Under the pieces are notes generated by a model that did no database searches, was not told the origin of the DNA, and was given only the letters and a program-made list of their open reading frames with translations. A DNA stretch of 64,000 nt from Pseudaestuariivita rosea. GTDB lineage: Bacteria > Pseudomonadota > Alphaproteobacteria > Rhodobacterales > Rhodobacteraceae. The stretch's first letter is position 1, and each line of letters begins with the position of its first letter. The stretch is from assembly GCF_017592335.1 (NCBI RefSeq), contig NZ_JACNMP010000004.1, positions 62,001 through 126,000 of the forward strand, read 5' to 3'. Made by a program: the position numbers and the translations under genes. Positions 1 to 64,000 of the stretch are shown piece after piece.

Positions 1-1160
1 AAGGGATCACCTTCGACGATCCGAAACTGGCGGCGGATGACACGGTCAAGCGTCGTCGCGTTGCCCTCGATATCAATCCGTTCGACAAAGACACGGGGGC
101 CACGGATGATTTCAAAATCGATGTCCAGTGTCTGATTGCGGTCATTGCGCGTGACCCGCGGTTCGACGCGAACGAAATTGAGGCCCCGGTCGATGGCCAG
201 ACGCTCCATCCGGGCGATGACGGTTTCGACCAGCGTGGGGGAATAGACAACACCGGGCCGAATGTTGATAGCACGTTCGAAATCCTCGGCATCGACCTGA
301 TCAATCAGGCTGACGGCGCGCACCTGGCCAAAGCGGAACTGCTGCCCTTCGCGGATGTTGAAGGTGATCAGGAAAGCGTCGCGTTCGCGCGTCAGTTCCG
401 ATGACACACCAAGGATCTGAAAGTCGACATACCCGCGTGACAGATAGAAATCGCGCAGAACCTGACGGTCGAATTCTATCCGATCTTCGACAAAGGTATC
501 CCGACCGATCAGCTGACGGAACAGACCTGCCTGTTTGGTGCCAAGAATCCGACGCAGGCGCCGGTCGGAATAGGCACGGTTGCCGGTGAAGCTGATGCGT
601 TCAATCTCAATCACGCTGGATTCGGTCACGTCAAAGACAAGATCGACACGGTTATCGGACCGACGGATAATCGATGGCGTCACAGTCGCCGCAAACCGGC
701 CTGCCTGCGCATAGGCATTGGTGATCAGTTCGGCGTCCTGTTCAGCCACGGTGGGGCTGTAGACGCGACGGGGTTGCGATTGCAAAAGGCCCAACAGATC
801 TTCGTCCCGGATGCGACGGTTGCCTTCGATACTGATGAGGTTGATTGTGGGAAATTCCTGCACACGAATGATCAGGGTCGAGCCGCGGGGGATGACCTCA
901 ACCTGTTCAAAAAGGCCCGAACGTTGCAGGTTTTGCACGGCGTCATTCAGCTGACCGGCTGTGACACGCTCGCCACGCGCGATGCCGGCAAAGGTCAGGA
1001 TGGTCGCAGGTTCAACACGCTGGTTGCCTTCAATCTGGACCGTGCTGAAAGTATAGGATTGGGCAAAAGCGGCGCCCGAAACGATCAACAATGTGGCAAA
1101 AACAGCCAGAACTACACGAAATTTTGTAAACAATGAATTACACCCTGAAAACGCGGCCAT
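1..1160 (-). CDS. bamA: Outer membrane assembly factor BamA (N-terminal part)
   Basis: This is the N-terminal 386 residues of BamA, the core of the machine that inserts beta-barrel proteins into the outer membrane. The ATG at 1160 follows an AAGGAAG ribosome site. Residues 1-33 form a signal peptide ending in AFA. Then come repeated POTRA-type units: the first begins QSYTFSTVQIEGNQRV, and later ones carry the motifs ISIEGNRRI, ISFTGNRAYS and IDIEGN. The C-terminal barrel lies beyond the window edge, so the gene is partial only because of the window. It is the last gene of the pyrH-frr-uppS-cdsA-dxr-rseP-bamA run, the usual order in Proteobacteria. Between it and rseP are about 130 bp, which may hold a separate promoter. 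Confidence 0.95.
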   Translation of the reverse strand, partial: MAAFSGCNSLFTKFRVVLAVFATLLIVSGAAFAQSYTFSTVQIEGNQRVEPATILTFAGIARGERVTAGQLNDAVQNLQRSGLFEQVEVIPRGSTLIIRVQEFPTINLISIEGNRRIRDEDLLGLLQSQPRRVYSPTVAEQDAELITNAYAQAGRFAATVTPSIIRRSDNRVDLVFDVTESSVIEIERISFTGNRAYSDRRLRRILGTKQAGLFRQLIGRDTFVEDRIEFDRQVLRDFYLSRGYVDFQILGVSSELTRERDAFLITFNIREGQQFRFGQVRAVSLIDQVDAEDFERAINIRPGVVYSPTLVETVIARMERLAIDRGLNFVRVEPRVTRNDRNQTLDIDFEIIRGPRVFVERIDIEGNATTLDRVIRRQFRIVEGDP

Positions 1161-1288
1161 GATTCTTCCTTGCCACTGCTGCCCCTGTTGCATTGCAGTT
1201 AACGATTTGGGCGGCCGATGTCAAAACCTAGAGTTATTTTATTGCCGAAACACTCTATGATGTGTCGGCGGTCAATGGTTTCGACCAA

Positions 1289-2623
1289 TCAAGGGCAGAA
1301 CAAATCATGGAATAGTGCAAAGAGCATGAACGACAACATGATCGTCAAGCCAGCCATCATCATGATATTCAAAACCTTGTCGTTCGGCGGCTTGCCACGC
1401 ACAGCCTCATAGGCGTGAAACAGCAGGTGACCGCCGTCCAGAACCGGTATCGGCAGCAGGTTCAAAAAGCCGATTGCAACCGAAAGAATACCGATAAAGC
1501 TGATAAAGGTGGTCGTGCCCTGGCTGGCCAGTTGCGACGATGCCTGGGCAATGCCGACCGGGCTGTTCAGATTGCATGTGCTGATCACGCCGGTCGCCAT
1601 GTTCCAAAGGCCGCGAACAGTGCCGACAATAATATCCCAAACGCGCTGCGTCCCGGTCGTCAAGGCGGTCCACGGACCAACTGCCTCGGTCTGGGGGGTG
1701 AAAAACAGGCTGGACTGGACACCAATAAGGTATTCTTGTCTGAATGTGCCGTCGGCCTGTTCACGATCTGTCGGCTGCGGGCGCAACGTAAATTTCAACA
1801 TCTGCCCTTCGCGCCAGACGTCCAACAACACAGGATTACCCTGTTCGGCGACGATCAATTCGCGCATCTGCATGAATGTAAAAACGTCTTCGCCGTTCAC
1901 AGCCATTATGACATCACCAACACGCATATCGATGTCAGCAGCCGGATGACGCGGGATCAGAAAGCCCACAACCGGAGGCACGGGATGCGGCCCGCGGACC
2001 GTCATCGGTTGACCGTCACGCAGGATGTCGTATTCAATCACACGCTGTTCGGGCACCAGATCAATAACGGCACTGCTGTCGTCTTCAAAAGTGTTCCCGT
2101 CAATCGCAACGATCTGATCGCCAGGCTGCAGTTCGTTCACAAAAACATCCGGTAGCGAAAGCAATTCGTCGATCACCAGATCATCGGTTGCACGACCGTT
2201 ATACAAAACAAGCCCCGCAAAGATCAGAATGGCCGAGATAAAGTTAAACATCGGCCCTGCAACCACAGTCGCGGCGCGCGCCCATAGCGGTGCGCCGTGC
2301 ATCGTGCGGCGGCGTTCTTCGGCGGTCATTGTGCGGACGGCCGCGCCGTCTTTGCCGCTGGCGGCATCGGCATCGCCCAGAAATTTGACATATCCACCCA
2401 GGGGCAGCGCTGCGACCTGCCATTTTGTGCCGCGTTTGTCGTGGCGGGAAAACAGAACCGGGCCAAACCCGATCGAGAAGACCTCGGCATGGATACCGCA
2501 CCAGCGCCCCACGATATAGTGGCCGTATTCGTGGATCGCGACGATGATGGACAGTGCAATCACAAAGAAGACGATCACATGCGTCAAACTGCCGAAGCTT
2601 GCGATCAAACTGGTTAAATCCAT
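1289..2623 (-). CDS. rseP: RIP metalloprotease RseP (site-2 protease)
   Basis: Membrane-embedded zinc protease of the M50 (S2P) family, which in other Proteobacteria cuts the anti-sigma factor RseA and remnant signal peptides inside the inner membrane. The zinc motif HEYGH is at residues 31-35 in the first membrane segment. A central periplasmic part contains PDZ-like sequence (GDVIMAVNGEDV, about residues 235-250). The second conserved element, NLLPIPVLDGGH at about 388-399, supplies the third zinc ligand. The length of 444 residues is normal. The gene starts 12 bp after the dxr stop, so the two are probably co-transcribed. No RseA homologue is visible here, so the substrate is unknown. Confidence 0.95.
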   Translation of the reverse strand: MDLTSLIASFGSLTHVIVFFVIALSIIVAIHEYGHYIVGRWCGIHAEVFSIGFGPVLFSRHDKRGTKWQVAALPLGGYVKFLGDADAASGKDGAAVRTMTAEERRRTMHGAPLWARAATVVAGPMFNFISAILIFAGLVLYNGRATDDLVIDELLSLPDVFVNELQPGDQIVAIDGNTFEDDSSAVIDLVPEQRVIEYDILRDGQPMTVRGPHPVPPVVGFLIPRHPAADIDMRVGDVIMAVNGEDVFTFMQMRELIVAEQGNPVLLDVWREGQMLKFTLRPQPTDREQADGTFRQEYLIGVQSSLFFTPQTEAVGPWTALTTGTQRVWDIIVGTVRGLWNMATGVISTCNLNSPVGIAQASSQLASQGTTTFISFIGILSVAIGFLNLLPIPVLDGGHLLFHAYEAVRGKPPNDKVLNIMMMAGLTIMLSFMLFALFHDLFCP

Positions 2624-2635
2624 CTAAACTGCTCC

Positions 2636-3805
2636 TTATCGCGCACGGATGATCTCATCTGCCCGCACCCGAGCCAAATGGTCCGTTTGCAGCACATTAT
2701 CAAGGCTTATTTCGTTATTTATAAGGCTCTGCTCGGCAAACAATTTGTCCAACGTGGCGTCAACGACCTGAGCCATCTGCAGAAATCCGATTTCGCCTGC
2801 GATGAACCCGTCAAGCGCGCGTTCCTTGGCCGCGTTGAAGGCCGCGCCTGACAGACCGCCGGTTTCCATCACATTGCGCGCCAGACGCAGGGCGGGATAC
2901 CGCGCATCTTCGGGCGCGCGGAAGGTCAGTGCGCCGATCCGGGCCAGATCAAGCCGTTCGACAGGCAGGTGCTTGCGATCCGGCCAGTGCAGGGCAAAAC
3001 CGATGGCGTGGCGCATATCGGGCGGGCCGATATGGGCCATCAGGGCGCCATCGCGGAACCCAACCAGCGCGTGGATCAGGCTTTCGGGGTGGATAACCGT
3101 TTCGATCTGATCGGGCGTGACGCCGAAAAATTCTTTGGTCTCAATCAGTTCAAGCGACTTGTTGAACATGGACGCACTGTCGATCGTGATGCGCTGCCCC
3201 ATGTCCCAATTCGGATGGTTAGACGCCTGCGCCAAGGTCGCCTTTGACAGCTTTTCCAGCGGCCAGTCGCGGAAGGCCCCGCCCGAAGCTGTGATGATGA
3301 TGCGTTCGACGGCGGCAATGTCTTCGCCGACAAGGGCCTGAAAAACCGCCGAATGTTCGCTGTCGACCGGTAAGACTGTGGCGCTGTTCCGACGTGCGGT
3401 TTCCATCAGCAGCGGTCCGGCTGTCACCAGCGATTCCTTGTTGGCCAGCGCAAGCGTACTACCCTGTTCCAATGCGCACAGCCCGGGTTTCAGACCCGCT
3501 GCCCCAACGATGGCAGACATGATCCAATCGGCGGGCCGCGTGGCTGCGTCCTCTAACGCCTGTTCACCACTGGCCGCTTCGATCCCGGTGCCCGCAAGGG
3601 CCTGTTTCAGATCGGCCAGGCAATCATCGTAAGCGGTGACTGCGATTTCGGCGCGTAAGGCTTTGGCATCGCTGGCCAATTGCGCAATGTTGCGTCCGCC
3701 CGTCAGAGCTACGACATCATAGTCATCCGGCGCGCGGCGGATCAGATCAATGGTATTTTGCCCGATTGATCCCGTGGCCCCGAATATGGTGATCTTGCGC
3801 TTCAG
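2636..3805 (-). CDS. dxr: 1-deoxy-D-xylulose 5-phosphate reductoisomerase
   Basis: Catalyses the first committed step of the MEP isoprenoid pathway, the NADPH-dependent conversion of DXP to MEP. The N-terminal NADPH-binding motif FGATGSIGQNT must belong to the protein, but no ATG, GTG or TTG lies upstream of it in frame after the preceding stop. The first plausible start is a CTG at 3805, giving LKRKITIFG. It is preceded by AGAGG at 7 bp spacing, and its last two bases are part of the cdsA stop (CTGA overlap). The resulting 389 residues fit the family. The metal and substrate region includes SGGAFRDW, ASNHPNWDMG and MFNKSLELIE. A TTG at 3679 would remove the cofactor site and is unlikely. The family call is firm; the CTG start is inferred. 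Confidence 0.93.
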   Translation of the reverse strand: MKRKITIFGATGSIGQNTIDLIRRAPDDYDVVALTGGRNIAQLASDAKALRAEIAVTAYDDCLADLKQALAGTGIEAASGEQALEDAATRPADWIMSAIVGAAGLKPGLCALEQGSTLALANKESLVTAGPLLMETARRNSATVLPVDSEHSAVFQALVGEDIAAVERIIITASGGAFRDWPLEKLSKATLAQASNHPNWDMGQRITIDSASMFNKSLELIETKEFFGVTPDQIETVIHPESLIHALVGFRDGALMAHIGPPDMRHAIGFALHWPDRKHLPVERLDLARIGALTFRAPEDARYPALRLARNVMETGGLSGAAFNAAKERALDGFIAGEIGFLQMAQVVDATLDKLFAEQSLINNEISLDNVLQTDHLARVRADEIIRAR

Positions 3806-4596
3806 AACCGCACCTCTGGAATATCGACGACCAGTGCCACGAGCAGCATGACCAACGACGCCCCCAAAAGCCCGTCAAATCGGTCAAACAATCCGCCGTG
3901 GCCGGGGATCAGGGTTGAGCTGTCTTTCACATTCATCCGCCGCTTTAGTGCGCTTTCGGCAATATCGCCCATTTGGCTGGCAAAGGACAGGGCCACCGAA
4001 ATCCACGGCAGGTCAGGCCCGGCATTGGTGAAACCCAGAAAGATGAACCCGATCGCGGCAGACGATACCCAGCCCGCAATGGTGCCCGACCAGGTTTTCT
4101 TGGGGCTGACTGCGGGCCAGAACTTTGGCCCCCCGATCAGACGCCCCGCGAAATACCCGAAGACATCTGTGGCAATCACGACCAACACCAGCCAGAACAG
4201 CCACAAAACGCCGTAGTTTTCGCGGAAGGTCACCAGTCCCCAGCCTGCGATTACAATGGCCAGAGCAAAGCAGAAATACGTCAGGCGTTCACGCGGCATG
4301 ATGGCCGCGCCGATCAGGGCAGGCACAAACAAAAGTGACAGGATCAGACCGGTCTGTTCGGTCGCCAGAAGGCCCGACAGCACACTTGCGGTCAGCGCGG
4401 CCAGAAGCATACCGTGGGTCGGTGCATCCAGCCGGATCATCAGCGTCAGTTCCCAAATCATGACGGCCGTGACGAAAACCGCCAGCATCTGAAACCAGAT
4501 ACCCCCAAACCAGATGCCAGCCACACCAATCAGCGCCATGACTGCGCCATAGACCATCCGGTCTTTCAGATCGCCCCACTTGGGATTATTGGTCAT
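3802..4596 (-). CDS. cdsA: Phosphatidate cytidylyltransferase CdsA
   Basis: Integral membrane enzyme that makes CDP-diacylglycerol from phosphatidate and CTP, the branch point of phospholipid synthesis. The family signature runs over about residues 215-242 (SALKRRMNVKDSS...HGGLFDRFDG). Upstream is SPKKTWSGTIAGW, also typical. Several hydrophobic segments cover residues 15-200. The length of 264 residues is normal. The start overlaps the uppS stop by 4 bp and its own stop overlaps the dxr start, which indicates translational coupling through the whole block. Confidence 0.95.
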   Translation of the reverse strand: MTNNPKWGDLKDRMVYGAVMALIGVAGIWFGGIWFQMLAVFVTAVMIWELTLMIRLDAPTHGMLLAALTASVLSGLLATEQTGLILSLLFVPALIGAAIMPRERLTYFCFALAIVIAGWGLVTFRENYGVLWLFWLVLVVIATDVFGYFAGRLIGGPKFWPAVSPKKTWSGTIAGWVSSAAIGFIFLGFTNAGPDLPWISVALSFASQMGDIAESALKRRMNVKDSSTLIPGHGGLFDRFDGLLGASLVMLLVALVVDIPEVRF

Positions 4597-5315
4597 GTGT
4601 TAACTGCGCCAAACCTACGGTCGCGTTGAGAATAGTTGTCAATCAGGCCGGCAAATTCATGAGCACTGAAATCGGGCCAGAGTGTATCGATAAATTCATA
4701 TTCCGCATAGGCCGACTGCCACAGCAGAAAGTTTGATATCCGTGCCTCGCCACTGGTGCGGATGACCAGATCGGGATCGGGCAGAACATAGGTGTCCAGA
4801 AAGCGCGCCAGCGTTTCATCATTGACATCTTTGGGGTCAAGCCGACCTGCCGCCACTTCGTAAGCCAGGCGTTTGGTTGCGCGCGCGACCTCATCCCGGC
4901 CGCCGTAATTCAGCGCGATGGTCAGGTGAACCTTGTCGTTGTCAGCGGTCAGCAGTTCAAGTTCATCCATCAGCGTGACAAGTTTATCATCCAGTTTGAT
5001 CCGGTCGCCTATGAACCGGACCCGCACGCCCTCTTCAAACAGGGCGTGGGCCTCACGCTGGATATAACGGCGGAAAAGGCTCATCAGGCCCGCGACTTCG
5101 GTCTGGGTTCGTTTCCAGTTTTCGGTCGAGAAGGCAAAGATCGTCAGGTACTTCACACCCAGATCGGGACAGGCTTCGACAATTTCACGCACGCGTTTCG
5201 CCCCGGCGTGGTGCCCGAACAGCCGCGGGCGACCCCGTTGCGTGGCCCAACGGCCGTTGCCATCCATGATGATGGCCACATGATGCGGACCCGTCTGCGA
5301 AAGATCTTTGGCCAT
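4593..5315 (-). CDS. uppS: Undecaprenyl diphosphate synthase (isoprenyl transferase)
   Basis: Cis-prenyltransferase that builds the C55 lipid carrier for peptidoglycan and O-antigen from isopentenyl diphosphate. The N-terminal HVAIIMDGNGRWATQRG contains the catalytic Asp18. FSTENWKR and the C-terminal LVIRTSGEARISNFLLWQ region bind the diphosphates. The length of 240 residues is typical. It sits between frr and cdsA, and its product demand links it functionally to dxr in the same operon. Confidence 0.96.
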   Translation of the reverse strand: MAKDLSQTGPHHVAIIMDGNGRWATQRGRPRLFGHHAGAKRVREIVEACPDLGVKYLTIFAFSTENWKRTQTEVAGLMSLFRRYIQREAHALFEEGVRVRFIGDRIKLDDKLVTLMDELELLTADNDKVHLTIALNYGGRDEVARATKRLAYEVAAGRLDPKDVNDETLARFLDTYVLPDPDLVIRTSGEARISNFLLWQSAYAEYEFIDTLWPDFSAHEFAGLIDNYSQRDRRFGAVNT

Positions 5316-5341
5316 ACCAGGGCCCTTTCCGGCAAAAACGC

Positions 5342-5905
5342 CTATACTTGCATGATTTCGGACTGTTTGGTTTCAAGGGCCTGATCGACGGCTGCAATCA
5401 TCTTGTCGGTCAGATCCTGCACTTCACCTTCCCAAAGCTTCTGGTCATCTTCCGATAATCCATCGGCCTTGGCTTTCTTGATCTGATCCATACCATCACG
5501 GCGCACGTTGCGAATGGCCACGCGGGCGCTTTCAGCATATTGCGCGGCGACCTTGGTCAGTTCGCGGCGGCGTTCTTCGTTCAACTCGGGGATCGGCAAC
5601 ATTATGATTGTACCGTTCAGCTGCGGGTTGATGCCAAGGCCACTTTCGCGGATTGCCTTTTCAACCTTGCCGACCAGACCCTTGTCCCACACATTCACGG
5701 TCACCATCCGGGGTTCAGGGACGTTTACAGTGCCCACCTGATTGATCGGCGTCGGGCTGCCATAGGCATCGACCATCACGGGTTCCAGCATACTGGCCGA
5801 CGCACGCCCCGTCCGAAGCGAGGCAAATTCCGTCCGCAGGGCGGCCATTGCCCCATCCATCCGACGCTGAAGGTCATCTGTATCCAGTTCAAAATCGTCC
5901 GACAT
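5342..5905 (-). CDS. frr: Ribosome recycling factor
   Basis: Cytosolic factor that, with EF-G, splits the post-termination ribosome. The 187-residue length and the motifs [21 protein letters not shown] and [14 protein letters not shown] are diagnostic of RRF. It lies between pyrH (48 bp upstream) and uppS (26 bp downstream), the standard arrangement. Nothing is unusual in the sequence. Confidence 0.97.
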
Positions 5906-5953
5906 CGCGCACCTCTTTTTCTTGTCTTACTTTGGGTTTTGCTTCCTATAGCG

Positions 5954-6688
5954 TCAGCCATGGACCCTTGTATAGGTGCCTTCGCCAGCCAGAATGCCCC
6001 GGAAACCGCCGGGTTCATGCAGTGAAAATACAATTATAGGAATATGGTTGTCGCGCGCCAAAGCAATGGCCGAGGCATCCATGACGCCCAGATGTTGCTG
6101 AAGCACCTCATCATAGGTGATCGCCTCATACCGTTTTGCGTCGTCGTGTTTCTTGGGGTCTTTGTCATAAACGCCATCGACCTGCTTGCCCATAAAGATC
6201 GCCTCGCAACTCATCTCGGTCGCGCGCAGGGTGGCGGCGGTGTCAGTGGTGAAATAGGGGTTGCCGGTGCCGGCGGCAAAGATGCAGACGCGTTTCTTTT
6301 CCAGGTGACGAACGGCGCGGCGTCGGATGTAGGGTTCGCAGACCTGATCCATCGGGATCGCGCTGATGACACGGGTGTGGATGCCCAACCCTTCGAGTGA
6401 ACTTTGCATGGCAAGGGCATTCATCACCGTGGCCAGCATGCCCATGTAATCCGCTGTCGTGCGCTCCATCCCCTGCGCGCTCCCCTGAAGGCCGCGGAAG
6501 ATATTGCCGCCGCCGATGACCATACAGATTTCAACGCCCAGATCGTGAACCGATTTGACCTCTTCCGCGATCCGCAGGACGGTTGGGGGATGCAGGCCAA
6601 AGCCCTGATCCCCCATCAAGGCCTCGCCCGATATTTTCAGAAGAACGCGATTGAATTTCGTTGCCGTCTGTCCATCTGATGCGTCCAT
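5954..6688 (-). CDS. pyrH: Uridylate kinase (UMP kinase)
   Basis: Phosphorylates UMP to UDP in pyrimidine biosynthesis. It belongs to the amino-acid kinase fold family: [16 protein letters not shown] near the N-terminus, [10 protein letters not shown] for phosphate binding, and [16 protein letters not shown] for nucleotide binding. I chose the ATG at 6688 ([15 protein letters not shown], 244 residues) because it gives the usual family length. An in-frame ATG at 6754 would add 22 residues without family support. It is the first gene of the run that ends with bamA, and miaA is divergent, so the gap 6689-6838 should contain promoters for both. Confidence 0.95.
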
Positions 6689-6838
6689 GCCTGCTGCCCC
6701 CGAAGCCACCTTTGCGTTGCGCTGCAAAATGTCGTAAATGCGCCCAAGGTTCAATGATCAAAGACGTGGTGCGCAAAAAGATGTTTATGGCTGCACAAAA
6801 ACTGCACGCATGCCGCGTCCGGGCATTCATATAAGCTG

Positions 6839-7726
6839 TTGTCGATTATCGATAAAATCTCGCCCGAGTTGCCTGTTCTGATTGCAGGGCCAACGGCTGC
6901 TGGAAAATCGGCCCTGGCGCTTGAGATCGCTGCCCGCCAAGGCGGGCGGATCATCAATGCCGACGCCTTGCAGGTCTTTTCGAATTGGCACATTCTGACA
7001 GCCCGCCCCACGTCTGATGACATGGCCCAGGCTGATCATGCGCTTTACGGCCATATCGACCCTGGCGCGGACTATTCCGTGGGGCATTGGTTGCGTCAGG
7101 TACAGCCCCTTTTGAGCAGTGACCAACGGCCGATCATTGTGGGGGGGACGGGACTTTATTTCAAAGCCCTGACCGAAGGGCTGGTTGATATTCCCGCCAC
7201 ACCGGCCAAGATCCGGGCGCAGGCCGACCGCAAGATGGCCACCGAAGGACGCGAGGCCATGCTGGCCGAACTTGATACTGAGTCGGCAAAACGCATCGAT
7301 AAGCTAAATCCAATGCGCGTCCAGCGTGCGTGGGAAGTTTTCAAAACAACAGGAAGGGGAATTGTCACATGGCAAGACATAACACCTGCGCCATTTTTAC
7401 CACTATCACAAACGCAACCTATCGTCACAAACGCGAACAAAGACTGGCTGAACCAGAGAATTGTTCACCGATTTGACCATATGTTGCAAAATGGTGCCAT
7501 CGAGGAAGCGCGGCAAAACATGCCCCACTGGGACCCCTCAGCGCTTTGGGCACGGGCCATCGGCGCACCCGAACTGATTGCTTATTTACAAGGAAAAATG
7601 TCACTGGATCAGGCCCGTGAAGCGGCCATAATTTCGTCCCGACAGTATGCGAAAAGACAGCGAACCTGGTTCCGCGCACGGATGCAGAAATGGCAATCTT
7701 ACGCTTGCCCGCTTTCCCCACCGTAA
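6839..7726 (+). CDS. miaA: tRNA dimethylallyltransferase MiaA
   Basis: Transfers a dimethylallyl group to A37 of tRNAs reading UNN codons. The P-loop GPTAAGKS is at residues 17-24, followed by IINADALQVF (substrate and tRNA contact) and VGGTGLYFKAL. The protein has 295 residues and starts at TTG 6839; no ATG lies upstream in frame close enough to include the P-loop. C-terminal ISSRQYAKRQRTWFR is the normal tRNA-binding tail. The gene is divergent from pyrH and followed by a probable terminator hairpin at 7728-7756. Confidence 0.93.
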   Translation: MSIIDKISPELPVLIAGPTAAGKSALALEIAARQGGRIINADALQVFSNWHILTARPTSDDMAQADHALYGHIDPGADYSVGHWLRQVQPLLSSDQRPIIVGGTGLYFKALTEGLVDIPATPAKIRAQADRKMATEGREAMLAELDTESAKRIDKLNPMRVQRAWEVFKTTGRGIVTWQDITPAPFLPLSQTQPIVTNANKDWLNQRIVHRFDHMLQNGAIEEARQNMPHWDPSALWARAIGAPELIAYLQGKMSLDQAREAAIISSRQYAKRQRTWFRARMQKWQSYACPLSPP

Positions 7727-7727
7727 T

Positions 7728-7756
7728 GCGGACTTGAAATGCGTCCGCCGTCTTTT
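7728..7756 (+). terminator. Probable terminator after miaA
   Basis: GCGGAC (7728-7733) can pair with GTCCGC (7743-7748) over a 9-nt loop, followed by CGTCTTTT. It lies directly after the miaA stop and before the AraC-type gene. The stem is short, so the call is moderate. Confidence 0.45.
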
Positions 7757-7794
7757 CAAAAAGATGGGGTGCGAGCGAGAGTTGGGATAAACCT

Positions 7795-8595
7795 GTGGTT
7801 TCAAACGAGACACTAGATCAGATCCAGATCATTCCCTTGGCCAATATAGCCAAGCGCGAGGCATGGCGTACGGCCTTGCCCCATAGTGAAAAGCAGCATG
7901 TGCTGGTTTGGACAACGCGCGGTCAGGGACGGATCACGCTGGCCGGGCGGCGCAGCGGTTTTGGCGTGCACAACGCGATCTTTGTCCCCGCAGGCACCAT
8001 GTTCGCTTTAGAGCTGATGAACGGCACATTCGGTTCGGTCATCTTTTTACCTGCTGATGAACGGATGGGGCTGCCCGAAGCGCCGGTCCACTTGCGCATA
8101 CGAGATGTCGCCGCGCAGAAGCAATTTTCGACCCACCTGGAAAACCTGCAGCGCGAACTGGCTGACGAAGGTCCGGGGCGCAATCGTGCGGCGTTTGCCC
8201 ATGCCGCGCTGCTTGGCGTTTGGCTGGAACGTCAAAGCGGCGAAGAACCCGGCGCACAATACAACGACGCCGCCACGCGATTGGTCGCCCGCTATACCGA
8301 TCTGATCGAACATCTCTTTCCCACACATCACGGTGTGCGGCATTACGCGACAGCCCTTGGCGTGACAGCAACGCATCTGACACGGGTCTGCAATCAGGTC
8401 AGCGGCAAGCCCGCGTCCCAAGTGCTGAACGAACGGGTCATGTACGAAGCACGCCGCCTTTTGCGTGACACCAAAGAACCCGTTGGTCAGATTGCAAAAA
8501 ATCTTGGGTTTTCAACCCCTGCTTACTTTACACGGGCGTTTCAGAACCACTCTGATCTGACCCCATCGGCCTATCGCAGCGCAAAACACATCTGA
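7795..8595 (+). CDS. AraC-family transcriptional regulator
   Basis: DNA-binding regulator of 266 residues with a GTG start (MVSNETLDQIQ). Residues about 30-110 look like a cupin sensor (WTTRGQGRITLAGRRSGFG, VPAGTMFALE). The C-terminal 100 residues hold the double helix-turn-helix of the AraC/XylS family ([19 protein letters not shown] and VGQIAKNLGFSTPAYFTRAF). The binding-protein gene of a peptide-type ABC transporter starts about 290 bp downstream in the same orientation, so control of that transporter is a reasonable inference, not shown. The ligand cannot be told from sequence. Confidence 0.88.
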   Translation: MVSNETLDQIQIIPLANIAKREAWRTALPHSEKQHVLVWTTRGQGRITLAGRRSGFGVHNAIFVPAGTMFALELMNGTFGSVIFLPADERMGLPEAPVHLRIRDVAAQKQFSTHLENLQRELADEGPGRNRAAFAHAALLGVWLERQSGEEPGAQYNDAATRLVARYTDLIEHLFPTHHGVRHYATALGVTATHLTRVCNQVSGKPASQVLNERVMYEARRLLRDTKEPVGQIAKNLGFSTPAYFTRAFQNHSDLTPSAYRSAKHI

Positions 8596-8886
8596 TCCCT
8601 GACCGACTGACGGTCGGATCACGACATCCGAGGCCCGCAGGTTATCGGATTCATTCCTTTTTCCAAAGTGTTCAAATTTTGTTATTTCCGGTTGCGTTCG
8701 GCGTCGGTGTCGTTTTTGTTATAGGCAAATGCCGCTTTTAGACTTTGAAATGGCGAAAGCGGACATTGACGCAGCGGATAATCTGGTGCCGAATAACCGT
8801 CAACCGATGAAAGCGCCCCAAAATGATTGCGGTGACGTGATCGGACGACAAAAATGATAAGACACTCGTGTCACAGGGAGAATACG

Positions 8887-10542
8887 ATGACGCAACCGAC
8901 CCTAACTGGTAAACCAATGCATCCGGCCGTTAAGATGTATGCCGACGAGGCAAAAGCCGGCAAGCTGAGCCGTCGTGAATTTCTAAGCCGTGCGACAGCA
9001 CTTGGGGTGACGGCAACTGCGGCCTATGGATTGATCGGCGCCAGTGCCCCCGCCAAGGCGGCAGCGCACGCGCAACAGGGCGGCACTCTTCGTATTCAGA
9101 TGGATGTGCGCCCGCTGAAAGACCCGCGCACCTATGACTGGCCCCAGATTTCAAACATCAGCCGCGGATGGTTGGAGTATCTTGTGACCTATACGCGCGA
9201 TGGCGCGTTTGAACCCGCCCTGCTTGAGGGATGGGAAGTCAACGATGATGCGACCGAATACACACTTCGCGTTCGGCCCGGCGTCAAATGGAACAACGGC
9301 GATGACTTCACGGCCGAGGACGTGGCAGTGAACTTCGAAAGATGGTGCGACAAGACGGTTGAAGGTAATTCGATGGCCGCCCGTATGAATACTCTGGTTG
9401 ATCCTGCGACCAACAAGGCCATCGAGGGCGCGATTACGGCTATCGATCCGCTGACTGTACGCCTCAGCCTGCCCAACCCCGATATCACGATTATTCCGGG
9501 CCTGTCGGACTATCCGGCAGCGGTTGTTCACCCGTCGTTCGACAACGGCAACCCTATGGATAACCCAATCGGCACGGGCCCCTATCTGCCCGCGGAATAT
9601 GAAGTTGGCGTCAAGGGCGTTCTGGTTAAAAACCCCGATCACGAATGGTGGGGCGAAGGTGCGACGCTGGATCGTGTTGAATATATCGATTACGGCACCG
9701 ATGCATCCTCTTGGGTTGCTGCAGCTGAATCTGGTGAAATCGACATGCTGTATGAAACAGTGACCGATTTTGTCGATATCATGGATGCCATCGGATGGAA
9801 CAAGTCCGAGGTCGGAACGGCGAACACCATCGTCATTCGCCCCAATCACAACGCTGAAGTGAATGGCGTGAAGCCCTATGAAGACGCCCGCGTGCGGCGC
9901 GCATTGCAACTGGCAGTCGACAACGCCGTCTGCCTGGAACTGGGTGTGGCCGGACTGGGCACGGTGGCTGAAAACCACCACGTCGCCCCGATCCATCCTG
10001 AATATGCCGAAATCCCACGCGTACCCCATGACCCCGATCAGGCACGCGCCCTGATGGAAGAGGCCGGGATGGCGGATTATGAACACGAACTGATTTCGAT
10101 CGACGATGACTGGCGCAAGAACACCACCGACGCTGTGGCGGCGCAGTTGCGCGATGCGGGCATCAACGTCACCCGCACGATCCTGCCGGGCAATACGTTC
10201 TGGAACGACTGGACGAAGTATCCGTTCAGCTCGACCGACTGGTCCGGTCGCCCCTTGGGTGTGCAGGTTTTGGCGCTGGCTTATCGCTCAGGCGAGGCCT
10301 GGAATGAAAGCGGCTTTTCAAGTGAAGAGTTTGACGCCAAACTGGCCGACGCCATGGCAATTGCCGATGCTGACAGCCGCCGCGAGGTGATGGCAGAACT
10401 GCAGCAGATCATGCTGGATGAAGGCGTCACGCTGCAGCCATACTGGCGGTCGATCTATCGCCACTACACCGATGATGTTCTGGGCGCTGAAATGCACCCA
10501 AGCTATTTCATCAACCCGGCAGATCTGGCGTTGAAAGCCTAA
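8887..10542 (+). CDS. ABC transporter substrate-binding protein, peptide/nickel family, Tat signal
   Basis: Periplasmic binding protein of the SBP_bac_5 family (dipeptide, oligopeptide and related solutes). I start at ATG 8887, with GGGAG upstream. An in-frame ATG at 8854 would add 11 residues. A twin-arginine signal, [15 protein letters not shown] (RR at 29-30), precedes a hydrophobic stretch and an AKAAA-type cleavage site, so export is probably through Tat. The mature part shows family motifs such as [20 protein letters not shown] and NPIGTGPY. Two permeases and a fused ATPase follow, separated from this gene by a strong hairpin. The substrate cannot be assigned. Confidence 0.92.
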
Positions 10543-10550
10543 AAATCATC

Positions 10551-10577
10551 GGGGCCAGCGATTTATATGCTGGCCCC
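10551..10577 (+). terminator. Hairpin between binding protein and permease genes
   Basis: GGGGCCAGC (10551-10559) pairs perfectly with GCTGGCCCC (10569-10577) over a 9-nt AT-rich loop, 9 bp after the stop of the binding-protein gene. Only a weak T-rich tail follows. Such structures between binding-protein and permease genes often lower downstream expression or protect the upstream message. Either role is inference. Confidence 0.6.
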
Positions 10578-10668
10578 AGTTTATTACGGTCATCGCATTG
10601 TGCATTGCTGAAAATGTGTTTTGATCTTTAAAGACCGCCCCTTGGCGGGATAAAAAACAGGGACCGGA

Positions 10669-11757
10669 ATGATACTGTTCATCCTGCGCCGCATCGGCGT
10701 TATGATCCTGACGGCAATCTGTCTGACAATGATTGTCTTCTCACTGACCAACCTGCGCCCCAATCTGGAAAAAATTGCAAGAACAGAAGCTGGATCGCGT
10801 ATCACGGACGAACAGGTCGACACATGGCTTGAGGCGCGCGGCTATCTGGAACCGATGCCCCTGCGCTATGGGCAATGGCTGGGCGTCGTACCGGGTTGGA
10901 CCACAACGGCCGAGGATGGAACGGTATCAGGCTATTGCAATCCGGCGGGCACCGCGCCTGAGGATGCAGTGAGATACTGCGGGATTATACAGGGTGACTG
11001 GGGCTATTCCCGGTCGTCACGCGAAGAGGTGCTAGACGTGCTGGTCCGTCGATTGGAGGCAACTGGCGTTCTTATGTTTTGGGTCTTGGTCGTTATGATC
11101 CCCTCTGCCCTGATCATCGGCATTCTTGCCGGAATGCGGGAGGGTTCAAGAACTGACAGAACATTGTCAACTGCTTCAATTGCAGCCACAGCAACCCCTG
11201 AATATGTTTCGGCCGTGCTGTTTATTGCTCTTTTCGCCTCGTCAAGCTACGGTCTTTCCCCTGTTCTACGGGAATGGGGGCTGATAGATCGGAGTATTTT
11301 TTTATCCGGCTCGGCACGCAGTGCATATAGTCAAGGCCCAACATTAATGAATTTCACGTTGCCTGTTTTAACTATGGCACTTTATGGCATGGGCTACATC
11401 GCCCGCATGACCCGCGCCTCGATGGCCGAGGTTATGACGTCGCAGTATATCCGCACCGCCCGGCTAAAGGGTCTAAATTTCCGCGCGATCGTCGTCAAAC
11501 ATGCGCTGCGCAACGCCTTGATTGCACCCTTTACAGTGATCATGCTGCAAATCCCGTGGCTTTTGACCGGAGTTGTAATTGTCGAGACAATCTTCAGCTA
11601 TCCAGGCTTTGGCGCAACGCTGGTCGATGCCGCCTCAAACAACGACATCGAGTTACTGATGGGTATCTCAGTCATCGCTGTGCTGGTCGTTTTGACCACG
11701 CAATTGATTTCTGATGTGGGTTACGTCCTGCTGAACCCACGCATAAGAATATCATAA
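10669..11757 (+). CDS. ABC transporter permease (DppB/OppB type)
   Basis: Inner membrane channel subunit, 362 residues. The first membrane segment is at residues 4-24. A long periplasmic loop (about 30-120) contains the WGYSRSSREEVLDVL motif typical of DppB-type permeases. The permease domain includes TRASMAEVMTSQYIRTARLKGL (the EAA-type loop, about 240-265) and VVIVETIFSYPGFG. The periplasmic loop is longer than in E. coli DppB, which is common in related alphaproteobacterial transporters. It is followed after 13 bp by the second permease. Confidence 0.92.
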   Translation: MILFILRRIGVMILTAICLTMIVFSLTNLRPNLEKIARTEAGSRITDEQVDTWLEARGYLEPMPLRYGQWLGVVPGWTTTAEDGTVSGYCNPAGTAPEDAVRYCGIIQGDWGYSRSSREEVLDVLVRRLEATGVLMFWVLVVMIPSALIIGILAGMREGSRTDRTLSTASIAATATPEYVSAVLFIALFASSSYGLSPVLREWGLIDRSIFLSGSARSAYSQGPTLMNFTLPVLTMALYGMGYIARMTRASMAEVMTSQYIRTARLKGLNFRAIVVKHALRNALIAPFTVIMLQIPWLLTGVVIVETIFSYPGFGATLVDAASNNDIELLMGISVIAVLVVLTTQLISDVGYVLLNPRIRIS

Positions 11758-11770
11758 AGAGGACCGGCAG

Positions 11771-12955
11771 ATGGAACCGATTGGCTGGATTGAAATCATC
11801 ACACGTCTGCTCGCGCAGCTTACGCCTGTCTTGATAACCCTTGCCGCACTGCTTGCGATTTCATTTCTTTTCAAACGCAAACTTGGCCTCTACGGCAAGC
11901 TTTATGATAGCTGGATTGGCATAATCGGCTTCACGCTTGTTATGTTCTGGGTTTTCACCGGACTGTTTGGCGCTTTTGATCTGATCATGACGCATGATCC
12001 GTTGAGCATACCGGGAGATCAGATTGAGGCACGAAGACTGCAGAACGCTCTGCCCGGGACGCCTTTCACAGCTAATAGCGGCGAGTACCCCTACTATCTT
12101 CTGGGCGGAGATCATCAGGGGCGCGACGTATTTTCAAGGATGGTAGACGGCGCCTGGACGGTCATTCTAATTGCACCCTGCGCAACATTGTTTGCATTCA
12201 TGGCGGGTATTATCCTTGGACTGCCAGCAGGCTACTATGGCGGACGGCTGGATACAGTGCTGACATTTCTGGCCAACCTTGTATTGTCATTTCCTGTCAT
12301 CCTGCTGTTCTACTTACTGGTCACACCCGAAATAACAGACTCAGCTTTACCGCGTGTCATGGCTGGAATACTTTTTCTGTTCCCAATCATCTTTCTGATC
12401 ATATTGCTGAATTCCCGTTTCTACACTCAACCAACAAAGCGAAATATTCTGCTTGCTGTTACGGTTTTGTTTGGCGGTTGGATATATCTGGGAACAGCTT
12501 GGAATGCCGATCCTCTGGGTGTGATTGTATTTCCGGCCAATATTCTGATCGTATTTGTTGCAGTTGTCTTCGTTAACTCGCCGACGGTGTTTCGTATTGT
12601 ACGTGGTCTAACATTCGACATCAAAACACGCGACTATGTGGCGGCGGCTCAAACACGAGGAGAGGGCAATTGGTACATTATGTTGTGGGAAATCCTGCCC
12701 AATGTCCGCGGCCCACTGATCGTCGATTTCTGCCTGCGCATCGGTTACACAACGATCCTTCTTGGAACATTGGGCTTTTTCGGCTTGGGCCTGTCGCCCG
12801 AGAGCTCAAATTGGGGTGCCACCATAAGTGCGGGTAGCGATCTACTTCGTCGTGCGGCGCACCCAGCCGTCGTGCCTGCCCTGGCACTGCTGACACTGGT
12901 TTTGGGACTGAACATGCTGGCGGACGGATTGCGCGAAGAAAGTCTGAAAGACTGA
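11771..12955 (+). CDS. ABC transporter permease (DppC/OppC type)
   Basis: Second channel subunit, 394 residues. The cytoplasmic EAA-type loop is VRGLTFDIKTRDYVAAAQTRG, which contacts the ATPase. GGDHQGRDVFSRMVDGAW is a conserved periplasmic or loop motif of OppC proteins. The C-terminus (LGLSPESSNWGATISAG and LALLTLVLGLNMLADGLRE) is typical. It carries an extra hydrophobic insert around residues 195-270 not present in E. coli DppC. It is part of the four-gene transporter operon. Confidence 0.9.
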   Translation: MEPIGWIEIITRLLAQLTPVLITLAALLAISFLFKRKLGLYGKLYDSWIGIIGFTLVMFWVFTGLFGAFDLIMTHDPLSIPGDQIEARRLQNALPGTPFTANSGEYPYYLLGGDHQGRDVFSRMVDGAWTVILIAPCATLFAFMAGIILGLPAGYYGGRLDTVLTFLANLVLSFPVILLFYLLVTPEITDSALPRVMAGILFLFPIIFLIILLNSRFYTQPTKRNILLAVTVLFGGWIYLGTAWNADPLGVIVFPANILIVFVAVVFVNSPTVFRIVRGLTFDIKTRDYVAAAQTRGEGNWYIMLWEILPNVRGPLIVDFCLRIGYTTILLGTLGFFGLGLSPESSNWGATISAGSDLLRRAAHPAVVPALALLTLVLGLNMLADGLREESLKD

Positions 12956-12989
12956 TGCGGCGCGGATACAAGAGTGAAAGGATAATCTG

Positions 12990-15074
12990 ATGGCAAAATG
13001 GGACTATGACGGCCCGATCCTTGAGATTGACAGCCTGTCCATTTCATTCTTCACCCGTCTTCGGGAAATTCCGGCCGTCATGGATTTTTCCTGCGTCGTG
13101 CAACCGGGCGAGGCGATGGGACTGGTCGGCGAATCCGGCTGCGGTAAATCCACCGTTGCCCTTGGCGTGATGCAGGACCTTGGCGTCAACGGCAAGGTCG
13201 TTGGCGGATCGATCAAGTTCAAGGGCCGTGAACTGACCGAGATGAGCGATGAAGAGCTGCGCGACCTGCGCGGGTCCGAAATTGCGATGATCTATCAGGA
13301 ACCCATGGCCAGCCTGAACCCCGCGATGAAGATCGGCAAACAGCTGATCGAGGTGCCAATGATCCACGAAGGCGCGTCAAAGAAAGAGGCCTGGGATCTG
13401 GCCTTGCAAGTGGTGGCCGACGTGGGTTTACCCGATCCTGAACGCATTATGAAAAGCTTTCCGCATCAGTTGTCTGGCGGTCAGCAGCAGCGCATCGTGA
13501 TTGCGATGGCGTTGATGTCAAAGCCATCCTTGCTGATTTTGGACGAACCGACGACGGCGCTGGATGTGACGGTCGAGGCCGGGATCGTGGAACTGGTCAA
13601 GGAATTGGGCAAGAAATACGGCACGTCGATGCTGTTTATCAGCCACAACCTTGGGCTGGTCCTGGAAACCTGCGACCGCATTTGCGTGATGTATTCGGGT
13701 GAGGCCGTCGAAACGGGGTCCGTCGCGGATGTATTCGACAAGATGCAGCACCCCTATACGCAGGCGCTGTTCCGATCGATCCCCCTGCCCGGTGCCGACA
13801 AAAACGCGCGGCCCCTGATCGCCATTCCGGGCAACTTCCCCCTGCCCCACGAACGCCCGCCGGGCTGTAACTTCGGCCCGCGCTGCGATTATTTTGAGGA
13901 AGGCCGCTGCAACGCACAGGACATTTCCATGCACACCGTGCCGGGCGATGACCGCCACGCAACACGCTGCCTGAAGTTTCAGGAAATCGACTGGGATGAA
14001 CCCCCCATTCTTAGCGACAAAAAAGAAAAATCCGACATGGGCGATGTGGTCGTCAAAGTCGATCAGCTGAAAAAATACTATGAAATTGGCGGGAAAGGCA
14101 TGTTCGGCGGCGGACAACCCCGTGTCGTCAAAGCCAATGAAACGTTAAGTTTTGAAGCGCGTGAAGGCGAAACGCTGGCAATCGTGGGGGAATCTGGCTG
14201 CGGCAAGTCGACCTTTGCCAAGGTGCTGATGGGGCTGGAGACGGCGACTGAAGGGCAGATTCTGATCGACAATAAGTCCATCCAGGATATCCCGATTGAA
14301 TCGCGCGACACCAAGACCATCGCCGATGTTCAGATGGTGTTTCAGAACCCGTTCGACACGCTGAACCCGTCGATGACAGTGGGTCGCCAGATCATCCGGG
14401 CGCTTGAGATTTTTGGCGTTGGTAAAAATACAGCTGAACGACGTGATCGCATGCTGCAATTGCTTGATCTGGTCAAGCTGCCCCGCGCCTTTGCCAACCG
14501 GATGCCACGGCAGTTGTCAGGCGGTCAGAAACAGCGCGTGGGGATAGCCCGCGCCTTTGCCGGTGACGCGCGAATTGTTGTTGCCGATGAACCCGTGTCG
14601 GCGCTGGATGTGTCGGTTCAGGCCGCTGTGACCGACCTGTTGATGGAAATCCAGCGTGAACATAAGACGACACTTCTCTTTATTTCCCATGATCTTAGTA
14701 TCGTGCGATACTTGTCTGATCGGGTGATGGTGATGTATCTGGGCCATGTCGTGGAACTGGGCACAACAGCACAGGTCTTCAGCCCGCCCTATCATCCCTA
14801 TACCGAGGCACTGCTGTCTGCGGTGCCGATTGCCGACACGAAGATCAGCAAGAAGCGGATCGTGCTGGAAGGCGACGTGCCCTCGGCCGTGAACCCGCCA
14901 CCCGGCTGCCCGTTCCAGACCCGCTGCCGCTGGAAAACGCGCGTCGATGGGAATTTGTGTGAAACAGAAATGCCGCCCATGCGCGCGCTGGCGGATGGGC
15001 ATCAGATGAAATGTCACCTAAGCGATAAAGAGCTAAGCGAGATGGAGCCGGTCATCGAGCTGGCCGCCGAATAG
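12990..15074 (+). CDS. Fused double ATPase of peptide-type ABC transporter (DppD-DppF)
   Basis: One 694-residue polypeptide with two complete ABC ATPase modules. The first has Walker A GESGCGKST at about 47-55, signature LSGGQ at 161-165 and DEPT at 185-188. The second has Walker A at about 400-408 and LSGGQKQR at 509-516. Each module ends in an oligopeptide-type C-terminal domain with spaced cysteines (C293, C299, C307, C327 in the first; GCPFQTRCRW and later Cys in the second). The start at 12990 follows AAAGGA. It energises the two permeases encoded just upstream. The fusion replaces the usual two separate ATPases. Confidence 0.93.
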   Translation: MAKWDYDGPILEIDSLSISFFTRLREIPAVMDFSCVVQPGEAMGLVGESGCGKSTVALGVMQDLGVNGKVVGGSIKFKGRELTEMSDEELRDLRGSEIAMIYQEPMASLNPAMKIGKQLIEVPMIHEGASKKEAWDLALQVVADVGLPDPERIMKSFPHQLSGGQQQRIVIAMALMSKPSLLILDEPTTALDVTVEAGIVELVKELGKKYGTSMLFISHNLGLVLETCDRICVMYSGEAVETGSVADVFDKMQHPYTQALFRSIPLPGADKNARPLIAIPGNFPLPHERPPGCNFGPRCDYFEEGRCNAQDISMHTVPGDDRHATRCLKFQEIDWDEPPILSDKKEKSDMGDVVVKVDQLKKYYEIGGKGMFGGGQPRVVKANETLSFEAREGETLAIVGESGCGKSTFAKVLMGLETATEGQILIDNKSIQDIPIESRDTKTIADVQMVFQNPFDTLNPSMTVGRQIIRALEIFGVGKNTAERRDRMLQLLDLVKLPRAFANRMPRQLSGGQKQRVGIARAFAGDARIVVADEPVSALDVSVQAAVTDLLMEIQREHKTTLLFISHDLSIVRYLSDRVMVMYLGHVVELGTTAQVFSPPYHPYTEALLSAVPIADTKISKKRIVLEGDVPSAVNPPPGCPFQTRCRWKTRVDGNLCETEMPPMRALADGHQMKCHLSDKELSEMEPVIELAAE

Positions 15075-15131
15075 GCGCTTTTTCTGACGGCTGACTTCGG
15101 GCACGCTAGGGGCACGGAGTATGACAGCCAG

Positions 15132-15254
15132 ATGACCGATGATTTGGACAAGACCCCAAAACAAAAACGCTTTCCAAGCGGCTGGTGGGCCTTGCCTGCA
15201 GTGATCGTAGGGCTGTTGGTGTGGGGCGCGGCTATTCTGATGATTGTCCGCTAA
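15132..15254 (+). CDS. Small single-pass membrane protein (40 residues)
   Basis: A 40-codon reading frame, MTDDLDKTPKQKRF followed by a tryptophan-containing hydrophobic segment (about residues 17-39) and a terminal Arg. A charged, lysine-containing head on one hydrophobic helix is typical of bacterial small membrane proteins. It lies 57 bp after the ATPase gene in the same direction. The ribosome site is poor (CGGAG at about 13 bp), so expression is uncertain. No family is recognised. Confidence 0.5.
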   Translation: MTDDLDKTPKQKRFPSGWWALPAVIVGLLVWGAAILMIVR

Positions 15255-15257
15255 CTC

Positions 15258-15845
15258 TCACCCCCCATAAATCACTTTTACGTAATTTTGTGTCTCGCGA
15301 AACGGGGGGATGCCGCCATGTTTCTTGACGGCTCCGGGACCAGCGTTATAGGCCGCCAGGGCCATACGCCACGACCCGAATTCGTCGTATTGCATCCGCA
15401 GATAGCGCGCGCCACCGTCCAGATTTTCCTTGGGATCATGGGGATCAACCCGCAGCATCCGGGCTGTCTGAGGCATCAGTTGTGCCAGGCCAATCGCCCC
15501 TTTGTGCGAAAGTGCGTTGGATTTCCAGGCGCTTTCCTGCTGAACCAGTCGCAAAAACAGATCCTCGGGCACGCCATGGCGGCGGGCGGCGGAACGTGCC
15601 ATGTCCAGATACGGGCCGCGATATTTGCCCGTGTAGCGCAAGGCCGTTCCGGTCGGTATCGCAACCCGGTCAGGCTGCAGCCGGACCGAATTCGCATACT
15701 GTGTGGCGGCCCGGCGGTCCAACACATCGGTTTGCGATTTGAACAGGCCAGCCCGCGATTTTGATGACAAAACGCCATCATTGGCGAAAAGAGGGCCGGA
15801 GACGAATAAACAAAAACCAAACAAAAGAAATATAAAGGAACGCAT
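15258..15845 (-). CDS. Lytic transglycosylase (SLT domain)
   Basis: Secreted peptidoglycan-cleaving enzyme of 195 residues from ATG 15845 ([10 protein letters not shown], with AGAGGA upstream). Residues 1-21 form a signal peptide. The SLT domain occupies the C-terminal half: [21 protein letters not shown] contains the catalytic Glu in the QES motif, followed by [11 protein letters not shown] and [14 protein letters not shown]. It is convergent with the small membrane protein, the stops lying 3 bp apart, and divergent from ssb. It probably acts on the cell wall in the periplasm. Confidence 0.92.
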
Positions 15846-15977
15846 GGGTATTCCTCTTTGGTGGATCGGCTGCAATATATGCATTTATGACGGCAAGGCC
15901 AGACATGAAGCTTATTTTAATTCCTGTCGGCAAATGATGTACTGTCGCACAGCATAAAGATTCGGCAGGAGGATGTC

Positions 15978-16457
15978 ATGGCAGGTTCGGTTAACAAGGT
16001 CATTCTGATAGGCAATCTGGGTCAGGACCCCGAAGTGCGGACATTTCAGAATGGTGGCAAGGTGTGCAATCTTAGCGTGGCGACCTCGGAAACATGGAAA
16101 GATCGCAACACCGGCGAACGACGCGAACGGACTGAATGGCATCGGGTGGCAATCTTTTCAGAACCCTTGGCGCGGGTGGCCGAGCAGTATCTGAAAAAGG
16201 GGTCCAAGGTTTATATCGAAGGCCAGTTGGAAACCCGCAAATGGCAAGATCAGAATGGTCAGGATCGCTATTCAACCGAGGTCGTGCTGCGCCCCTATAA
16301 GTCCGAGCTAACGATGCTGGATGGTCGCGATGGCGGTGGCGGCGGTGGCTATGTCAGCAACCAGCAGTCCGGTGGCGGCTATGGTGGCGGCCCGCAGGAT
16401 AGCTACGGCAGCCCGGCCCCTGCAAACACTGATCTGGACGACGAAATTCCGTTCTAA
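15978..16457 (+). CDS. ssb: Single-stranded DNA-binding protein
   Basis: SSB of 159 residues, starting at ATG 15978 after an AGGAGG site. An N-terminal OB fold ([31 protein letters not shown]) is followed by a glycine-rich linker and the acidic tip DLDDEIPF that recruits partner proteins. It is an ordinary chromosomal copy, divergent from the lytic transglycosylase gene and convergent with aroB. Confidence 0.96.
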
Positions 16458-16467
16458 TACACGGAAG

Positions 16468-17571
16468 CTAACGCGCGTCATCCAGCACGGCTTTGACAAG
16501 TGCTGGATCGACGTCTGCGGTCACAAAGGCATCACCGATTTCGCGCAGCAAGACAAAGCGCAACTGGCCTGCGACTACCTTTTTGTCCTGCCCCATCAGC
16601 TCAACCAATTTGTCAGATGTGGGCAGATCACCTGGGATATCGCTTAGATCGACCTTCATACCCATGGCCCGCAGATGCGCCCGCAAACGGCCTGGGCTTT
16701 CCTGACTGCAAAGACCCAGACGGGCCGACAGGTCTGTTGCCAGGGCGCAGCCGATCGCGACACCCTCGCCATGCAGAAGCCGGTCTGAATATCCGGTTGC
16801 GGCCTCAAGCGCGTGGCAAAAGGTATGGCCCAGGTTCAATAGGGCACGGTCACCCTGTTCGGTTTCATCACGGGCGACGATGTCAGCTTTCATCTGGCAG
16901 CACCGCTTTATAGCCGCACCTCGGGCCGCAGTGTCGCCAAGCGCCATATCGGGGCCGTTCTGTTCAAGCCATTCGAAGAAATCAGCGTCCCCCAACAGCC
17001 CGTATTTCACGACCTCGCCATATCCCGCCAGAAAGGCGCGCCTTGGCAGGGTCTGCAGGATATCGATGTCGATCAACACCAGTGACGGCTGATGAAACGC
17101 GCCGATCAGGTTCTTGCCCTGCGGTGCGTTGATGCCGGTTTTTCCCCCGACCGAGCTGTCGACCTGCGCCAGAAGGGTCGTCGGGATCTGAACAAAACGC
17201 ACACCACGGCGCAGAACAGCTGCAGCAAAACCTACCAGATCGCCGATGACGCCACCGCCCAGCGCCACAACGATATCCTGCCGTTCAACTTTCTGGTCCA
17301 ACAGCCATTCCACGGTGCGTGTAAACTGCGGCCAGCCTTTTGTTTCTTCACCAGCCGGCAGGGCCAAAGCTGTCATTTCGATGCCGTCCTGGGCCAATGC
17401 ATTTCCCAAGGTATAAAGATGCAAGGCCGCGACTGTTTCATCAGTGATCACGACCACACGCGGGCGCGTCAGAAAGGGCTTGATCACCTGACCCGCTGCC
17501 TTCAGCAATCCTGACTGGATCAGAATATCGTAGGACCGATCGCCCAGATCCACATTCACCTTATCCATCAT
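16468..17571 (-). CDS. aroB: 3-dehydroquinate synthase
   Basis: NAD- and zinc-dependent enzyme of the shikimate pathway (DAHP to dehydroquinate), 367 residues. Family motifs are VVALGGGVIGDLVGFAAA, RFVQIPTTLLAQVDSSVGGKTGIN and LNLGHTFCHALE, the last containing a zinc-ligand His. It is encoded directly after aroK with a 4-bp overlap, the standard aroK-aroB operon. The stop is 10 bp from that of convergent ssb. Confidence 0.96.
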   Translation of the reverse strand: MMDKVNVDLGDRSYDILIQSGLLKAAGQVIKPFLTRPRVVVITDETVAALHLYTLGNALAQDGIEMTALALPAGEETKGWPQFTRTVEWLLDQKVERQDIVVALGGGVIGDLVGFAAAVLRRGVRFVQIPTTLLAQVDSSVGGKTGINAPQGKNLIGAFHQPSLVLIDIDILQTLPRRAFLAGYGEVVKYGLLGDADFFEWLEQNGPDMALGDTAARGAAIKRCCQMKADIVARDETEQGDRALLNLGHTFCHALEAATGYSDRLLHGEGVAIGCALATDLSARLGLCSQESPGRLRAHLRAMGMKVDLSDIPGDLPTSDKLVELMGQDKKVVAGQLRFVLLREIGDAFVTADVDPALVKAVLDDAR

Positions 17572-18116
17572 TGCACTGTTTCCAATACATCTTTTCGGGT
17601 CAACAAAACCTGTTCGACGGCTTTGGCCATATCCTCGATCTCGAACTCGGGGCGCGCCTGAACATGCAATTCGGCCAACTGATAGATCGGCTGGCGCTGA
17701 TGGAAAAGATCGGAAAGCGTCTTATACGGGTCCGCCGTGCGCAACAGCGGGCGGGTGTCCTTGTGGCGCACCCGTTCCCACAGCAAATCCAGATCAGCCC
17801 GCAACCAAACTGAAATGCCATGACGCGACATCAGTGCACGATTGCTTTCGCTTAGAAACGCCCCCCCACCCGTCGACAGAATGCCGGGGGTGTCATTCAG
17901 CAGGCGATCAATCACTTGCGTTTCCTTCTGACGAAAGAAGCTTTCGCCGTCACGTTCAAAGATTTCAGGGATGGTCATGTTCGACGCCGCGACCATCTCG
18001 GCATCGCTGTCGCGGAATGGCACATTCAAACGCGCGGCCAACGCCCGGCCAACCGCCGTTTTACCGGCCCCCATCATCCCGACCAGAACGACGGTTTTTT
18101 TCAACTGGTTAATCAC
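17568..18116 (-). CDS. aroK: Shikimate kinase
   Basis: Phosphorylates shikimate at the 3-hydroxyl. The P-loop GMMGAGKTAVG lies near the N-terminus, with FRDSDAEMVAASNMTIPEIF (shikimate-binding Asp) and LSTGGGAFL following. I chose the GTG at 18116 (reading INQLKKTVVLVG after the start) because GAGG precedes it at 5 bp and 182 residues fit the family. ATGs at 18161, 18164 and 18224 are alternatives that add 15 to 36 residues with weaker ribosome sites. It overlaps aroB by 4 bp. Confidence 0.93.
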   Translation of the reverse strand: MINQLKKTVVLVGMMGAGKTAVGRALAARLNVPFRDSDAEMVAASNMTIPEIFERDGESFFRQKETQVIDRLLNDTPGILSTGGGAFLSESNRALMSRHGISVWLRADLDLLWERVRHKDTRPLLRTADPYKTLSDLFHQRQPIYQLAELHVQARPEFEIEDMAKAVEQVLLTRKDVLETVQ

Positions 18117-18272
18117 AATGACCTCGTGAAATATCGGCACAGGGCCGCTTATGTCTTGCATCATATCTTCAATGGCGTGAAGTTGCCGAAAAGGCCATAT
18201 ATAAAATAGGGGAAATCGGTCCATCAGAGGCCGATATCAGGCAGGCAAGCGGGGACAAGGACAAGAGCCATA

Positions 18273-18425
18273 ATGATAGGGCGCATTTTCAAATATATTG
18301 GATACCTTGTGGTGCTGGGTTTTCTGGCATTGGTCGCGTATGCTTATCTTGGACCTTTTCTGGGCGCAGATTTCAGCCCCGAACAGGTCGAGGTGACAAA
18401 ACCGGTAACGCTGGATGTTGATTAG
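18273..18425 (+). CDS. Small membrane protein upstream of the xerD run (50 residues)
   Basis: A 50-codon frame, MIGRIFKYIGYLVVLGFLAL and onward: one hydrophobic segment at about residues 8-28, then a short acidic periplasmic tail ending PVTLDVD. It is transcribed towards xerD and its stop overlaps the next start by 11 bp, which argues for real translation and coupling. ACAAGGACAAGAG lies just upstream. It has the look of a conserved small Rhodobacterales protein, but I cannot name a family. Confidence 0.65.
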   Translation: MIGRIFKYIGYLVVLGFLALVAYAYLGPFLGADFSPEQVEVTKPVTLDVD

Positions 18426-19938
18426 AGCCCTATGCGCAACTGCCCTGATGACGACGACGGCTCTGGCCGAGGCACCGTTGTCGGCCATTGACTGGCTGTC
18501 TGACAGTTTGGCCGCGCCACCGCCTGAACTGACCAGTGCGACCATCGAACCGCCGGTGACCGATAGCGCCACCATCGAAAACATCACGGTCATGCCTCTG
18601 AACCTGCCGACACCGGATGGGGTCGGGCTGCTGCCCGGCACGGTGACGGGCTTGCCCGCGGATCTTTGGGGCGACAGCGATGCGCAGACCTTGTCGCAAC
18701 TGATCGTTCTGACCCCTACCCCGCGCCTGCCTGCTTTGCAGGATCTGATGCAAATGGTTCTGTTGGCCGAGGTCAACCCGCCAATCGGATCAGGTCCGGA
18801 ACCACAGCTTTTGTTGGCGCGCGTTGATGCGCTGCTGGACATCGGTGCGATTGAACCGGCCCAGGCCCTGCTGGAACGGGCGGGTGTTGAAAACCCCGAT
18901 CTGTTTCGCCGCTGGTTCGATCTGGCGCTGCTGACCGGAACCGAAGATATAGCCTGCGAAACCCTGCGCGACCAACCGGGTCTGACGCCCAGCTTTCCTA
19001 CGCGGATATTTTGCCTGGCGCGCAACGGCGATTGGTCGGCAGCAGCCCTGACACTGGAAACAGGCATTGCACTGGAACAGATCAATCCGTCCGAGGCCGA
19101 GCTGCTGATCCAGTTTCTTGAACCGGAAGCCGTTGACGATGTCCTGTCGCTTGCCCCGCAATCACGCATCACACCCTTAGAGTTCCGCATTCGGGAAGCC
19201 ATCGGTGAGCCGCTGCCTACGGTGCGTTTGCCCCGCGCTTTCGCGGCGTCTGACCTGCGCGCGAACGCCGGATGGAAAGCACAGCTAGAGGCGGCTGAAC
19301 GCCTGGCCAAGGCAGGTGCGATTTCGGAAAATCAGCTTTTAGGCCTATACAGCGCACGGCGCGCGTCGGCTTCGGGCGGTGTATGGGAACGGGTCCAGGG
19401 GATACAGGCCCTTGACCGCGCGCTTGAAAATCGCGACCGCAGCGCCATAGCGACAGCCCTGCCGCAGATTTGGCGTGAAATGCAGAGCGCGGACCTTGAA
19501 GTGCCTTTTGCCAGACTGTTTGCAAGTCGGCTTATGAATGTGCGTCTTCTGCCCGAAACCGAAGCCCTTGCACTGCGAATTGCGCTGATCTCACCCATGT
19601 ATGAAACTGCGGGCAATCGCTTGTCCACGCAAAGCCCGGAGGACCGTTTTTTGGCTGCACTGGCCCGCGGTAATCTTGACGGTATCACGGCACCGACAAA
19701 CACTGCGGCTGCGATCAAAGACGCCTTTACCGATAATATGCCCCCCGAAAAGTTTCGCGATATGTTGCAAAACGGTCGAATTGGCGAAGCCATCCTGCGC
19801 GGCATCGCCTTGCTGGATAAGGGTGCCGGTGGTGATATGGCGCAGGTCACCCAAGGTTTGCAAATTCTGCGGGCCGTCGGGCTGGAAGACGCGGCGCGGC
19901 AGGCGTCATTGCAATTGATGCTGCTTGAGCGCGGCTGA
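18415..19938 (+). CDS. Secreted or periplasmic helical protein of unknown function
   Basis: Conserved-looking protein of 507 residues. The N-terminus MLIRALCATALMTTTALAEA is a signal peptide. The remainder is rich in Ala and Leu helices with irregular repeat-like pairs (VDALLDIGAIEPAQALLERAG, ALTLETGIALEQINPSEAELL) that suggest a TPR- or Sel1-like helical solenoid. I recognise no catalytic motif. It overlaps the small upstream gene by 11 bp and its stop overlaps the xerD start (TGATG), so it is in one transcript with xerD. A role at the envelope in chromosome segregation or division is only a guess from location. Confidence 0.8.
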   Translation: MLIRALCATALMTTTALAEAPLSAIDWLSDSLAAPPPELTSATIEPPVTDSATIENITVMPLNLPTPDGVGLLPGTVTGLPADLWGDSDAQTLSQLIVLTPTPRLPALQDLMQMVLLAEVNPPIGSGPEPQLLLARVDALLDIGAIEPAQALLERAGVENPDLFRRWFDLALLTGTEDIACETLRDQPGLTPSFPTRIFCLARNGDWSAAALTLETGIALEQINPSEAELLIQFLEPEAVDDVLSLAPQSRITPLEFRIREAIGEPLPTVRLPRAFAASDLRANAGWKAQLEAAERLAKAGAISENQLLGLYSARRASASGGVWERVQGIQALDRALENRDRSAIATALPQIWREMQSADLEVPFARLFASRLMNVRLLPETEALALRIALISPMYETAGNRLSTQSPEDRFLAALARGNLDGITAPTNTAAAIKDAFTDNMPPEKFRDMLQNGRIGEAILRGIALLDKGAGGDMAQVTQGLQILRAVGLEDAARQASLQLMLLERG

Positions 19939-20876
19939 TGAGCGACCTGAACTGGATTTCAGCATTTATCGAGGCGCAAGCGGCCGAATTGGACATCGCG
20001 CACAACACTCAGCTGGCTTATGCCCGTGATTTGAAGGACTTCGCAAATTGGCTTGAACGCCAGCATTCGCAGTTTAAAATAGCTAGCCGGTCCGATGTGG
20101 AAGACTATCTGATCGACTGTGACGCGCAGGGGTTATCGCAATCGACACGGGCCAGACGGTTGTCCGCGATCAAACAGCTTTATCGCTTTGCATTTGAAGA
20201 AGGCTGGCGCAGTGAAAATCCAGCCATTCAGATCAAGGGGCCAGGGCGCAACAAACGACTGCCCAAGACACTGAGCGAGGCGGATGTCGACCGGCTTTTG
20301 CAGACCGTGCGCAGCTTTGGCCGGTCGGAGGCGGACCGGGTGCGTAACACCTGTCTGCTTGAGGTGCTTTATGCGACGGGCATGCGTGTCACCGAATTGG
20401 TGTCATTGCCCATTGCGGCCGTGCGGGGCAATCCGAAAATGCTGCTGATCCGCGGCAAGGGCGACAAAGAGCGTATGGTGCCGCTGACCGGAACCGCACG
20501 TCAGGCCCTGGCTGATTGGATCAAGCTGTGGGATCAGCAACAGGACAAGGCGCGGGAAAACGGCCGCCCCGTGTCACGCTTTCTGTTTCCATCGGGCGGC
20601 AAGACGGGCTATCTTACGCGGACCCGATTTTATCTATTGATCAAAGACTTAGCGGTGGCTGCCGGTGTTTCGCCCAACCTTGTTACCCCCCATACATTGC
20701 GGCACGCCTTTGCCACTCATCTTTTGGCCAACGGTGCCGATCTGCGGTCGATCCAGGCACTTCTGGGTCACGCCGATGTCGGCACGACCGAAATCTATAC
20801 CCATGTTCTGGAAGAACGGTTGAAAGATCTGGTTCTGACGCATCATCCCTTGGCCCAGGACAGCGACAGCGCTTGA
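19938..20876 (+). CDS. xerD: Tyrosine recombinase XerD
   Basis: Site-specific recombinase that resolves chromosome dimers at dif with XerC and FtsK. All catalytic residues are present: R150 (YATGMRVTEL), K174 (GKGDKER), H252 and R255 (HTLRHAFATHLL), H278 (LLGHADV) and nucleophile Y287 (TEIYTHV). The N-terminal SAM-like core-binding domain spans 1-90. At 312 residues it is standard. It is a housekeeping Xer, not a phage integrase: there is no nearby tRNA, att site or phage gene. The D type rather than C is judged from overall sequence and is less certain. Confidence 0.88.
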   Translation: MSDLNWISAFIEAQAAELDIAHNTQLAYARDLKDFANWLERQHSQFKIASRSDVEDYLIDCDAQGLSQSTRARRLSAIKQLYRFAFEEGWRSENPAIQIKGPGRNKRLPKTLSEADVDRLLQTVRSFGRSEADRVRNTCLLEVLYATGMRVTELVSLPIAAVRGNPKMLLIRGKGDKERMVPLTGTARQALADWIKLWDQQQDKARENGRPVSRFLFPSGGKTGYLTRTRFYLLIKDLAVAAGVSPNLVTPHTLRHAFATHLLANGADLRSIQALLGHADVGTTEIYTHVLEERLKDLVLTHHPLAQDSDSA

Positions 20877-20929
20877 TTGCCAGTGCTTCAAAGCCCATAA
20901 CCAGCGCATAACTTGCAAGGTGACACGGA

Positions 20930-22231
20930 ATGGACCCCTCTATCTTCGACGCTTCTTTCTGGATCACATCCGGATCGATTGTTGTATTGCTGATCATGTC
21001 AGGCTTTTTCTCGGGCTCGGAAACCGCACTGACCGCTGCGTCACGCGGCAAGCTGCGGACACAAGCCGACAAAGGGTCAAAAGGGGCCGAACGCGCGCTG
21101 ACCATCACAGAAGATAACGAACGGCTGATCGGTTCGGTCCTGTTGGGCAACAACCTGGTCAATATTCTGGCGGCCTCGCTGGCAACCGCACTGTTCACCC
21201 GTGTTCTGGGCGAAGGCGGCGTTGCCGTCGCCACGCTGGTGATGACCCTGTTGGTGTTGATCTTTGCCGAGGTTTTGCCCAAGACCTACGCCATCACCAA
21301 TGCGGAAAAAGCGGCTTCAAGTGTGGCGGGCGCGATTTCGGTCGTGATTATGCTGTTTGCCCCCATCGTGGGGGCTGTGCGAATGCTGGTGCGCGCCATT
21401 CTGGCGGTGTTCGGTGTCAAAACCGACCCGGACAGTCATATCCTGGCAGTGCGGGAAGAAATCGCCGGTGCGCTTCAACTGGGCCACTCCGAAGGTGTGG
21501 TCGAAAAAGAGGACCGCGACCGCATTCTGGGGGCGCTGGACCTAAGCGACCGGACAGTAGAAGAGATCATGTTGCACAGGTCGGGGATCGAGATGATCAA
21601 TGCCGATGATGAGCCCGAAAAGATCCTGTCGCAATGTCTGGAAAGCAATCACACACGGCTGCCGATCTTTCGGGACGAGCCGGAAAATATCGTGGGTGTC
21701 ATCCATGCCAAGGACCTGCTGCGCGCGATCGATAAGCTGATGCGGGGGCCCGAAGCCTCGCCCAACGCCTTGAAATCATTCAAGGTTACGGATGTGGCAA
21801 TGAAACCCTATTTCGTACCCGAAACCACAACGCTGGACGATCAGATGCGCGAATTCCTGCGCCGCAGCACCCATTTTGCGCTGGTGGTGGACGAATACGG
21901 ATCGCTACAGGGGCTGATCACGCTGGAAGATATTCTGGAAGAAATCGTGGGTGAGATTACCGACGAATTCGACCCAGACGCCGAAGAACCGCTGCTGAAA
22001 TCCTCGGACGGGCATTACATCATCGACGGGTCAATGACGATCCGCGACCTGAACCGCGCAACCGACTGGAACCTGCCCGATGAAGAGGCGAACACAGTGG
22101 CCGGGCTGGTCATTCACGAGGCGCAGACGATCCCGACGGTGGGGCAAGTGTTCAGCTTTCACGGGTTCCGGTTCGAGGTCATGGCCCGCGATGCCAATCG
22201 GTTGACACAGTTGCGGATCAGGCCGCTTTAA
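20930..22231 (+). CDS. CorC/HlyC-type CNNM membrane protein with CBS domains
   Basis: Inner membrane protein of 433 residues. A DUF21/CNNM transmembrane domain (about residues 10-190, including SGFFSGSETALTAASRGKLR) is followed by two CBS domains (about 205-335, HRSGIEMINADDEPEKIL and VDEYGSLQGLITLEDILEEIVGEI) and a C-terminal CorC/HlyC transporter-associated domain (about 345-433). Related proteins are involved in Mg2+ or Co2+ efflux and were once called hemolysins. The substrate here is inferred only at that level. It follows xerD by about 50 bp. Confidence 0.9.
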   Translation: MDPSIFDASFWITSGSIVVLLIMSGFFSGSETALTAASRGKLRTQADKGSKGAERALTITEDNERLIGSVLLGNNLVNILAASLATALFTRVLGEGGVAVATLVMTLLVLIFAEVLPKTYAITNAEKAASSVAGAISVVIMLFAPIVGAVRMLVRAILAVFGVKTDPDSHILAVREEIAGALQLGHSEGVVEKEDRDRILGALDLSDRTVEEIMLHRSGIEMINADDEPEKILSQCLESNHTRLPIFRDEPENIVGVIHAKDLLRAIDKLMRGPEASPNALKSFKVTDVAMKPYFVPETTTLDDQMREFLRRSTHFALVVDEYGSLQGLITLEDILEEIVGEITDEFDPDAEEPLLKSSDGHYIIDGSMTIRDLNRATDWNLPDEEANTVAGLVIHEAQTIPTVGQVFSFHGFRFEVMARDANRLTQLRIRPL

Positions 22232-22814
22232 GCTGTTGAAAATAATTTGTAATTTCGGTTCTGACATTGGTCTTGGCGGCGGGGTTTCAGCGTTCTTTTG
22301 ACCCGTCGCCAAATCCGACGCAACGTCATGAAAGTAAACGCGCCGTGCGTATCGGTTTTGGGCCAAAATAAATGTGCAGACTGCACATTTTTGGTATTTT
22401 CGAGATCTTCGACATATGCGTTTGTGACAAAACGTACGTTTCGTACGCAGGTTTATACGATTCCCGGGCGTACAAAACAGGCCGTCAATGCGCCCTTTCC
22501 TATCAGACATCTTTAATAAAATGGCGGAATTAACCATTTCCGAGGCCATTAACGCATCATAAATCGCACGGCACGGTGCCAAACTTCGCAACTTTACAAA
22601 AATCGAATCGAAAACTTTGCAAGGTTTGCAGCGTTAAGGTTTTGGTAGCAAAATCTGGGACGTCGGTTGAGAGTCCGGAGTGTACGATGCTGCAGTATCA
22701 CCAAGTGTCTGTCATGCTTTTTGGGGAACGGTGAGGACCCTGAAGGAGACCATGTTGCACGTTTTGGGCCGATTAGTTAATCGTATGTCTGATTGGTTTA
22801 GAGGCACAAATACT
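22232..22814. other. Non-coding stretch rich in palindromes
   Basis: No convincing gene is present in these 583 bp; frames on both strands are short and lack family motifs. The stretch contains a 10-bp-arm palindrome at 22370-22390, an AACGTACGTT palindrome at 22431-22440 and a second CGTACG at 22442-22447. Codons upstream of the lipoprotein start (22680-22814) are open in frame but have no better start than 22815. Confidence 0.5.
22370..22390. promoter_or_regulatory. Near-perfect 21-bp palindrome
   Basis: AAATGTGCAG (22370-22379) and CTGCACATTT (22381-22390) are exact inverted repeats around one central A. The right arm runs on into two further T. It could be an operator for a dimeric regulator or an intrinsic terminator for the CorC-type gene 140 bp upstream. 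The minimal loop favours an operator. Confidence 0.5.
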
Positions 22815-23405
22815 ATGAATGCATTCATACGCTCACCCTTTGGAATAGTGCGAATGCTTCTGTGTGGTTTAGCATTCGGTGTTTTGATTGGTTGCGCCAC
22901 TTCGCCGGTACAGCGCGACGCAGAGGCGGTTTCATCGGGTGTTGCCTTAATGGCGAACACCGATTCAAACGGCGATGCTTGTATTCTGGACGAGGAATTT
23001 AGCGTGAATGGGGTGACTCAGGGCGCACCAGAGTCCATAGTCCTTGACCGACTAGGAGAACCACAAGAGCGGCGACCCATCCCACCTGGCAGCGACCTAC
23101 CATTTAACAGCATCGTCTATCAGGGATTGATTGTTTATTTATTCCAAAATCAGGTCGCTGAATTAACTATAACCGACCCAGCGTGGCAGAGCCCTTCAGG
23201 TTTACGTGTTGGGCTAACGAGGGCCGAACTTATCAATGTTCTGGGCCAGGTACCTGAAATTCGGAGCGACTTACCATCAGAGTTAATATACGAAATTCCA
23301 CCCTGCCAAGACCAGACACAGGCTGAACTGGCTTGGTCATTTCTTATCTTTGTGGACGACAGTGGGACGGTGAAAAAAATAATGCTTCAAGGTGACTGGC
23401 CTTGA
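22815..23405 (+). CDS. Lipoprotein with BamE/SmpA-like repeats, unknown function
   Basis: Putative lipoprotein of 196 residues from ATG 22815 (MNAFIRSPFGIVRMLLCGLA, AGAGG upstream). The lipobox VLIGC places the lipidated Cys at about residue 26. Two similar units follow, GVTQGAPESIVLDRLGEPQERR and LRVGLTRAELINVLGQVPEIRS, each resembling the GMTKxQVxxxLGxP turn of the BamE/SmpA-OmlA fold. The similarity is weak and recognised by eye. Earlier in-frame starts (22680, 22752, 22785) would bury the signal. It stands alone between non-coding stretches and may have been acquired. Confidence 0.75.
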   Translation: MNAFIRSPFGIVRMLLCGLAFGVLIGCATSPVQRDAEAVSSGVALMANTDSNGDACILDEEFSVNGVTQGAPESIVLDRLGEPQERRPIPPGSDLPFNSIVYQGLIVYLFQNQVAELTITDPAWQSPSGLRVGLTRAELINVLGQVPEIRSDLPSELIYEIPPCQDQTQAELAWSFLIFVDDSGTVKKIMLQGDWP

Positions 23406-23528
23406 ACCCGTCATCACCGCGGGCAATGTGAATGATCGCAAAGTGTCCCGCAAAATGGACGATATTTACTTACCAAAGCGTCTGTGTACGTCGTTTTTGG
23501 GGGACAGCTGACCCGGGGAGGCGAGAGG

Positions 23529-23549
23529 TCCCGGATCGGGTCCGGGACT
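23529..23549. terminator. Stem-loop between convergent genes
   Basis: GTCCCGGA and TCCGGGAC flank a 5-nt TCGGG loop in the gap between the convergent lipoprotein and HerA-like genes. It could end either transcript, although no T-tract follows on either side. Confidence 0.4.
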
Positions 23550-23564
23550 GCGCGGGCCGTAGGT

Positions 23565-25106
23565 TTAGCGCCCCTTGAACAGGCCGCCCAGGATGCCGCG
23601 GACGATGCGGCGGCCGGTGGTGCCTTTGAGCTCTTTGATGACCATACCCGTCATCGCCTCGCCAAAGCTTTCGGTTTTGCGGGTTCGGCGTGAGGTCGAG
23701 CGGCTGACGCGGGCGCCGGAATAGCGGCGGGCCGAGCGGTATTCGCGTTCGGCCATGGCCAGTTCTTCTTCCTGTGCCTCGGCCTGTTCTGCGGCTTTGG
23801 CCGCCGTTTCGGCGCGTTTTTTCAGCATCTCGAAGGCCGACGTGCGGTCCTGCAAGGCCTCATATTTGCCTGCGATGGGGGACATGGCGATGACGCCCTT
23901 GCGTTCAAGATCAGTGATCGGGCCCAGTTGCGACGAGGGCGGGCGGATCAGGGTGCGTTCGACGACACCGGGCACGCCCTTCTTTTCCAGCATTGAGGTC
24001 ACAGCTTCGCCGACGCCGACCTCTCGGATCGTTTTTTCGGTGTCGAAGCGCGGATTTTCACGATACGTTTCGGCCGCAGCGCGCAATTGCTTTTTGTCTT
24101 TTGCGGTAAAAGCGCGCAGGGCATGTTGGACGCGGTTGCCAAGCTGGCCCAGGATATCTTCGGGAATATCAGCGGGGTTCTGGGTGATGAAATAGACGCC
24201 GACGCCCTTGGACCGGATCAGTCGGGCGACCTGTTCGACCTTGTCGACCAGAGCTTTGGGCGCGTCGTCAAACAGCAGATGCGCTTCGTCAAAGAAGAAG
24301 ACCAGTTTGGGTTTGTCGGGGTCGCCGACCTCGGGCAGATCTTCGAAAAGTTCTGACAGCAGCCACAGCAGGAAGGTGGCGTATAGACGGGGTGAGGACA
24401 TCAGTTCGTCAGAGGCCAGAATGTTGATGCGCCCCCTGCCCTGATCGTCGGTCATCATGATGTCGGACAGATCCAGCGCGGGTTCCCCAAAGAGCTTGGC
24501 ACCCCCCTGATTTTCCAGCACCAGAAGTCGCCGCTGGATGGCCCCGATCGAGGCTTTGGAGACATTGCCATAGCGCAGCCCCAGATCGCTGCCGTTTTCG
24601 CCGATCCAGACAAGAAGGGCCTGTAAGTCTTTGAGATCTAACAAAGGCATGCCTTCTTCATCGGCAACGCGGAAGGCGATATTCAGCACACCTTCCTGCG
24701 CTTCGGACAGTTCCAGAAGGCGGGAAATCAGCAGCGGGCCCATCTCGGCCACTGTGGTTCGAACGGGGTGGCCGGATTTGCCGAAAAGGTCCCAGAAGGT
24801 GACGGGGAAAACCTGATAGGTATAGTCGCCAAACCCGATCTTTTCGGCCCGCGACATGAAAGCATCGTGCAGTTTGAAATCCGCGCTGCCGGGCTTGGCC
24901 AGCCCCGACAGATCGCCCTTGATGTCGGCCATAAAGACGGGGACGCCTGCGTTCGAAAAGCCCTCGGCCAGGATTTGCAGGGTGACGGTTTTACCGGTTC
25001 CCGTGGCCCCCGCGATCAGACCGTGCCGGTTTGCGTAGCCCAGTTTCAGCGTCTGGTGGTCCGCGTAGTTTTCGCCACCACCGCCCACGAAAATAACGTC
25101 ACCCAT
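23565..25106 (-). CDS. HerA-like ATPase (DUF853 family)
   Basis: Protein of 513 residues similar to HerA-type DNA-translocating ATPases and E. coli YjgR. Walker A GATGTGKT is at residues 33-40; Walker B is [14 protein letters not shown] near 255-270. The sensor-like region [36 protein letters not shown] is characteristic of the DUF853 family. A C-terminal basic tail rich in Arg and Ser follows a short coiled segment ([22 protein letters not shown]-type heptads). The start at 25106 follows GGGGGAT. The physiological role is unknown; no NurA partner or defence gene is adjacent. Confidence 0.9.
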
Positions 25107-25230
25107 ACCGATCCCCCATAAACGTCGTTTTACAGATTTGAAGAATTACAGCTTTGCAGCAAAAAGCGCCAGTCTTGATCAAATCACCGTTAGGACAGCG
25201 CTTCTGCCGCAAAACATCGTTAAAACTATA

Positions 25231-25259
25231 TTGACCTATGCGACGAAAGTGCCTAGCAT
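25231..25259 (+). promoter_or_regulatory. Candidate sigma-70-type promoter
   Basis: TTGACC (25231-25236) and TAGCAT (25254-25259) are separated by 17 bp. It points towards the hairpin at 25306-25343 and the ialB gene. It is predicted from sequence only. Confidence 0.4.
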
Positions 25260-25305
25260 TGACATAATACTAAGTCGGCCTGTCCGACAGGGAGAGAACT
25301 TGATC

Positions 25306-25343
25306 AGAAAAAGGGTTCCTTGGGGGCCCTTTTTCTATTTTTG
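25306..25343 (+). terminator. Strong hairpin with T-tract before ialB
   Basis: AGAAAAAGGG (25306-25315) pairs exactly with CCCTTTTTCT (25327-25336) over an 11-nt loop, followed by ATTTTTG. The A-rich 5' arm makes it able to act in both directions. It lies about 98 bp before the ialB start. Confidence 0.65.
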
Positions 25344-25440
25344 TCTCACGGCAATTTTACGCCGTTTGGTACGGTGATTGGGCCTGACTCTGCAAAAGGG
25401 TCGTGCTAACAGCGTGAACAAAGAAAGAGGCAAGAAAACG

Positions 25441-26079
25441 ATGATCAAGCTGAATGTTCTGAAAGCTGTTGGTGTGGCCTGCGTTCTGGCGCTGCCGGCC
25501 TTTGGACAAGAGACGACGAATGAGGTGGCGCCCGAGGCCCCTGCCGAGCAGCCGGTGGATGGGCTGCAAATGGGCGAAGAGGTCACGCCAGGTGATCAGG
25601 TCGGGTCAACCTTTATCAAGGCCGAGTTTAACGACTGGGTGATACGCTGCGTCCGCCTGCCGCAGGACCGCGAAGCTTGCGAGTTGCATCAGACCTTGGA
25701 AGATGACTCCGGCAATTCTGTCGCCGAGGTCAATATGTTGCCCCTCGAAGAAGGCCAACGCGCGCGCGCTGTTATCAATTTTATGGCCCCGCTAGAGACA
25801 TTGTTGACCGAAGGGGTGACCATATCGATTGATGGCGCTGCGGCGCGGCGCTATCAGTTCAAGCAATGTGCACAGATTGGTTGTCTAGCGCAGTTTGGCA
25901 TTGACGAAGACTACATCAACAGTCTGAAAGCGGGCAATGCAGCACGTGTGCGTATCGTTCCAGCTGTAGCACCGGATCAGGAAGTTGTTCTGAACCTGTC
26001 TCTGAGCGGGTTTACAGCGGCTTTCAACGAGATGGATAAGATCGTCAACACAGAAGAACCCGCACCGCCACCACAGTAA
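25441..26079 (+). CDS. Invasion-associated locus B (IalB) family protein
   Basis: Secreted protein of 212 residues. Signal peptide MIKLNVLKAVGVACVLALPAFG, then a low-complexity Glu/Pro/Ala linker (about 24-45) and the IalB domain (FNDWVIRCVRLPQDREACELHQTL, QCAQIGCLAQFGI), whose Cys pairs probably form disulfides. It is named for a Bartonella invasion locus, but the family is common in free-living Rhodobacterales and its function there is unknown. I start at 25441 because the upstream in-frame codons from 25378 have no signal. A hairpin precedes the gene. Confidence 0.9.
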   Translation: MIKLNVLKAVGVACVLALPAFGQETTNEVAPEAPAEQPVDGLQMGEEVTPGDQVGSTFIKAEFNDWVIRCVRLPQDREACELHQTLEDDSGNSVAEVNMLPLEEGQRARAVINFMAPLETLLTEGVTISIDGAAARRYQFKQCAQIGCLAQFGIDEDYINSLKAGNAARVRIVPAVAPDQEVVLNLSLSGFTAAFNEMDKIVNTEEPAPPPQ

Positions 26080-26795
26080 GCTGATTGCGACGCAATAGCC
26101 CAATCAATAGTCTTACCGATAGTAGATATCGCGCCCGATATCGATGCATTCGTATTTTCCGGAATCGGATGCAGCGCGCGCAGCAGTGAATGCTTGTAGG
26201 AGAAGAAATTGAAATGCGGATTAAAGGTATAAAGCGCCTCGCGTTCGCGCGGGACGACGATGATCAACCGCTTTTTCGCAACACTGCGCAATTCAGCCAG
26301 GGCGACGCGGTATTCCAGAATATGTTCGATGACGTGGGTGCAGATGGCCGTGTCAAAGGCGTTGTCTTTAAACGGTAAATCCTCGATGTGGGCGGCGACA
26401 TAATTCACGCGGTCCAGGCTTTTGGCGTCTTCGATCACGAAATCGACGCCGGTCATTTCCTTGATATCATCGCGTTTGTCCGCAATCCGCATCAGCAGCG
26501 CACCCGTGCCGCAGCCGACATCGCAAACGGTATCGCCCACGATATCTGCGGTGATCTTGTCGATGCAGCCTTGCGAGTTATCCGTTTCGTCATGGACCCG
26601 CGGGTGGTCGCGATAGAGCGTTTCGTATTCCTTGGGCGTCAGAAAGGGTGCGTTTTGCCGAAATTCGGCCAACCGAACGACGTGGTCGCCCCAGACATGC
26701 TTGGCCAGGAAAAGATAGAGTTTCGTATTACGCAGCGCGGGCGGCAGGATTTCTTCCAACACGTAGCGAATGCGGTTTGTTTGTTCTCGGTTCAT
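25977..26795 (-). CDS. Class I SAM-dependent methyltransferase, probably frameshifted at the 3' end
   Basis: As read, 272 residues. The SAM-binding motif VCDVGCGTGALLMRIA and the later NAFDTAICTHVIEHI (motif IV-type acidic strand) mark a class I methyltransferase. The substrate is unknown. The frame runs 103 bp into the convergent ialB gene and ends in low-quality sequence. Adding one A to the A4 run (plus positions 26155-26158) changes the end to HPIPEKYECIDIGRDIYYR with a stop at 26113, giving 227 residues and removing the overlap. That ending looks far more like a real C-terminus. So there is either a sequencing error in a homopolymer or a recent one-base deletion. Confidence 0.82.
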   Translation of the reverse strand: MNREQTNRIRYVLEEILPPALRNTKLYLFLAKHVWGDHVVRLAEFRQNAPFLTPKEYETLYRDHPRVHDETDNSQGCIDKITADIVGDTVCDVGCGTGALLMRIADKRDDIKEMTGVDFVIEDAKSLDRVNYVAAHIEDLPFKDNAFDTAICTHVIEHILEYRVALAELRSVAKKRLIIVVPREREALYTFNPHFNFFSYKHSLLRALHPIPENTNASISGAISTIGKTIDWAIASQSAYCGGGAGSSVLTILSISLKAAVNPLRDRFRTTS

Positions 26796-26855
26796 AAAGG
26801 ACGTGTCCCGTTCAAGGCTGCGATCTTTGCCGGTGTAGCATCGGTTCGGCCCCTG

Positions 26856-28064
26856 TCAAACCCGACGCAGGGCCAGAACGGCGTTCAGGCCGCCGAAAGC
26901 AAAGGCGTTGGACAGCGCCACATCAACCTTTGCCTCGCGCGCTTGGTTGGGCACGACGTCCAGCGCGCATTCGGGATCGGGTTCTTCGTAGCCGATGGTC
27001 GGCGCAATCACACCGTCCCTCAGCGCCATGATGCAGGCCAGCAGTTCAACCGCGCCCGTGCCGCCGATCAGGTGGCCGTGCATGGATTTGGTTGACGAAA
27101 TCATAAGCCGGTCAGCGTGGCGGCCAAAAACATCTGCCACGGCAGCGCATTCGGTTTTGTCATTGGCAGCAGTACCAGTGCCATGGGCGTTAATATAACC
27201 GACTTCCTCGGGTGCGATCTGGCCATCGGCCAAGGCCCCGCTGATCGCCCGTGCGGCCCCCTTTTTCGAGGGCATAACAATGTCTGAGGCATCGGAGGTC
27301 ATGGCAAATCCGACGACCTCGGCCAGAATGTCGGCACCACGGGCCTTGGCGTGATCATAGCTTTCAAAAACGAACACCGCAGCGCCTTCGCCCTGAACCA
27401 TGCCGTTGCGATTGGCGGAAAACGGGCGGCAGGCGTCTTTGGACATTACGCGCAGACCTTCCCAGGCTTTGACGCCACCAAAGCACAGCATGGACTCGGT
27501 CCCGCCGGTGATCATGGCCTTGGCTATACCGGACCGGATCATATGAAAGGCCTGCCCCATGGCGTGGTTTGACGACGAACAGGCCGTGGCAACCGTAAAA
27601 CTGGGACCTTTCAGGTTGTATTCCATCGACACGTGGCTGGCGGCGGCATTGTTCATCAGCTTGGGGATCACAAAGGGATGCACGCGGTTTTTGCCGTCTT
27701 CATAGACGGTGCGATAGTTTTCATCCCAGGTGTTGACGCCCCCACCCGCGGTGCCAAGGACGACACCGGACGTGTTCGACAGTTCACCGTTGAAATGGAT
27801 GCCTGACTGCGCGATCGCCTCGCCCGCAGCCAGCAGGGTGAACTGGGTGAAACGATCATAAAGGGCGATCTGTTGGCGGTTGAAATGCGCCGTTTCATCA
27901 AAGTCACGAACCTGCCCGCCGATCTTTACGCCCAGACGATCCACATCACGAATATCCAGCGCGCCGATGCCGCAGCGCCCTTCGCGCATCGCCTCGAACG
28001 TCTGCGACACTGAATGGCCAAGCGCGTTGATCGTTCCGGCCCCGGTGATGACAACCCTGGTCAT
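26856..28064 (-). CDS. Beta-ketoacyl-ACP synthase, KAS II (FabF) type
   Basis: Condensing enzyme of 402 residues with the complete Cys-His-His triad: C162 (TVATACSSSNHA), H294 (NAHGTGTAAND) and H331 (SMHGHLIGGTG), plus K326. It probably extends acyl chains on the dedicated carrier protein encoded 10 bp upstream. With lpxD next in line, the acyl product may be destined for lipid A. It differs from the housekeeping FabF by context, not by any missing residue. The substrate length is not predictable here. Confidence 0.9.
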   Translation of the reverse strand: MTRVVITGAGTINALGHSVSQTFEAMREGRCGIGALDIRDVDRLGVKIGGQVRDFDETAHFNRQQIALYDRFTQFTLLAAGEAIAQSGIHFNGELSNTSGVVLGTAGGGVNTWDENYRTVYEDGKNRVHPFVIPKLMNNAAASHVSMEYNLKGPSFTVATACSSSNHAMGQAFHMIRSGIAKAMITGGTESMLCFGGVKAWEGLRVMSKDACRPFSANRNGMVQGEGAAVFVFESYDHAKARGADILAEVVGFAMTSDASDIVMPSKKGAARAISGALADGQIAPEEVGYINAHGTGTAANDKTECAAVADVFGRHADRLMISSTKSMHGHLIGGTGAVELLACIMALRDGVIAPTIGYEEPDPECALDVVPNQAREAKVDVALSNAFAFGGLNAVLALRRV

Positions 28065-28074
28065 GCGGATCGTG

Positions 28075-28332
28075 TCACGACTGTTCCGCGATCAGGCCTT
28101 GGACCGCATCGATGATCGAGGCCACACTTGAAATGTCAAAATCGCTTTCGGCAGGGTCATTGGCGTTGAACGGCACCTGAATGTCGAACTCTTCCTCAAT
28201 CGCGAAGATGCTTTCGACCAGGCCAAGACTGTCTATGCCCAGATCTTCCAACGTGCTGTCCATCTTGACGTCTTCGACATCCAGCACGGCCTGCTCGGCG
28301 ATGATTTTGATGACCTTGTCCTTGACACTCAT
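28075..28332 (-). CDS. Acyl carrier protein (specialised, AcpXL-like position)
   Basis: Small acidic carrier of 85 residues from the second of two adjacent ATGs (28332; the first is 28335). Ser35 in the DSL motif (LGIDSLGLVESIFAIEEEF) takes the phosphopantetheine arm. It lies between lpxD and the KAS gene. The carrier shows only modest similarity to AcpXL of Rhizobiales, yet its neighbours suggest an analogous job, supplying acyl groups to envelope lipids. A track of upstream codons from 28380 is open but overlaps lpxD. Confidence 0.9.
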   Translation of the reverse strand: MSVKDKVIKIIAEQAVLDVEDVKMDSTLEDLGIDSLGLVESIFAIEEEFDIQVPFNANDPAESDFDISSVASIIDAVQGLIAEQS

Positions 28333-28363
28333 CATGGGCCCCCGTTTTTTTGTTGCCAAAGAT

Positions 28364-29455
28364 TTAGTCACTCTGATCACGGTTTGAAATAGCTTTCTTC
28401 AGCTCTGCGACGTCACGGAAAAGTCGGGGCAGACGGCGCAGGCCTTTGTAGGCCTCAACATGGCTTTCCATCTTCATCGCGGGGTATCCCAACAGCACAC
28501 GACCTGCAGGTGCGTTGGTGAAAATCTTGGTCGCGCCGCCTGCGATGACGTCGTCGCCCACAAAGATATTATCATTCACGCCGCATTGGCCGGCCATGAC
28601 GACCCGGTTGCCAATGACCGAGGACCCGGCCATACCGACCTGACCGCAGATCAGGCAGTCTTCGCCGATCTGGACGTTGTGCCCGATGTGAACAAGGTTA
28701 TCCAGTTTGGTGCCATTGCCGATCTTGGTCGAACGAATGGTGCCGCGGTCAATAGCCGTATTTGCGCCGATTTCGACATCGTCGCCGATGTCCACACCGC
28801 CCAGGGAATGGATGCGCGTCCAGCTTTGCGCCTGGGCGTCGCCCTGATCGCCCAAGGTTTCGCGCACGTTTTCGACGCCTGATTTTTCGGGCGTGACAAA
28901 GGAAAACCCGTCTGATCCGATGGCCGCACCCGGCTGCGCAATGAAACGGTCACCGATCTGCACGCGCGCCCCGATCTTGACCCCGGCATGCAGAAGGGCG
29001 CCGGGGCCGATCGTAGTATTTTCAGCGATTGAGACATGCGATGCGATACGTGCGTTTGGGCCGATGGTCACACGGCGCCCGATCACGACGAACGGGCCGA
29101 TGGCAGCACCTTCGCCGATCAGGGCTGAGGGATCGATAACGGCGGTTGGGTGGATACCGGGGGCGATGTCGGGGCCGTCGTCCAGCATTTGCGTCAGGCC
29201 TGACATGGCGTATCGGGGGCGCGGCACGAATATCGCGGCCTTAAGTCCCAATTCCTGCCAATCAGCCCCGGCCCAAAGGATCGCAGCCTGTGCCGCACCC
29301 TGTGCCAGACCCTCACCGTACTTGGGGTCCATCGCAAGCGCCAGCTGATCGGGCGCCGCCATGGCGGGTTCGGCAGCCCCTTCGATCATAATGTCAACAG
29401 CACCAAAAGCCTTCGCCCCCAAAGCCGTTGCAATCTGCTTGACGGTATAACCCAT
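28364..29455 (-). CDS. lpxD: UDP-3-O-(3-hydroxyacyl)glucosamine N-acyltransferase
   Basis: Third step of lipid A synthesis: transfers a 3-hydroxyacyl group from ACP to the 2-amino group. It has 363 residues, an N-terminal UDP-binding domain (about 1-105) and a long left-handed beta-helix of hexapeptide repeats (about 106-310). The catalytic His is in NLVHIGHNVQIG. A C-terminal helical segment (AYKGLRRLPRLFRDVAELKK) contacts ACP in known structures. In many Proteobacteria lpxD follows bamA; here it is 27 kb away from bamA with ACP and KAS genes downstream. Confidence 0.95.
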   Translation of the reverse strand: MGYTVKQIATALGAKAFGAVDIMIEGAAEPAMAAPDQLALAMDPKYGEGLAQGAAQAAILWAGADWQELGLKAAIFVPRPRYAMSGLTQMLDDGPDIAPGIHPTAVIDPSALIGEGAAIGPFVVIGRRVTIGPNARIASHVSIAENTTIGPGALLHAGVKIGARVQIGDRFIAQPGAAIGSDGFSFVTPEKSGVENVRETLGDQGDAQAQSWTRIHSLGGVDIGDDVEIGANTAIDRGTIRSTKIGNGTKLDNLVHIGHNVQIGEDCLICGQVGMAGSSVIGNRVVMAGQCGVNDNIFVGDDVIAGGATKIFTNAPAGRVLLGYPAMKMESHVEAYKGLRRLPRLFRDVAELKKAISNRDQSD

Positions 29456-29483
29456 ATGACCCCCGATCTTATCGGAGGATTAG

Positions 29484-31088
29484 TTACCCCCGAACTGCGC
29501 GCAACACCACCCCTTGCCGTGCCAGCGCGTTCCAGATTTTTGCATCACGTCCGTAGACGTCACGCCGGAACTGGGTGCGCCCTTTGGCCTGAGTGAAGGC
29601 GGTGCGGTATATTATGTGCACAGGCACCGGATCTTTCAGATCGACATAGACCTCACGGCCCGTGGCCAGTTTTGACTTAAAAAAGTCCTCGGGGTCGCGG
29701 GTCTGTTTTGACAGCAGTTCATAGGCAAAGTCGAACGGGTCCGCCAACCGGATGCAGCCGTGGCTATAGGCCCGGACTTCGCGATTGAACAGGCTTTTGG
29801 CCGGCGTGTCATGCAAATAGATGTTATAGCGATTGGGGAACATGAACTTGACCAGTCCAAGGGCATTGCCCTGACTTGGCGGTTCGCGCAGGCTATAGGG
29901 GAAGCTGTCCTGACTGTAGGATGCAAAATCAACAGTTGAACGGTTGATTTTACGGCCACTGCGGTCTGTGATTTCCAGATGGCGGACGGCATAGGGGTCC
30001 TGACGCAAAAGCGGCAGGTATTCCTTAACAGCGATCGACCGGGGCACATACCAGCTGGGATTGATCACCATGAATTCCATCACGTCGGAAAATTCAGGAC
30101 TGCGCTGGTCATGGACATTTTTACCAATGACTGAGCGGGTTGAGAAGGTGACCTTGTCGTTATCCATAATCTTGGCGCTGAAATCGGTCAGGTTTACCAA
30201 GATATGGCGCTGGCCGCGGTCCATGTTGGTCCAGCGTTCCCGCTCCATCGCGACAATGATCGATTTCAGACGTGTTTCAGCCGATTTGTTGATTTCCGCC
30301 ATCGTGCCACGGCCCGCGACACCATCGGGGCGTAACCCGTGGTCATGCTGAAACAGGGCCACCGCTTTGCGGATCGTATCGTCATAGGTCTGGGTCGAGG
30401 ACCGGCGCAAGTACCCCATGGCCCGCAAACGATCGCGCAGCGCGACGACCTGAGCACCCGATTGTCCCAGTTTAAGTTCTGACGCACGCACCTCCGGCCC
30501 CCACCCGCCGCGTGCGACCAACTTTTCAAATTCCAGTTTTTCCTTCATCAGACGATTATATTCGGCGGTCTGCGGCGGCAGGGCGCGGATAAAACGGTTG
30601 GCTGATGTTTTTGAAAACACCTGTAAAAGGTCAGTACGACTGCGATACGGGATTTTTCGGACAATATCACCGTCGACGCGGGATGGTGTCACAACACCGG
30701 TCTGAATGTCGCGGGCGTAGTCAAGGAATAGTTTGCTCAGCTGCACCTCAACCTTGGCACGTTCACGAATGGTATTGGCCGCCCGCAAATTTGACCGAAT
30801 TGTGTCAATTGGATAGGCCTTTTCGGGCAATCCATGGTCATCGGCGGCTTGCAGCGCCTTCAGAAACGCCTGCCTACGCTGGCGATCCTTGCTGCCGGAC
30901 CCGACCCAGATCGGTTCATATCCACGGGATTTATAGAAGGCTGCGATATCGCGATCACTGGCAGCGGCTTCAGCCAGAGCCTGCTTGAATTTCAGGTTGC
31001 TTGCACTGGACGGTACAGCAGACAAAATCATGAAAAGCAAGGTGATAAAGGAAAGAATTAAGGAAGGTCGGGTCAGCGTTAATTGCAT
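29484..31088 (-). CDS. L,D-transpeptidase with peptidoglycan-binding domain
   Basis: Periplasmic protein of 534 residues that probably makes 3-3 cross-links or tethers proteins to peptidoglycan (YcbB/LdtD-like arrangement). The signal peptide covers residues 1-29. A peptidoglycan-binding domain (GQSGAQVVALRDRLRAMGYL, AVALFQHDHGLRPDGVAG) lies at about 205-265. The YkuD catalytic domain follows, with the nucleophilic Cys in AYSHGCIRLADP at about 440-450. It lies 28 bp upstream of lpxD in the same direction, so it may lead an envelope operon that continues through lpxD, ACP and KAS. Confidence 0.92.
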   Translation of the reverse strand: MQLTLTRPSLILSFITLLFMILSAVPSSASNLKFKQALAEAAASDRDIAAFYKSRGYEPIWVGSGSKDRQRRQAFLKALQAADDHGLPEKAYPIDTIRSNLRAANTIRERAKVEVQLSKLFLDYARDIQTGVVTPSRVDGDIVRKIPYRSRTDLLQVFSKTSANRFIRALPPQTAEYNRLMKEKLEFEKLVARGGWGPEVRASELKLGQSGAQVVALRDRLRAMGYLRRSSTQTYDDTIRKAVALFQHDHGLRPDGVAGRGTMAEINKSAETRLKSIIVAMERERWTNMDRGQRHILVNLTDFSAKIMDNDKVTFSTRSVIGKNVHDQRSPEFSDVMEFMVINPSWYVPRSIAVKEYLPLLRQDPYAVRHLEITDRSGRKINRSTVDFASYSQDSFPYSLREPPSQGNALGLVKFMFPNRYNIYLHDTPAKSLFNREVRAYSHGCIRLADPFDFAYELLSKQTRDPEDFFKSKLATGREVYVDLKDPVPVHIIYRTAFTQAKGRTQFRRDVYGRDAKIWNALARQGVVLRAVRG

Positions 31089-31403
31089 CTCTGGCCTCTG
31101 ATTTTTTGACTTCTAATACGATTTTAATTCTGTTGTGTTTTACTTGTCGGCAAGAGTCCACTCACATTTAAGAACCTTTATAAATAAGGGCTACGCGATG
31201 CACATCGACAACGAAATTGACGTTAAGGCAATAAAATAAAGGTTTATTTAGCAAATTTTTGCCAGTTTTTGTGACTAATTTCACATACGAGGCAAACAAG
31301 ACTTGGTTGCTGATTCGACTTATGGCATACGATTGTATGTGGGGATGATTGGGCAGGACTGCGCAGAATGCGCAGGCTATAAGAATGGGACGGGCGACGG
31401 GAC
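31089..31403. other. AT-rich gap between divergent cell-wall genes
   Basis: No gene is seen in these 315 bp. The stretch is AT-rich (31160-31330) and must contain divergent promoters for the L,D-transpeptidase and DUF882 genes. An exact inverted repeat, CTGCGCA-GAA-TGCGCAG, lies at 31359-31375, 29 bp before the DUF882 start. Confidence 0.5.
31359..31375. promoter_or_regulatory. Inverted repeat upstream of DUF882 gene
   Basis: Two exact 7-bp arms (CTGCGCA and TGCGCAG) with a 3-nt spacer. The position suits an operator overlapping the transcript start or a 5'-leader hairpin. Function unknown. Confidence 0.35.
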
Positions 31404-31973
31404 ATGACACTTTCCAGTTCTTCGGGCTTTACAAGGCGCGGCCTATTGGCTGCGTTTGCAGCAACAGCAGTCGTGGCAGCACCGACATATAGCTCAGCCG
31501 CAGGATTTCTGCGGGGTGCCGGTGATATCAGACGTCTGAAGATGTATTCGGGTCGGACTGGCGAAAGCATCGACATGATCTACTGGATTGATGGCAAATA
31601 CGTGAAAGAAGCGCTGAAAGAGGTCAGCCACTTCATGCGCGATTGGCGCCAGGACAGGGCAATTGGCATCGATACCCGGACTATTGATATTATGACGGCT
31701 GCGCATAATCTGATGCAGGCCGATGAACCCTATATGCTTTTGTCCGGCTACCGCACCCCCCAGACAAACGCTATGCTGCGATCGCGTTCGGGCGGTGTGG
31801 CCAAGCAATCGCTTCATATGAAAGGTCAGGCTGCGGACTTGCGTCTGAATTCGCGCAGTGTGACACAAATCGCAAAAGCCGCCGCGGCATGTGCCGCAGG
31901 TGGTGTTGGACGCTATTCGAAATCAAACTTTGTTCATATGGATTGCGGCCCTGTCCGCACCTGGGGACGCTGA
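31404..31973 (+). CDS. DUF882 / YcbK-like murein endopeptidase (MepK type)
   Basis: Exported protein of 189 residues in the M15-like peptidase group. A twin-arginine-type leader FTRRGLLAAFAATAVVAAP is followed by the DUF882 domain. Conserved metal ligands appear in LLSGYRTPQTNAML, SLHMKGQAADLRL (His and Asp) and NFVHMDCGPVRTWG. E. coli MepK cuts 3-3 cross-links made by L,D-transpeptidases, and a transpeptidase gene is encoded divergently next door, which supports a shared pathway. Confidence 0.9.
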   Translation: MTLSSSSGFTRRGLLAAFAATAVVAAPTYSSAAGFLRGAGDIRRLKMYSGRTGESIDMIYWIDGKYVKEALKEVSHFMRDWRQDRAIGIDTRTIDIMTAAHNLMQADEPYMLLSGYRTPQTNAMLRSRSGGVAKQSLHMKGQAADLRLNSRSVTQIAKAAAACAAGGVGRYSKSNFVHMDCGPVRTWGR

Positions 31974-31999
31974 TAAACGCCCCCACTGCCCGTCAGATA

Positions 32000-33445
32000 T
32001 CATAGCCCCTTGGCCCGATAGCTGGCCGCAACACGTTCAATCGCAACCAGATAAGCCGCCGTTCGAAGATCATCGACATCGTCACGGCCATGCCAGACCT
32101 CTCGCATCGCCTGATAGGCTATGCGCATCGTGTCATCCAGACCGGACCGGACCAGTTCAAGCTCGTCCGCGCCACGCAGATATTTTTCCTTGAACCCGGG
32201 GCTAAGCTGCCAGCCCAGACCACGGTCAGACGACAGCCGTTCCAGTTCATCAATCAGCAGCTGGTGGCGCGTTTCTTCCTGGCGACGCTGCATCCGACCG
32301 AAACGGATATGACTAAGGTTCTTGACCCACTCAAAATAACTGACGGTCACGCCACCTGCATTGGCATACATATCAGGAATGATAATCGTACCCTTTTTGC
32401 GCAGCACATCGTCGGCACCCGCTGTGATCGGGCCGTTCGCGGCCTCAATGATCAAAGGGGCTTTGATCCGATCCGCATTTTGCAGGTTGATCACACCTTC
32501 CAGCGCGGCAGGAATAAGAATATCGCATTCTTGTTCAAGAACCACCGCGCCCTCAGCCGTGTGGCCCGCGTCAGGGTAGCCTGTCACGCCGCCATGTTTG
32601 ACCAGCCAGTCATGTACGGCATTCACATCCAGGCCGCTTTCATCGTAAAGCGCGCCATCACGTTCGATGATGCCCACGATAACCGCCCCGTCTTCTTCTT
32701 GCAGAAACTTGGCAGCATGATAACCAACGTTGCCAAGCCCCTGAACGATGACACGCTTGCCATCCAATGATCCGGACAAACCCGCCTTTTCAACGTCGCG
32801 GGGGTCACGGAAAAATTCGCGCAGAGCGTATTGAACGCCGCGGCCTGTTGCCTCGACCCGCCCGGCAATACCGCCTGAATTCAGGGGTTTGCCGGTCACA
32901 CAGGCCCGTGCATTGATGTCGGTCGTGTTCATGCGGGCGTATTGATCAACGATCCAGGCCATTTCACGCTCGCCCGTGCCCATATCGGGTGCCGGCACGT
33001 TCTGGGACGGATTAATCAGGTCGCGCTTGATCAGTTCATAAGCAAAGCGGCGGGTGATGCGTTCCAGCTCGTGCTCGTCATACTCACGCGGATCGATGCG
33101 CAACCCACCTTTCGACCCGCCAAAGGGCGTTTCAACCAAAGCGCACTTATAGGTCATCAGCGCAGCCAGCGCCTCGACCTCGTCCTGGTTCACACCCATC
33201 GCATAGCGAATTCCGCCCTTGACCGGTTCCATGTGTTCGGAATGAACCGAACGATATCCGGTAAACGTATGAATCTGCCCGCGCAGCCGCACACCGAACC
33301 GCACGGTATATGTAGCATTGCAAACGCGGATCTTTTCCTCAAGCCCCGGCGGCAAATCCATCAGGGCCACCGCCCGATTGAACATCAGATCGACACTTTC
33401 GCGAAAGCTGGGTTCGGCCTGCTGGATACCTTGCTGAACAGTCAC
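32000..33445 (-). CDS. Glu/Leu/Phe/Val dehydrogenase (glutamate dehydrogenase)
   Basis: Oxidative deamination of glutamate or a related amino acid, 481 residues. The start is GTG 33445 (reading MTVQQGIQQAEPSFRES), with GGAGG at 5 bp spacing. Upstream in-frame starts to 33715 add non-conserved sequence. Motifs: HMEPVKGGIRYA for substrate binding, PFGGSKGGL with the catalytic Lys112, PAPDMGTGEREMAW, and the NAD(P) fold VIVQGLGNVGYHAA. The size and sequence fit the glutamate dehydrogenases of Rhodobacterales. Cofactor preference is not assigned. Confidence 0.93.
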   Translation of the reverse strand: MTVQQGIQQAEPSFRESVDLMFNRAVALMDLPPGLEEKIRVCNATYTVRFGVRLRGQIHTFTGYRSVHSEHMEPVKGGIRYAMGVNQDEVEALAALMTYKCALVETPFGGSKGGLRIDPREYDEHELERITRRFAYELIKRDLINPSQNVPAPDMGTGEREMAWIVDQYARMNTTDINARACVTGKPLNSGGIAGRVEATGRGVQYALREFFRDPRDVEKAGLSGSLDGKRVIVQGLGNVGYHAAKFLQEEDGAVIVGIIERDGALYDESGLDVNAVHDWLVKHGGVTGYPDAGHTAEGAVVLEQECDILIPAALEGVINLQNADRIKAPLIIEAANGPITAGADDVLRKKGTIIIPDMYANAGGVTVSYFEWVKNLSHIRFGRMQRRQEETRHQLLIDELERLSSDRGLGWQLSPGFKEKYLRGADELELVRSGLDDTMRIAYQAMREVWHGRDDVDDLRTAAYLVAIERVAASYRAKGL

Positions 33446-34006
33446 CTGATCCTCCCGTCTTTGTATCTTTAGCGTCCACTCAGCGATACGGTTCTGCGTT
33501 TTTATTACTGTAAAACAGTCGCATTCCGATTCGGATTCCCTGGATGAATGTAACGTCAGTTGTGACAGAACACCCATACGGTGCCCGAAGCAAGCAGCGC
33601 TTTTCTGCCAATGAACCTTTTTGCGACACCGATTACCCTTTATTTTGCGAATTATTTGAAAAAGCGCCCATTGACTGTCGCCAAACCGGAAACCCATGCC
33701 CCATTTTTGCCACAAGTTGACAGTTTATTAACTCAAGACGGATTGCGCGTTATCCGTCGCATGTACTAGGTTTCTTTTGGGGAGATACCGAGTTGTTAAA
33801 GGTTTGTGATTTCATGGGCGCGACGGCCAAGGAACAATATATCGATATGCTGTCACATATCGATAGTTTTTTTATGCCGACAGGTACTTCGCCAAATCTG
33901 AAAACCTGCTTCGACACCATACCCCAACAGAAAACTGAACTGATTTGAATGTCATTGGCAGGTCTGCTTGCCAACTCGTTGCTGATTATGCCTGGAGGCG
34001 GAACGA
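33446..34006. other. Gap before the Tad genes
   Basis: A 561-bp stretch with no recognised gene. It holds the promoter regions of glutamate dehydrogenase (minus) and the Tad trio (plus). A 51-codon frame at 33793-33948 with a possible ribosome site is the only candidate gene. Twin copies of ATATCGAT lie at 33839-33865 within it. Confidence 0.4.
33793..33948 (+). CDS. Possible small protein, 51 residues
   Basis: TTG start preceded by GGGGAG at 9 bp, reading LLKVCDFMGATAKEQYIDML and ending QQKTELI. There is no membrane segment and no recognised family. It is in the same direction as the TadG-like gene 58 bp downstream. It could be a leader gene or chance; a TTG start and lack of motifs keep confidence low. 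Confidence 0.25.
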   Translation: MLKVCDFMGATAKEQYIDMLSHIDSFFMPTGTSPNLKTCFDTIPQQKTELI

Positions 34007-36124
34007 ATGGAACTGAAACCCGATCGTGTTGAAACCGACGCAACACAGAACGTGAAGTCGTTTTGGAGAAACGAAGACGGCAACATGCTTATCTTCACGC
34101 TTTTCATCTTCTTCATCATGCTTTTCACGGCAGGTATGGCAGTGGATGTAATGCGGCACGAGTCTATTCGGGTTGGGCTTCAGAATACGTCTGACTCCGC
34201 GGTTCTAGCCGCAGCAAAACTGACAAGTAATGCAACACCTGAGGAGGTTGTAAAAAGCTATTTCAAAGTTTCGGGCTATGGCGATATCGTTGGGGATGAC
34301 GACATCACGGTTACATCCGGCGAAGAAGATGAATTCGGCAACCAAACAAGACGTAGTGTTGAGGTTGCTGTCGAATTGGTCGTACCCACTGCGTTTATGA
34401 CCCTTTTGGATGTCAATAAAATGCTGGCACCAGCCGCAAGTAAGGCAGAAGAAGTGATTGACTGGAACCGCGAAATTGTTCTGGTCTTGGATATCTCAGG
34501 ATCGATGAGTGACTCGATAAGTGATAGTGAGAGTAAAATAGAAGTGCTAAAGGATTCAGCATCTACTTTTGTCGATGACATACTCTTGCAAGAAACCGAC
34601 CCACCAAAATATAAAGTTACACGTGATCAAATTGAGAGCGGGCAAGCGCGCTTTTCTACAATTTCACTTGTTCCTTACAACGCGTCTGTGAACGTTGGGG
34701 CGGCATTGCTAAGTCACTATAATATTGATCCTAAAACAGAGCATCCGTTTTCCCATTGTGTCTATATAGACGATGCTGATTTCACAAAAAACGGTATTCA
34801 GTCCAAAACAGCTGAGACCCCAGATATCTTGAAACAACAGGCCCATTTCAACCGCCGTAATAACAGTTCTCGGGCGATTAATATTGGTGAGTGTCATTTT
34901 GGGGGACGTAATCAGATTATTCCCCACAGCATAGATGCAGACCTGCTAAAAGCCGCCATCGCTGCATATAAACCTAGCGGAAACACGGCGACTGACCTTG
35001 GCGCAAAATGGGGTGCCGCCTTGCTGGATCCCTCATTCCGGCCCGTAGTGCAAGGCCTGCGGGATAATTTTAGCCAGGAACCTGAGCAGATTGATAACGA
35101 GGATACCTTCCGTGCAGGACCGCAACTAAGCTACCGTTATACGGGAAGTGTTATCCTTGGTAATAAAACGCCTCAGGCTATCGACGAGGTGATAGGTGAT
35201 AATTTACCCGCCAACTATCTAACCGGTAATTTGCACACAGCTTCGGAAGAGGCGAAAAAGATCCTTGTGATCATGAGTGACGGTAAAAATACTGCACAAC
35301 GGGATTTGCGAACAGATTACCAAAGCCCAATGGTGCCTAACGGCTTTAAGGGTCAGCCGTCGCCAGTCATCTTCAATCCCGCGCCAGAACAGGGTGCCCG
35401 CTATAGCGTCGTTGTAGATGGTGACTTTGACCTTGAAAAATTTCAACTGTTTTTACGCGTAGCTATTGATGCCAGAGACAAACCTGCATCAGAGCTAAGT
35501 CCATATGAACAAAATGTGCTGGCCGCACTTAATGATGATGACATCGATGTTGACGTTTCAGACTTGCCCAAAATGACTGATGGTCAATTTGCTGGCGCAA
35601 TCCAGGCATGGCTAGATCATAAAACGGATGATGCTTACGAGGATACACCTGAGTTTTATCATCGATGGAGCGATGGAACTCATCAAAAGTATGGTCCTGC
35701 AATAGATCAAGAAGAGGAAGACGAAGCTGTTTTTGAGATGGAGCAACTGAGTTGGCAAGAGCTGTTTGCGCAGTATCCTGTTGAAGATGGTAATCGTACC
35801 GTAGCGCGGTTTTTCTTTGAACGTCCACGCAATAATAGACGCATATCTGCAGATGACTATAACGCAGTTCGTAATCCTTACTACACATCAGTGTCCGCGG
35901 GCGAGGCCAACGAACGTCTTAAAGACATCTGTGACGCCGCAAAAGACGACAAAGTTGAAATTTATACCATTGCTTTTGCAGTGCCTGACGCAATAGCCAG
36001 GGGAGTTCTGCAGTATTGTGCAACTCGAGAAGACTTTTACTTCCCTGCAAACGATAACAAAGAACTGCGTGATGCATTTAGCGCTATTAGCGAAAGCATT
36101 AAACAACTGAGGCTGACCCAATGA
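34007..36124 (+). CDS. TadG-like pilus assembly protein with VWA domain
   Basis: Protein of 705 residues starting after GGAGGCGG. An N-terminal TadE-like membrane segment (residues 27-47, preceded by RNEDGNM) is followed by a periplasmic von Willebrand factor A domain whose metal-ion motif DISGSMS is at 162-168, with LVIMSDGKNT further on. The VWA domain is split by long acidic inserts. TadG proteins belong to the Flp/Tad pilus machine. Its stop overlaps the next start (ATGA). Base composition is visibly lower in GC than the flanking genes. Confidence 0.88.
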   Translation: MELKPDRVETDATQNVKSFWRNEDGNMLIFTLFIFFIMLFTAGMAVDVMRHESIRVGLQNTSDSAVLAAAKLTSNATPEEVVKSYFKVSGYGDIVGDDDITVTSGEEDEFGNQTRRSVEVAVELVVPTAFMTLLDVNKMLAPAASKAEEVIDWNREIVLVLDISGSMSDSISDSESKIEVLKDSASTFVDDILLQETDPPKYKVTRDQIESGQARFSTISLVPYNASVNVGAALLSHYNIDPKTEHPFSHCVYIDDADFTKNGIQSKTAETPDILKQQAHFNRRNNSSRAINIGECHFGGRNQIIPHSIDADLLKAAIAAYKPSGNTATDLGAKWGAALLDPSFRPVVQGLRDNFSQEPEQIDNEDTFRAGPQLSYRYTGSVILGNKTPQAIDEVIGDNLPANYLTGNLHTASEEAKKILVIMSDGKNTAQRDLRTDYQSPMVPNGFKGQPSPVIFNPAPEQGARYSVVVDGDFDLEKFQLFLRVAIDARDKPASELSPYEQNVLAALNDDDIDVDVSDLPKMTDGQFAGAIQAWLDHKTDDAYEDTPEFYHRWSDGTHQKYGPAIDQEEEDEAVFEMEQLSWQELFAQYPVEDGNRTVARFFFERPRNNRRISADDYNAVRNPYYTSVSAGEANERLKDICDAAKDDKVEIYTIAFAVPDAIARGVLQYCATREDFYFPANDNKELRDAFSAISESIKQLRLTQ

Positions 36125-36678
36125 TTGCGATGATAACTAAGCTTAAAAGGCATCTCAGACAGTTTGGGAAAGATGAACAGGGCACTGCAACACTTGAGTT
36201 CGTGCTTGCGTTCCCGCTTATCATGACGATCTTCTTGGCCTCATATGAAGCAAGCTTTACCATGTTGAAAGGCGTGTTTCTTGAAAGATCCACTGATATC
36301 GCGGTCAGGCAGTTGCGGTTGGGAAATCCAAATCTGACAAATGCGGAAGACTTGGAAGGCTTTATCTGCAGCCAATTGTCTATTGTCGCTGACTGCGATG
36401 AATCAATTGAGGTCGCTTTGCAATCCGTTGACACAGCAACCTGGAGTCCAAGGCCAACCAATATACCATGTCGGCAACGTAATGAAGAAATTGTACCGCT
36501 ATTACAGCCAACTTTTGACTCTGGCGCAAGCAATGAGCTTATGTTTGTTCGAGTTTGCGTAAAGATCAAACCCTTTTTTGGGAATGCGACAGCTTTTGGT
36601 TTGGGTGAAATCAGGCCGGCTGGAGCGGACTTCAATATCATCGCAACGACTGCATTTGTGAATGAGCCACGGACATGA
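36121..36678 (+). CDS. TadE-like pseudopilin
   Basis: Small pseudopilin-like protein of 185 residues. The N-terminal DEQGTATLEFVLAFPLIMTIF is the TadE-type motif: a Gly followed five residues later by Glu at the start of a hydrophobic helix, processed by prepilin peptidase in known systems. Later Cys residues (CSQLSIVADCDE, PCRQRN, RVCVKI) may form disulfides. It overlaps both neighbours by 4 bp, so the three genes form one translationally coupled unit. Confidence 0.85.
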   Translation: MIAMITKLKRHLRQFGKDEQGTATLEFVLAFPLIMTIFLASYEASFTMLKGVFLERSTDIAVRQLRLGNPNLTNAEDLEGFICSQLSIVADCDESIEVALQSVDTATWSPRPTNIPCRQRNEEIVPLLQPTFDSGASNELMFVRVCVKIKPFFGNATAFGLGEIRPAGADFNIIATTAFVNEPRT

Positions 36679-37232
36679 GTATGAAGAAAACAATACGGAG
36701 TTTCTGGAAAGACACCTCGGGTGCAATCACGATTGAGGCAGTATTGGCTGTACCTTTGTTGATATGGACCTACTTGGCTATGATCGTTTTTTGGGACGCG
36801 TACAAAAACGAATTGGTTATATCAAAAGCGACATACACTGCTGCTGATGTCATTTCCCGGCATCAAAGTGACTTCGATCAGGCCTATCTGGATGGCTTAA
36901 ACGATGTCTTTGCCTGGCTGAGCTATACTGGTGAACCGACTGGCCTTAGAGTGACATGGGTGAAGCAGGAAGTAGTTGATGCAGCTGGAAATACTGAACG
37001 TGTATTTATCAGATCCGAAGCATCAGGCACACTCACGGGTTATTCAGGAATAGAGGATGTAGAACCGTTATTACCATCAATGGGAACAGGAGAGCGGTTA
37101 GCTATTGTTGAAACCGAGATGAAATTTACTCCGATTGCAAACTTTGCGTTGCCCGAAATGGACTTACTTAATCGTTCCATCGTTCCAATGCGCTTTGTCG
37201 CTCAGGTTTGCTGGGAAGGTGAGTGCGGTTAA
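36675..37232 (+). CDS. TadF/TadE-like pseudopilin
   Basis: Third gene of the trio, 185 residues. The N-terminal DTSGAITIEAVLAVPLLIWTYLA again has the Gly-to-Glu TadE signature (G16, E21) and one hydrophobic helix; the rest is periplasmic. No tadABC ATPase, secretin or flp pilin gene is present in the window, so these are orphan minor components whose partners must be encoded elsewhere. Its last 4 bp overlap the convergent gene at 37229. Confidence 0.82.
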   Translation: MSMKKTIRSFWKDTSGAITIEAVLAVPLLIWTYLAMIVFWDAYKNELVISKATYTAADVISRHQSDFDQAYLDGLNDVFAWLSYTGEPTGLRVTWVKQEVVDAAGNTERVFIRSEASGTLTGYSGIEDVEPLLPSMGTGERLAIVETEMKFTPIANFALPEMDLLNRSIVPMRFVAQVCWEGECG

Positions 37233-37702
37233 TCCCGCACATCTTTCTTCGCATCTATCAACTCCGCCATCAGTTTTGTCTGGTGGCGGTGTGTTATTCC
37301 CCCTACCCCGATTTTACGACCGGTTGACCACCATAGACCAGGGGCCCATTTTCTGGGGATCGGCTGTTTAAGATGCAAAATAAAGCCACCTGTCGGCTTG
37401 AACGCAAACATTCCCTTTTCTACACGCGCAATATTGCTGAGTGCGGTCAGTCTATGCCCACGAGTATCTTTCAGTTCGGTTTCTGTCAGTTCGATATCAA
37501 CCGCCGTTTCATGATACATTTTCCATGCCATCCACAGCGCGCACAACCCCACCACGGCTAAGAAACCGCTTGCCCACAGGTTTCGCGATGGTGCGTTTAT
37601 TGCGATAAGTACAAGTATAAAGGCCAGTACCACAAAACAGCCAACGCCAAACCAGCGGCGTGCCTTGGATGGTTCGACGCATGCCAGAACTTCTTCACTC
37701 AT
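37229..37702 (-). CDS. Two-helix membrane protein of unknown function
   Basis: 157 residues from ATG 37702 (MSEEVLACVEPSKARRW, GGGGAAG upstream); a GTG at 37720 would add six. Two adjacent hydrophobic segments (about 19-40 and 46-62) are followed by a cytoplasmic part, DIELTETELKDTRGHRLTALSNIARVEKGMFAFKP, which resembles PH-like domains of bacterial membrane proteins. No family assigned with confidence. It is downstream of the DUF3572 gene in the same direction. Confidence 0.75.
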   Translation of the reverse strand: MSEEVLACVEPSKARRWFGVGCFVVLAFILVLIAINAPSRNLWASGFLAVVGLCALWMAWKMYHETAVDIELTETELKDTRGHRLTALSNIARVEKGMFAFKPTGGFILHLKQPIPRKWAPGLWWSTGRKIGVGGITHRHQTKLMAELIDAKKDVRD

Positions 37703-37732
37703 TTCTTCCCCGTCTTTCACAACTGCCGCTGA

Positions 37733-38020
37733 TCACGTCCAATGCATTTGCTCGCCACCTGGCAACGCGGACCGCACGCGGATTATGTCTTCGTATGGCA
37801 ACTGTTCCGCATCGCAGAACTCGGTCACCCATCGGTCATCCATCATAAGAAAATCAAGGACCGAGGCCAGAAATTCGGGCTCGGTCGCGCGCTGACGCAT
37901 ATCACTTTCGGATACACCGGTGGCGCCCATAAATACAGGCATCAGTTCATCGTTTCCGACCAACCAGCTGAGTGCCTTCAATGCGACCGTTTCGGCATAA
38001 TCCCGCCGCATCCCTGTCAT
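37733..38020 (-). CDS. DUF3572 family protein
   Basis: Small soluble protein of 95 residues with the conserved core ETVALKALSWLVGNDELMPVFMGATGVSESDMR and VLDFLMMDDRWVTEFC. This family is widespread in alphaproteobacteria and is often next to pleD or divK, as here (pleD is divergent, 81 bp away). The function is unknown. The association with a cell-cycle signalling gene is the main clue. Confidence 0.85.
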   Translation of the reverse strand: MTGMRRDYAETVALKALSWLVGNDELMPVFMGATGVSESDMRQRATEPEFLASVLDFLMMDDRWVTEFCDAEQLPYEDIIRVRSALPGGEQMHWT

Positions 38021-38101
38021 CCTTTATGCGCCACGCAATGCTTTATTAACCTTTGTACGTAAAAACATAAAGTAACTGATTATAAGCACAAAAGGTGATC
38101 A

Positions 38102-39487
38102 ATGCCCGGTCGCATCCTGATAGTAGACGATGTTGCAACAAACCGCATCGTAATGCAGGTCAAGCTGGAAGCTGCGCGCTATCAGGTCCTGGTGGCGTCG
38201 TCTGGTGAGGATGCCATTTCAGCGGCCCAAAACGAAAGGCCGGATCTGGTTCTGGTCGACACCAAGTTGCCGGACATGACAGGGCGTATGCTGTGCAAAG
38301 CTCTGAAAGAAAATACAAAAACAGCGCAGATCCCAATCATCGTTATCACATCTGATGACGATGTAAGGGAAAAAATGGGCGCATTAGAGGCGGGCGCAGA
38401 AGAATTCTTATGCAAACCTATCGATGATATGACCCTATTGGCACGGGTTCGCAGCCTGTTGCGCGCCCGTGACGCAGCCGAAGAACTTCGGCTGCGCGAT
38501 GGAACCAGCCGCGCACTTGGATTTGCTGAAGATGAGACGGGATTCATCGCACCAGCGAAGGTCGCTCTGATCGCCGCTGATGACACCACCGCCAAGGCTT
38601 GGCAGAATGGCTTAAAAGACAAACTTCGCGACAAAGTCGAAATACTGGATAAAGATCGGGCATTGGATCAAGACAGCCCGCAAAAGGCCCCTGATGTTTT
38701 TGTAATCTCGGCACATCTTTCGACACCGCAGGAAGGATTGCGGCTGTTAACGGATCTTCGAAGCCGGGCCGCCACCCGACATTCATCAATACTGATCGTA
38801 CTGCCATCTGATGCCGGATATCTAAGCGCGATTGCGCTGGACCTGGGCGCGAATGATCTGATCAATGACGACTTCGAGTCGATGGAACTGGCGCTGCGCT
38901 TACGGACACAGATCAAACACAAGCGACACTCTGATCGTCTTCGCGCTAAAGTCCGTGATGGGTTGCAGGCGGCAGTCACTGATCCATTGACGGGGCTTTA
39001 CAATCGTCGGTACGCCATGCCGCATCTGACCCGCATAGCCGAACGTGCGCAAAGCAGTGAAAAGCCTTTTGCGGTGATGCTGCTGGATCTTGACTACTTC
39101 AAAAGCATCAATGACCGATATGGGCATGCCGCAGGTGATGATGTTCTGATTGATGTGGCCAAGTGTCTTCAGGAAAACCTGCGTGCAGTTGACCTGATTG
39201 CACGCATCGGCGGGGAAGAGTTTCTGATTGCGATGCCGGACACCTCGCTTCAGGCGGCCAAGGGTGCAGCAAAACGGCTGTGTCGTGTTATCCATGAAAT
39301 GCCAATCCGTGTTACAGGTTACACTGAACCTCTTCACGTCAGCGTCAGCATCGGCGTTGCGATGGGCGGCCAAGGCGGGCAGCCCGAGAAAACCGTTCAG
39401 GACACACTTCAGAATGCGGACAAGGCCCTTTATGAGGCGAAGTCAGACGGTCGAAATCAGGTCACCGTTAGCCAAAGTGCAGCTTAA
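38102..39487 (+). CDS. pleD: PleD-type response regulator diguanylate cyclase
   Basis: Protein of 461 residues with REC-REC-GGDEF layout. The first receiver has acidic residues D9 and D10 and phospho-acceptor D53 (LVDTKLPDMTG). The second receiver (about 150-270) is degenerate, as in Caulobacter PleD, where it serves dimerisation. The cyclase domain has the active-site loop GGEEF at 370-374 and an inhibitory RxxD site at 361-364, so it should make cyclic di-GMP with product inhibition. In Caulobacter it drives the motile-to-sessile switch. The start follows AAAGGTGATCA. Confidence 0.93.
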   Translation: MPGRILIVDDVATNRIVMQVKLEAARYQVLVASSGEDAISAAQNERPDLVLVDTKLPDMTGRMLCKALKENTKTAQIPIIVITSDDDVREKMGALEAGAEEFLCKPIDDMTLLARVRSLLRARDAAEELRLRDGTSRALGFAEDETGFIAPAKVALIAADDTTAKAWQNGLKDKLRDKVEILDKDRALDQDSPQKAPDVFVISAHLSTPQEGLRLLTDLRSRAATRHSSILIVLPSDAGYLSAIALDLGANDLINDDFESMELALRLRTQIKHKRHSDRLRAKVRDGLQAAVTDPLTGLYNRRYAMPHLTRIAERAQSSEKPFAVMLLDLDYFKSINDRYGHAAGDDVLIDVAKCLQENLRAVDLIARIGGEEFLIAMPDTSLQAAKGAAKRLCRVIHEMPIRVTGYTEPLHVSVSIGVAMGGQGGQPEKTVQDTLQNADKALYEAKSDGRNQVTVSQSAA

Positions 39488-39532
39488 CAGCAGCTAGGTT
39501 TGATCTACAATCCTGCAAACTGCATCCGTCCG

Positions 39533-39988
39533 TCAGTTAGCCCGACGACGTTGATTGACGATATCCTGCAAACGATTGGCAAAGGTCTGACGTTCATCGA
39601 ACGTCATTTGCTGAAGCCGTTCCAGCAACAATTCCCGCGCCACGAACTGTCTTTCAGTCGCAAAAGCATGCTGGTCCATTAGCAATGATCGCACGGCTTC
39701 AGCATCAAATGTTTCATCCCGAAGCAAGCTGAACATCTGCGCAAACTGACGACGACGTTCAATGATCATGCTGTCACGATCCTGAAATAATTGCCGCCCA
39801 ATGGCCCTGCGATCCGCAGGTTCAAGCGCACGTGCATAGGCCATGAACATATCAGGCTGAAAGTTCCGTCTCTGTGGCACACCCGATATAATTGCTCCAA
39901 TAACGGCGCCAATAATCAAAACATTCAGTGCAACCGAGCCGATGAAAGCAAATCGGATCCAGCGCGATGGTTTCGTCTGTTCAGCCAT
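39533..39988 (-). CDS. CpxP/CnrX-like periplasmic heavy-metal sensor protein
   Basis: 151 residues from ATG 39988 (MAEQTKPSRWIRF, AGAGG upstream), overlapping the previous stop as ATGA. One N-terminal membrane helix (about 12-34) anchors a helical periplasmic domain rich in Arg and Gln (RRAIGRQLFQDRDSMIIERRRQFAQMFSLL), like CnrX, ZraP and CpxP proteins of the metal-sensor (LTXXQ) superfamily. There is no His cluster, so metal binding is not evident. It is the last gene of an ECF sigma operon, where it may act as sensor or chaperone. Confidence 0.82.
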   Translation of the reverse strand: MAEQTKPSRWIRFAFIGSVALNVLIIGAVIGAIISGVPQRRNFQPDMFMAYARALEPADRRAIGRQLFQDRDSMIIERRRQFAQMFSLLRDETFDAEAVRSLLMDQHAFATERQFVARELLLERLQQMTFDERQTFANRLQDIVNQRRRAN

Positions 39989-40335
39989 CAGACCTCTTCC
40001 CAAAACATGTTTAGTCCAGACGAAAATCCATAGGAGATTTCATAGTCAGCGTTTTCGAACCCCGACAATACGGTCCACCCAAACAAATCAGGTGACATGA
40101 AACCAATGTAAAATCCGGCAATAGCCGCCGCAGTAAGCCCCGCCGCAATGGACAATCCTTGTTTTTGTATCAGACTGCGACGCAACCATTGAAGCGGCCG
40201 GCGGTGACCTGGCTGTACGGCCATAGCGTCTTGCATGATCCGCGCCACCAGATCTTGGGACGGTTGGGGCGCATGCTGCCGCGCCGCACGAAACATATCC
40301 TCAAGATCGTCTTTCTGACCAGGTTTATCGGACAT
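39988..40335 (-). CDS. Small membrane protein, candidate anti-sigma factor
   Basis: 115 residues: a cytoplasmic N-terminal half (DKPGQKDDLEDMFRAARQHAPQPSQDLVARIMQDA) followed by one membrane helix (about 63-80) and a short periplasmic end. The start overlaps the sigma gene stop by 11 bp. Size, topology and position fit a simple anti-sigma factor, although no ZAS-type zinc motif (HxxxCxxC) is present. Function is inferred from context. Confidence 0.75.
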   Translation of the reverse strand: MSDKPGQKDDLEDMFRAARQHAPQPSQDLVARIMQDAMAVQPGHRRPLQWLRRSLIQKQGLSIAAGLTAAAIAGFYIGFMSPDLFGWTVLSGFENADYEISYGFSSGLNMFWEEV

Positions 40336-40912
40336 ATCCCAAGACCTCTTTCTTGTCTGATAGCAGTTCTGCCAACCTGCGTTTTCCGCGCGACGTCAGG
40401 CTTTCGACGGCATCGACACTGATATCCATGATGTCGGCGATCTGCGGGTTTGCCAGCCCATCCAAGTGCCGCAAAATGACAGCCTGACGTTGCCTGCCGG
40501 GCAATTCAAGCAACGCCTGATGCAGGGCCTGCGATTGGTGCCGACTTTGCAGGCGATCCTCGGCCAGTGGTTGGTCATCTTCGATTTCAGGCATCTGATC
40601 TATCGTGTCATGTTTTTTCTTGCGCATATGATCAATGCATAAATTCGAAGTCACCCGATACAACCATGTTGAGACCTTCGCCTCGTCCTGTCGCCACTTC
40701 GGGGCATGTTTCCAAAGTCGAAGCATCGCATCTTGCACGATGTCGTCGACGTCGGACGATCGGCCCAGCATGCGATAAGCATATGCGTATATGACCGGTG
40801 TCAGACGCATCGTCAGCAACCGCGCAGCCGCTGTATCGCCGGATATATATCGCACCAGCAAGGCTTCATCACTCTCATCACTCATCATGCCATCAGGCGT
40901 CGGATCCATCAT
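40325..40912 (-). CDS. ECF-type RNA polymerase sigma factor
   Basis: 195 residues. Region 2 is AYAYRMLGRSSDVDDIVQDAMLRLWKHAPKW (core binding and -10 recognition) and region 4 is LPGRQRQAVILRHLDGLANPQIADIMDISVDAVESLTSRGKRRLAE (a -35 reading helix-turn-helix). Between them is an acidic linker. It is second in an operon after an EF-hand protein and before two membrane proteins. The regulon cannot be read from sequence. Confidence 0.93.
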   Translation of the reverse strand: MMDPTPDGMMSDESDEALLVRYISGDTAAARLLTMRLTPVIYAYAYRMLGRSSDVDDIVQDAMLRLWKHAPKWRQDEAKVSTWLYRVTSNLCIDHMRKKKHDTIDQMPEIEDDQPLAEDRLQSRHQSQALHQALLELPGRQRQAVILRHLDGLANPQIADIMDISVDAVESLTSRGKRRLAELLSDKKEVLGYVR

Positions 40913-40970
40913 ACATCAAGAAATCACATTGGCCGTGACAAGAAAACCTGTCGCTGCCAGACGCTGACCC

Positions 40971-41378
40971 CTATCTGTTCTGACGGTCACGAAAACGGTC
41001 CTGTGCGGCCTGATACTCAGCCTTGGACAAGGTGCCATCACCGTCCTGATCAATACGGCGAAACATACGACCGTTCCCGCGATTGGGCATCTCAGCCAGG
41101 CTAAGCTGACCATCATTATCGCGATCAAATCGGTCCAATAGTCGGGACGAACGCTGCGCTGACATTGCCTGCAGTTCGCTTTCAGACAATACACCGTTGC
41201 CATCCTGATCTGCGGCTTCAAAGCGTCGTTCGTGCTGCGCCTGCAGTTCGGCTTGGGTCAGTTGGCCGTCGCCGTTTGTGTCAAGAATTTCGAAAGAGAC
41301 ACCCTGCCCTGATGCATTGACCACGGCACCGACGATGATGAAACCCGCTGTAAAAAAGATCCTAGTCATTTTTGTCAT
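40971..41378 (-). CDS. Periplasmic EF-hand calcium-binding protein
   Basis: 135 residues with a signal peptide (1-24) and four EF-hand loops at 33-44 (DTNGDGQLTQAE), 57-68 (DQDGNGVLSESE), 85-96 (DRDNDGQLSLAE) and 110-121 (DQDGDGTLSKAE). All four keep the acidic ligands and the terminal Glu. It is the first gene of the operon with the ECF sigma factor, 58 bp upstream of it. A periplasmic calcium sensor or buffer linked to envelope stress signalling is a fair inference. Confidence 0.9.
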   Translation of the reverse strand: MTKMTRIFFTAGFIIVGAVVNASGQGVSFEILDTNGDGQLTQAELQAQHERRFEAADQDGNGVLSESELQAMSAQRSSRLLDRFDRDNDGQLSLAEMPNRGNGRMFRRIDQDGDGTLSKAEYQAAQDRFRDRQNR

Positions 41379-41424
41379 TCCGATTGTTGCGAATATATAT
41401 CAAACGGGCGTCCGCGATATTTCC

Positions 41425-41452
41425 GTCGCAAAACCTGGAAAAATTTTGCGAC
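41425..41452. promoter_or_regulatory. 9-bp exact inverted repeat between EF-hand and DUF983 genes
   Basis: GTCGCAAAA (41425-41433) and TTTTGCGAC (41444-41452) flank a 10-bp spacer. It lies 46 bp upstream of the EF-hand start and 66 bp upstream of the divergent DUF983 start. It may be an operator or the 5' hairpin of one of the transcripts. Confidence 0.5.
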
Positions 41453-41517
41453 ATTCGCGCGCGGTGCAACAATGCGGCTTGCCAAACATACCGAACGGGA
41501 TCATTTGACTGGATAGT

Positions 41518-41910
41518 ATGACCAATACAGCAACATCAGATCGACCACTGCGGCCCGCAATGTGGAATGGCTGGCGCAAGCGTTGCCCGAACTGCGGCAA
41601 AGGCGCTTTGCTAAATGGTTATCTGAAGGTCAGTGACCAATGTACGCAGTGTGGGCAGGATCTGCACCATCACCGCGCGGATGATGGGCCTGCCTATCTG
41701 ACGATCTTGATTGTCGGGCACTTGATGGCGCCGCTTTTACATATTGTCTTCGTAGCGTTCAGACCGCATCCGCTGGTTCTGGCTGGTGTGTTCTGTGTAG
41801 GATGTCTGGCGCTGTCGCTTTATCTGCTGCCGCGGCTAAAGGGCGTCATTGTTGCAATTCAATGGTCACGCCGCATGCATGGATTTGGCGGCCTGCACGA
41901 TGGCGCATGA
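41518..41910 (+). CDS. DUF983 family membrane protein
   Basis: 130 residues. A zinc-ribbon-like N-terminus (RCPNCGKGALLNGYLKVSDQCTQCG) is followed by two membrane helices (about 55-75 and 82-104). DUF983 proteins of this kind are common in alphaproteobacteria and often adjoin Nudix or cytochrome oxidase genes. The function is unknown. It overlaps the Nudix gene by 11 bp. Confidence 0.88.
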   Translation: MTNTATSDRPLRPAMWNGWRKRCPNCGKGALLNGYLKVSDQCTQCGQDLHHHRADDGPAYLTILIVGHLMAPLLHIVFVAFRPHPLVLAGVFCVGCLALSLYLLPRLKGVIVAIQWSRRMHGFGGLHDGA

Positions 41911-42568
41911 CCGCATCCAGGATGCGGCCACAATTATCGTTGTCCGTGATCTTGAAGCAAATCCCAGAATTTTGATGGGCCAACGCGGTCAGTCGGCCGC
42001 GTTCATGCCGAATAAATTCGTATTTCCGGGCGGTGCTGTTGACGAAACTGATCAACAGGTGGTTTTGACCGATGATATACTACCCCCCTGTGCAGACCGT
42101 TTGCAGGATCAAAGCAATGTGTCGGCCAAAGCCCTGGCGGCCGCTGGCATCCGCGAACTTTGGGAAGAAAGCGGATTGATCCTGGGGCAGCCTGGTGTCT
42201 GGTCAGAGCCGCCCAAGGGATGGCGACGGTTTGCAGCCATGGGATACTTGCCATCCGCGGCACCCCTTCGATTTGTTTTTCGCGCGATTACGCCACCCGG
42301 CCGGCCGCGGCGGTTCGATGCCCGCTTTTTCCTTTTGGATGCGCGGCATCTGATGGGCGATCTGGATGACTTTTCGCGGGCCTGTGATGAGCTTTCGCAT
42401 CTGCAATGGGTCCCCCTGCAGGCGGCGCGGGACTACGATCTGCCCTTTATAACCGAGGTCGTCCTGGCCGAAGTCTCGGCCCGCCTTCCCAATCTGGACC
42501 CGCCCGCAACGGTTCCATTTTTTAAGAATGACGACGAAGAAAGCCTTTTCCTGCGCCTAAGGGGTTAA
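41900..42568 (+). CDS. Nudix hydrolase
   Basis: 222 residues from ATG 41900. The Nudix box is present in diverged, expanded form: FVFPGGAVDETDQQ, an insertion of about 40 residues, then AGIRELWEESGLIL, which retains the RExxEExG catalytic core. The insertion resembles the NUDT19/YfcD-like subfamily acting on CoA or related pyrophosphates, but the substrate is not determined. Coupled to DUF983 by overlap. Its 3' end overlaps the convergent desaturase by 4 bp. Confidence 0.88.
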   Translation: MAHDRIQDAATIIVVRDLEANPRILMGQRGQSAAFMPNKFVFPGGAVDETDQQVVLTDDILPPCADRLQDQSNVSAKALAAAGIRELWEESGLILGQPGVWSEPPKGWRRFAAMGYLPSAAPLRFVFRAITPPGRPRRFDARFFLLDARHLMGDLDDFSRACDELSHLQWVPLQAARDYDLPFITEVVLAEVSARLPNLDPPATVPFFKNDDEESLFLRLRG

Positions 42569-43464
42569 CGCCGCCAGATGGGGTGCGGAACCGTATCTTT
42601 GGCCTGCCAGAAATACCGCCGAAAGACCTCGGTATAAGACGCAAAGCGGTATCCTTCATTGCGCCGCAGATATTTCGCACTGTTGCTGCGATAAAGCGAC
42701 GGCAGACGGTACCAGGGCACCTTGGGGTGCATATGATGAACGACATGCAGGTTGTTGTTCAAAAACAGAAAGGCCAGCGGACCGCGGTCCTCGATAATCA
42801 CAGTACGACCGCGCGCTTTTTCATGGGCCTGATGTTCCAGAAACGTCCTGATCTTCAGGATAGACAGCCCTAGATAGACCGCAACGACATACCAGACCAA
42901 GGGCATCCCGGCCCATGTGATCCAAAGCAGCACAATCGTGACTGCAGGAATATGCCATAACCAACCGATCAAAACGGATCTGTCGCCACGCCGGATCGCC
43001 CGTAGATCACTTCGCATAAAGGCGATCTGCGATATGACTGGCCCCAAAAGCAGTCGCCCCAGCATGCAATTGTTGAAATTCAGCACGGCTTTCGCAGGGG
43101 CAGGCAGCTTTTCCCAGACACCGGCATCCAGATAGTTGCTTTCGGGGTCGTCATAGGGGTCGGTCAGAATGCTGTCCTGATGGTGGGCCATATGTGTGTC
43201 GCGAAAGCGCTGATAGGGGATAACCAAAGTCAGCGCCGGAAAGACCAACAGTTCGTTCAGTTTCCGGTTTTCGAAAGGGTGACCGTGGATTATTTCATGC
43301 TGAAGCGATGCAAATTGGACGATAGCGATGCTGGCCAGAATAACCGCCAGAACCGGTGACCAGGTGTAAATAATCGTCGTGGCCAGCGCCCAAAGCAGAT
43401 ATGTAGAAAATAGAAGCACTAGCGTGGGCCATTCAAACCCGCGCAGTTTTTCATGTAATGGCAT
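42565..43464 (-). CDS. Fatty acid desaturase
   Basis: 299 residues from ATG 43464 (MPLHEKLRGFEWPT, GGGGAA upstream). ATG 43494 would add ten residues and has no ribosome site. The three histidine boxes of membrane diiron desaturases are HEIIHGH, HMAHH and HVVHHMHP. Four or more hydrophobic segments lie between them. Substrate and regiospecificity are not predictable; related roseobacter proteins include ornithine-lipid or fatty-acid modifying enzymes. It is divergent from an XRE regulator with a palindrome between them, suggesting a dedicated control unit. Confidence 0.88.
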   Translation of the reverse strand: MPLHEKLRGFEWPTLVLLFSTYLLWALATTIIYTWSPVLAVILASIAIVQFASLQHEIIHGHPFENRKLNELLVFPALTLVIPYQRFRDTHMAHHQDSILTDPYDDPESNYLDAGVWEKLPAPAKAVLNFNNCMLGRLLLGPVISQIAFMRSDLRAIRRGDRSVLIGWLWHIPAVTIVLLWITWAGMPLVWYVVAVYLGLSILKIRTFLEHQAHEKARGRTVIIEDRGPLAFLFLNNNLHVVHHMHPKVPWYRLPSLYRSNSAKYLRRNEGYRFASYTEVFRRYFWQAKDTVPHPIWRR

Positions 43465-43516
43465 GTATTCCCCAAACTTTTCTTGTTTTGCCATAATGTA
43501 ACACTTGCCAACGATG

Positions 43517-43530
43517 TTCAGAATTCTGAA
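43517..43530. promoter_or_regulatory. 14-bp perfect palindrome between desaturase and XRE genes
   Basis: TTCAGAATTCTGAA is an exact dyad in the 107-bp space between the desaturase start and the divergent regulator start. It is a good candidate operator for the adjacent XRE protein acting on both promoters. Assignment rests on location only. Confidence 0.55.
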
Positions 43531-43571
43531 TATACGCAGCATATAGTCAATAATGGTGATAATAGTCACAT

Positions 43572-44432
43572 ATGCAGGATAAATTAGACAAGCGTAATCG
43601 TGCAAAGCTATTCCGGGATCGTTTGGCCGATGCCATGACGGACAAACAGATGAACCAAAGCCAGCTGGCGCGGGCCATAGGCGTTGATAGGTCGACGATC
43701 AGCCAATTGCTGAACGATGATGGAACACGCCTACCGAATGCTCAGGTGGTCGGGGAATGCGCCAGTGCACTGGGTATTTCAACCGACTGGTTGTTGGGTT
43801 TGACAGAACGGCCGGAACGGGCGGCTGACCTGTTGGCGGCATCGATGACCATGACGCGCGCGCCCCGCGCCCTGGTCGATGAACAAATCTTTGCTTGGCA
43901 TAAAGAGGCCGCAGGCTACAAAATTCGCCACGTGCCCGCAGGGCTGCCGGATATGCTGAAAACCCGAGAGACCTTGCAGTGGGAATATCAGCCGTCACTA
44001 GGGCGAACGACCGATCAGGCCATCGGCGCGTCGGAAGATCGTCTGAGTTGGATGCGAAGCCTGCGGTCAGACTATGAAATTGCCCTGCCGCAACACGAAC
44101 TTGAGGTTTTTGCAACGGCCGAAGGCTATTATACGGGTCTTCCTGCTGATATTCGACTGGCGCAGATTGATTGGCTGATCGACCTGCATGATCAGCTTTA
44201 CCCATCACTGCGCATCTTTTTATATAATGCACGCAAGCTTTATTCGGCCCCCATCACGATCTTTGGGCCACTGCTGTCGGTCATTTATCTGGGCCGCAAC
44301 TATCTGGCCTTTCGCGACACCGAACGCGTACAGGCCTTTACGCGGCATTTCGATGGTCTGGTTCGAGAGGCCGAGGTATCTTCCAGACATCTGCCGGAAT
44401 TTCTATCGGCCCTGCGCGATCAGATCAGGTGA
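43572..44432 (+). CDS. XRE-family transcriptional regulator
   Basis: 286 residues. An N-terminal helix-turn-helix of the Cro/C1 type (about 27-82: MNQSQLARAIGVDRSTISQLLNDD, ALGISTDWLLGL) is followed by a C-terminal domain of about 190 residues with no recognised enzyme motif (YPSLRIFLYNARKLYSAPITIFGP, AFRDTERVQAFTRHFDGLVREAEV), which may sense a ligand. It is divergent from a fatty-acid desaturase, so a lipid signal is plausible but unproven. Its end overlaps the convergent lipocalin gene by 30 bp. Confidence 0.88.
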   Translation: MQDKLDKRNRAKLFRDRLADAMTDKQMNQSQLARAIGVDRSTISQLLNDDGTRLPNAQVVGECASALGISTDWLLGLTERPERAADLLAASMTMTRAPRALVDEQIFAWHKEAAGYKIRHVPAGLPDMLKTRETLQWEYQPSLGRTTDQAIGASEDRLSWMRSLRSDYEIALPQHELEVFATAEGYYTGLPADIRLAQIDWLIDLHDQLYPSLRIFLYNARKLYSAPITIFGPLLSVIYLGRNYLAFRDTERVQAFTRHFDGLVREAEVSSRHLPEFLSALRDQIR

Positions 44433-44948
44433 GTGCGGCACGCGGATCAATTGGCTGGTGTCATAGCCATTGAAATCAAGCACCTCAAGCGCCGCACGCA
44501 GACGGTCCTGCGGAATATCAGGGGTACGGTTCAAAATCCAACCGGCGCGTCCGTTCGGCGTTCCCACGACGGCGGTTCTATAGTCGGCGTCGACCCATAG
44601 CACCCAGTAAGGCGCGCCAAAGGGCACACCATTCAGCCGCACATCCAAACGGCCCGGTCCGACGACGCGTGCGCGTCCTTCGATCGACCGGATAGGACCA
44701 TCCAGCGCGCCATCGCGGCAGGTGTTTTTGACGGACAGACTGCCATCGGATTGCAGCGTGTATTCCGCTGTCGTGCCAACGCACCCACGCTGAAAAACGA
44801 CGGGAAAGCGCGCGACCTCATACCAAAGGCCAGCGTATCGTTCGGCCTGAAACCGGGTGGTCGACGAAATCGGCACACTGTCATTGCGGTAACTGGGCGC
44901 AACGGCTGCGCATCCCGACACGACCAATAGTAAAACCAACCACCGCAT
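44403..44948 (-). CDS. Lipocalin family lipoprotein (Blc-like)
   Basis: 181 residues with lipobox VVSGC (Cys13) for outer-membrane anchoring. The lipocalin signature YAGLWYEVARFP is at about 38-49, followed by the beta-barrel strands and LNRTPDIPQDRLRAALEVLDFNGYDTSQL, as in bacterial Blc. Members bind lysophospholipids or fatty acids, which suits the desaturase gene nearby. It overlaps the XRE gene by 30 bp at the 3' ends. Confidence 0.92.
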   Translation of the reverse strand: MRWLVLLLVVSGCAAVAPSYRNDSVPISSTTRFQAERYAGLWYEVARFPVVFQRGCVGTTAEYTLQSDGSLSVKNTCRDGALDGPIRSIEGRARVVGPGRLDVRLNGVPFGAPYWVLWVDADYRTAVVGTPNGRAGWILNRTPDIPQDRLRAALEVLDFNGYDTSQLIRVPHSPDLIAQGR

Positions 44949-45035
44949 GTATGCCCCCTGCTTTTATAGCATTCATGGCATTATGCCGGGGTCGGCACAA
45001 CACGGGTCTTTCAGATACAGCGGGAAAGCGACCGG

Positions 45036-46256
45036 TCAGGCAAAAAGCTCGTGGCAGAATTCAAGCGCTTCCACCAAAACATCCACCTCGTGTGTGGTGT
45101 TATAAAGGCCAAATGACGCGCGGCACGTGGCCGAAACGCCCATGTGATCCATCAGTGGCTGAGCGCAGTGGTGACCCGCGCGCACGGCAACACCCTTTTT
45201 GTCCAGAACGGTCGAGATATCATGCGCGTGGGCCGCACCATCCAGTGTAAACGAAAATATTGCGGCCTTATCGGGCGTTTGCCCCTGAACCGTCAGCCAG
45301 TTCAAACCATCCAGTTTTGAGCGGGCGTAATCGCGCAGGCGGTCCTCGTGATCTGCAATGTTCTGCATGCCAAGGGTCATCATGTATTCCAGCGCCGCGC
45401 CCAGACCGATGGTTTGCACGATACCGGGCGTTCCTGCCTCAAACTTCATGGGTGGATCGTTATATGTCACGTGATCGCGATGCACTTCACGGATCATATC
45501 ACCCCCGCCCATAAAGGGGCGCATTTCTTCCATCCGTTCACGCTTGATAAAAATCGCGCCTGATCCACTGGGACCATACAGCTTATGCCCTGTGATCGCA
45601 TAGAAATCACAATCCAGATCGGTCAGATCAACCGGCATATGAACGGCGGCCTGCGATCCGTCGACCAGAACCGGCACGCCCTTTTCATGCGCCGCGGCTG
45701 TGATCGTTTTGATGTCGACCTTGGTGCCCAAAACATTCGATAAATGCGACAGCGCAATCAGTTTCGTTTTAGGGCCAATCGCATCAATCACCTTTTGCGG
45801 GTCCAGCGCACCGCTGACGTCAACATCAATCCACTTCAGCACAACACCCTGCCGTTCGCGCAGGAAATGCCAGGGGACGATGTTAGCGTGGTGTTCCATG
45901 ACGCTTAGCACAATTTCATCACCGGCCTTCAGACGTGGCATGGCCCACCCGTAGGCGACGGTATTTATGCCTTCGGTCGTGCCGGAATTCAGTACAATCT
46001 CGTCCTCGGACGGGGCGTTGAGAAATCGTGCGACAGTGCCACGAACACTTTCGTATTTTTCGGTCGCCAGATTGGAAAGATAATGCAAGCCCCTGTGAAC
46101 ATTGGAATATTCATGGGAATAGGCGGTAGTAATCGCGTCAATCACAGCCTTGGGTTTTTGGGCCGAAGCGCCGTTGTCCAGATAAACCAGTGGCTTGCCA
46201 TTCACCTGGCGCGACAAGATCGGGAAATCGGCGCGAATTTTTTCGATATCAAGCAC
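45036..46256 (-). CDS. sufS: SufS cysteine desulfurase
   Basis: PLP enzyme that supplies persulfide sulfur for Fe-S assembly. I chose GTG 46256 (reading LDIEKIRADFPILSRQV after the start, as in most roseobacter SufS) because GAGGG precedes it at 8 bp; ATG 46271 is possible. The PLP-binding Lys is in YAITGHKLYGPSG, and the catalytic Cys is in SATCRASFGLYN near residue 378. It has 406 residues and is the last gene of the suf operon. Its start overlaps the previous stop. Confidence 0.94.
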   Translation of the reverse strand: MLDIEKIRADFPILSRQVNGKPLVYLDNGASAQKPKAVIDAITTAYSHEYSNVHRGLHYLSNLATEKYESVRGTVARFLNAPSEDEIVLNSGTTEGINTVAYGWAMPRLKAGDEIVLSVMEHHANIVPWHFLRERQGVVLKWIDVDVSGALDPQKVIDAIGPKTKLIALSHLSNVLGTKVDIKTITAAAHEKGVPVLVDGSQAAVHMPVDLTDLDCDFYAITGHKLYGPSGSGAIFIKRERMEEMRPFMGGGDMIREVHRDHVTYNDPPMKFEAGTPGIVQTIGLGAALEYMMTLGMQNIADHEDRLRDYARSKLDGLNWLTVQGQTPDKAAIFSFTLDGAAHAHDISTVLDKKGVAVRAGHHCAQPLMDHMGVSATCRASFGLYNTTHEVDVLVEALEFCHELFA

Positions 46257-46848
46257 TTTGTGGACCCTCATTGGGGACGATACCCAGAATTGACAATACA
46301 AACCCAAGGGTGAAGACCACACCCAGAAACGCCAGCACCAGCAACAACGCTGATTTACCTGGCGAATTAAACCGATAGATCACGTCCGTAAAGCTGACCA
46401 AAAGCCACAGGCAATAGCCCCCCATGATCAGGAAAAACAACGCCCCGATGGCCGGTATCATCATGATCAGCAGCACACTGGCGGACTGAACAATGATCCA
46501 GATGAACTGCCACCAGCAGATTAGCACCATGCAATCATCGAAACTGCCCTGGCTGCTGAACGCGCGACCGGCCAAATGAACAGCAAAGATCATCGACAGC
46601 AACGTCGCGGCACTTATTGCGACCAGCCCGCCGGGGGACGATGGCATCATGAACATCGGCTGCGGATTTTCCGGTGTCACCATCTGAAATACTGCGCTAA
46701 GCAGTCCGCTAAGAACAGCCACGATCGCCACAATCAGCCAATTGGCTTCGCGCGGAATACCTAGCGCTAAAATTTTCTCGGCCCCCTCTTTGGGGTTAGC
46801 GAAGGACAGCTGAAACAGCGCAATTATGGATTGTGCGGTCAAGGTCAT
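46249..46848 (-). CDS. Yip1-family membrane protein (second in suf operon)
   Basis: 199 residues with five hydrophobic segments and no soluble domain. The sequence (MTLTAQSIIALFQLSFANPKEGAEKIL, then YCLWLLVSFTDVIYRFNSPGKSALLLVLAF) fits the Yip1/DUF1282 type of small membrane proteins. It lies between another such gene (9 bp upstream) and sufS (overlapping). Its part in Fe-S assembly is unknown; it may simply share the transcript. Confidence 0.82.
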   Translation of the reverse strand: MTLTAQSIIALFQLSFANPKEGAEKILALGIPREANWLIVAIVAVLSGLLSAVFQMVTPENPQPMFMMPSSPGGLVAISAATLLSMIFAVHLAGRAFSSQGSFDDCMVLICWWQFIWIIVQSASVLLIMMIPAIGALFFLIMGGYCLWLLVSFTDVIYRFNSPGKSALLLVLAFLGVVFTLGFVLSILGIVPNEGPQSA

Positions 46849-46857
46849 ACTGGGTAC

Positions 46858-47358
46858 TTAGTCCGCTTTCACCGGGGCCTCAAGCTCTGCCACGCGCAGG
46901 CCCGAGATCCAGAATATACCAAAGGCCAGCAGCCAAAGTGCGCCGACGACGGATAACTGCGTGCCCGGCCCAATAAAACCCGCCACCAGACCGTGTAAGA
47001 AGAGCAAAGGTGTTGAGGCCAGAAGGCTCCAGAACAGAGCCAGGCGCGCCCTGTACCAAGTCCCGCGCCCGCCAAACAGTCCGGCGATCAGGTGCGTCAG
47101 CGCGGCCAGACCATAAAGCACCAGCGGCATGATAAAAATCCATCCCATCAAGGCGCCGGCCATCAATTGCGCGAATTCAGCTTCGGTGTTCAGATGCGCC
47201 TCACGCGCAAGTCGCGGCCATTGCGCGACAAAGACCAGCACGCAGGCGCCCATCAGAACGGCCAGGGCACGGTCTTCCCGCTGACCAGCCGACATAAGCT
47301 TGCGCATCACACGCGCCGGTCCTTTGTAGGTGGCGATGATATCCGAACTGACAGCCAT
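46858..47358 (-). CDS. Yip1-family-like membrane protein (first in suf operon)
   Basis: 166 residues with four hydrophobic segments (about 30-47, 65-87, 100-125, 130-150). The N-terminus VMRKLMSAGQREDRALAVLMGACVLVF resembles Yip1-like proteins of Rhodobacterales. It starts 1 bp after the sufD stop, so it is surely in the operon. No catalytic motif. Confidence 0.8.
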   Translation of the reverse strand: MAVSSDIIATYKGPARVMRKLMSAGQREDRALAVLMGACVLVFVAQWPRLAREAHLNTEAEFAQLMAGALMGWIFIMPLVLYGLAALTHLIAGLFGGRGTWYRARLALFWSLLASTPLLFLHGLVAGFIGPGTQLSVVGALWLLAFGIFWISGLRVAELEAPVKAD

Positions 47359-47359
47359 A

Positions 47360-48649
47360 CTAACGACGTCGGGCCAGCCAGCCTTCCAGACGCGTCAGGA
47401 TATCAGCGGCGATATCTTCATCATCGATTTCCTCGATTGCCTCGGCCAGGAACGCCAGCACCAGAAGATCCTGCGCTGGCCCTTTGGGGACACCGCGCGA
47501 ACGAAGATAGAAAAGCGCCTCTTCATCAATCGCACCAGAGGTTGAGCCATGCGAACAGGCCACATCATCTGCATAGATTTCAAGTTCGGGCTTTGCCAGG
47601 AATTGACTGTCTTCATCCAGCAGCAGCGATTGGCTGATCTGATAGCCATCGGTCTTTTGCGCACCGGGCTGTACCAGAATTTTTCCCTGAAATACCCCCA
47701 CTGCGCCATTGCGCAGCACTTTCTTGAAAACCTGCCGGCTTTCGCAGTTGACCGCATCATGGGTAATGAAAACGGTATCGTCATGGTGAAAATCACCATC
47801 ACCCATGGCCGCACCTGCGACATGGGCAACAGCATCATCACCCGTCAATTCCAGCACAGTTTCATTGCGGGTCAGCACACCGTTTGCCGTCAGCGTAAAG
47901 CTTTTGTAGACGCTTTCGGTCCCAAGACGCGCAAACATATGCGTGACTGCGCGGCGTTCATGATCGCGCCCCTGCGCCCGGATATGATGAAAGGCTGCAC
48001 CATCGGCCACATCGATTTCCATGCATTTGTTAAACCGCGCCGCCGCAGGTCCGTTTTCCAGAATGGTTAGCTCAGCACCTTTGTCGAGCTTCACGCAGTG
48101 GTGCAGGATAGCGTCAGACTCTTCCGATTTATGATGATAAATCAGGCTGATAGGCTTTTCAGCCTTGGCCGTTGCATGGATCAGAATACCATCAGTCGCA
48201 TAGGCCGTGTTCAGCGCGGCCATGGGCCGTTCGACCGGATGTTGACCCTTGGCTTCCAAAGTGCCGTAAAGATCCTTGGCCCAGTGGATATCCTTTTCGC
48301 CGGCCTCGGCCAGACGCGAGATTGTGACACCGGCCATGGTCAGGTCATCAGACGCAGCAGCATCGAAAACACCGTCCACAAAAACAATCTTCAGCCTGTC
48401 GATAGCATCATAAAGCGGTGTCTCGTCGCCCACATCAAAGGTGGCGGCGGGTGGTGCCGCGACCGTCGTCAACGTCGCAGGATCGGTGTATTTCCAATAT
48501 TCATCGCGCCGCGTCGGCAGGCCCATCTTCTGAACACGCGCCAGCGCATCCGCCCGTGCAGCAGCTGACCAACCGGCACCGTCCGGCATCGCCATGGACG
48601 ACAAAAGCGTGTCGGTCGTATCCTGTTTGATCTTGGGAAGCGCCATCAT
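47360..48649 (-). CDS. sufD: SufD, Fe-S scaffold subunit
   Basis: Scaffold partner of SufB and SufC. 429 residues; the C-terminal beta-helix region contains HGSTSGAIDEEALFYLRSRGVPKG, typical of SufD. It overlaps the sufC stop (ATGA); ATG 48646 is an alternative second start. Cluster assembly happens on the SufBC2D complex, with iron entry requiring SufD. Housekeeping for this organism, since no separate ISC operon is visible. Confidence 0.94.
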   Translation of the reverse strand: MMALPKIKQDTTDTLLSSMAMPDGAGWSAAARADALARVQKMGLPTRRDEYWKYTDPATLTTVAAPPAATFDVGDETPLYDAIDRLKIVFVDGVFDAAASDDLTMAGVTISRLAEAGEKDIHWAKDLYGTLEAKGQHPVERPMAALNTAYATDGILIHATAKAEKPISLIYHHKSEESDAILHHCVKLDKGAELTILENGPAAARFNKCMEIDVADGAAFHHIRAQGRDHERRAVTHMFARLGTESVYKSFTLTANGVLTRNETVLELTGDDAVAHVAGAAMGDGDFHHDDTVFITHDAVNCESRQVFKKVLRNGAVGVFQGKILVQPGAQKTDGYQISQSLLLDEDSQFLAKPELEIYADDVACSHGSTSGAIDEEALFYLRSRGVPKGPAQDLLVLAFLAEAIEEIDDEDIAADILTRLEGWLARRR

Positions 48650-49401
48650 GCTACCTCAGCCAGAATGTCGGCATAGCCATTGTTTTCAACCTCAAGCGCC
48701 AGTTCGGGTCCGCCAGTTTTCACGATCTTGCCATCAGCCATGATGTGCACGACGTCAGGCTTGATGTGATCCAGCAGGCGCTGATAATGGGTGATCACCA
48801 GAAACGCGCGACCTGCATCGCGCAGTGCATTCACACCTTCGGCCACCAGCTTCATCGCATCTACATCCAGGCCCGAGTCTGTTTCATCCAGAATGCACAT
48901 CTTGGGTTCCAGCATGGCCATCTGCAGTATTTCATTGCGCTTTTTCTCACCACCCGAAAAACCGACATTCACAGGGCGCTTCAGCATATCGGCGTCAATC
49001 TTAAGGCTTTTGGCCTTTTCACGGATCAGTTTCAGGAAATCTGCGGCGCTGATTTCTTCCTCACCACGGGCCTTACGTTGGGAATTTACCGCCGTACGCA
49101 GGAATGTCATGTTGCCGACACCGGGTATTTCGACGGGATATTGGAATGCAAGGAACAGACCGGCCGCGGCACGCTCTTCCGGCTCCATCTCAAGAATGTC
49201 TTCGCCTTCCAGTTCAGCGCTGCCGTCGGTTACCTCATAGCCATCGCGACCAGACAGGACGTACGATAGCGTCGATTTGCCCGAGCCATTCGGCCCCATG
49301 ATCGCATGCACCTTGCCGGGTTCGACCTTCAGATCAACACCCTTCAGGATTTGCTTGTCTTCTTCTTCAAGTTTGACGTGCAGGTTTTTGATTTCTAGCA
49401 T
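48646..49401 (-). CDS. sufC: SufC, ABC-type ATPase of Fe-S assembly
   Basis: 251 residues. Walker A is GPNGSGKST, the signature region is FSGGEKKRNEILQMA and Walker B is CILDETDSGLDVD. ATP hydrolysis by SufC reshapes SufB-SufD for cluster release. The start follows AAGAGGAAATC. A hairpin with T-rich tail lies immediately upstream, between SufC and the preceding gene, so its level may differ from that of SufB. Confidence 0.96.
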   Translation of the reverse strand: MLEIKNLHVKLEEEDKQILKGVDLKVEPGKVHAIMGPNGSGKSTLSYVLSGRDGYEVTDGSAELEGEDILEMEPEERAAAGLFLAFQYPVEIPGVGNMTFLRTAVNSQRKARGEEEISAADFLKLIREKAKSLKIDADMLKRPVNVGFSGGEKKRNEILQMAMLEPKMCILDETDSGLDVDAMKLVAEGVNALRDAGRAFLVITHYQRLLDHIKPDVVHIMADGKIVKTGGPELALEVENNGYADILAEVA

Positions 49402-49427
49402 GATTTCCTCTTAGACAAACGACAACA

Positions 49428-49454
49428 AAGGCTTCCGCGCAAGCGCGGAGCCTT
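49428..49454 (-). terminator. Hairpin between the unknown suf-operon gene and sufC
   Basis: On the minus strand, AAGGCTCCGCG pairs with CGCGGAAGCCTT (one bulged base) over a short loop, followed by TGTTGTCGTTTG. It looks like a weak intrinsic terminator or processing site inside the operon, 27 bp before sufC. Confidence 0.55.
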
Positions 49455-49484
49455 GTATTAGGTTAAGTGAATTTGTGGTGCGGC

Positions 49485-50021
49485 TTATTCGCCTTCCAGA
49501 TCTTCGGTCAGCTGAGATACCAGTTCCTGATAGCCCTCGACGCTTTCCAAGCGCGTCATCAGTACGTCGCGCGCTGCAAGAAAGCCCGCGTCTGGTGTCA
49601 GAAACTCCGCACTGGTCGTAGTGATCGTCTGTTCGACCCACTCGGGGGCAAAGGCCATCTCGAACTGTTCGGGATAGGCGTGAACGCCCATGTGAAAGAC
49701 ACCGAATGCCAGAATGATACCGATCAGGTGATTGCGAATGACGCCTTTGCCCTCGATCTTCAACAGGGATCGGACGATCCAGCCGACGATGATCGTTCCA
49801 AGTGCAATCCAGCCCAGTTCTTCGGCTGTGGTAAAGTTCACAACAGGCCACTCTTCCAGATGCCATGCGCCCAGTACAAATAGGATATAAGCAAATAGAC
49901 CGGTTGCGATGCCAGTCAGGAAATGCGGTTTCCGTGCCCCACGTGCCCCGGATGGAATAAGACCATCGGACCCCTCGATGCGGCTGACCCGACTGTTGAA
50001 CGATGATTGACCAATTGACAT
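49485..50021 (-). CDS. Membrane protein of unknown function in the suf operon
   Basis: 178 residues from ATG 50021 (MSIGQSSFNSRV, GGAGGG upstream); an in-frame start at 50039 lacks one. Three or four hydrophobic segments (about 34-55, 66-88, 100-120) with a polar C-terminal tail (ESVEGYQELVSQLTEDLEGE). It sits between sufB and sufC, the same place as in other Rhodobacterales as I recall them. No family motif. Whether it serves Fe-S assembly, for example membrane docking, is open. Confidence 0.8.
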   Translation of the reverse strand: MSIGQSSFNSRVSRIEGSDGLIPSGARGARKPHFLTGIATGLFAYILFVLGAWHLEEWPVVNFTTAEELGWIALGTIIVGWIVRSLLKIEGKGVIRNHLIGIILAFGVFHMGVHAYPEQFEMAFAPEWVEQTITTTSAEFLTPDAGFLAARDVLMTRLESVEGYQELVSQLTEDLEGE

Positions 50022-50506
50022 ACAACCCTCCACTTTCATTCCAGGTTACGTAGCAAATTGGGCAGTTCTTTGGCGAAAGATTGATAGGCTTAGCACTATT
50101 ATGGCGAATTGCCGCTGGTTTTACGAGCCGAACGCAAATTTTGCCGGACCCATAAGAACTAAATTTACCGTTTTTGCTCTTATGACTAAATCCTTTCAAG
50201 TCTCTGAAAATAAACGTGAAAAGCGCCGGGTTTGGATATACAAAAACCCGATCATTGCGGTTATGCCAAATCTTTTGGCTAATACCGGCGCGGGGTCTTT
50301 CAGATTGAGTATCACGCGAAAAATAAACGCCACACCCCCTGCCAAAAGCGCCTTTATCATGACTGATTCCATACGAACCGGTGTCACGCAAAGGATCGAT
50401 TTTCAACGCATGTCCTGTGTTCATTTTGATGAAGATCTCAGTTTCAAAGAAGCCTATGTGAAAGGGCGCCCCCTTTCACTGTATTTCATAACGCGCAAAT
50501 CAGGTT
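50022..50506. other. Gap between sufB and the following gene
   Basis: 485 bp with no secure gene. It contains a 9-bp-stem hairpin at 50458-50479 close to the sufB stop, and a minus-strand frame at 50196-50387 with a poor ribosome site and no family. Promoter elements for the downstream genes may lie here. Confidence 0.45.
50458..50479 (-). terminator. Hairpin after sufB
   Basis: GTGAAAGGG and CCCTTTCAC pair exactly around a 4-nt loop, 28 bp beyond the sufB stop. No T-run follows. It may be a transcript-stabilising or partial termination structure. Confidence 0.45.
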
Positions 50507-52027
50507 TTAACCCACTGATCCTTCAAGGGAAATTGCGACAAGCTGTTGTGCTTCCATCGCGAATTCCATCGGAAGCGCCTGCAGCACTTCCTTGCAGAAC
50601 CCGTTCACGACAAGGGCCACGGCCTCTTCTTCGTCCATACCGCGCTGGCGACAATAGAAAAGCTGGTCGTCATCCACTTTGGATGTCGTGGCTTCGTGCT
50701 CAACGCGACTGGAGTTATTCTTGACCTCGATATAGGGCACCGTGTGTGCGCCGCATTTGTCACCGATCAAAAGACTGTCGCATTGCGTATAATTTCGGCT
50801 GTTCTTAGCCTTGGGGTGCATCGATACAAGCCCCCTATAAGTGTTCTGCGCCTTGCCCGCACTGATCCCTTTGGACACAATCCGGGACTTGGTGTTCTTA
50901 CCAAGATGCACCATCTTAGTGCCGGTGTCGGCCTGCTGCATGTTATTGGTGATCGCGATCGAATAGAATTCGCCCTGACTGTCATCACCACGCAGAATAC
51001 AGCTTGGGTACTTCCAGGTCACAGCCGATCCGGTTTCCACTTGCGTCCACATCACCTTGGATCGATCCCCACGGCAATCGGCACGCTTGGTCACAAAATT
51101 ATAGATGCCGCCTTTGCCGTCCTCATCACCGGGGTACCAATTCTGAACGGTGGAATACTTGATTTCAGCATCTTCCAAGGCAACCAGTTCAACAACGGCG
51201 GCATGCAACTGTGACGTATCGCGTTGCGGCGCAGTGCAGCCTTCCAGATAGCTGACATAAGATCCCTTGTCGGCGATGATCAGTGTGCGTTCAAACTGCC
51301 CTGTGTTTTCCGCATTGATCCGGAAATATGTACTCAGCTCCATCGGGCAGCGCACGCCTGGCGGCACATAAACAAACGACCCGTCTGAGAAAACCGCCGA
51401 GTTCAGCGTGGCATAAAAGTTGTCCGAAACCGGCACGACCGAGCCCAGGTATTTCTTCACAAGTTCAGGATGTTCCCGGATTGCCTCAGAAATGGAACAG
51501 AAGATCACACCGGCCTTTTTCAATTCGGCCTGAAACGTTGTGCCCACGGAAACCGAGTCAAACACCGCATCCACGGCCACCTTGCGCCCCTCGGCAGGCA
51601 TATCCTCAGCCCCTTCGACACCGGCCAGGATCATCTGCTCTTTCAAAGGGATGCCCAGCTTTGCATAGGTCTCCAGCAGTTTCGGATCGACCTCGTCCAA
51701 TGACTTGGGCTTTTCAATCATGCTTTTTGGACGGGCATAGTAATACTGATCCTGAAAGTCGATTTCAGGGTAATCCACCATCGCCCACTCAGGCTCTTTC
51801 ATCTGCAGCCAACGGTCATAGGCCTGCAGACGCCATTCGGTCATCCACTCAGGTTCTTCATTACGTTCCGAGATCAGTTTGACGATATCCGGCGTCAGCC
51901 CCTTGGGGGCATATTCCATCTCAATCTCGGTTTCCCAACCGTGCTTGTACTTACCCGCCAGCTTTTGAACGGCCTCAACGGTTTCCGCTTCGACGCCTTC
52001 TTTGACATCAACATCCAATGCCGCCAT
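50507..52027 (-). CDS. sufB: SufB, Fe-S scaffold core
   Basis: Core scaffold of the SUF system, 506 residues. Conserved parts include [46 protein letters not shown], the region [25 protein letters not shown]-like near residue 440 and [15 protein letters not shown]. Cysteines and Glu within the C-terminal beta-helix take sulfur from SufS in the known enzyme. It starts 21 bp after the upstream cysteine desulfurase gene. Confidence 0.96.
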
Positions 52028-52048
52028 CTCGGGTTCCTCTCTCTTTGT

Positions 52049-53203
52049 TTATGCAGCGCGGGCGCGCTGTTTATCTCTTGCTTTCAGCCAGGCTTCTGCA
52101 AAAGCCATGACTTGCTGTTCTGTCGTCTCGGGCCCAAGCGACACGCGGATCGCGCTGGCGGCCACATCTTCGTCATATCCCATCGCGCGCAAGACGCGGC
52201 TTGACTTCACCTTACCGCTGGAACAGGCGCTGCCTGCGCTGATCGCAAAACCTGCCAGGTCCATCTGCATCACCTGCGTTTCGCCCTTCCAACCGGGGGT
52301 CGCAAAGCATGAGGTATTGGGAAGCCGTTCGGCCCCTTTCCCGACAAAAATAGTATCATTTGAGCGGGCCTCAATAGCACTTTCTAGAATATTTCTAAGT
52401 TTCTCAATTTTTTCCCAGACGCCCGCCTCAAGATCTCGTGCCGCAGCCTCTGCCGCAGCCCCAAATCCAGCAATCCCGATGACATTCTCAGTCCCCGAGC
52501 GCCGCCCCATCTCTTGCCCGCCGCCTTCAATCAGCATGTTGAACGGACCAGGAGTATAACCAGGACCGGCAATCAAAGCGCCGACACCTTTGGGGCCCCC
52601 GATCTTGTGTGCGGACACCGCTAAACTACTGCCAATACTAGCCTCTTCCCTTGGAGGTATACGCCCTAGATCGGCAATCTTACCCAAAGCCTGTGCGACA
52701 TCCCGGAACACGTTGAAACCGTCAATGCCAATATCGCGCGCTGTTTGCGGCATCGATACATCCTGCAGTACACCTGTTTCACTGTTTGCGCGCTGGAAAA
52801 AGAACAGCTCATTACCGCCGCAGAACCAGCTCGGATGCGCATAGCCGGTAAAGCTGACGATCCCATCTTTCGAGACATCGAAAACCTTTGCAGAATCTTC
52901 CGGAAGGGTCTCATTCGCGATCACGCAATCATGCTCCACAGGAGCAGCAAAAATCTCGTCCGAGTCATAGGCCGCCATGGCGACCGCCTCAGTCGCACCA
53001 CTGGTAAAAATCACCTCCTGTGGATCACAGCCCACCAGCGCCGCTACCTGGCCACGGGCCTTCTCAACAATCGCCTTCGCCGCGCGACCCTCGGCATGAA
53101 CCGAAGACGGGTTACCGACCACATCCATGGCCGCCAACATCGCCTCACGCGCCTCGACCCGCAGCGGAGCGGTGGCATTATAATCCAGATAAACCCGGCT
53201 CAT
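52049..53203 (-). CDS. IscS/NifS-type cysteine desulfurase
   Basis: 384 residues from ATG 53203 (MSRVYLDYNATAPLR); the open frame continues upstream to 53374 through hairpins but without family sequence. PLP Lys in VSAHKIGGPKGVGAL; the mobile catalytic Cys is in SAGSACSSGKVKSS, the class I (IscS/NifS) type, unlike the SufS copy at the operon end. So the operon encodes two different sulfur donors. Which one serves SufBCD and which another path (for example tRNA thiolation) is open. Confidence 0.92.
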   Translation of the reverse strand: MSRVYLDYNATAPLRVEAREAMLAAMDVVGNPSSVHAEGRAAKAIVEKARGQVAALVGCDPQEVIFTSGATEAVAMAAYDSDEIFAAPVEHDCVIANETLPEDSAKVFDVSKDGIVSFTGYAHPSWFCGGNELFFFQRANSETGVLQDVSMPQTARDIGIDGFNVFRDVAQALGKIADLGRIPPREEASIGSSLAVSAHKIGGPKGVGALIAGPGYTPGPFNMLIEGGGQEMGRRSGTENVIGIAGFGAAAEAAARDLEAGVWEKIEKLRNILESAIEARSNDTIFVGKGAERLPNTSCFATPGWKGETQVMQMDLAGFAISAGSACSSGKVKSSRVLRAMGYDEDVAASAIRVSLGPETTEQQVMAFAEAWLKARDKQRARAA

Positions 53204-53246
53204 ACCCCCACCTTCTTCTTGGCTGGGCTCCGCCCGTTCGGACCTG

Positions 53247-53341
53247 AAACGCTCCCCCAGAGCGTTTCCGAGACGGTCCTCACACTCGCGCCGCAGGCGC
53301 AAACCGCACGAAGTGCCAGAAGGCGTAACGCCGCAGGCGTT
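53247..53341. repeat. Cluster of three short hairpins between iscR and the desulfurase gene
   Basis: AAACGCT/AGCGTTT (53247-53267), GCGCC-GCA-GGCGC (53288-53300) and AACGCC-GCA-GGCGTT (53327-53341) lie in the 151-bp gap. The last two share a CGCCGCAGGCG core, and GCGTTTCCG occurs twice. They may set relative expression of iscR and the suf genes. Confidence 0.5.
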
Positions 53342-53354
53342 TCCGTTGACCAGT

Positions 53355-53813
53355 TCATCCGTCCACGACCTCAAAAAGGTTCGGAACAGCGGGACACGGC
53401 GTCAGATCGTTTTTCACCACATCCGACAACCGTGTCTGGTGCAAGAACACATAAACATGCGCCGACAGGCTTTCCCATAACCGGTTCGTCATCGACTGCG
53501 CCCGGCTGCCCGACACCCCACCCGAGGCCCCGGCCCCGGTGTGCATCGCATCCACCGTTTCATCCACAGCGGCCAATATATCCACCACACGAATCTCGGA
53601 CGCCGGACGCGCCAACCGATATCCGCCGCCAGGCCCGCGGACACTATCGACCAGTTCGGCTCGGCGCAGTTTGACAAACAGCTGTTCCAGATATGGCAGC
53701 GAGATATCCTGGCGTTTGGAAATCTCACCCAGAGATACCAGCGCATCCGAAGGCTGCAACGCAAGATCGGCCAACGCCACCATTGCATATCTGCCCTTTG
53801 TACTTAGCTTCAT
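53355..53813 (-). CDS. iscR: Rrf2-family regulator IscR (atypical, single Cys)
   Basis: 152 residues with the Rrf2 winged helix at the N-terminus (MKLSTKGRYAMVALADLAL, SLPYLEQLFVKLRRAELVDSVRGPGGGYRLA). Canonical IscR carries three Cys in the 92-104 loop; here that loop is MHTGAGASGGVSGSRAQSMT with none, and the only Cys is C140. Rhodobacter sphaeroides IscR is known to be of this unusual kind and still binds an Fe-S cluster. It heads the suf operon, and an iron-type palindrome lies 88 bp upstream, so autoregulation by Fe-S or iron status is likely. Confidence 0.92.
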   Translation of the reverse strand: MKLSTKGRYAMVALADLALQPSDALVSLGEISKRQDISLPYLEQLFVKLRRAELVDSVRGPGGGYRLARPASEIRVVDILAAVDETVDAMHTGAGASGGVSGSRAQSMTNRLWESLSAHVYVFLHQTRLSDVVKNDLTPCPAVPNLFEVVDG

Positions 53814-53900
53814 CGTTGCTCTACCCGCATTTGCATTGACGTCCCAAGGCAGATTGCTTAGTTGCCTTATTCCAGCACATTCCGTGCCCGATACAGTAGT

Positions 53901-53915
53901 TTAGAATTGTTCTAA
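53901..53915. promoter_or_regulatory. Iron-responsive palindrome upstream of iscR
   Basis: TTAGAA-TTG-TTCTAA is an exact 6-bp-arm dyad, 88 bp before the iscR ATG and 63 bp before the divergent hydrolase. It resembles the alphaproteobacterial Irr/ICE-type and Rhodobacterales iron-box consensus (TTAGAANNNTTCTAA-like). Which regulator binds is not shown by sequence. Confidence 0.6.
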
Positions 53916-53977
53916 GGTAATCGAGTGAATTCGTCAAGAATACCGAACCAAAGAACTGCAAAAAGACAGGGACGCCC

Positions 53978-54631
53978 ATGCCCGAAGTGATATTCCCCGG
54001 CCCCGAAGGCCGGCTAGAAGGCCGTTATCACCCGCAAAAAGAAAAAGACGCCCCTATCGCGATTATCCTGCATCCACATCCGCAGTTCGGCGGCACGATG
54101 AACAATCGCGTGGTCTATAACCTGCACTACGCCTTTTACAACATGGGCTTTACCGTGCTGCGCTTCAACTTCCGTGGTGTCGGACGCAGCCAGGGCGAAT
54201 ATGATCAGGGGATTGGTGAGCTGTCCGATGCAGCCTCGGCCCTAGATTACCTGCAGTCGATGAACAACAACTCAAAGCATTGCTGGGTCGCAGGCTTTTC
54301 CTTCGGCGCATGGATCGGTATGCAGCTTTTGATGCGCCGGCCTGAAATCACGGGGTTCATCAGTGTGTCACCACCTGCCAATATGTACGACTTTTCGTTC
54401 CTGGCGCCCTGCCCCAGTTCGGGTTTGATCATCAACGGTACAAACGACCGCGTGGCGCCACCCGCCGATACACATTCGCTGGTCGAAAAGCTGCATGAAC
54501 AAAAGGGCATCACGATCACCCACCAGGAAATCGAAGGCGCCGGTCACTTTTTCGAAGACCCGCATATGGACACGATGATCGGAAATGTCACAGAATACGT
54601 CCAACGTAGGATGACCGAAAACACACGCTGA
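53978..54631 (+). CDS. Alpha/beta hydrolase (dienelactone-hydrolase-like)
   Basis: 217 residues, cytosolic. LHPHPQFGGTMNNRVV forms the oxyanion region, GFSFGAW (nucleophile Ser108) the elbow, NGTNDRVAPP holds the acidic residue, and GAGHFFED the catalytic His. This short form is common in Proteobacteria (COG2945-like) and the substrate is unknown. It is divergent from iscR and followed 2 bp later by a small gene in the same direction. Confidence 0.9.
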   Translation: MPEVIFPGPEGRLEGRYHPQKEKDAPIAIILHPHPQFGGTMNNRVVYNLHYAFYNMGFTVLRFNFRGVGRSQGEYDQGIGELSDAASALDYLQSMNNNSKHCWVAGFSFGAWIGMQLLMRRPEITGFISVSPPANMYDFSFLAPCPSSGLIINGTNDRVAPPADTHSLVEKLHEQKGITITHQEIEGAGHFFEDPHMDTMIGNVTEYVQRRMTENTR

Positions 54632-54633
54632 TT

Positions 54634-54873
54634 ATGTCCAAACTGGAAGAAATGGCCGAACAGCTGGCCGATGAATGTATCGCTGTTCAGGAAGAGATAG
54701 GCGATGATCGCCTATTTGTTAAAATGGGCACAGTGATCGGTGCGTCGTCACAAACACTGGAAGAAGCTTTTCTGAGCGCCGTACGAACCAAACTGGCTTT
54801 TGACAAGGCCCGCCACTTCCTTGCCGACAAACTGCATGCCTATCAGAAGTCTCAGGAACAAGACCCCGAATAG
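54634..54873 (+). CDS. Small soluble protein of unknown function
   Basis: 79 residues, mostly helical and acidic at the start (MSKLEEMAEQLADECIAVQEEIGDDRLF), with an Arg/Lys-rich second half (VRTKLAFDKARHFLADKLHAYQKS). No family recognised. It is tightly coupled to the hydrolase gene (2 bp), which argues for a shared transcript and for it being real. Confidence 0.75.
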   Translation: MSKLEEMAEQLADECIAVQEEIGDDRLFVKMGTVIGASSQTLEEAFLSAVRTKLAFDKARHFLADKLHAYQKSQEQDPE

Positions 54874-54970
54874 CCCTCAACCACTTTCGTATACAACGGC
54901 ATACCTTCCCCCGCGTGGCAAATTAGGCTAGACGACGCCAAAGACCGATTCACGCAACAAGGGGGACCCC

Positions 54971-56179
54971 ATGTCAAAGATCAAAGTTGAAAATCCGGTT
55001 GTCGAGCTTGACGGCGATGAAATGACCCGGATCATCTGGGATTTCATCAAGAAAAAGCTCATCCTGCCCTATCTGGATGTCGACCTGCTCTATTATGACT
55101 TGGGGATCGAAGAACGCGACCGTACCGATGACCAGATCACCATCGATGCCGCCGAAAAGATCAAGGAAGTTGGTGTCGGGGTGAAATGTGCGACCATCAC
55201 GCCGGATGAGGCGCGGGTTGAGGAATTCGGCCTGAAGAAGATGTGGCGCAGCCCCAATGGCACGATCCGTAACATTCTGGGCGGTGTTGTCTTCCGCGCG
55301 CCGATCATCTGTAAAAACGTCCCCCGTCTTGTGCCCGGCTGGACTCAGCCCATCGTCATCGGTCGTCACGCTTTTGGCGACCAATACCGCGCCACCGATT
55401 TCAAATTCCCCACTGCGGGGACACTATCGATGAAATTCGTGGGCGACGACGGCAATGTGATCGAACACGAGGTGTTCCAGGCCCCCGCCGCCGGGATCGC
55501 AATGGGCATGTACAACCTGGACGCCTCAATCATCGACTTTGCGCGCGCGTCGATGAACTACGGCCTGAACCTGGGTTGGCCTGTGTACCTCTCGACCAAG
55601 AACACCATCCTGAAGCAATACGACGGCCGCTTCCTTGAGCTGTTCCAGAAGGTTTACGAGGAAGAATTCGAAGACAAGTTCAAAGCCAAAGGCATCCACT
55701 ACGAACACCGCCTGATCGATGACATGGTTGCCTGTGCGATGAAATGGAATGGTGGCTTTGTCTGGGCCTGTAAGAACTACGACGGTGACGTGCAGTCCGA
55801 CACCGTGGCGCAGGGCTTTGGCTCGCTTGGCCTGATGACATCGCAACTGATGACCCCCGATGGGAAGATTGTCGAGGCCGAGGCCGCCCACGGCACCGTC
55901 ACCCGCCACTACCGCCAGCACCAGAAGGGCGAAGCGACCTCGACCAACTCAATCGCGTCCATTTTTGCCTGGACCGGCGGGTTGAAACACCGCGCGAAAC
56001 TGGACGGCAACGCGGAACTGACCAAATTCGCCGAAACGCTGGAAAAGGTCATCGTCGACACGGTCGAAAGCGGTCACATGACAAAAGACCTGGCCCTTCT
56101 GGTCGGCCCCGATCAGAAATGGCTGACGACCGAAGGGTTCCTTGAGAAAATCGACGAAAACCTGAACGCCGCGATGTAA
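54971..56179 (+). CDS. icd: Isocitrate dehydrogenase (NADP+)
   Basis: TCA-cycle enzyme converting isocitrate to 2-oxoglutarate. 402 residues of the eukaryotic-like homodimeric subfamily: [18 protein letters not shown] (substrate Ser/Asn/Arg), [10 protein letters not shown], and [23 protein letters not shown]. Residues around the [10 protein letters not shown] segment are as in NADP-specific enzymes. The gene is monocistronic, ending at a strong terminator at 56188-56220. Confidence 0.97.
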
Positions 56180-56187
56180 AACCAGAC

Positions 56188-56220
56188 GGGCCGCCCGATC
56201 AAGGGTGGCCCATTTTTCTT
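56188..56220 (+). terminator. Intrinsic terminator of icd
   Basis: GGGCCGCCC (56188-56196) pairs with GGGTGGCCC (56203-56211; one G-U) over a 6-nt loop, followed by ATTTTTCTT. It sits 8 bp after the icd stop. Confidence 0.85.
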
Positions 56221-56236
56221 TTGATCAATTGAACCG

Positions 56237-56908
56237 ATGACAGATAAACACCCTGAGTTCCGCGACCCTTCAACCCGACTGGCTTGGGTCAAATGGACGA
56301 CTTATCTGACGCTTTTCTGCGGGACATTAAGTTTTATTATAGAAGCGGTTATGGGTTTTTTATTATTAGACCTATTTCTGTCCACAGATACTGTAATGAT
56401 CTTGATCGTCTTAATTCCAGAATACCTCTCAATAGCAGCAACTATTCTTTTAATCGCATCTTTCATCAGTTTTATGATGTGGATGTATCGTGCCGCCAAT
56501 AATGCTTTGGCTTTGGGCGCGGATGATTTCAAAGTAATGCCTGTTTTTGTTACAGGATCAAAACTAATCCCTATTTTACATCTTTGGATACCATTTATGG
56601 CTTTACGAAACATTTGGAAAGTATCAAGAAAACTAAATGAATGGCGGCAATCAGAAATACCGTTGGTTTTTTACATCTGGTGGATTACATCATTTCTATT
56701 ATTCACTACGTACATTTGTCTTATTGCTAGTCTATTGATGTCGGAATTTATTTGGACTTCCACCAGTCTCATCAACATTTTGGCCCTTATTATTTCGGTA
56801 GCAATACTGATCATATCGCTTTTCACTTCAATGATAACATCTGTCATGGTCGCCCAAGGCATAACCCGCGATCAGCAGCTTTTACACAGTCGAAGCGCTT
56901 TTGACTGA
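56237..56908 (+). CDS. DUF4328-type membrane protein
   Basis: 223 residues with five to six hydrophobic segments. The central part MWMYRAANNALALGADDFKVMPVF and PILHLWIPFMALRNIWKVSRK matches the DUF4328 pattern by eye. It is clearly more AT-rich than its neighbours (runs such as TTTTTTATTATTAG), a sign of acquisition or low selection. Its final 27 bp overlap the convergent DUF3137 gene. Function unknown. Confidence 0.8.
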   Translation: MTDKHPEFRDPSTRLAWVKWTTYLTLFCGTLSFIIEAVMGFLLLDLFLSTDTVMILIVLIPEYLSIAATILLIASFISFMMWMYRAANNALALGADDFKVMPVFVTGSKLIPILHLWIPFMALRNIWKVSRKLNEWRQSEIPLVFYIWWITSFLLFTTYICLIASLLMSEFIWTSTSLINILALIISVAILIISLFTSMITSVMVAQGITRDQQLLHSRSAFD

Positions 56909-57811
56909 CTCAGCATCAGACGGGTCCTCAAACAGCACACCGACCAGCTTCAACTGCACCTTGATATCCCACAGCGCGCGGCCCATGCGGTCGCGTATCC
57001 CCCGTTGTGTCATGAACAACCCACCCAATCGATGCAGATCCCGCGTGTGATACAGCCCCACATACGTATCGGTCGGGTCCTGATAGGCCGAAAAAAACGT
57101 ATATCCTGCGGGCAGCATGCCGTTGATCTGTTCCAGCTTGGTCAAAAAACCCGAAGCATCCTTCACCCGTTTGCTGGTGTGGACATTCACCTGATAGCCC
57201 CCAATTCTACGGCGCTGCGGATCGGCGTGGCGATACTGCACCTTGCCGCGCAGGCTGCGCGCGATTGATTGCGCCGGACGGCCGTTCGCAGGCACAACCA
57301 GGACCTGACCTTCGGGGGAATTGCGTTTCACGGCAATCACAACCCCATCAAATAAAACACTTTTCTTTCCCGATTCGCGCTTTGGCGACCCGCTGATCCT
57401 GACTTCGGCCAGAGTAAATTTCAGACTGTCATCCTGGTTTGAAAACACATCTTCCGTCGCATAATAGTCCTCATTCGGCAGCATGCCCCGCCGCATCAGT
57501 GATTTGATGTCATCGAATTCCTTGGCGTAGTCCAGCCCCGTGACCTTTGCCAGCGCGGGCATCAGACGATCGCTGGCCAGACCGGTCAGATACTTGTTGG
57601 CGAACCTGAAACCTATCCAAAGAAAAATCATAATAAAGACCCACAACATCAAATGCATGCCACCAAACACCACATGCGCACCGACAATAATCCCAATCAG
57701 AATACCAAACCAGATCGCCACATAGCGCCAGATACGGTTACGGGTGTGTTTCAACTCGGGCCAGTAATCCTGCAACGCAAACTCAAGATCGGCATTGTTC
57801 TCTTCGTTCAA
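56882..57811 (-). CDS. DUF3137 family membrane-anchored protein
   Basis: 309 residues. Two hydrophobic segments near the N-terminus (about 29-50 and 52-68) are followed by the DUF3137 domain (SLMRRGMLPNEDYYATEDVFS, AEVRISGSPKRESGKKSVLFDGVVIAV, and the C-terminal GLYHTRDLHRLG). Members are found beside LemA genes, but none is adjacent here. Function unknown. It is divergent from typA; the 135-bp gap should contain the typA promoter. Confidence 0.85.
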   Translation of the reverse strand: MNEENNADLEFALQDYWPELKHTRNRIWRYVAIWFGILIGIIVGAHVVFGGMHLMLWVFIMIFLWIGFRFANKYLTGLASDRLMPALAKVTGLDYAKEFDDIKSLMRRGMLPNEDYYATEDVFSNQDDSLKFTLAEVRISGSPKRESGKKSVLFDGVVIAVKRNSPEGQVLVVPANGRPAQSIARSLRGKVQYRHADPQRRRIGGYQVNVHTSKRVKDASGFLTKLEQINGMLPAGYTFFSAYQDPTDTYVGLYHTRDLHRLGGLFMTQRGIRDRMGRALWDIKVQLKLVGVLFEDPSDAESVKSASTV

Positions 57812-57946
57812 ATCCCTATCCCACTGCCCGTTTCTTCAATCTCTATGTTCATAAGTATCCTTTTTCGTAATGTCACTTTGCTTTCTGCTGGCCTTTTCTG
57901 CAGTTGCACGCTAACGCCTGCGCAACTTATGAATAAGGCAGTGAAA

Positions 57947-59764
<1,818 letters not shown>

Positions 59765-59828
59765 ACCACCTCGACATAAAAGCGTCATATATGTTGCGCC
59801 ATAGATTCGCGGTCACCGCGCGGCGCAG

Positions 59829-59844
59829 GCACAACATATAGTGC
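59829..59844. promoter_or_regulatory. NrdR-like box 1
   Basis: GCACAACATATAGTGC matches the palindromic NrdR consensus ACACWATATATWGTGT at 13 of 16 positions. It lies 383 bp before nrdJ, within the possible typA 3' hairpin. Distance makes its role uncertain. Confidence 0.5.
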
Positions 59845-60048
59845 TTCCTGCCTGATTTTTTCGCTTTATGGGCGAATGTTTTACGCCGCGCCGCAGCAAT
59901 GTGGGTGGCACATGTGGATATGACAACCCCGTGAATCACCCGCGCCGCGAAAAGCACCCCGTCAACCGTAAAAAAAGTACTAAAATCCAAATTTAATCGT
60001 TGACCACCTATGGGTAGATACGCAAAGTTGTGCGGGCCGACGGGGGTG

Positions 60049-60064
60049 CCACAATATGTAGTGG
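60049..60064. promoter_or_regulatory. NrdR-like box 2
   Basis: CCACAATATGTAGTGG matches the NrdR consensus at 13 of 16 positions and lies 163 bp before the nrdJ start. NrdR represses ribonucleotide reductase genes in most bacteria that have it. Confidence 0.6.
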
Positions 60065-60226
60065 CAGGTCGCATACAGACAGTATCATCAAAGGATCACG
60101 CCACTTGGTCCTTTTATCACTGCAGAACAGCGTTCTGCGGAATTGTCTTTGACCGTTCGTTGGAATGCCACACCTGCGATCACGCAGGCGTGGGGGGCAG
60201 TGTAAAAGGATAAATAGGGCCGGGAC

Positions 60227-63200
60227 ATGAAAATTGATCGCACATTCACAGAAGCTGGACAGGACGCATATGCACAGGTCGCGTTTAACACAACAGTTTC
60301 AGAAATCCGAAATCCTGACGGCACAGTGGTTTTCCGTCAGGACAATCTGGAAGTTCCAGATAGTTGGAGCCAGGTGGCCTCAGACGTCATAGCCCAGAAA
60401 TATTTCCGCAAGGCCGGTGTCCCTGCCCGCCTGAAGAAGGTCAAGGAAAAGGGCGTGCCCGAATTTCTTTGGCGTTCGGTTGCCGATGAAAAAGCCCTGG
60501 AGGAACTGCCAGAGGATGAGCGTATCATTGGCGAGACATCGGCGAAGCAGGTCTTTGATCGTCTGGCCGGCGCTTGGACCTATTGGGGTTGGAAGGGTGG
60601 CTATTTCACCACCGAAAAAGATGCCCGCACCTATTTCGACGAAATGCGCTATATGCTGGCCACGCAACGCGCGGCCCCGAACAGCCCGCAGTGGTTCAAC
60701 ACTGGTCTGCATTGGGCTTATGGCATCGATGGCCCCAGCCAGGGGCACTATTACGTCGACTACAAAACCGGCAAACTGACCAAATCCAAATCCGCCTATG
60801 AACATCCGCAGCCGCATGCCTGCTTTATCCAGTCCGTTGCTGACGATCTGGTGAACGAAGGCGGCATCATGGACCTGTGGGTGCGTGAGGCGCGTTTGTT
60901 CAAATATGGCTCGGGCACGGGCACCAATTTCTCAAGCCTGCGCGCTGATGGCGAGGCACTGTCAGGCGGCGGCAAATCCTCGGGCCTGATGGGTTTTCTG
61001 AAAATCGGCGACCGGGCCGCCGGTGCCATTAAATCGGGCGGCACAACCCGCAGGGCCGCCAAGATGGTGATCTGTGATGCCGATCACCCCGATATCGAAG
61101 AATTCGTGAACTGGAAGGTCATCGAGGAACAGAAAGTCGCGTCCATCGTCGCCGGTTCCAAGATGCACGAAGAAAAGCTGAACGGCATCTTTGAAGCCAT
61201 CCGCACATGGGATGGTGCCGAGGCCGACGCCTATGATCCCAAAGCAAACGACGCGCTGAAGGCGGCAGTGAAAGCCGCGAAAAAGGTATCGATCCCCGAA
61301 ACTTACATCAAGCGCGTTCTGGACTATGCGCGTCAGGGATACAGCAGCATCGAATTCCCGACGTATAACACCGATTGGGACAGTGAAGCCTATTCCAGCG
61401 TGTCGGGCCAGAATTCGAACAATTCGATCCGCGTCACAGATGCCTTCCTGAAAGCTGTCAAAAATGACGACGACTGGGAACTGCTGAACCGCCGTGACGG
61501 GTCTGTCGCCAAGACGATCAAAGCGCGCGATCTGTGGGAACAGGTGGGCCACGCCGCTTGGGCCTGTGCCGATCCCGGCATCCAGTACCATGACACCGTC
61601 AACGCCTGGCACACCTGCCCCGAAGACGGTCAGATCCGCGGGTCGAACCCGTGTTCTGAGTACATGTTCCTGGATGACACGGCCTGTAACCTGGCCTCGA
61701 TGAACCTGCTGACCTTCTATAAGGACGGGGAATTCCAGGTCGAAGATTACATGCACGCCACCCGCCTCTGGACGCTGACGCTGGAAATCAGCGTGATGAT
61801 GGCGCAGTTCCCATCCAAGGAAATCGCGCAATTGTCTTACGATTTCCGCACCTTGGGTCTGGGCTATGCCAATATCGGTGGCCTTTTGATGAACATGGGC
61901 CTAGGCTATGACAGTGACGAGGGGCGTGCAATCTGCGGTGCACTGACCGCCATCATGACTGGCGTCAGCTATGCGACCTCGGCCGAGATTGCAGGCGAAC
62001 TGGGTCCCTTCCCCGGCTACAAGCGCAACGCGAACCACATGCTGCGGGTCATCCGCAACCACCGCACCGCCGCCTATGGCAAGACGGATGGGTATGAGGA
62101 TCTGGCCGTAAAGCCCGTTGCCCTCGATCACGCCAACTGCCCCGACAAGCGCCTGATCTCTCTGGCGAAATCGAGCTGGGACGAGGCCCTGAAGCTGGGT
62201 GAAAAGCATGGCTACCGCAACGCTCAATCCACCGTGATCGCGCCCACAGGCACCATCGGTCTGGTCATGGACTGCGATACCACAGGGATTGAACCGGATT
62301 TCGCGCTGGTCAAATTCAAAAAGCTTGCTGGTGGCGGGTACTTCAAGATCATCAACCGGTCCGTCCCGGCAGCACTTGAAAAAATGGGCTATGGCAGTGC
62401 GCAGATAGAAGAGATCATCAGCTATGCTGTCGGTCACGGCACGTTGGGCAATGCCCCTGGCATCAACCACACCTCGCTGATCGGGCACGGGTTTGGTTCC
62501 AATGAGCTAGAGAAAATCGAAGCCGCCCTGCCAAGCGCCTTTGACATCCGGTTTGTCTTCAACCAGTGGACCCTGGGCGAGGAATTCTGCACCAATGTTC
62601 TGGGCATCCCTGCCGATAAGCTGAACGATCCGACCTTTGATCTGCTGCGTCATCTTGGCTTTACCAAAGCCGATATCGACGCTGCCAACGATCACGTCTG
62701 CGGGACCATGACGCTGGAAGGCGCGCCGTATCTGAAGAAAGAGCACTACAGCGTTTTCGACTGTGCCAATCCGTGCGGCAAGAAAGGCAAGCGGTTCCTG
62801 AGTGTGGACAGCCACATCTATATGATGGCCGCCGCGCAATCCTTTATCTCGGGCGCGATTTCGAAAACGATCAATATGCCGAACGACGCCACGATCGAAG
62901 ACTGCCAGAAGGCCTATGAGCTGTCCTGGTCGCTTGGGATCAAGGCCAATGCGCTCTATCGCGACGGATCGAAACTGTCTCAGCCCTTGGCGGCAGCGCT
63001 GGTGGAGGATGACGAGGAAGCCGAAGAAATCCTGGCCACCGGATCGCAGCAGGAAAAGGCGCAGGTCCTGGCCGAGAAGATCATCGAGAAGGTGGTTGTC
63101 AAAGAGATCGCCCGCGGCCGCGAAAAACTGCCCGAGCGCCGCAAGGGCTATACCCAGAAGGCAATCGTCGGCGGCCACAAGGTGTATCTGCGTACCGGCG

Positions 63201-63916
63201 AATATCAGGACGGATCGCTTGGCGAGATATTCATCGACATGCACAAAGAAGGTGCCGGGTTCCGCGCAATGATGAACAACTTCGCCATCTCCGTGTCGGT
63301 CGGCCTGCAATATGGGGTGCCGCTTGAGGAATTTGTCGAGGCCTTCACCTTTACCAAATTCGAACCCGCGGGCATGGTGCAGGGCAACGACAGCATCAAG
63401 AATGCGACGTCGATCCTGGACTACATCTTCCGCGAACTGGCCGTGTCCTATCTGGACCGCACCGATCTGGCCCATGTGAAGCCCGATGGTCAAAGCTTCG
63501 ATGACCTGGGCCGCGGCGAAGAGGAAGGCAAGCGCAACTTCACCGAGGTCAGCGAATTTGCCGCCACCAAGTCGCTGGAAGTGCTGAAACAGATCAGCTC
63601 AACCGGGTATTTGCGCAAGCGGGTCCCACAAGAACTGGTCGTGCTGCAAGGCGGCAATATGGGCGCTGTGGCGCTGGATGGATCGGTTGATGCCGACACC
63701 GTTCTGCAAACACTGGTCCCCGCCACCGCGGTGGCCCAGACCACGACCACCACAACGGCCATGGCCACCGGTACCGTCGGCATGGACGCCCGCGCCAAGG
63801 CCAAGATGCAGGGCTATGAGGGCGACCCCTGTGGCGACTGCGGAAACTACACGCTGGTGCGCAACGGCACCTGCATGAAATGCAATACCTGCGGCGCAAC
63901 GAGCGGGTGTAGCTAA
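60227..63916 (+). CDS. nrdJ: Class II (B12-dependent) ribonucleoside-diphosphate reductase
   Basis: Adenosylcobalamin-dependent enzyme that reduces ribonucleotides without oxygen. 1229 residues, a normal length for the alphaproteobacterial form. Motifs: [48 protein letters not shown] (catalytic Cys and radical-site region) and [20 protein letters not shown]. The C-terminal [22 protein letters not shown] supplies the redox tail and a CxxC cluster. Two NrdR-like boxes precede it. A GC-rich stem (63925-63944) follows the stop. Confidence 0.96.
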
Positions 63917-64000
63917 AAGGATCCGGGGCGGGTGCGCTCGCCCCTGACGACGTTCAGGCCGCAGGCAGAAAACGATAACCGAGCGGTAACAACGATGAGC

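Follow-up and report, generated by a model that had tools for sequence, protein, structure and literature searches.

A link between a periplasmic EF-hand protein and an ECF sigma factor has been published for Caulobacter vibrioides, in a paper dated May 2026 in which the two partners are termed CaBP and SigV (CCNA_02838/02837; PMC13171946). According to the main text of that paper, both cabp and sigV are responsive to EGTA and to acid, and each activates the other: SigV raises cabp expression, induction of the cabp promoter by EGTA requires CaBP, and overexpressed CaBP raises sigV expression; at 6 h, sigV is not significantly affected by loss of cabp, and CaBP is repressive in acid. The two genes are transcribed separately, sigV from an intragenic promoter, and both are SigT-dependent; the cabp promoter, as mapped by 5'RACE, is GGAAA-13 nt-CGTTCA (PMC13171946). 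The published model marks its membrane component by a question mark, and no anti-sigma factor is identified in the main text. On these data CaBP may be regarded as a calcium-linked modulator.

Another point of comparison is the CnrYXH system of Cupriavidus metallidurans pMOL28, which, like the locus described here, combines an ECF sigma factor, a one-helix anti-sigma factor (here a candidate), a periplasmic protein of family PF13801 and an RND target (here a predicted one). CnrYXH differs in that it includes no EF-hand gene, in its gene order (Y-X-H) and in that CnrY is unrelated in sequence to the one-helix protein of the present locus; moreover, the pump considered below is encoded elsewhere in its genome and scores as multidrug-type. 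CnrX has a histidine-rich Co/Ni site. More generally, within ECF systems a co-encoded one-helix protein whose N-terminus lies inside the cell is likely to be an anti-sigma factor. CpxP and Spy are matched by a profile of the fourth protein of the locus, which differs from them in having an N-terminal hydrophobic helix and in that its gene adjoins one for an ECF sigma factor instead of the CpxRA two-component system. Finally, RpoE8 of Azospirillum brasilense, a hypothetical protein and a periplasmic heavy metal sensor (AMK58_24940-24950) constitute the same three-gene core by annotation; no EF-hand gene is mentioned in the accessible part of that source, where the operon is described only as raised under RpoE6 overexpression (PMC12826043).

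Here a locus within the window--that is, within the whole 64,000-nucleotide stretch of DNA that was analyzed--is compared with these systems. The first-pass annotation had proposed an envelope pathway that combines an ECF sigma factor with a calcium-binding protein, which holds up; for the Caulobacter orthologues, responses to EGTA and acid have been published. It had also called this pathway not well described, which was true up to the May 2026 paper (PMC13171946). Because the window locus is an orthologue of the Caulobacter locus, the EF-hand/ECF link itself is not new. What is new, as far as the searches reach, is the four-gene anatomy across the class, a candidate anti-sigma factor, a sharp promoter consensus and a predicted RND efflux target, no description of which was found in the open-licence literature (most subscription journals lie outside it).

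The four-gene unit and its relatives

The four genes lie in tight order on the minus strand, at the place that the first-pass annotation had given for them. The first (40971..41378) encodes an EF-hand protein of 135 aa (P0001) and is separated by a gap of 58 nt from the second (40325..40912), which encodes an ECF sigma factor of 195 aa (P0002) with matches to Pfam sigma-70 regions 2 and 4. The sigma gene overlaps by 11 nt the third gene (39988..40335), for a one-helix protein of 115 aa with no known domain (P0003), which in turn overlaps by 1 nt the fourth (39533..39988, as counted from its ATG), for a Metal_resist protein of 151 aa (P0004) belonging to the CpxP/Spy/CnrX superfamily (PF13801).

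P0001, whose secretion was judged by eye from its N-terminus, contains four EF-hand stretches (PF00036, E 1.5e-22 in Pfam) with the loops DTNGDGQLTQAE, DQDGNGVLSESE, DRDNDGQLSLAE and DQDGDGTLSKAE, all of which are canonical, so that the four intact EF-hands noticed initially are indeed present. Lanmodulin loops have Pro at position 2; in P0001 this position is T, Q, R and Q, which speaks against lanmodulin, and that identity was rejected at an NCBIfam LanM score of 56.5 bits versus a cut-off of 135. Judged by its position, P0001 is the counterpart of Caulobacter CaBP, for which the main text of PMC13171946 gives three EF-hands versus four in P0001.

The correspondence with Caulobacter was drawn through six loci of one genus (its family taken as Caulobacteraceae) that carry some of the published cabp-sigV primer sites. 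At one of these, L175, four of the eight published primers match with 0, 1, 1 and 1 mismatches; the remaining primers, at 3 to 6 mismatches, are near background. (A primer scan of named genomes gave 19 matches, none of them in Caulobacter; Rfam CC2171, which matches 85 of 385 genomes, was dropped as a Caulobacter marker.) P0002 and the SigV of L175, a sister species, are 43% identical over 181 aa; a search of the window's genome with P0002 finds six sigma loci, of which P0002 itself is the closest to this SigV (2e-41 versus 7e-14 for the next), and the next sigma in that genome is only 27% identical to P0002. By these comparisons, P0002 is an orthologue of the sigV product of the Caulobacter relatives, and the two systems have in common a secreted EF-hand protein gene directly before the gene for an orthologous ECF sigma factor.

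Within the window's GTDB family (taken as Rhodobacteraceae), represented by one genome per genus, the sigma factor was found at E <=1e-30 in 168 of 198 genomes; across the class (taken as Alphaproteobacteria) it was found at E 1e-25 in 128 of 385, five of these 128 being from the window's family. Gene neighborhoods were compared at 34 family loci (the best 30 of the 168 matching genomes plus four from another draw, the window's own included), every one of which has an EF-hand gene directly upstream of the sigma gene and a Metal_resist gene downstream. The same arrangement occurs at all six loci of the Caulobacter relatives, each of which also has an open frame in the middle position. At 105 loci from other families (drawn from the 128 matches among the 385 genomes, some of which gave two), an EF-hand gene is directly upstream in 53, a Metal_resist gene downstream in 94 and both are present in 46; a few of the 52 loci without an upstream EF-hand gene are ended by a contig edge. 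Some of the 11 loci lacking Metal_resist are short at a contig end and two are beside flagellin-like genes; at L055 the position of the Metal_resist protein is taken by a secreted EF-hand protein. The sigma genes that adjoin flagellin-like genes (L067 and L101, by eye) form another subgroup. The four-gene unit is real and conserved, and its recurrence is far from chance.

Most of the 52 loci without an upstream EF-hand gene retain both the sigma factor and the Metal_resist protein. The sigma core can thus do without the EF-hand gene, since the latter is absent directly upstream in 52 of these 105 loci, and on the same grounds the earlier designation of the EF-hand protein as 'the' sensor is doubtful.

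Candidate membrane partners of the sigma factor

P0003 contains a hydrophobic helix at residues 61-79, which separates an N-terminal part of roughly 60 residues, predicted to be cytosolic, from an acidic tail, predicted to be periplasmic. No Pfam domain and no NCBIfam match over cut-off was found in it, nor does it match any known anti-sigma domain by Pfam or by hhalign. As the first-pass annotation had stated, the classical zinc anti-sigma motif is missing: none of the 142 candidate middle frames, among them P0003, contains HxxxCxxC, and P0003 gave no match to a class I profile. These 142 frames, identified by position, come from 145 loci; 122 of them have a clear hydrophobic helix, and in 119 of the 122 the positive charge is greater before the helix than after it, a bias that would place the N-terminus of the middle proteins in the cytosol. 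With a P0003 profile based on family sequences, the middle protein is detected at all 34 family loci. Middle proteins outside the family usually have a longer N-terminal part, with a segment resembling YGADPxRWPxxER, of which the family retains the second part only. (Two alignments, A1 with 33 sequences and A2 with 31, were hand-picked from 142 and 134 sequences, respectively, and the E-values given here for the P0003 and P0004 profiles refer to small sets of open frames.)

By analogy with other ECF systems, P0003 is likely to be the anti-sigma factor of a new sequence family. According to the accessible part of PMC7406223, the classes of anti-sigma factors bind in a common mode although their sequences are hardly similar, so that the lack of similarity of P0003 to them is compatible with an anti-sigma role. 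Homology of the P0003 family to CnrY was rejected, with an hhalign probability of 0.3% and no match to PF17524, a family that CnrY itself, as a positive control, does match.

The first-pass annotation had likened the fourth protein to CnrX and CpxP. P0004 scores just above the Pfam cut-off for Metal_resist (30.8 versus 29.2 bits), and its profile matches Spy best (1.9e-6), followed by NccX (7.8e-6), CnrX (3.9e-5) and CpxP (1.5e-3), which agrees with that description; alignment of P0004 to CnrX by hhalign gave a probability of 75% (E 2.6e-5). Its N-terminal hydrophobic helix (residues 16-34) is taken as a membrane anchor, a signal peptide being the alternative. The charge rule assigns a cytosolic N-terminus to only 83 of 132 P0004 homologues, and for this reason their orientation is instead deduced from membership of the Pfam family and from the location of the helix close to the N-terminus. 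P0004 has a single His. Among 134 homologues, 124 have at least one His somewhere in the sequence, and within the 31 that were aligned neither His nor Cys reaches half of any column; a histidine-rich Co/Ni site of the kind seen in CnrX was thus found neither in P0004 nor as a conserved feature of these 31 homologues. Because P0004 belongs to the CpxP/Spy/CnrX superfamily and has no conserved histidine site, it is less likely to be a cobalt/nickel sensor and more likely to be a sensor of folding or of protein contacts. (A single-sequence AlphaFold model of P0004, with a pLDDT of 56, was too poor for use.)

Both proteins have counterparts after sigV in the Caulobacter relatives. At L173, L175, L176 and L178 the sigV gene is followed by one for a one-helix protein that weakly matches the P0003 profile (E 5e-4 to 0.08, within a small set), and the next protein matches the P0004 profile at 1.5e-13 to 9e-19; as a control, Caulobacter vibrioides has a PF13801 protein over cut-off. 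Judging from these relatives, the missing link in the published CaBP-SigV model is probably the gene pair after sigV. The main text of PMC13171946 contains no mention of CCNA_02836, CCNA_02835 or CnrX, and no further paper with the locus tags was found in the open-licence literature.

A predicted promoter and its candidate targets

The predicted operon promoter, GCGACGGAA-N14-CGTT (41403..41429, minus strand), is represented in the window by GCGACGGAAATATCGCGGACGCCCGTT at 41429-41403, 24 nt ahead of the ATG of the EF-hand gene, which is the first of the four. GGAA-N14-CGTT occurs upstream of the EF-hand gene at 24 of the 34 family loci, and no other spacer length between 8 and 21 occurs at more than one; dinucleotide shuffles gave a mean of 0.285 and a maximum of 2 in 200, and the reverse strand gave 0. 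The other 10 loci carry close variants ending in CGTA (8) or CGTG (2). Across the 24 there is hardly any variation in the nine letters GCGACGGAA and CGTT, and CGTT is mostly followed by T, with A three places after CGTT. Outside the family the strict site is found at only 31 of 111 loci, including all six of the Caulobacter relatives: of 58 EF-hand-bearing loci (those six among them), 18 have GGAA-N14-CGTW and 7 have another spacer, and among 53 loci without an EF-hand gene the corresponding numbers are 13 and 5. There, too, N14 is favored over other spacers. The window operon and cabp have this promoter architecture in common (GGAAA-N13-CGTTCA-like), and the operon promoter is probably read by its own sigma factor, P0002.

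Across 110 genomes of the family, exact GCGACGGAA-N14-CGTW sites number 238, versus 66 for the reversed pattern. Genomes with the sigma factor (n=93) have a mean of 2.47 sites and 0.67 controls, and those without it (n=17) 0.47 and 0.24, respectively; the excess gives p=6.9e-7, or p=0.0017 after one site is subtracted per sigma-bearing genome, values that are only indicative, since the controls show a difference of the same sign and the genomes are not independent of one another by descent. Because the reversed pattern is also more frequent where the sigma factor is present, part of this contrast is due to genome size or composition. Within the window's genome a search at two mismatches showed no enrichment (171 sites versus 375 for the reversed pattern), and for this reason only strict sites were used further.

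The 72 sites that were read precede genes for efflux adaptors (24), EF-hand proteins (12), RpoH (4) and small groups, along with 22 singletons, shares that are biased in that 40 of the 72 were hand-picked, partly for recurrent sequence; at least 8 of the 12 EF-hand genes are the operon itself. To follow the adaptors, the 30 best protein-similarity matches to the adaptor P0005 of the window's genome were taken (the best of 90 matching genomes among the 110). Setting aside its own locus, which has a one-mismatch site and had been chosen as the query for that reason, 21 of the 29 other genomes have a site with at most one mismatch (16 exact, 5 with one mismatch) located 64-128 nt upstream of the start. 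Controls gave 0 of 29, never falling below 4 mismatches for the reversed sequence or 3 for the opposite strand, and two adaptor loci from genomes lacking the sigma factor have 2 and 5 mismatches. The adaptor of the window's genome exceeds the RND_mfp cut-off; a permease-like gene follows it there and in two other genomes that were read. For the pump of the window's genome, the multidrug RND score is 399.6 bits and the CusA/CzcA score 195.4 bits, all scores being below the curated cut-offs.

RpoH was rejected as a general target: besides the query, 5 of 29 orthologues carry a site with no more than one mismatch, against 0 for the controls, and rpoH may thus be a target of the sigma factor in a minority of genera. 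Another one-mismatch site of the window's genome precedes a gene for a small secreted protein rich in R, E and D, and a second exact site there (C46:154177) was attributed to chance, being inside an open frame of 292 aa with no gene start nearby.

The EcfG promoter consensus is GGAAC-N16/17-CGTT. In several Caulobacter relatives the pattern was also matched upstream of a gene that, by eye, is PhyR-like, but PhyR was rejected as a second Caulobacter target, because GGAAC-N17-CGTT is present as well in all six of the promoters read, which are more likely to be EcfG/SigT sites.

A proposed envelope switch and competing explanations

The reading favored here, with a probability of about two in three, is that the four genes constitute an autoregulated envelope-stress switch controlling RND efflux. 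At rest, the cytosolic part of P0003 would hold the ECF sigma factor at the inner membrane, P0004 would watch the periplasmic tail of P0003, and the periplasmic, calcium-binding P0001 would add to or tune the signal; low calcium or envelope damage would free the sigma factor, which, as comparative genomics suggests, would then read GCGACGGAA-N14-CGTT before the operon and before the RND adaptor gene. Since the site precedes both the operon itself and the adaptor gene, the response would amplify itself and lead to the export of something, and in a minority of genera rpoH may come under it as well. Calcium might plausibly act on the switch by way of the EF-hand protein. Counting against the switch are the lack of a known anti-sigma domain in P0003, the 52 of 105 loci without an upstream EF-hand gene, the scarcity of the strict site outside the family (31 of 111 loci), the raised reversed-pattern controls in sigma-bearing genomes, the mismatch in the adaptor site of the window's genome and the modest charge bias of the P0004 homologues (83 of 132), as well as, in Caulobacter, the separate transcription of cabp and sigV, their SigT dependence, the lack of a significant sigV response to cabp deletion at 6 h and the repression by CaBP in acid (PMC13171946). 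A more specific form of the proposal, namely a two-input gate in which the calcium-loaded EF-hand protein and the CpxP-like protein both hold a new class of one-helix anti-sigma factor until loss of calcium releases the sigma factor toward RND efflux, is tentative and, as it stands, rather unlikely; it would amount to a pathway from calcium to efflux distributed over the alphaproteobacteria.

Several features of the data could be accounted for differently. The EF-hand protein might be an output, that is, a calcium-binding periplasmic protein or chaperone, with P0003 and P0004 alone sensing envelope damage by way of misfolded protein in the style of CpxP and Spy. An explanation of this kind, whose chances fall somewhat short of even, fits the 52 of 105 other-family loci at which no EF-hand gene is directly upstream and the 94 of 105 that keep Metal_resist, as well as the rank of Spy as the best match to the P0004 profile (E 1.9e-6) and the occurrence of the site at no fewer than two EF-hand genes outside the operon (L248 and L265, among the hand-picked sites); it fits less well with the EF-hand gene being directly before the sigma gene at 34 of 34 family loci and with the Caulobacter findings that EGTA induction of cabp needs CaBP and that CaBP overexpression raises sigV (main text of PMC13171946). 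A role of the EF-hand protein as sensor or tuner is therefore preferred over one as output by a modest edge. The conserved site might instead belong to another sigma factor, be it EcfG and the general stress response or a relative of ECF26, the operon being one target of several. GGAA...CGTT does resemble both EcfG sites and the ECF26 consensus GGAATA/GT, the six PhyR-like gene promoters of the Caulobacter relatives match the pattern while carrying GGAAC-N17-CGTT, and cabp and sigV depend on SigT according to the main text of PMC13171946. Yet this is improbable, given that the operon promoters have the spacer N14 and almost nothing else (the EcfG-type N16/17 is not above 1 of 34 family loci), that sites are more numerous where a P0002-type sigma factor is present (with the controls also higher there) and that SigV itself raises cabp expression (PMC13171946, main text).

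The first-pass annotation had pointed to cobalt-nickel (Cnr) signaling, a parallel that, on sequence evidence, holds for layout and for the predicted RND output but not for membership. Were the locus a Cnr-type switch for heavy metals such as cobalt or nickel, metal would be sensed by P0004 and exported by the RND pump, in keeping with the combination of an ECF sigma factor, a one-helix protein and an RND output, with the placement of P0004 in PF13801, the Pfam family of CnrX (hhalign probability 75%, E 2.6e-5), and with the profile matches to NccX (7.8e-6) and CnrX (3.9e-5). Set against this are the 0.3% probability and absent PF17524 match when the P0003 family is compared with CnrY, the single His of P0004 and the lack of any His or Cys column reaching half in its 31 aligned homologues, and a pump scoring better as multidrug RND (399.6 bits) than as CusA/CzcA (195.4 bits), both under the curated cut-offs. 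Such a switch is accordingly the least probable of the explanations considered.

The autoregulated envelope-stress switch, by comparison, supplies a concrete candidate for the membrane component lacking from the only EF-hand/ECF circuit found in print within the open-licence literature. The precise promoter, together with a predicted output--RND efflux, and rpoH in some genera--makes EF-hand calcium sensing testable, both in Caulobacter and in laboratory strains of the window's family. If true, envelope calcium would be linked to drug-type efflux.

Surroundings of the sigma gene in the window and across the class

Within the window, the four-gene operon converges with a gene on the plus strand (38102-39487), which encodes a PleD-like response regulator; this protein contains a GGDEF domain and matches PleD of Caulobacter at E 1.6e-85. 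In another genome of the class, at locus L055, a secreted EF-hand protein occupies the position of the Metal_resist gene, 3' of the small membrane protein and downstream of the sigma, an arrangement that possibly reflects exchange of a sensor-like partner. At L067 and L101, flagellin-like genes (judged by eye) directly follow a sigma of the same broad family, recalling RpoE6 of Azospirillum; these sigmas probably constitute another subgroup.

Secreted proteins, a PhyR-like gene and an RNA family

In this genome, a small secreted protein with abundant R, E and D repeats (L189, L345) has a sigma site with one mismatch (G000:C21:31628-31654); the site is exact for two proteins resembling it, L234 and L266, which come from other genera. 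Among Caulobacter relatives, a conserved copy of the site precedes a small secreted protein in four genomes (L314, L315, L317, L329), for one of which (L314) a Pfam scan returned no match, and at the promoter of a PhyR-like gene GGAAC-N13-CGTT and GGAAC-N17-CGTT overlap (L319, L325, L327, L328, L331, L340). Matches to Rfam CC2171 at E 0.001 occur in 85 of 385 class genomes (at G000:C33:1330-1505 and in 84 others), span many families and exceed the Rfam cut-off in 13.

The sigma site at rpoH

The site also stands before rpoH in 5 of 29 orthologues (query excluded), a minority of genera; the rpoH loci considered are L233, L273, L274, L276 and L352-L381. At L233 rpoH bears the site, and the sigma was not found in that genome, which is 85% complete. 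The presence of the site at rpoH suggests a possible cascade from the ECF sigma to the heat-shock sigma.
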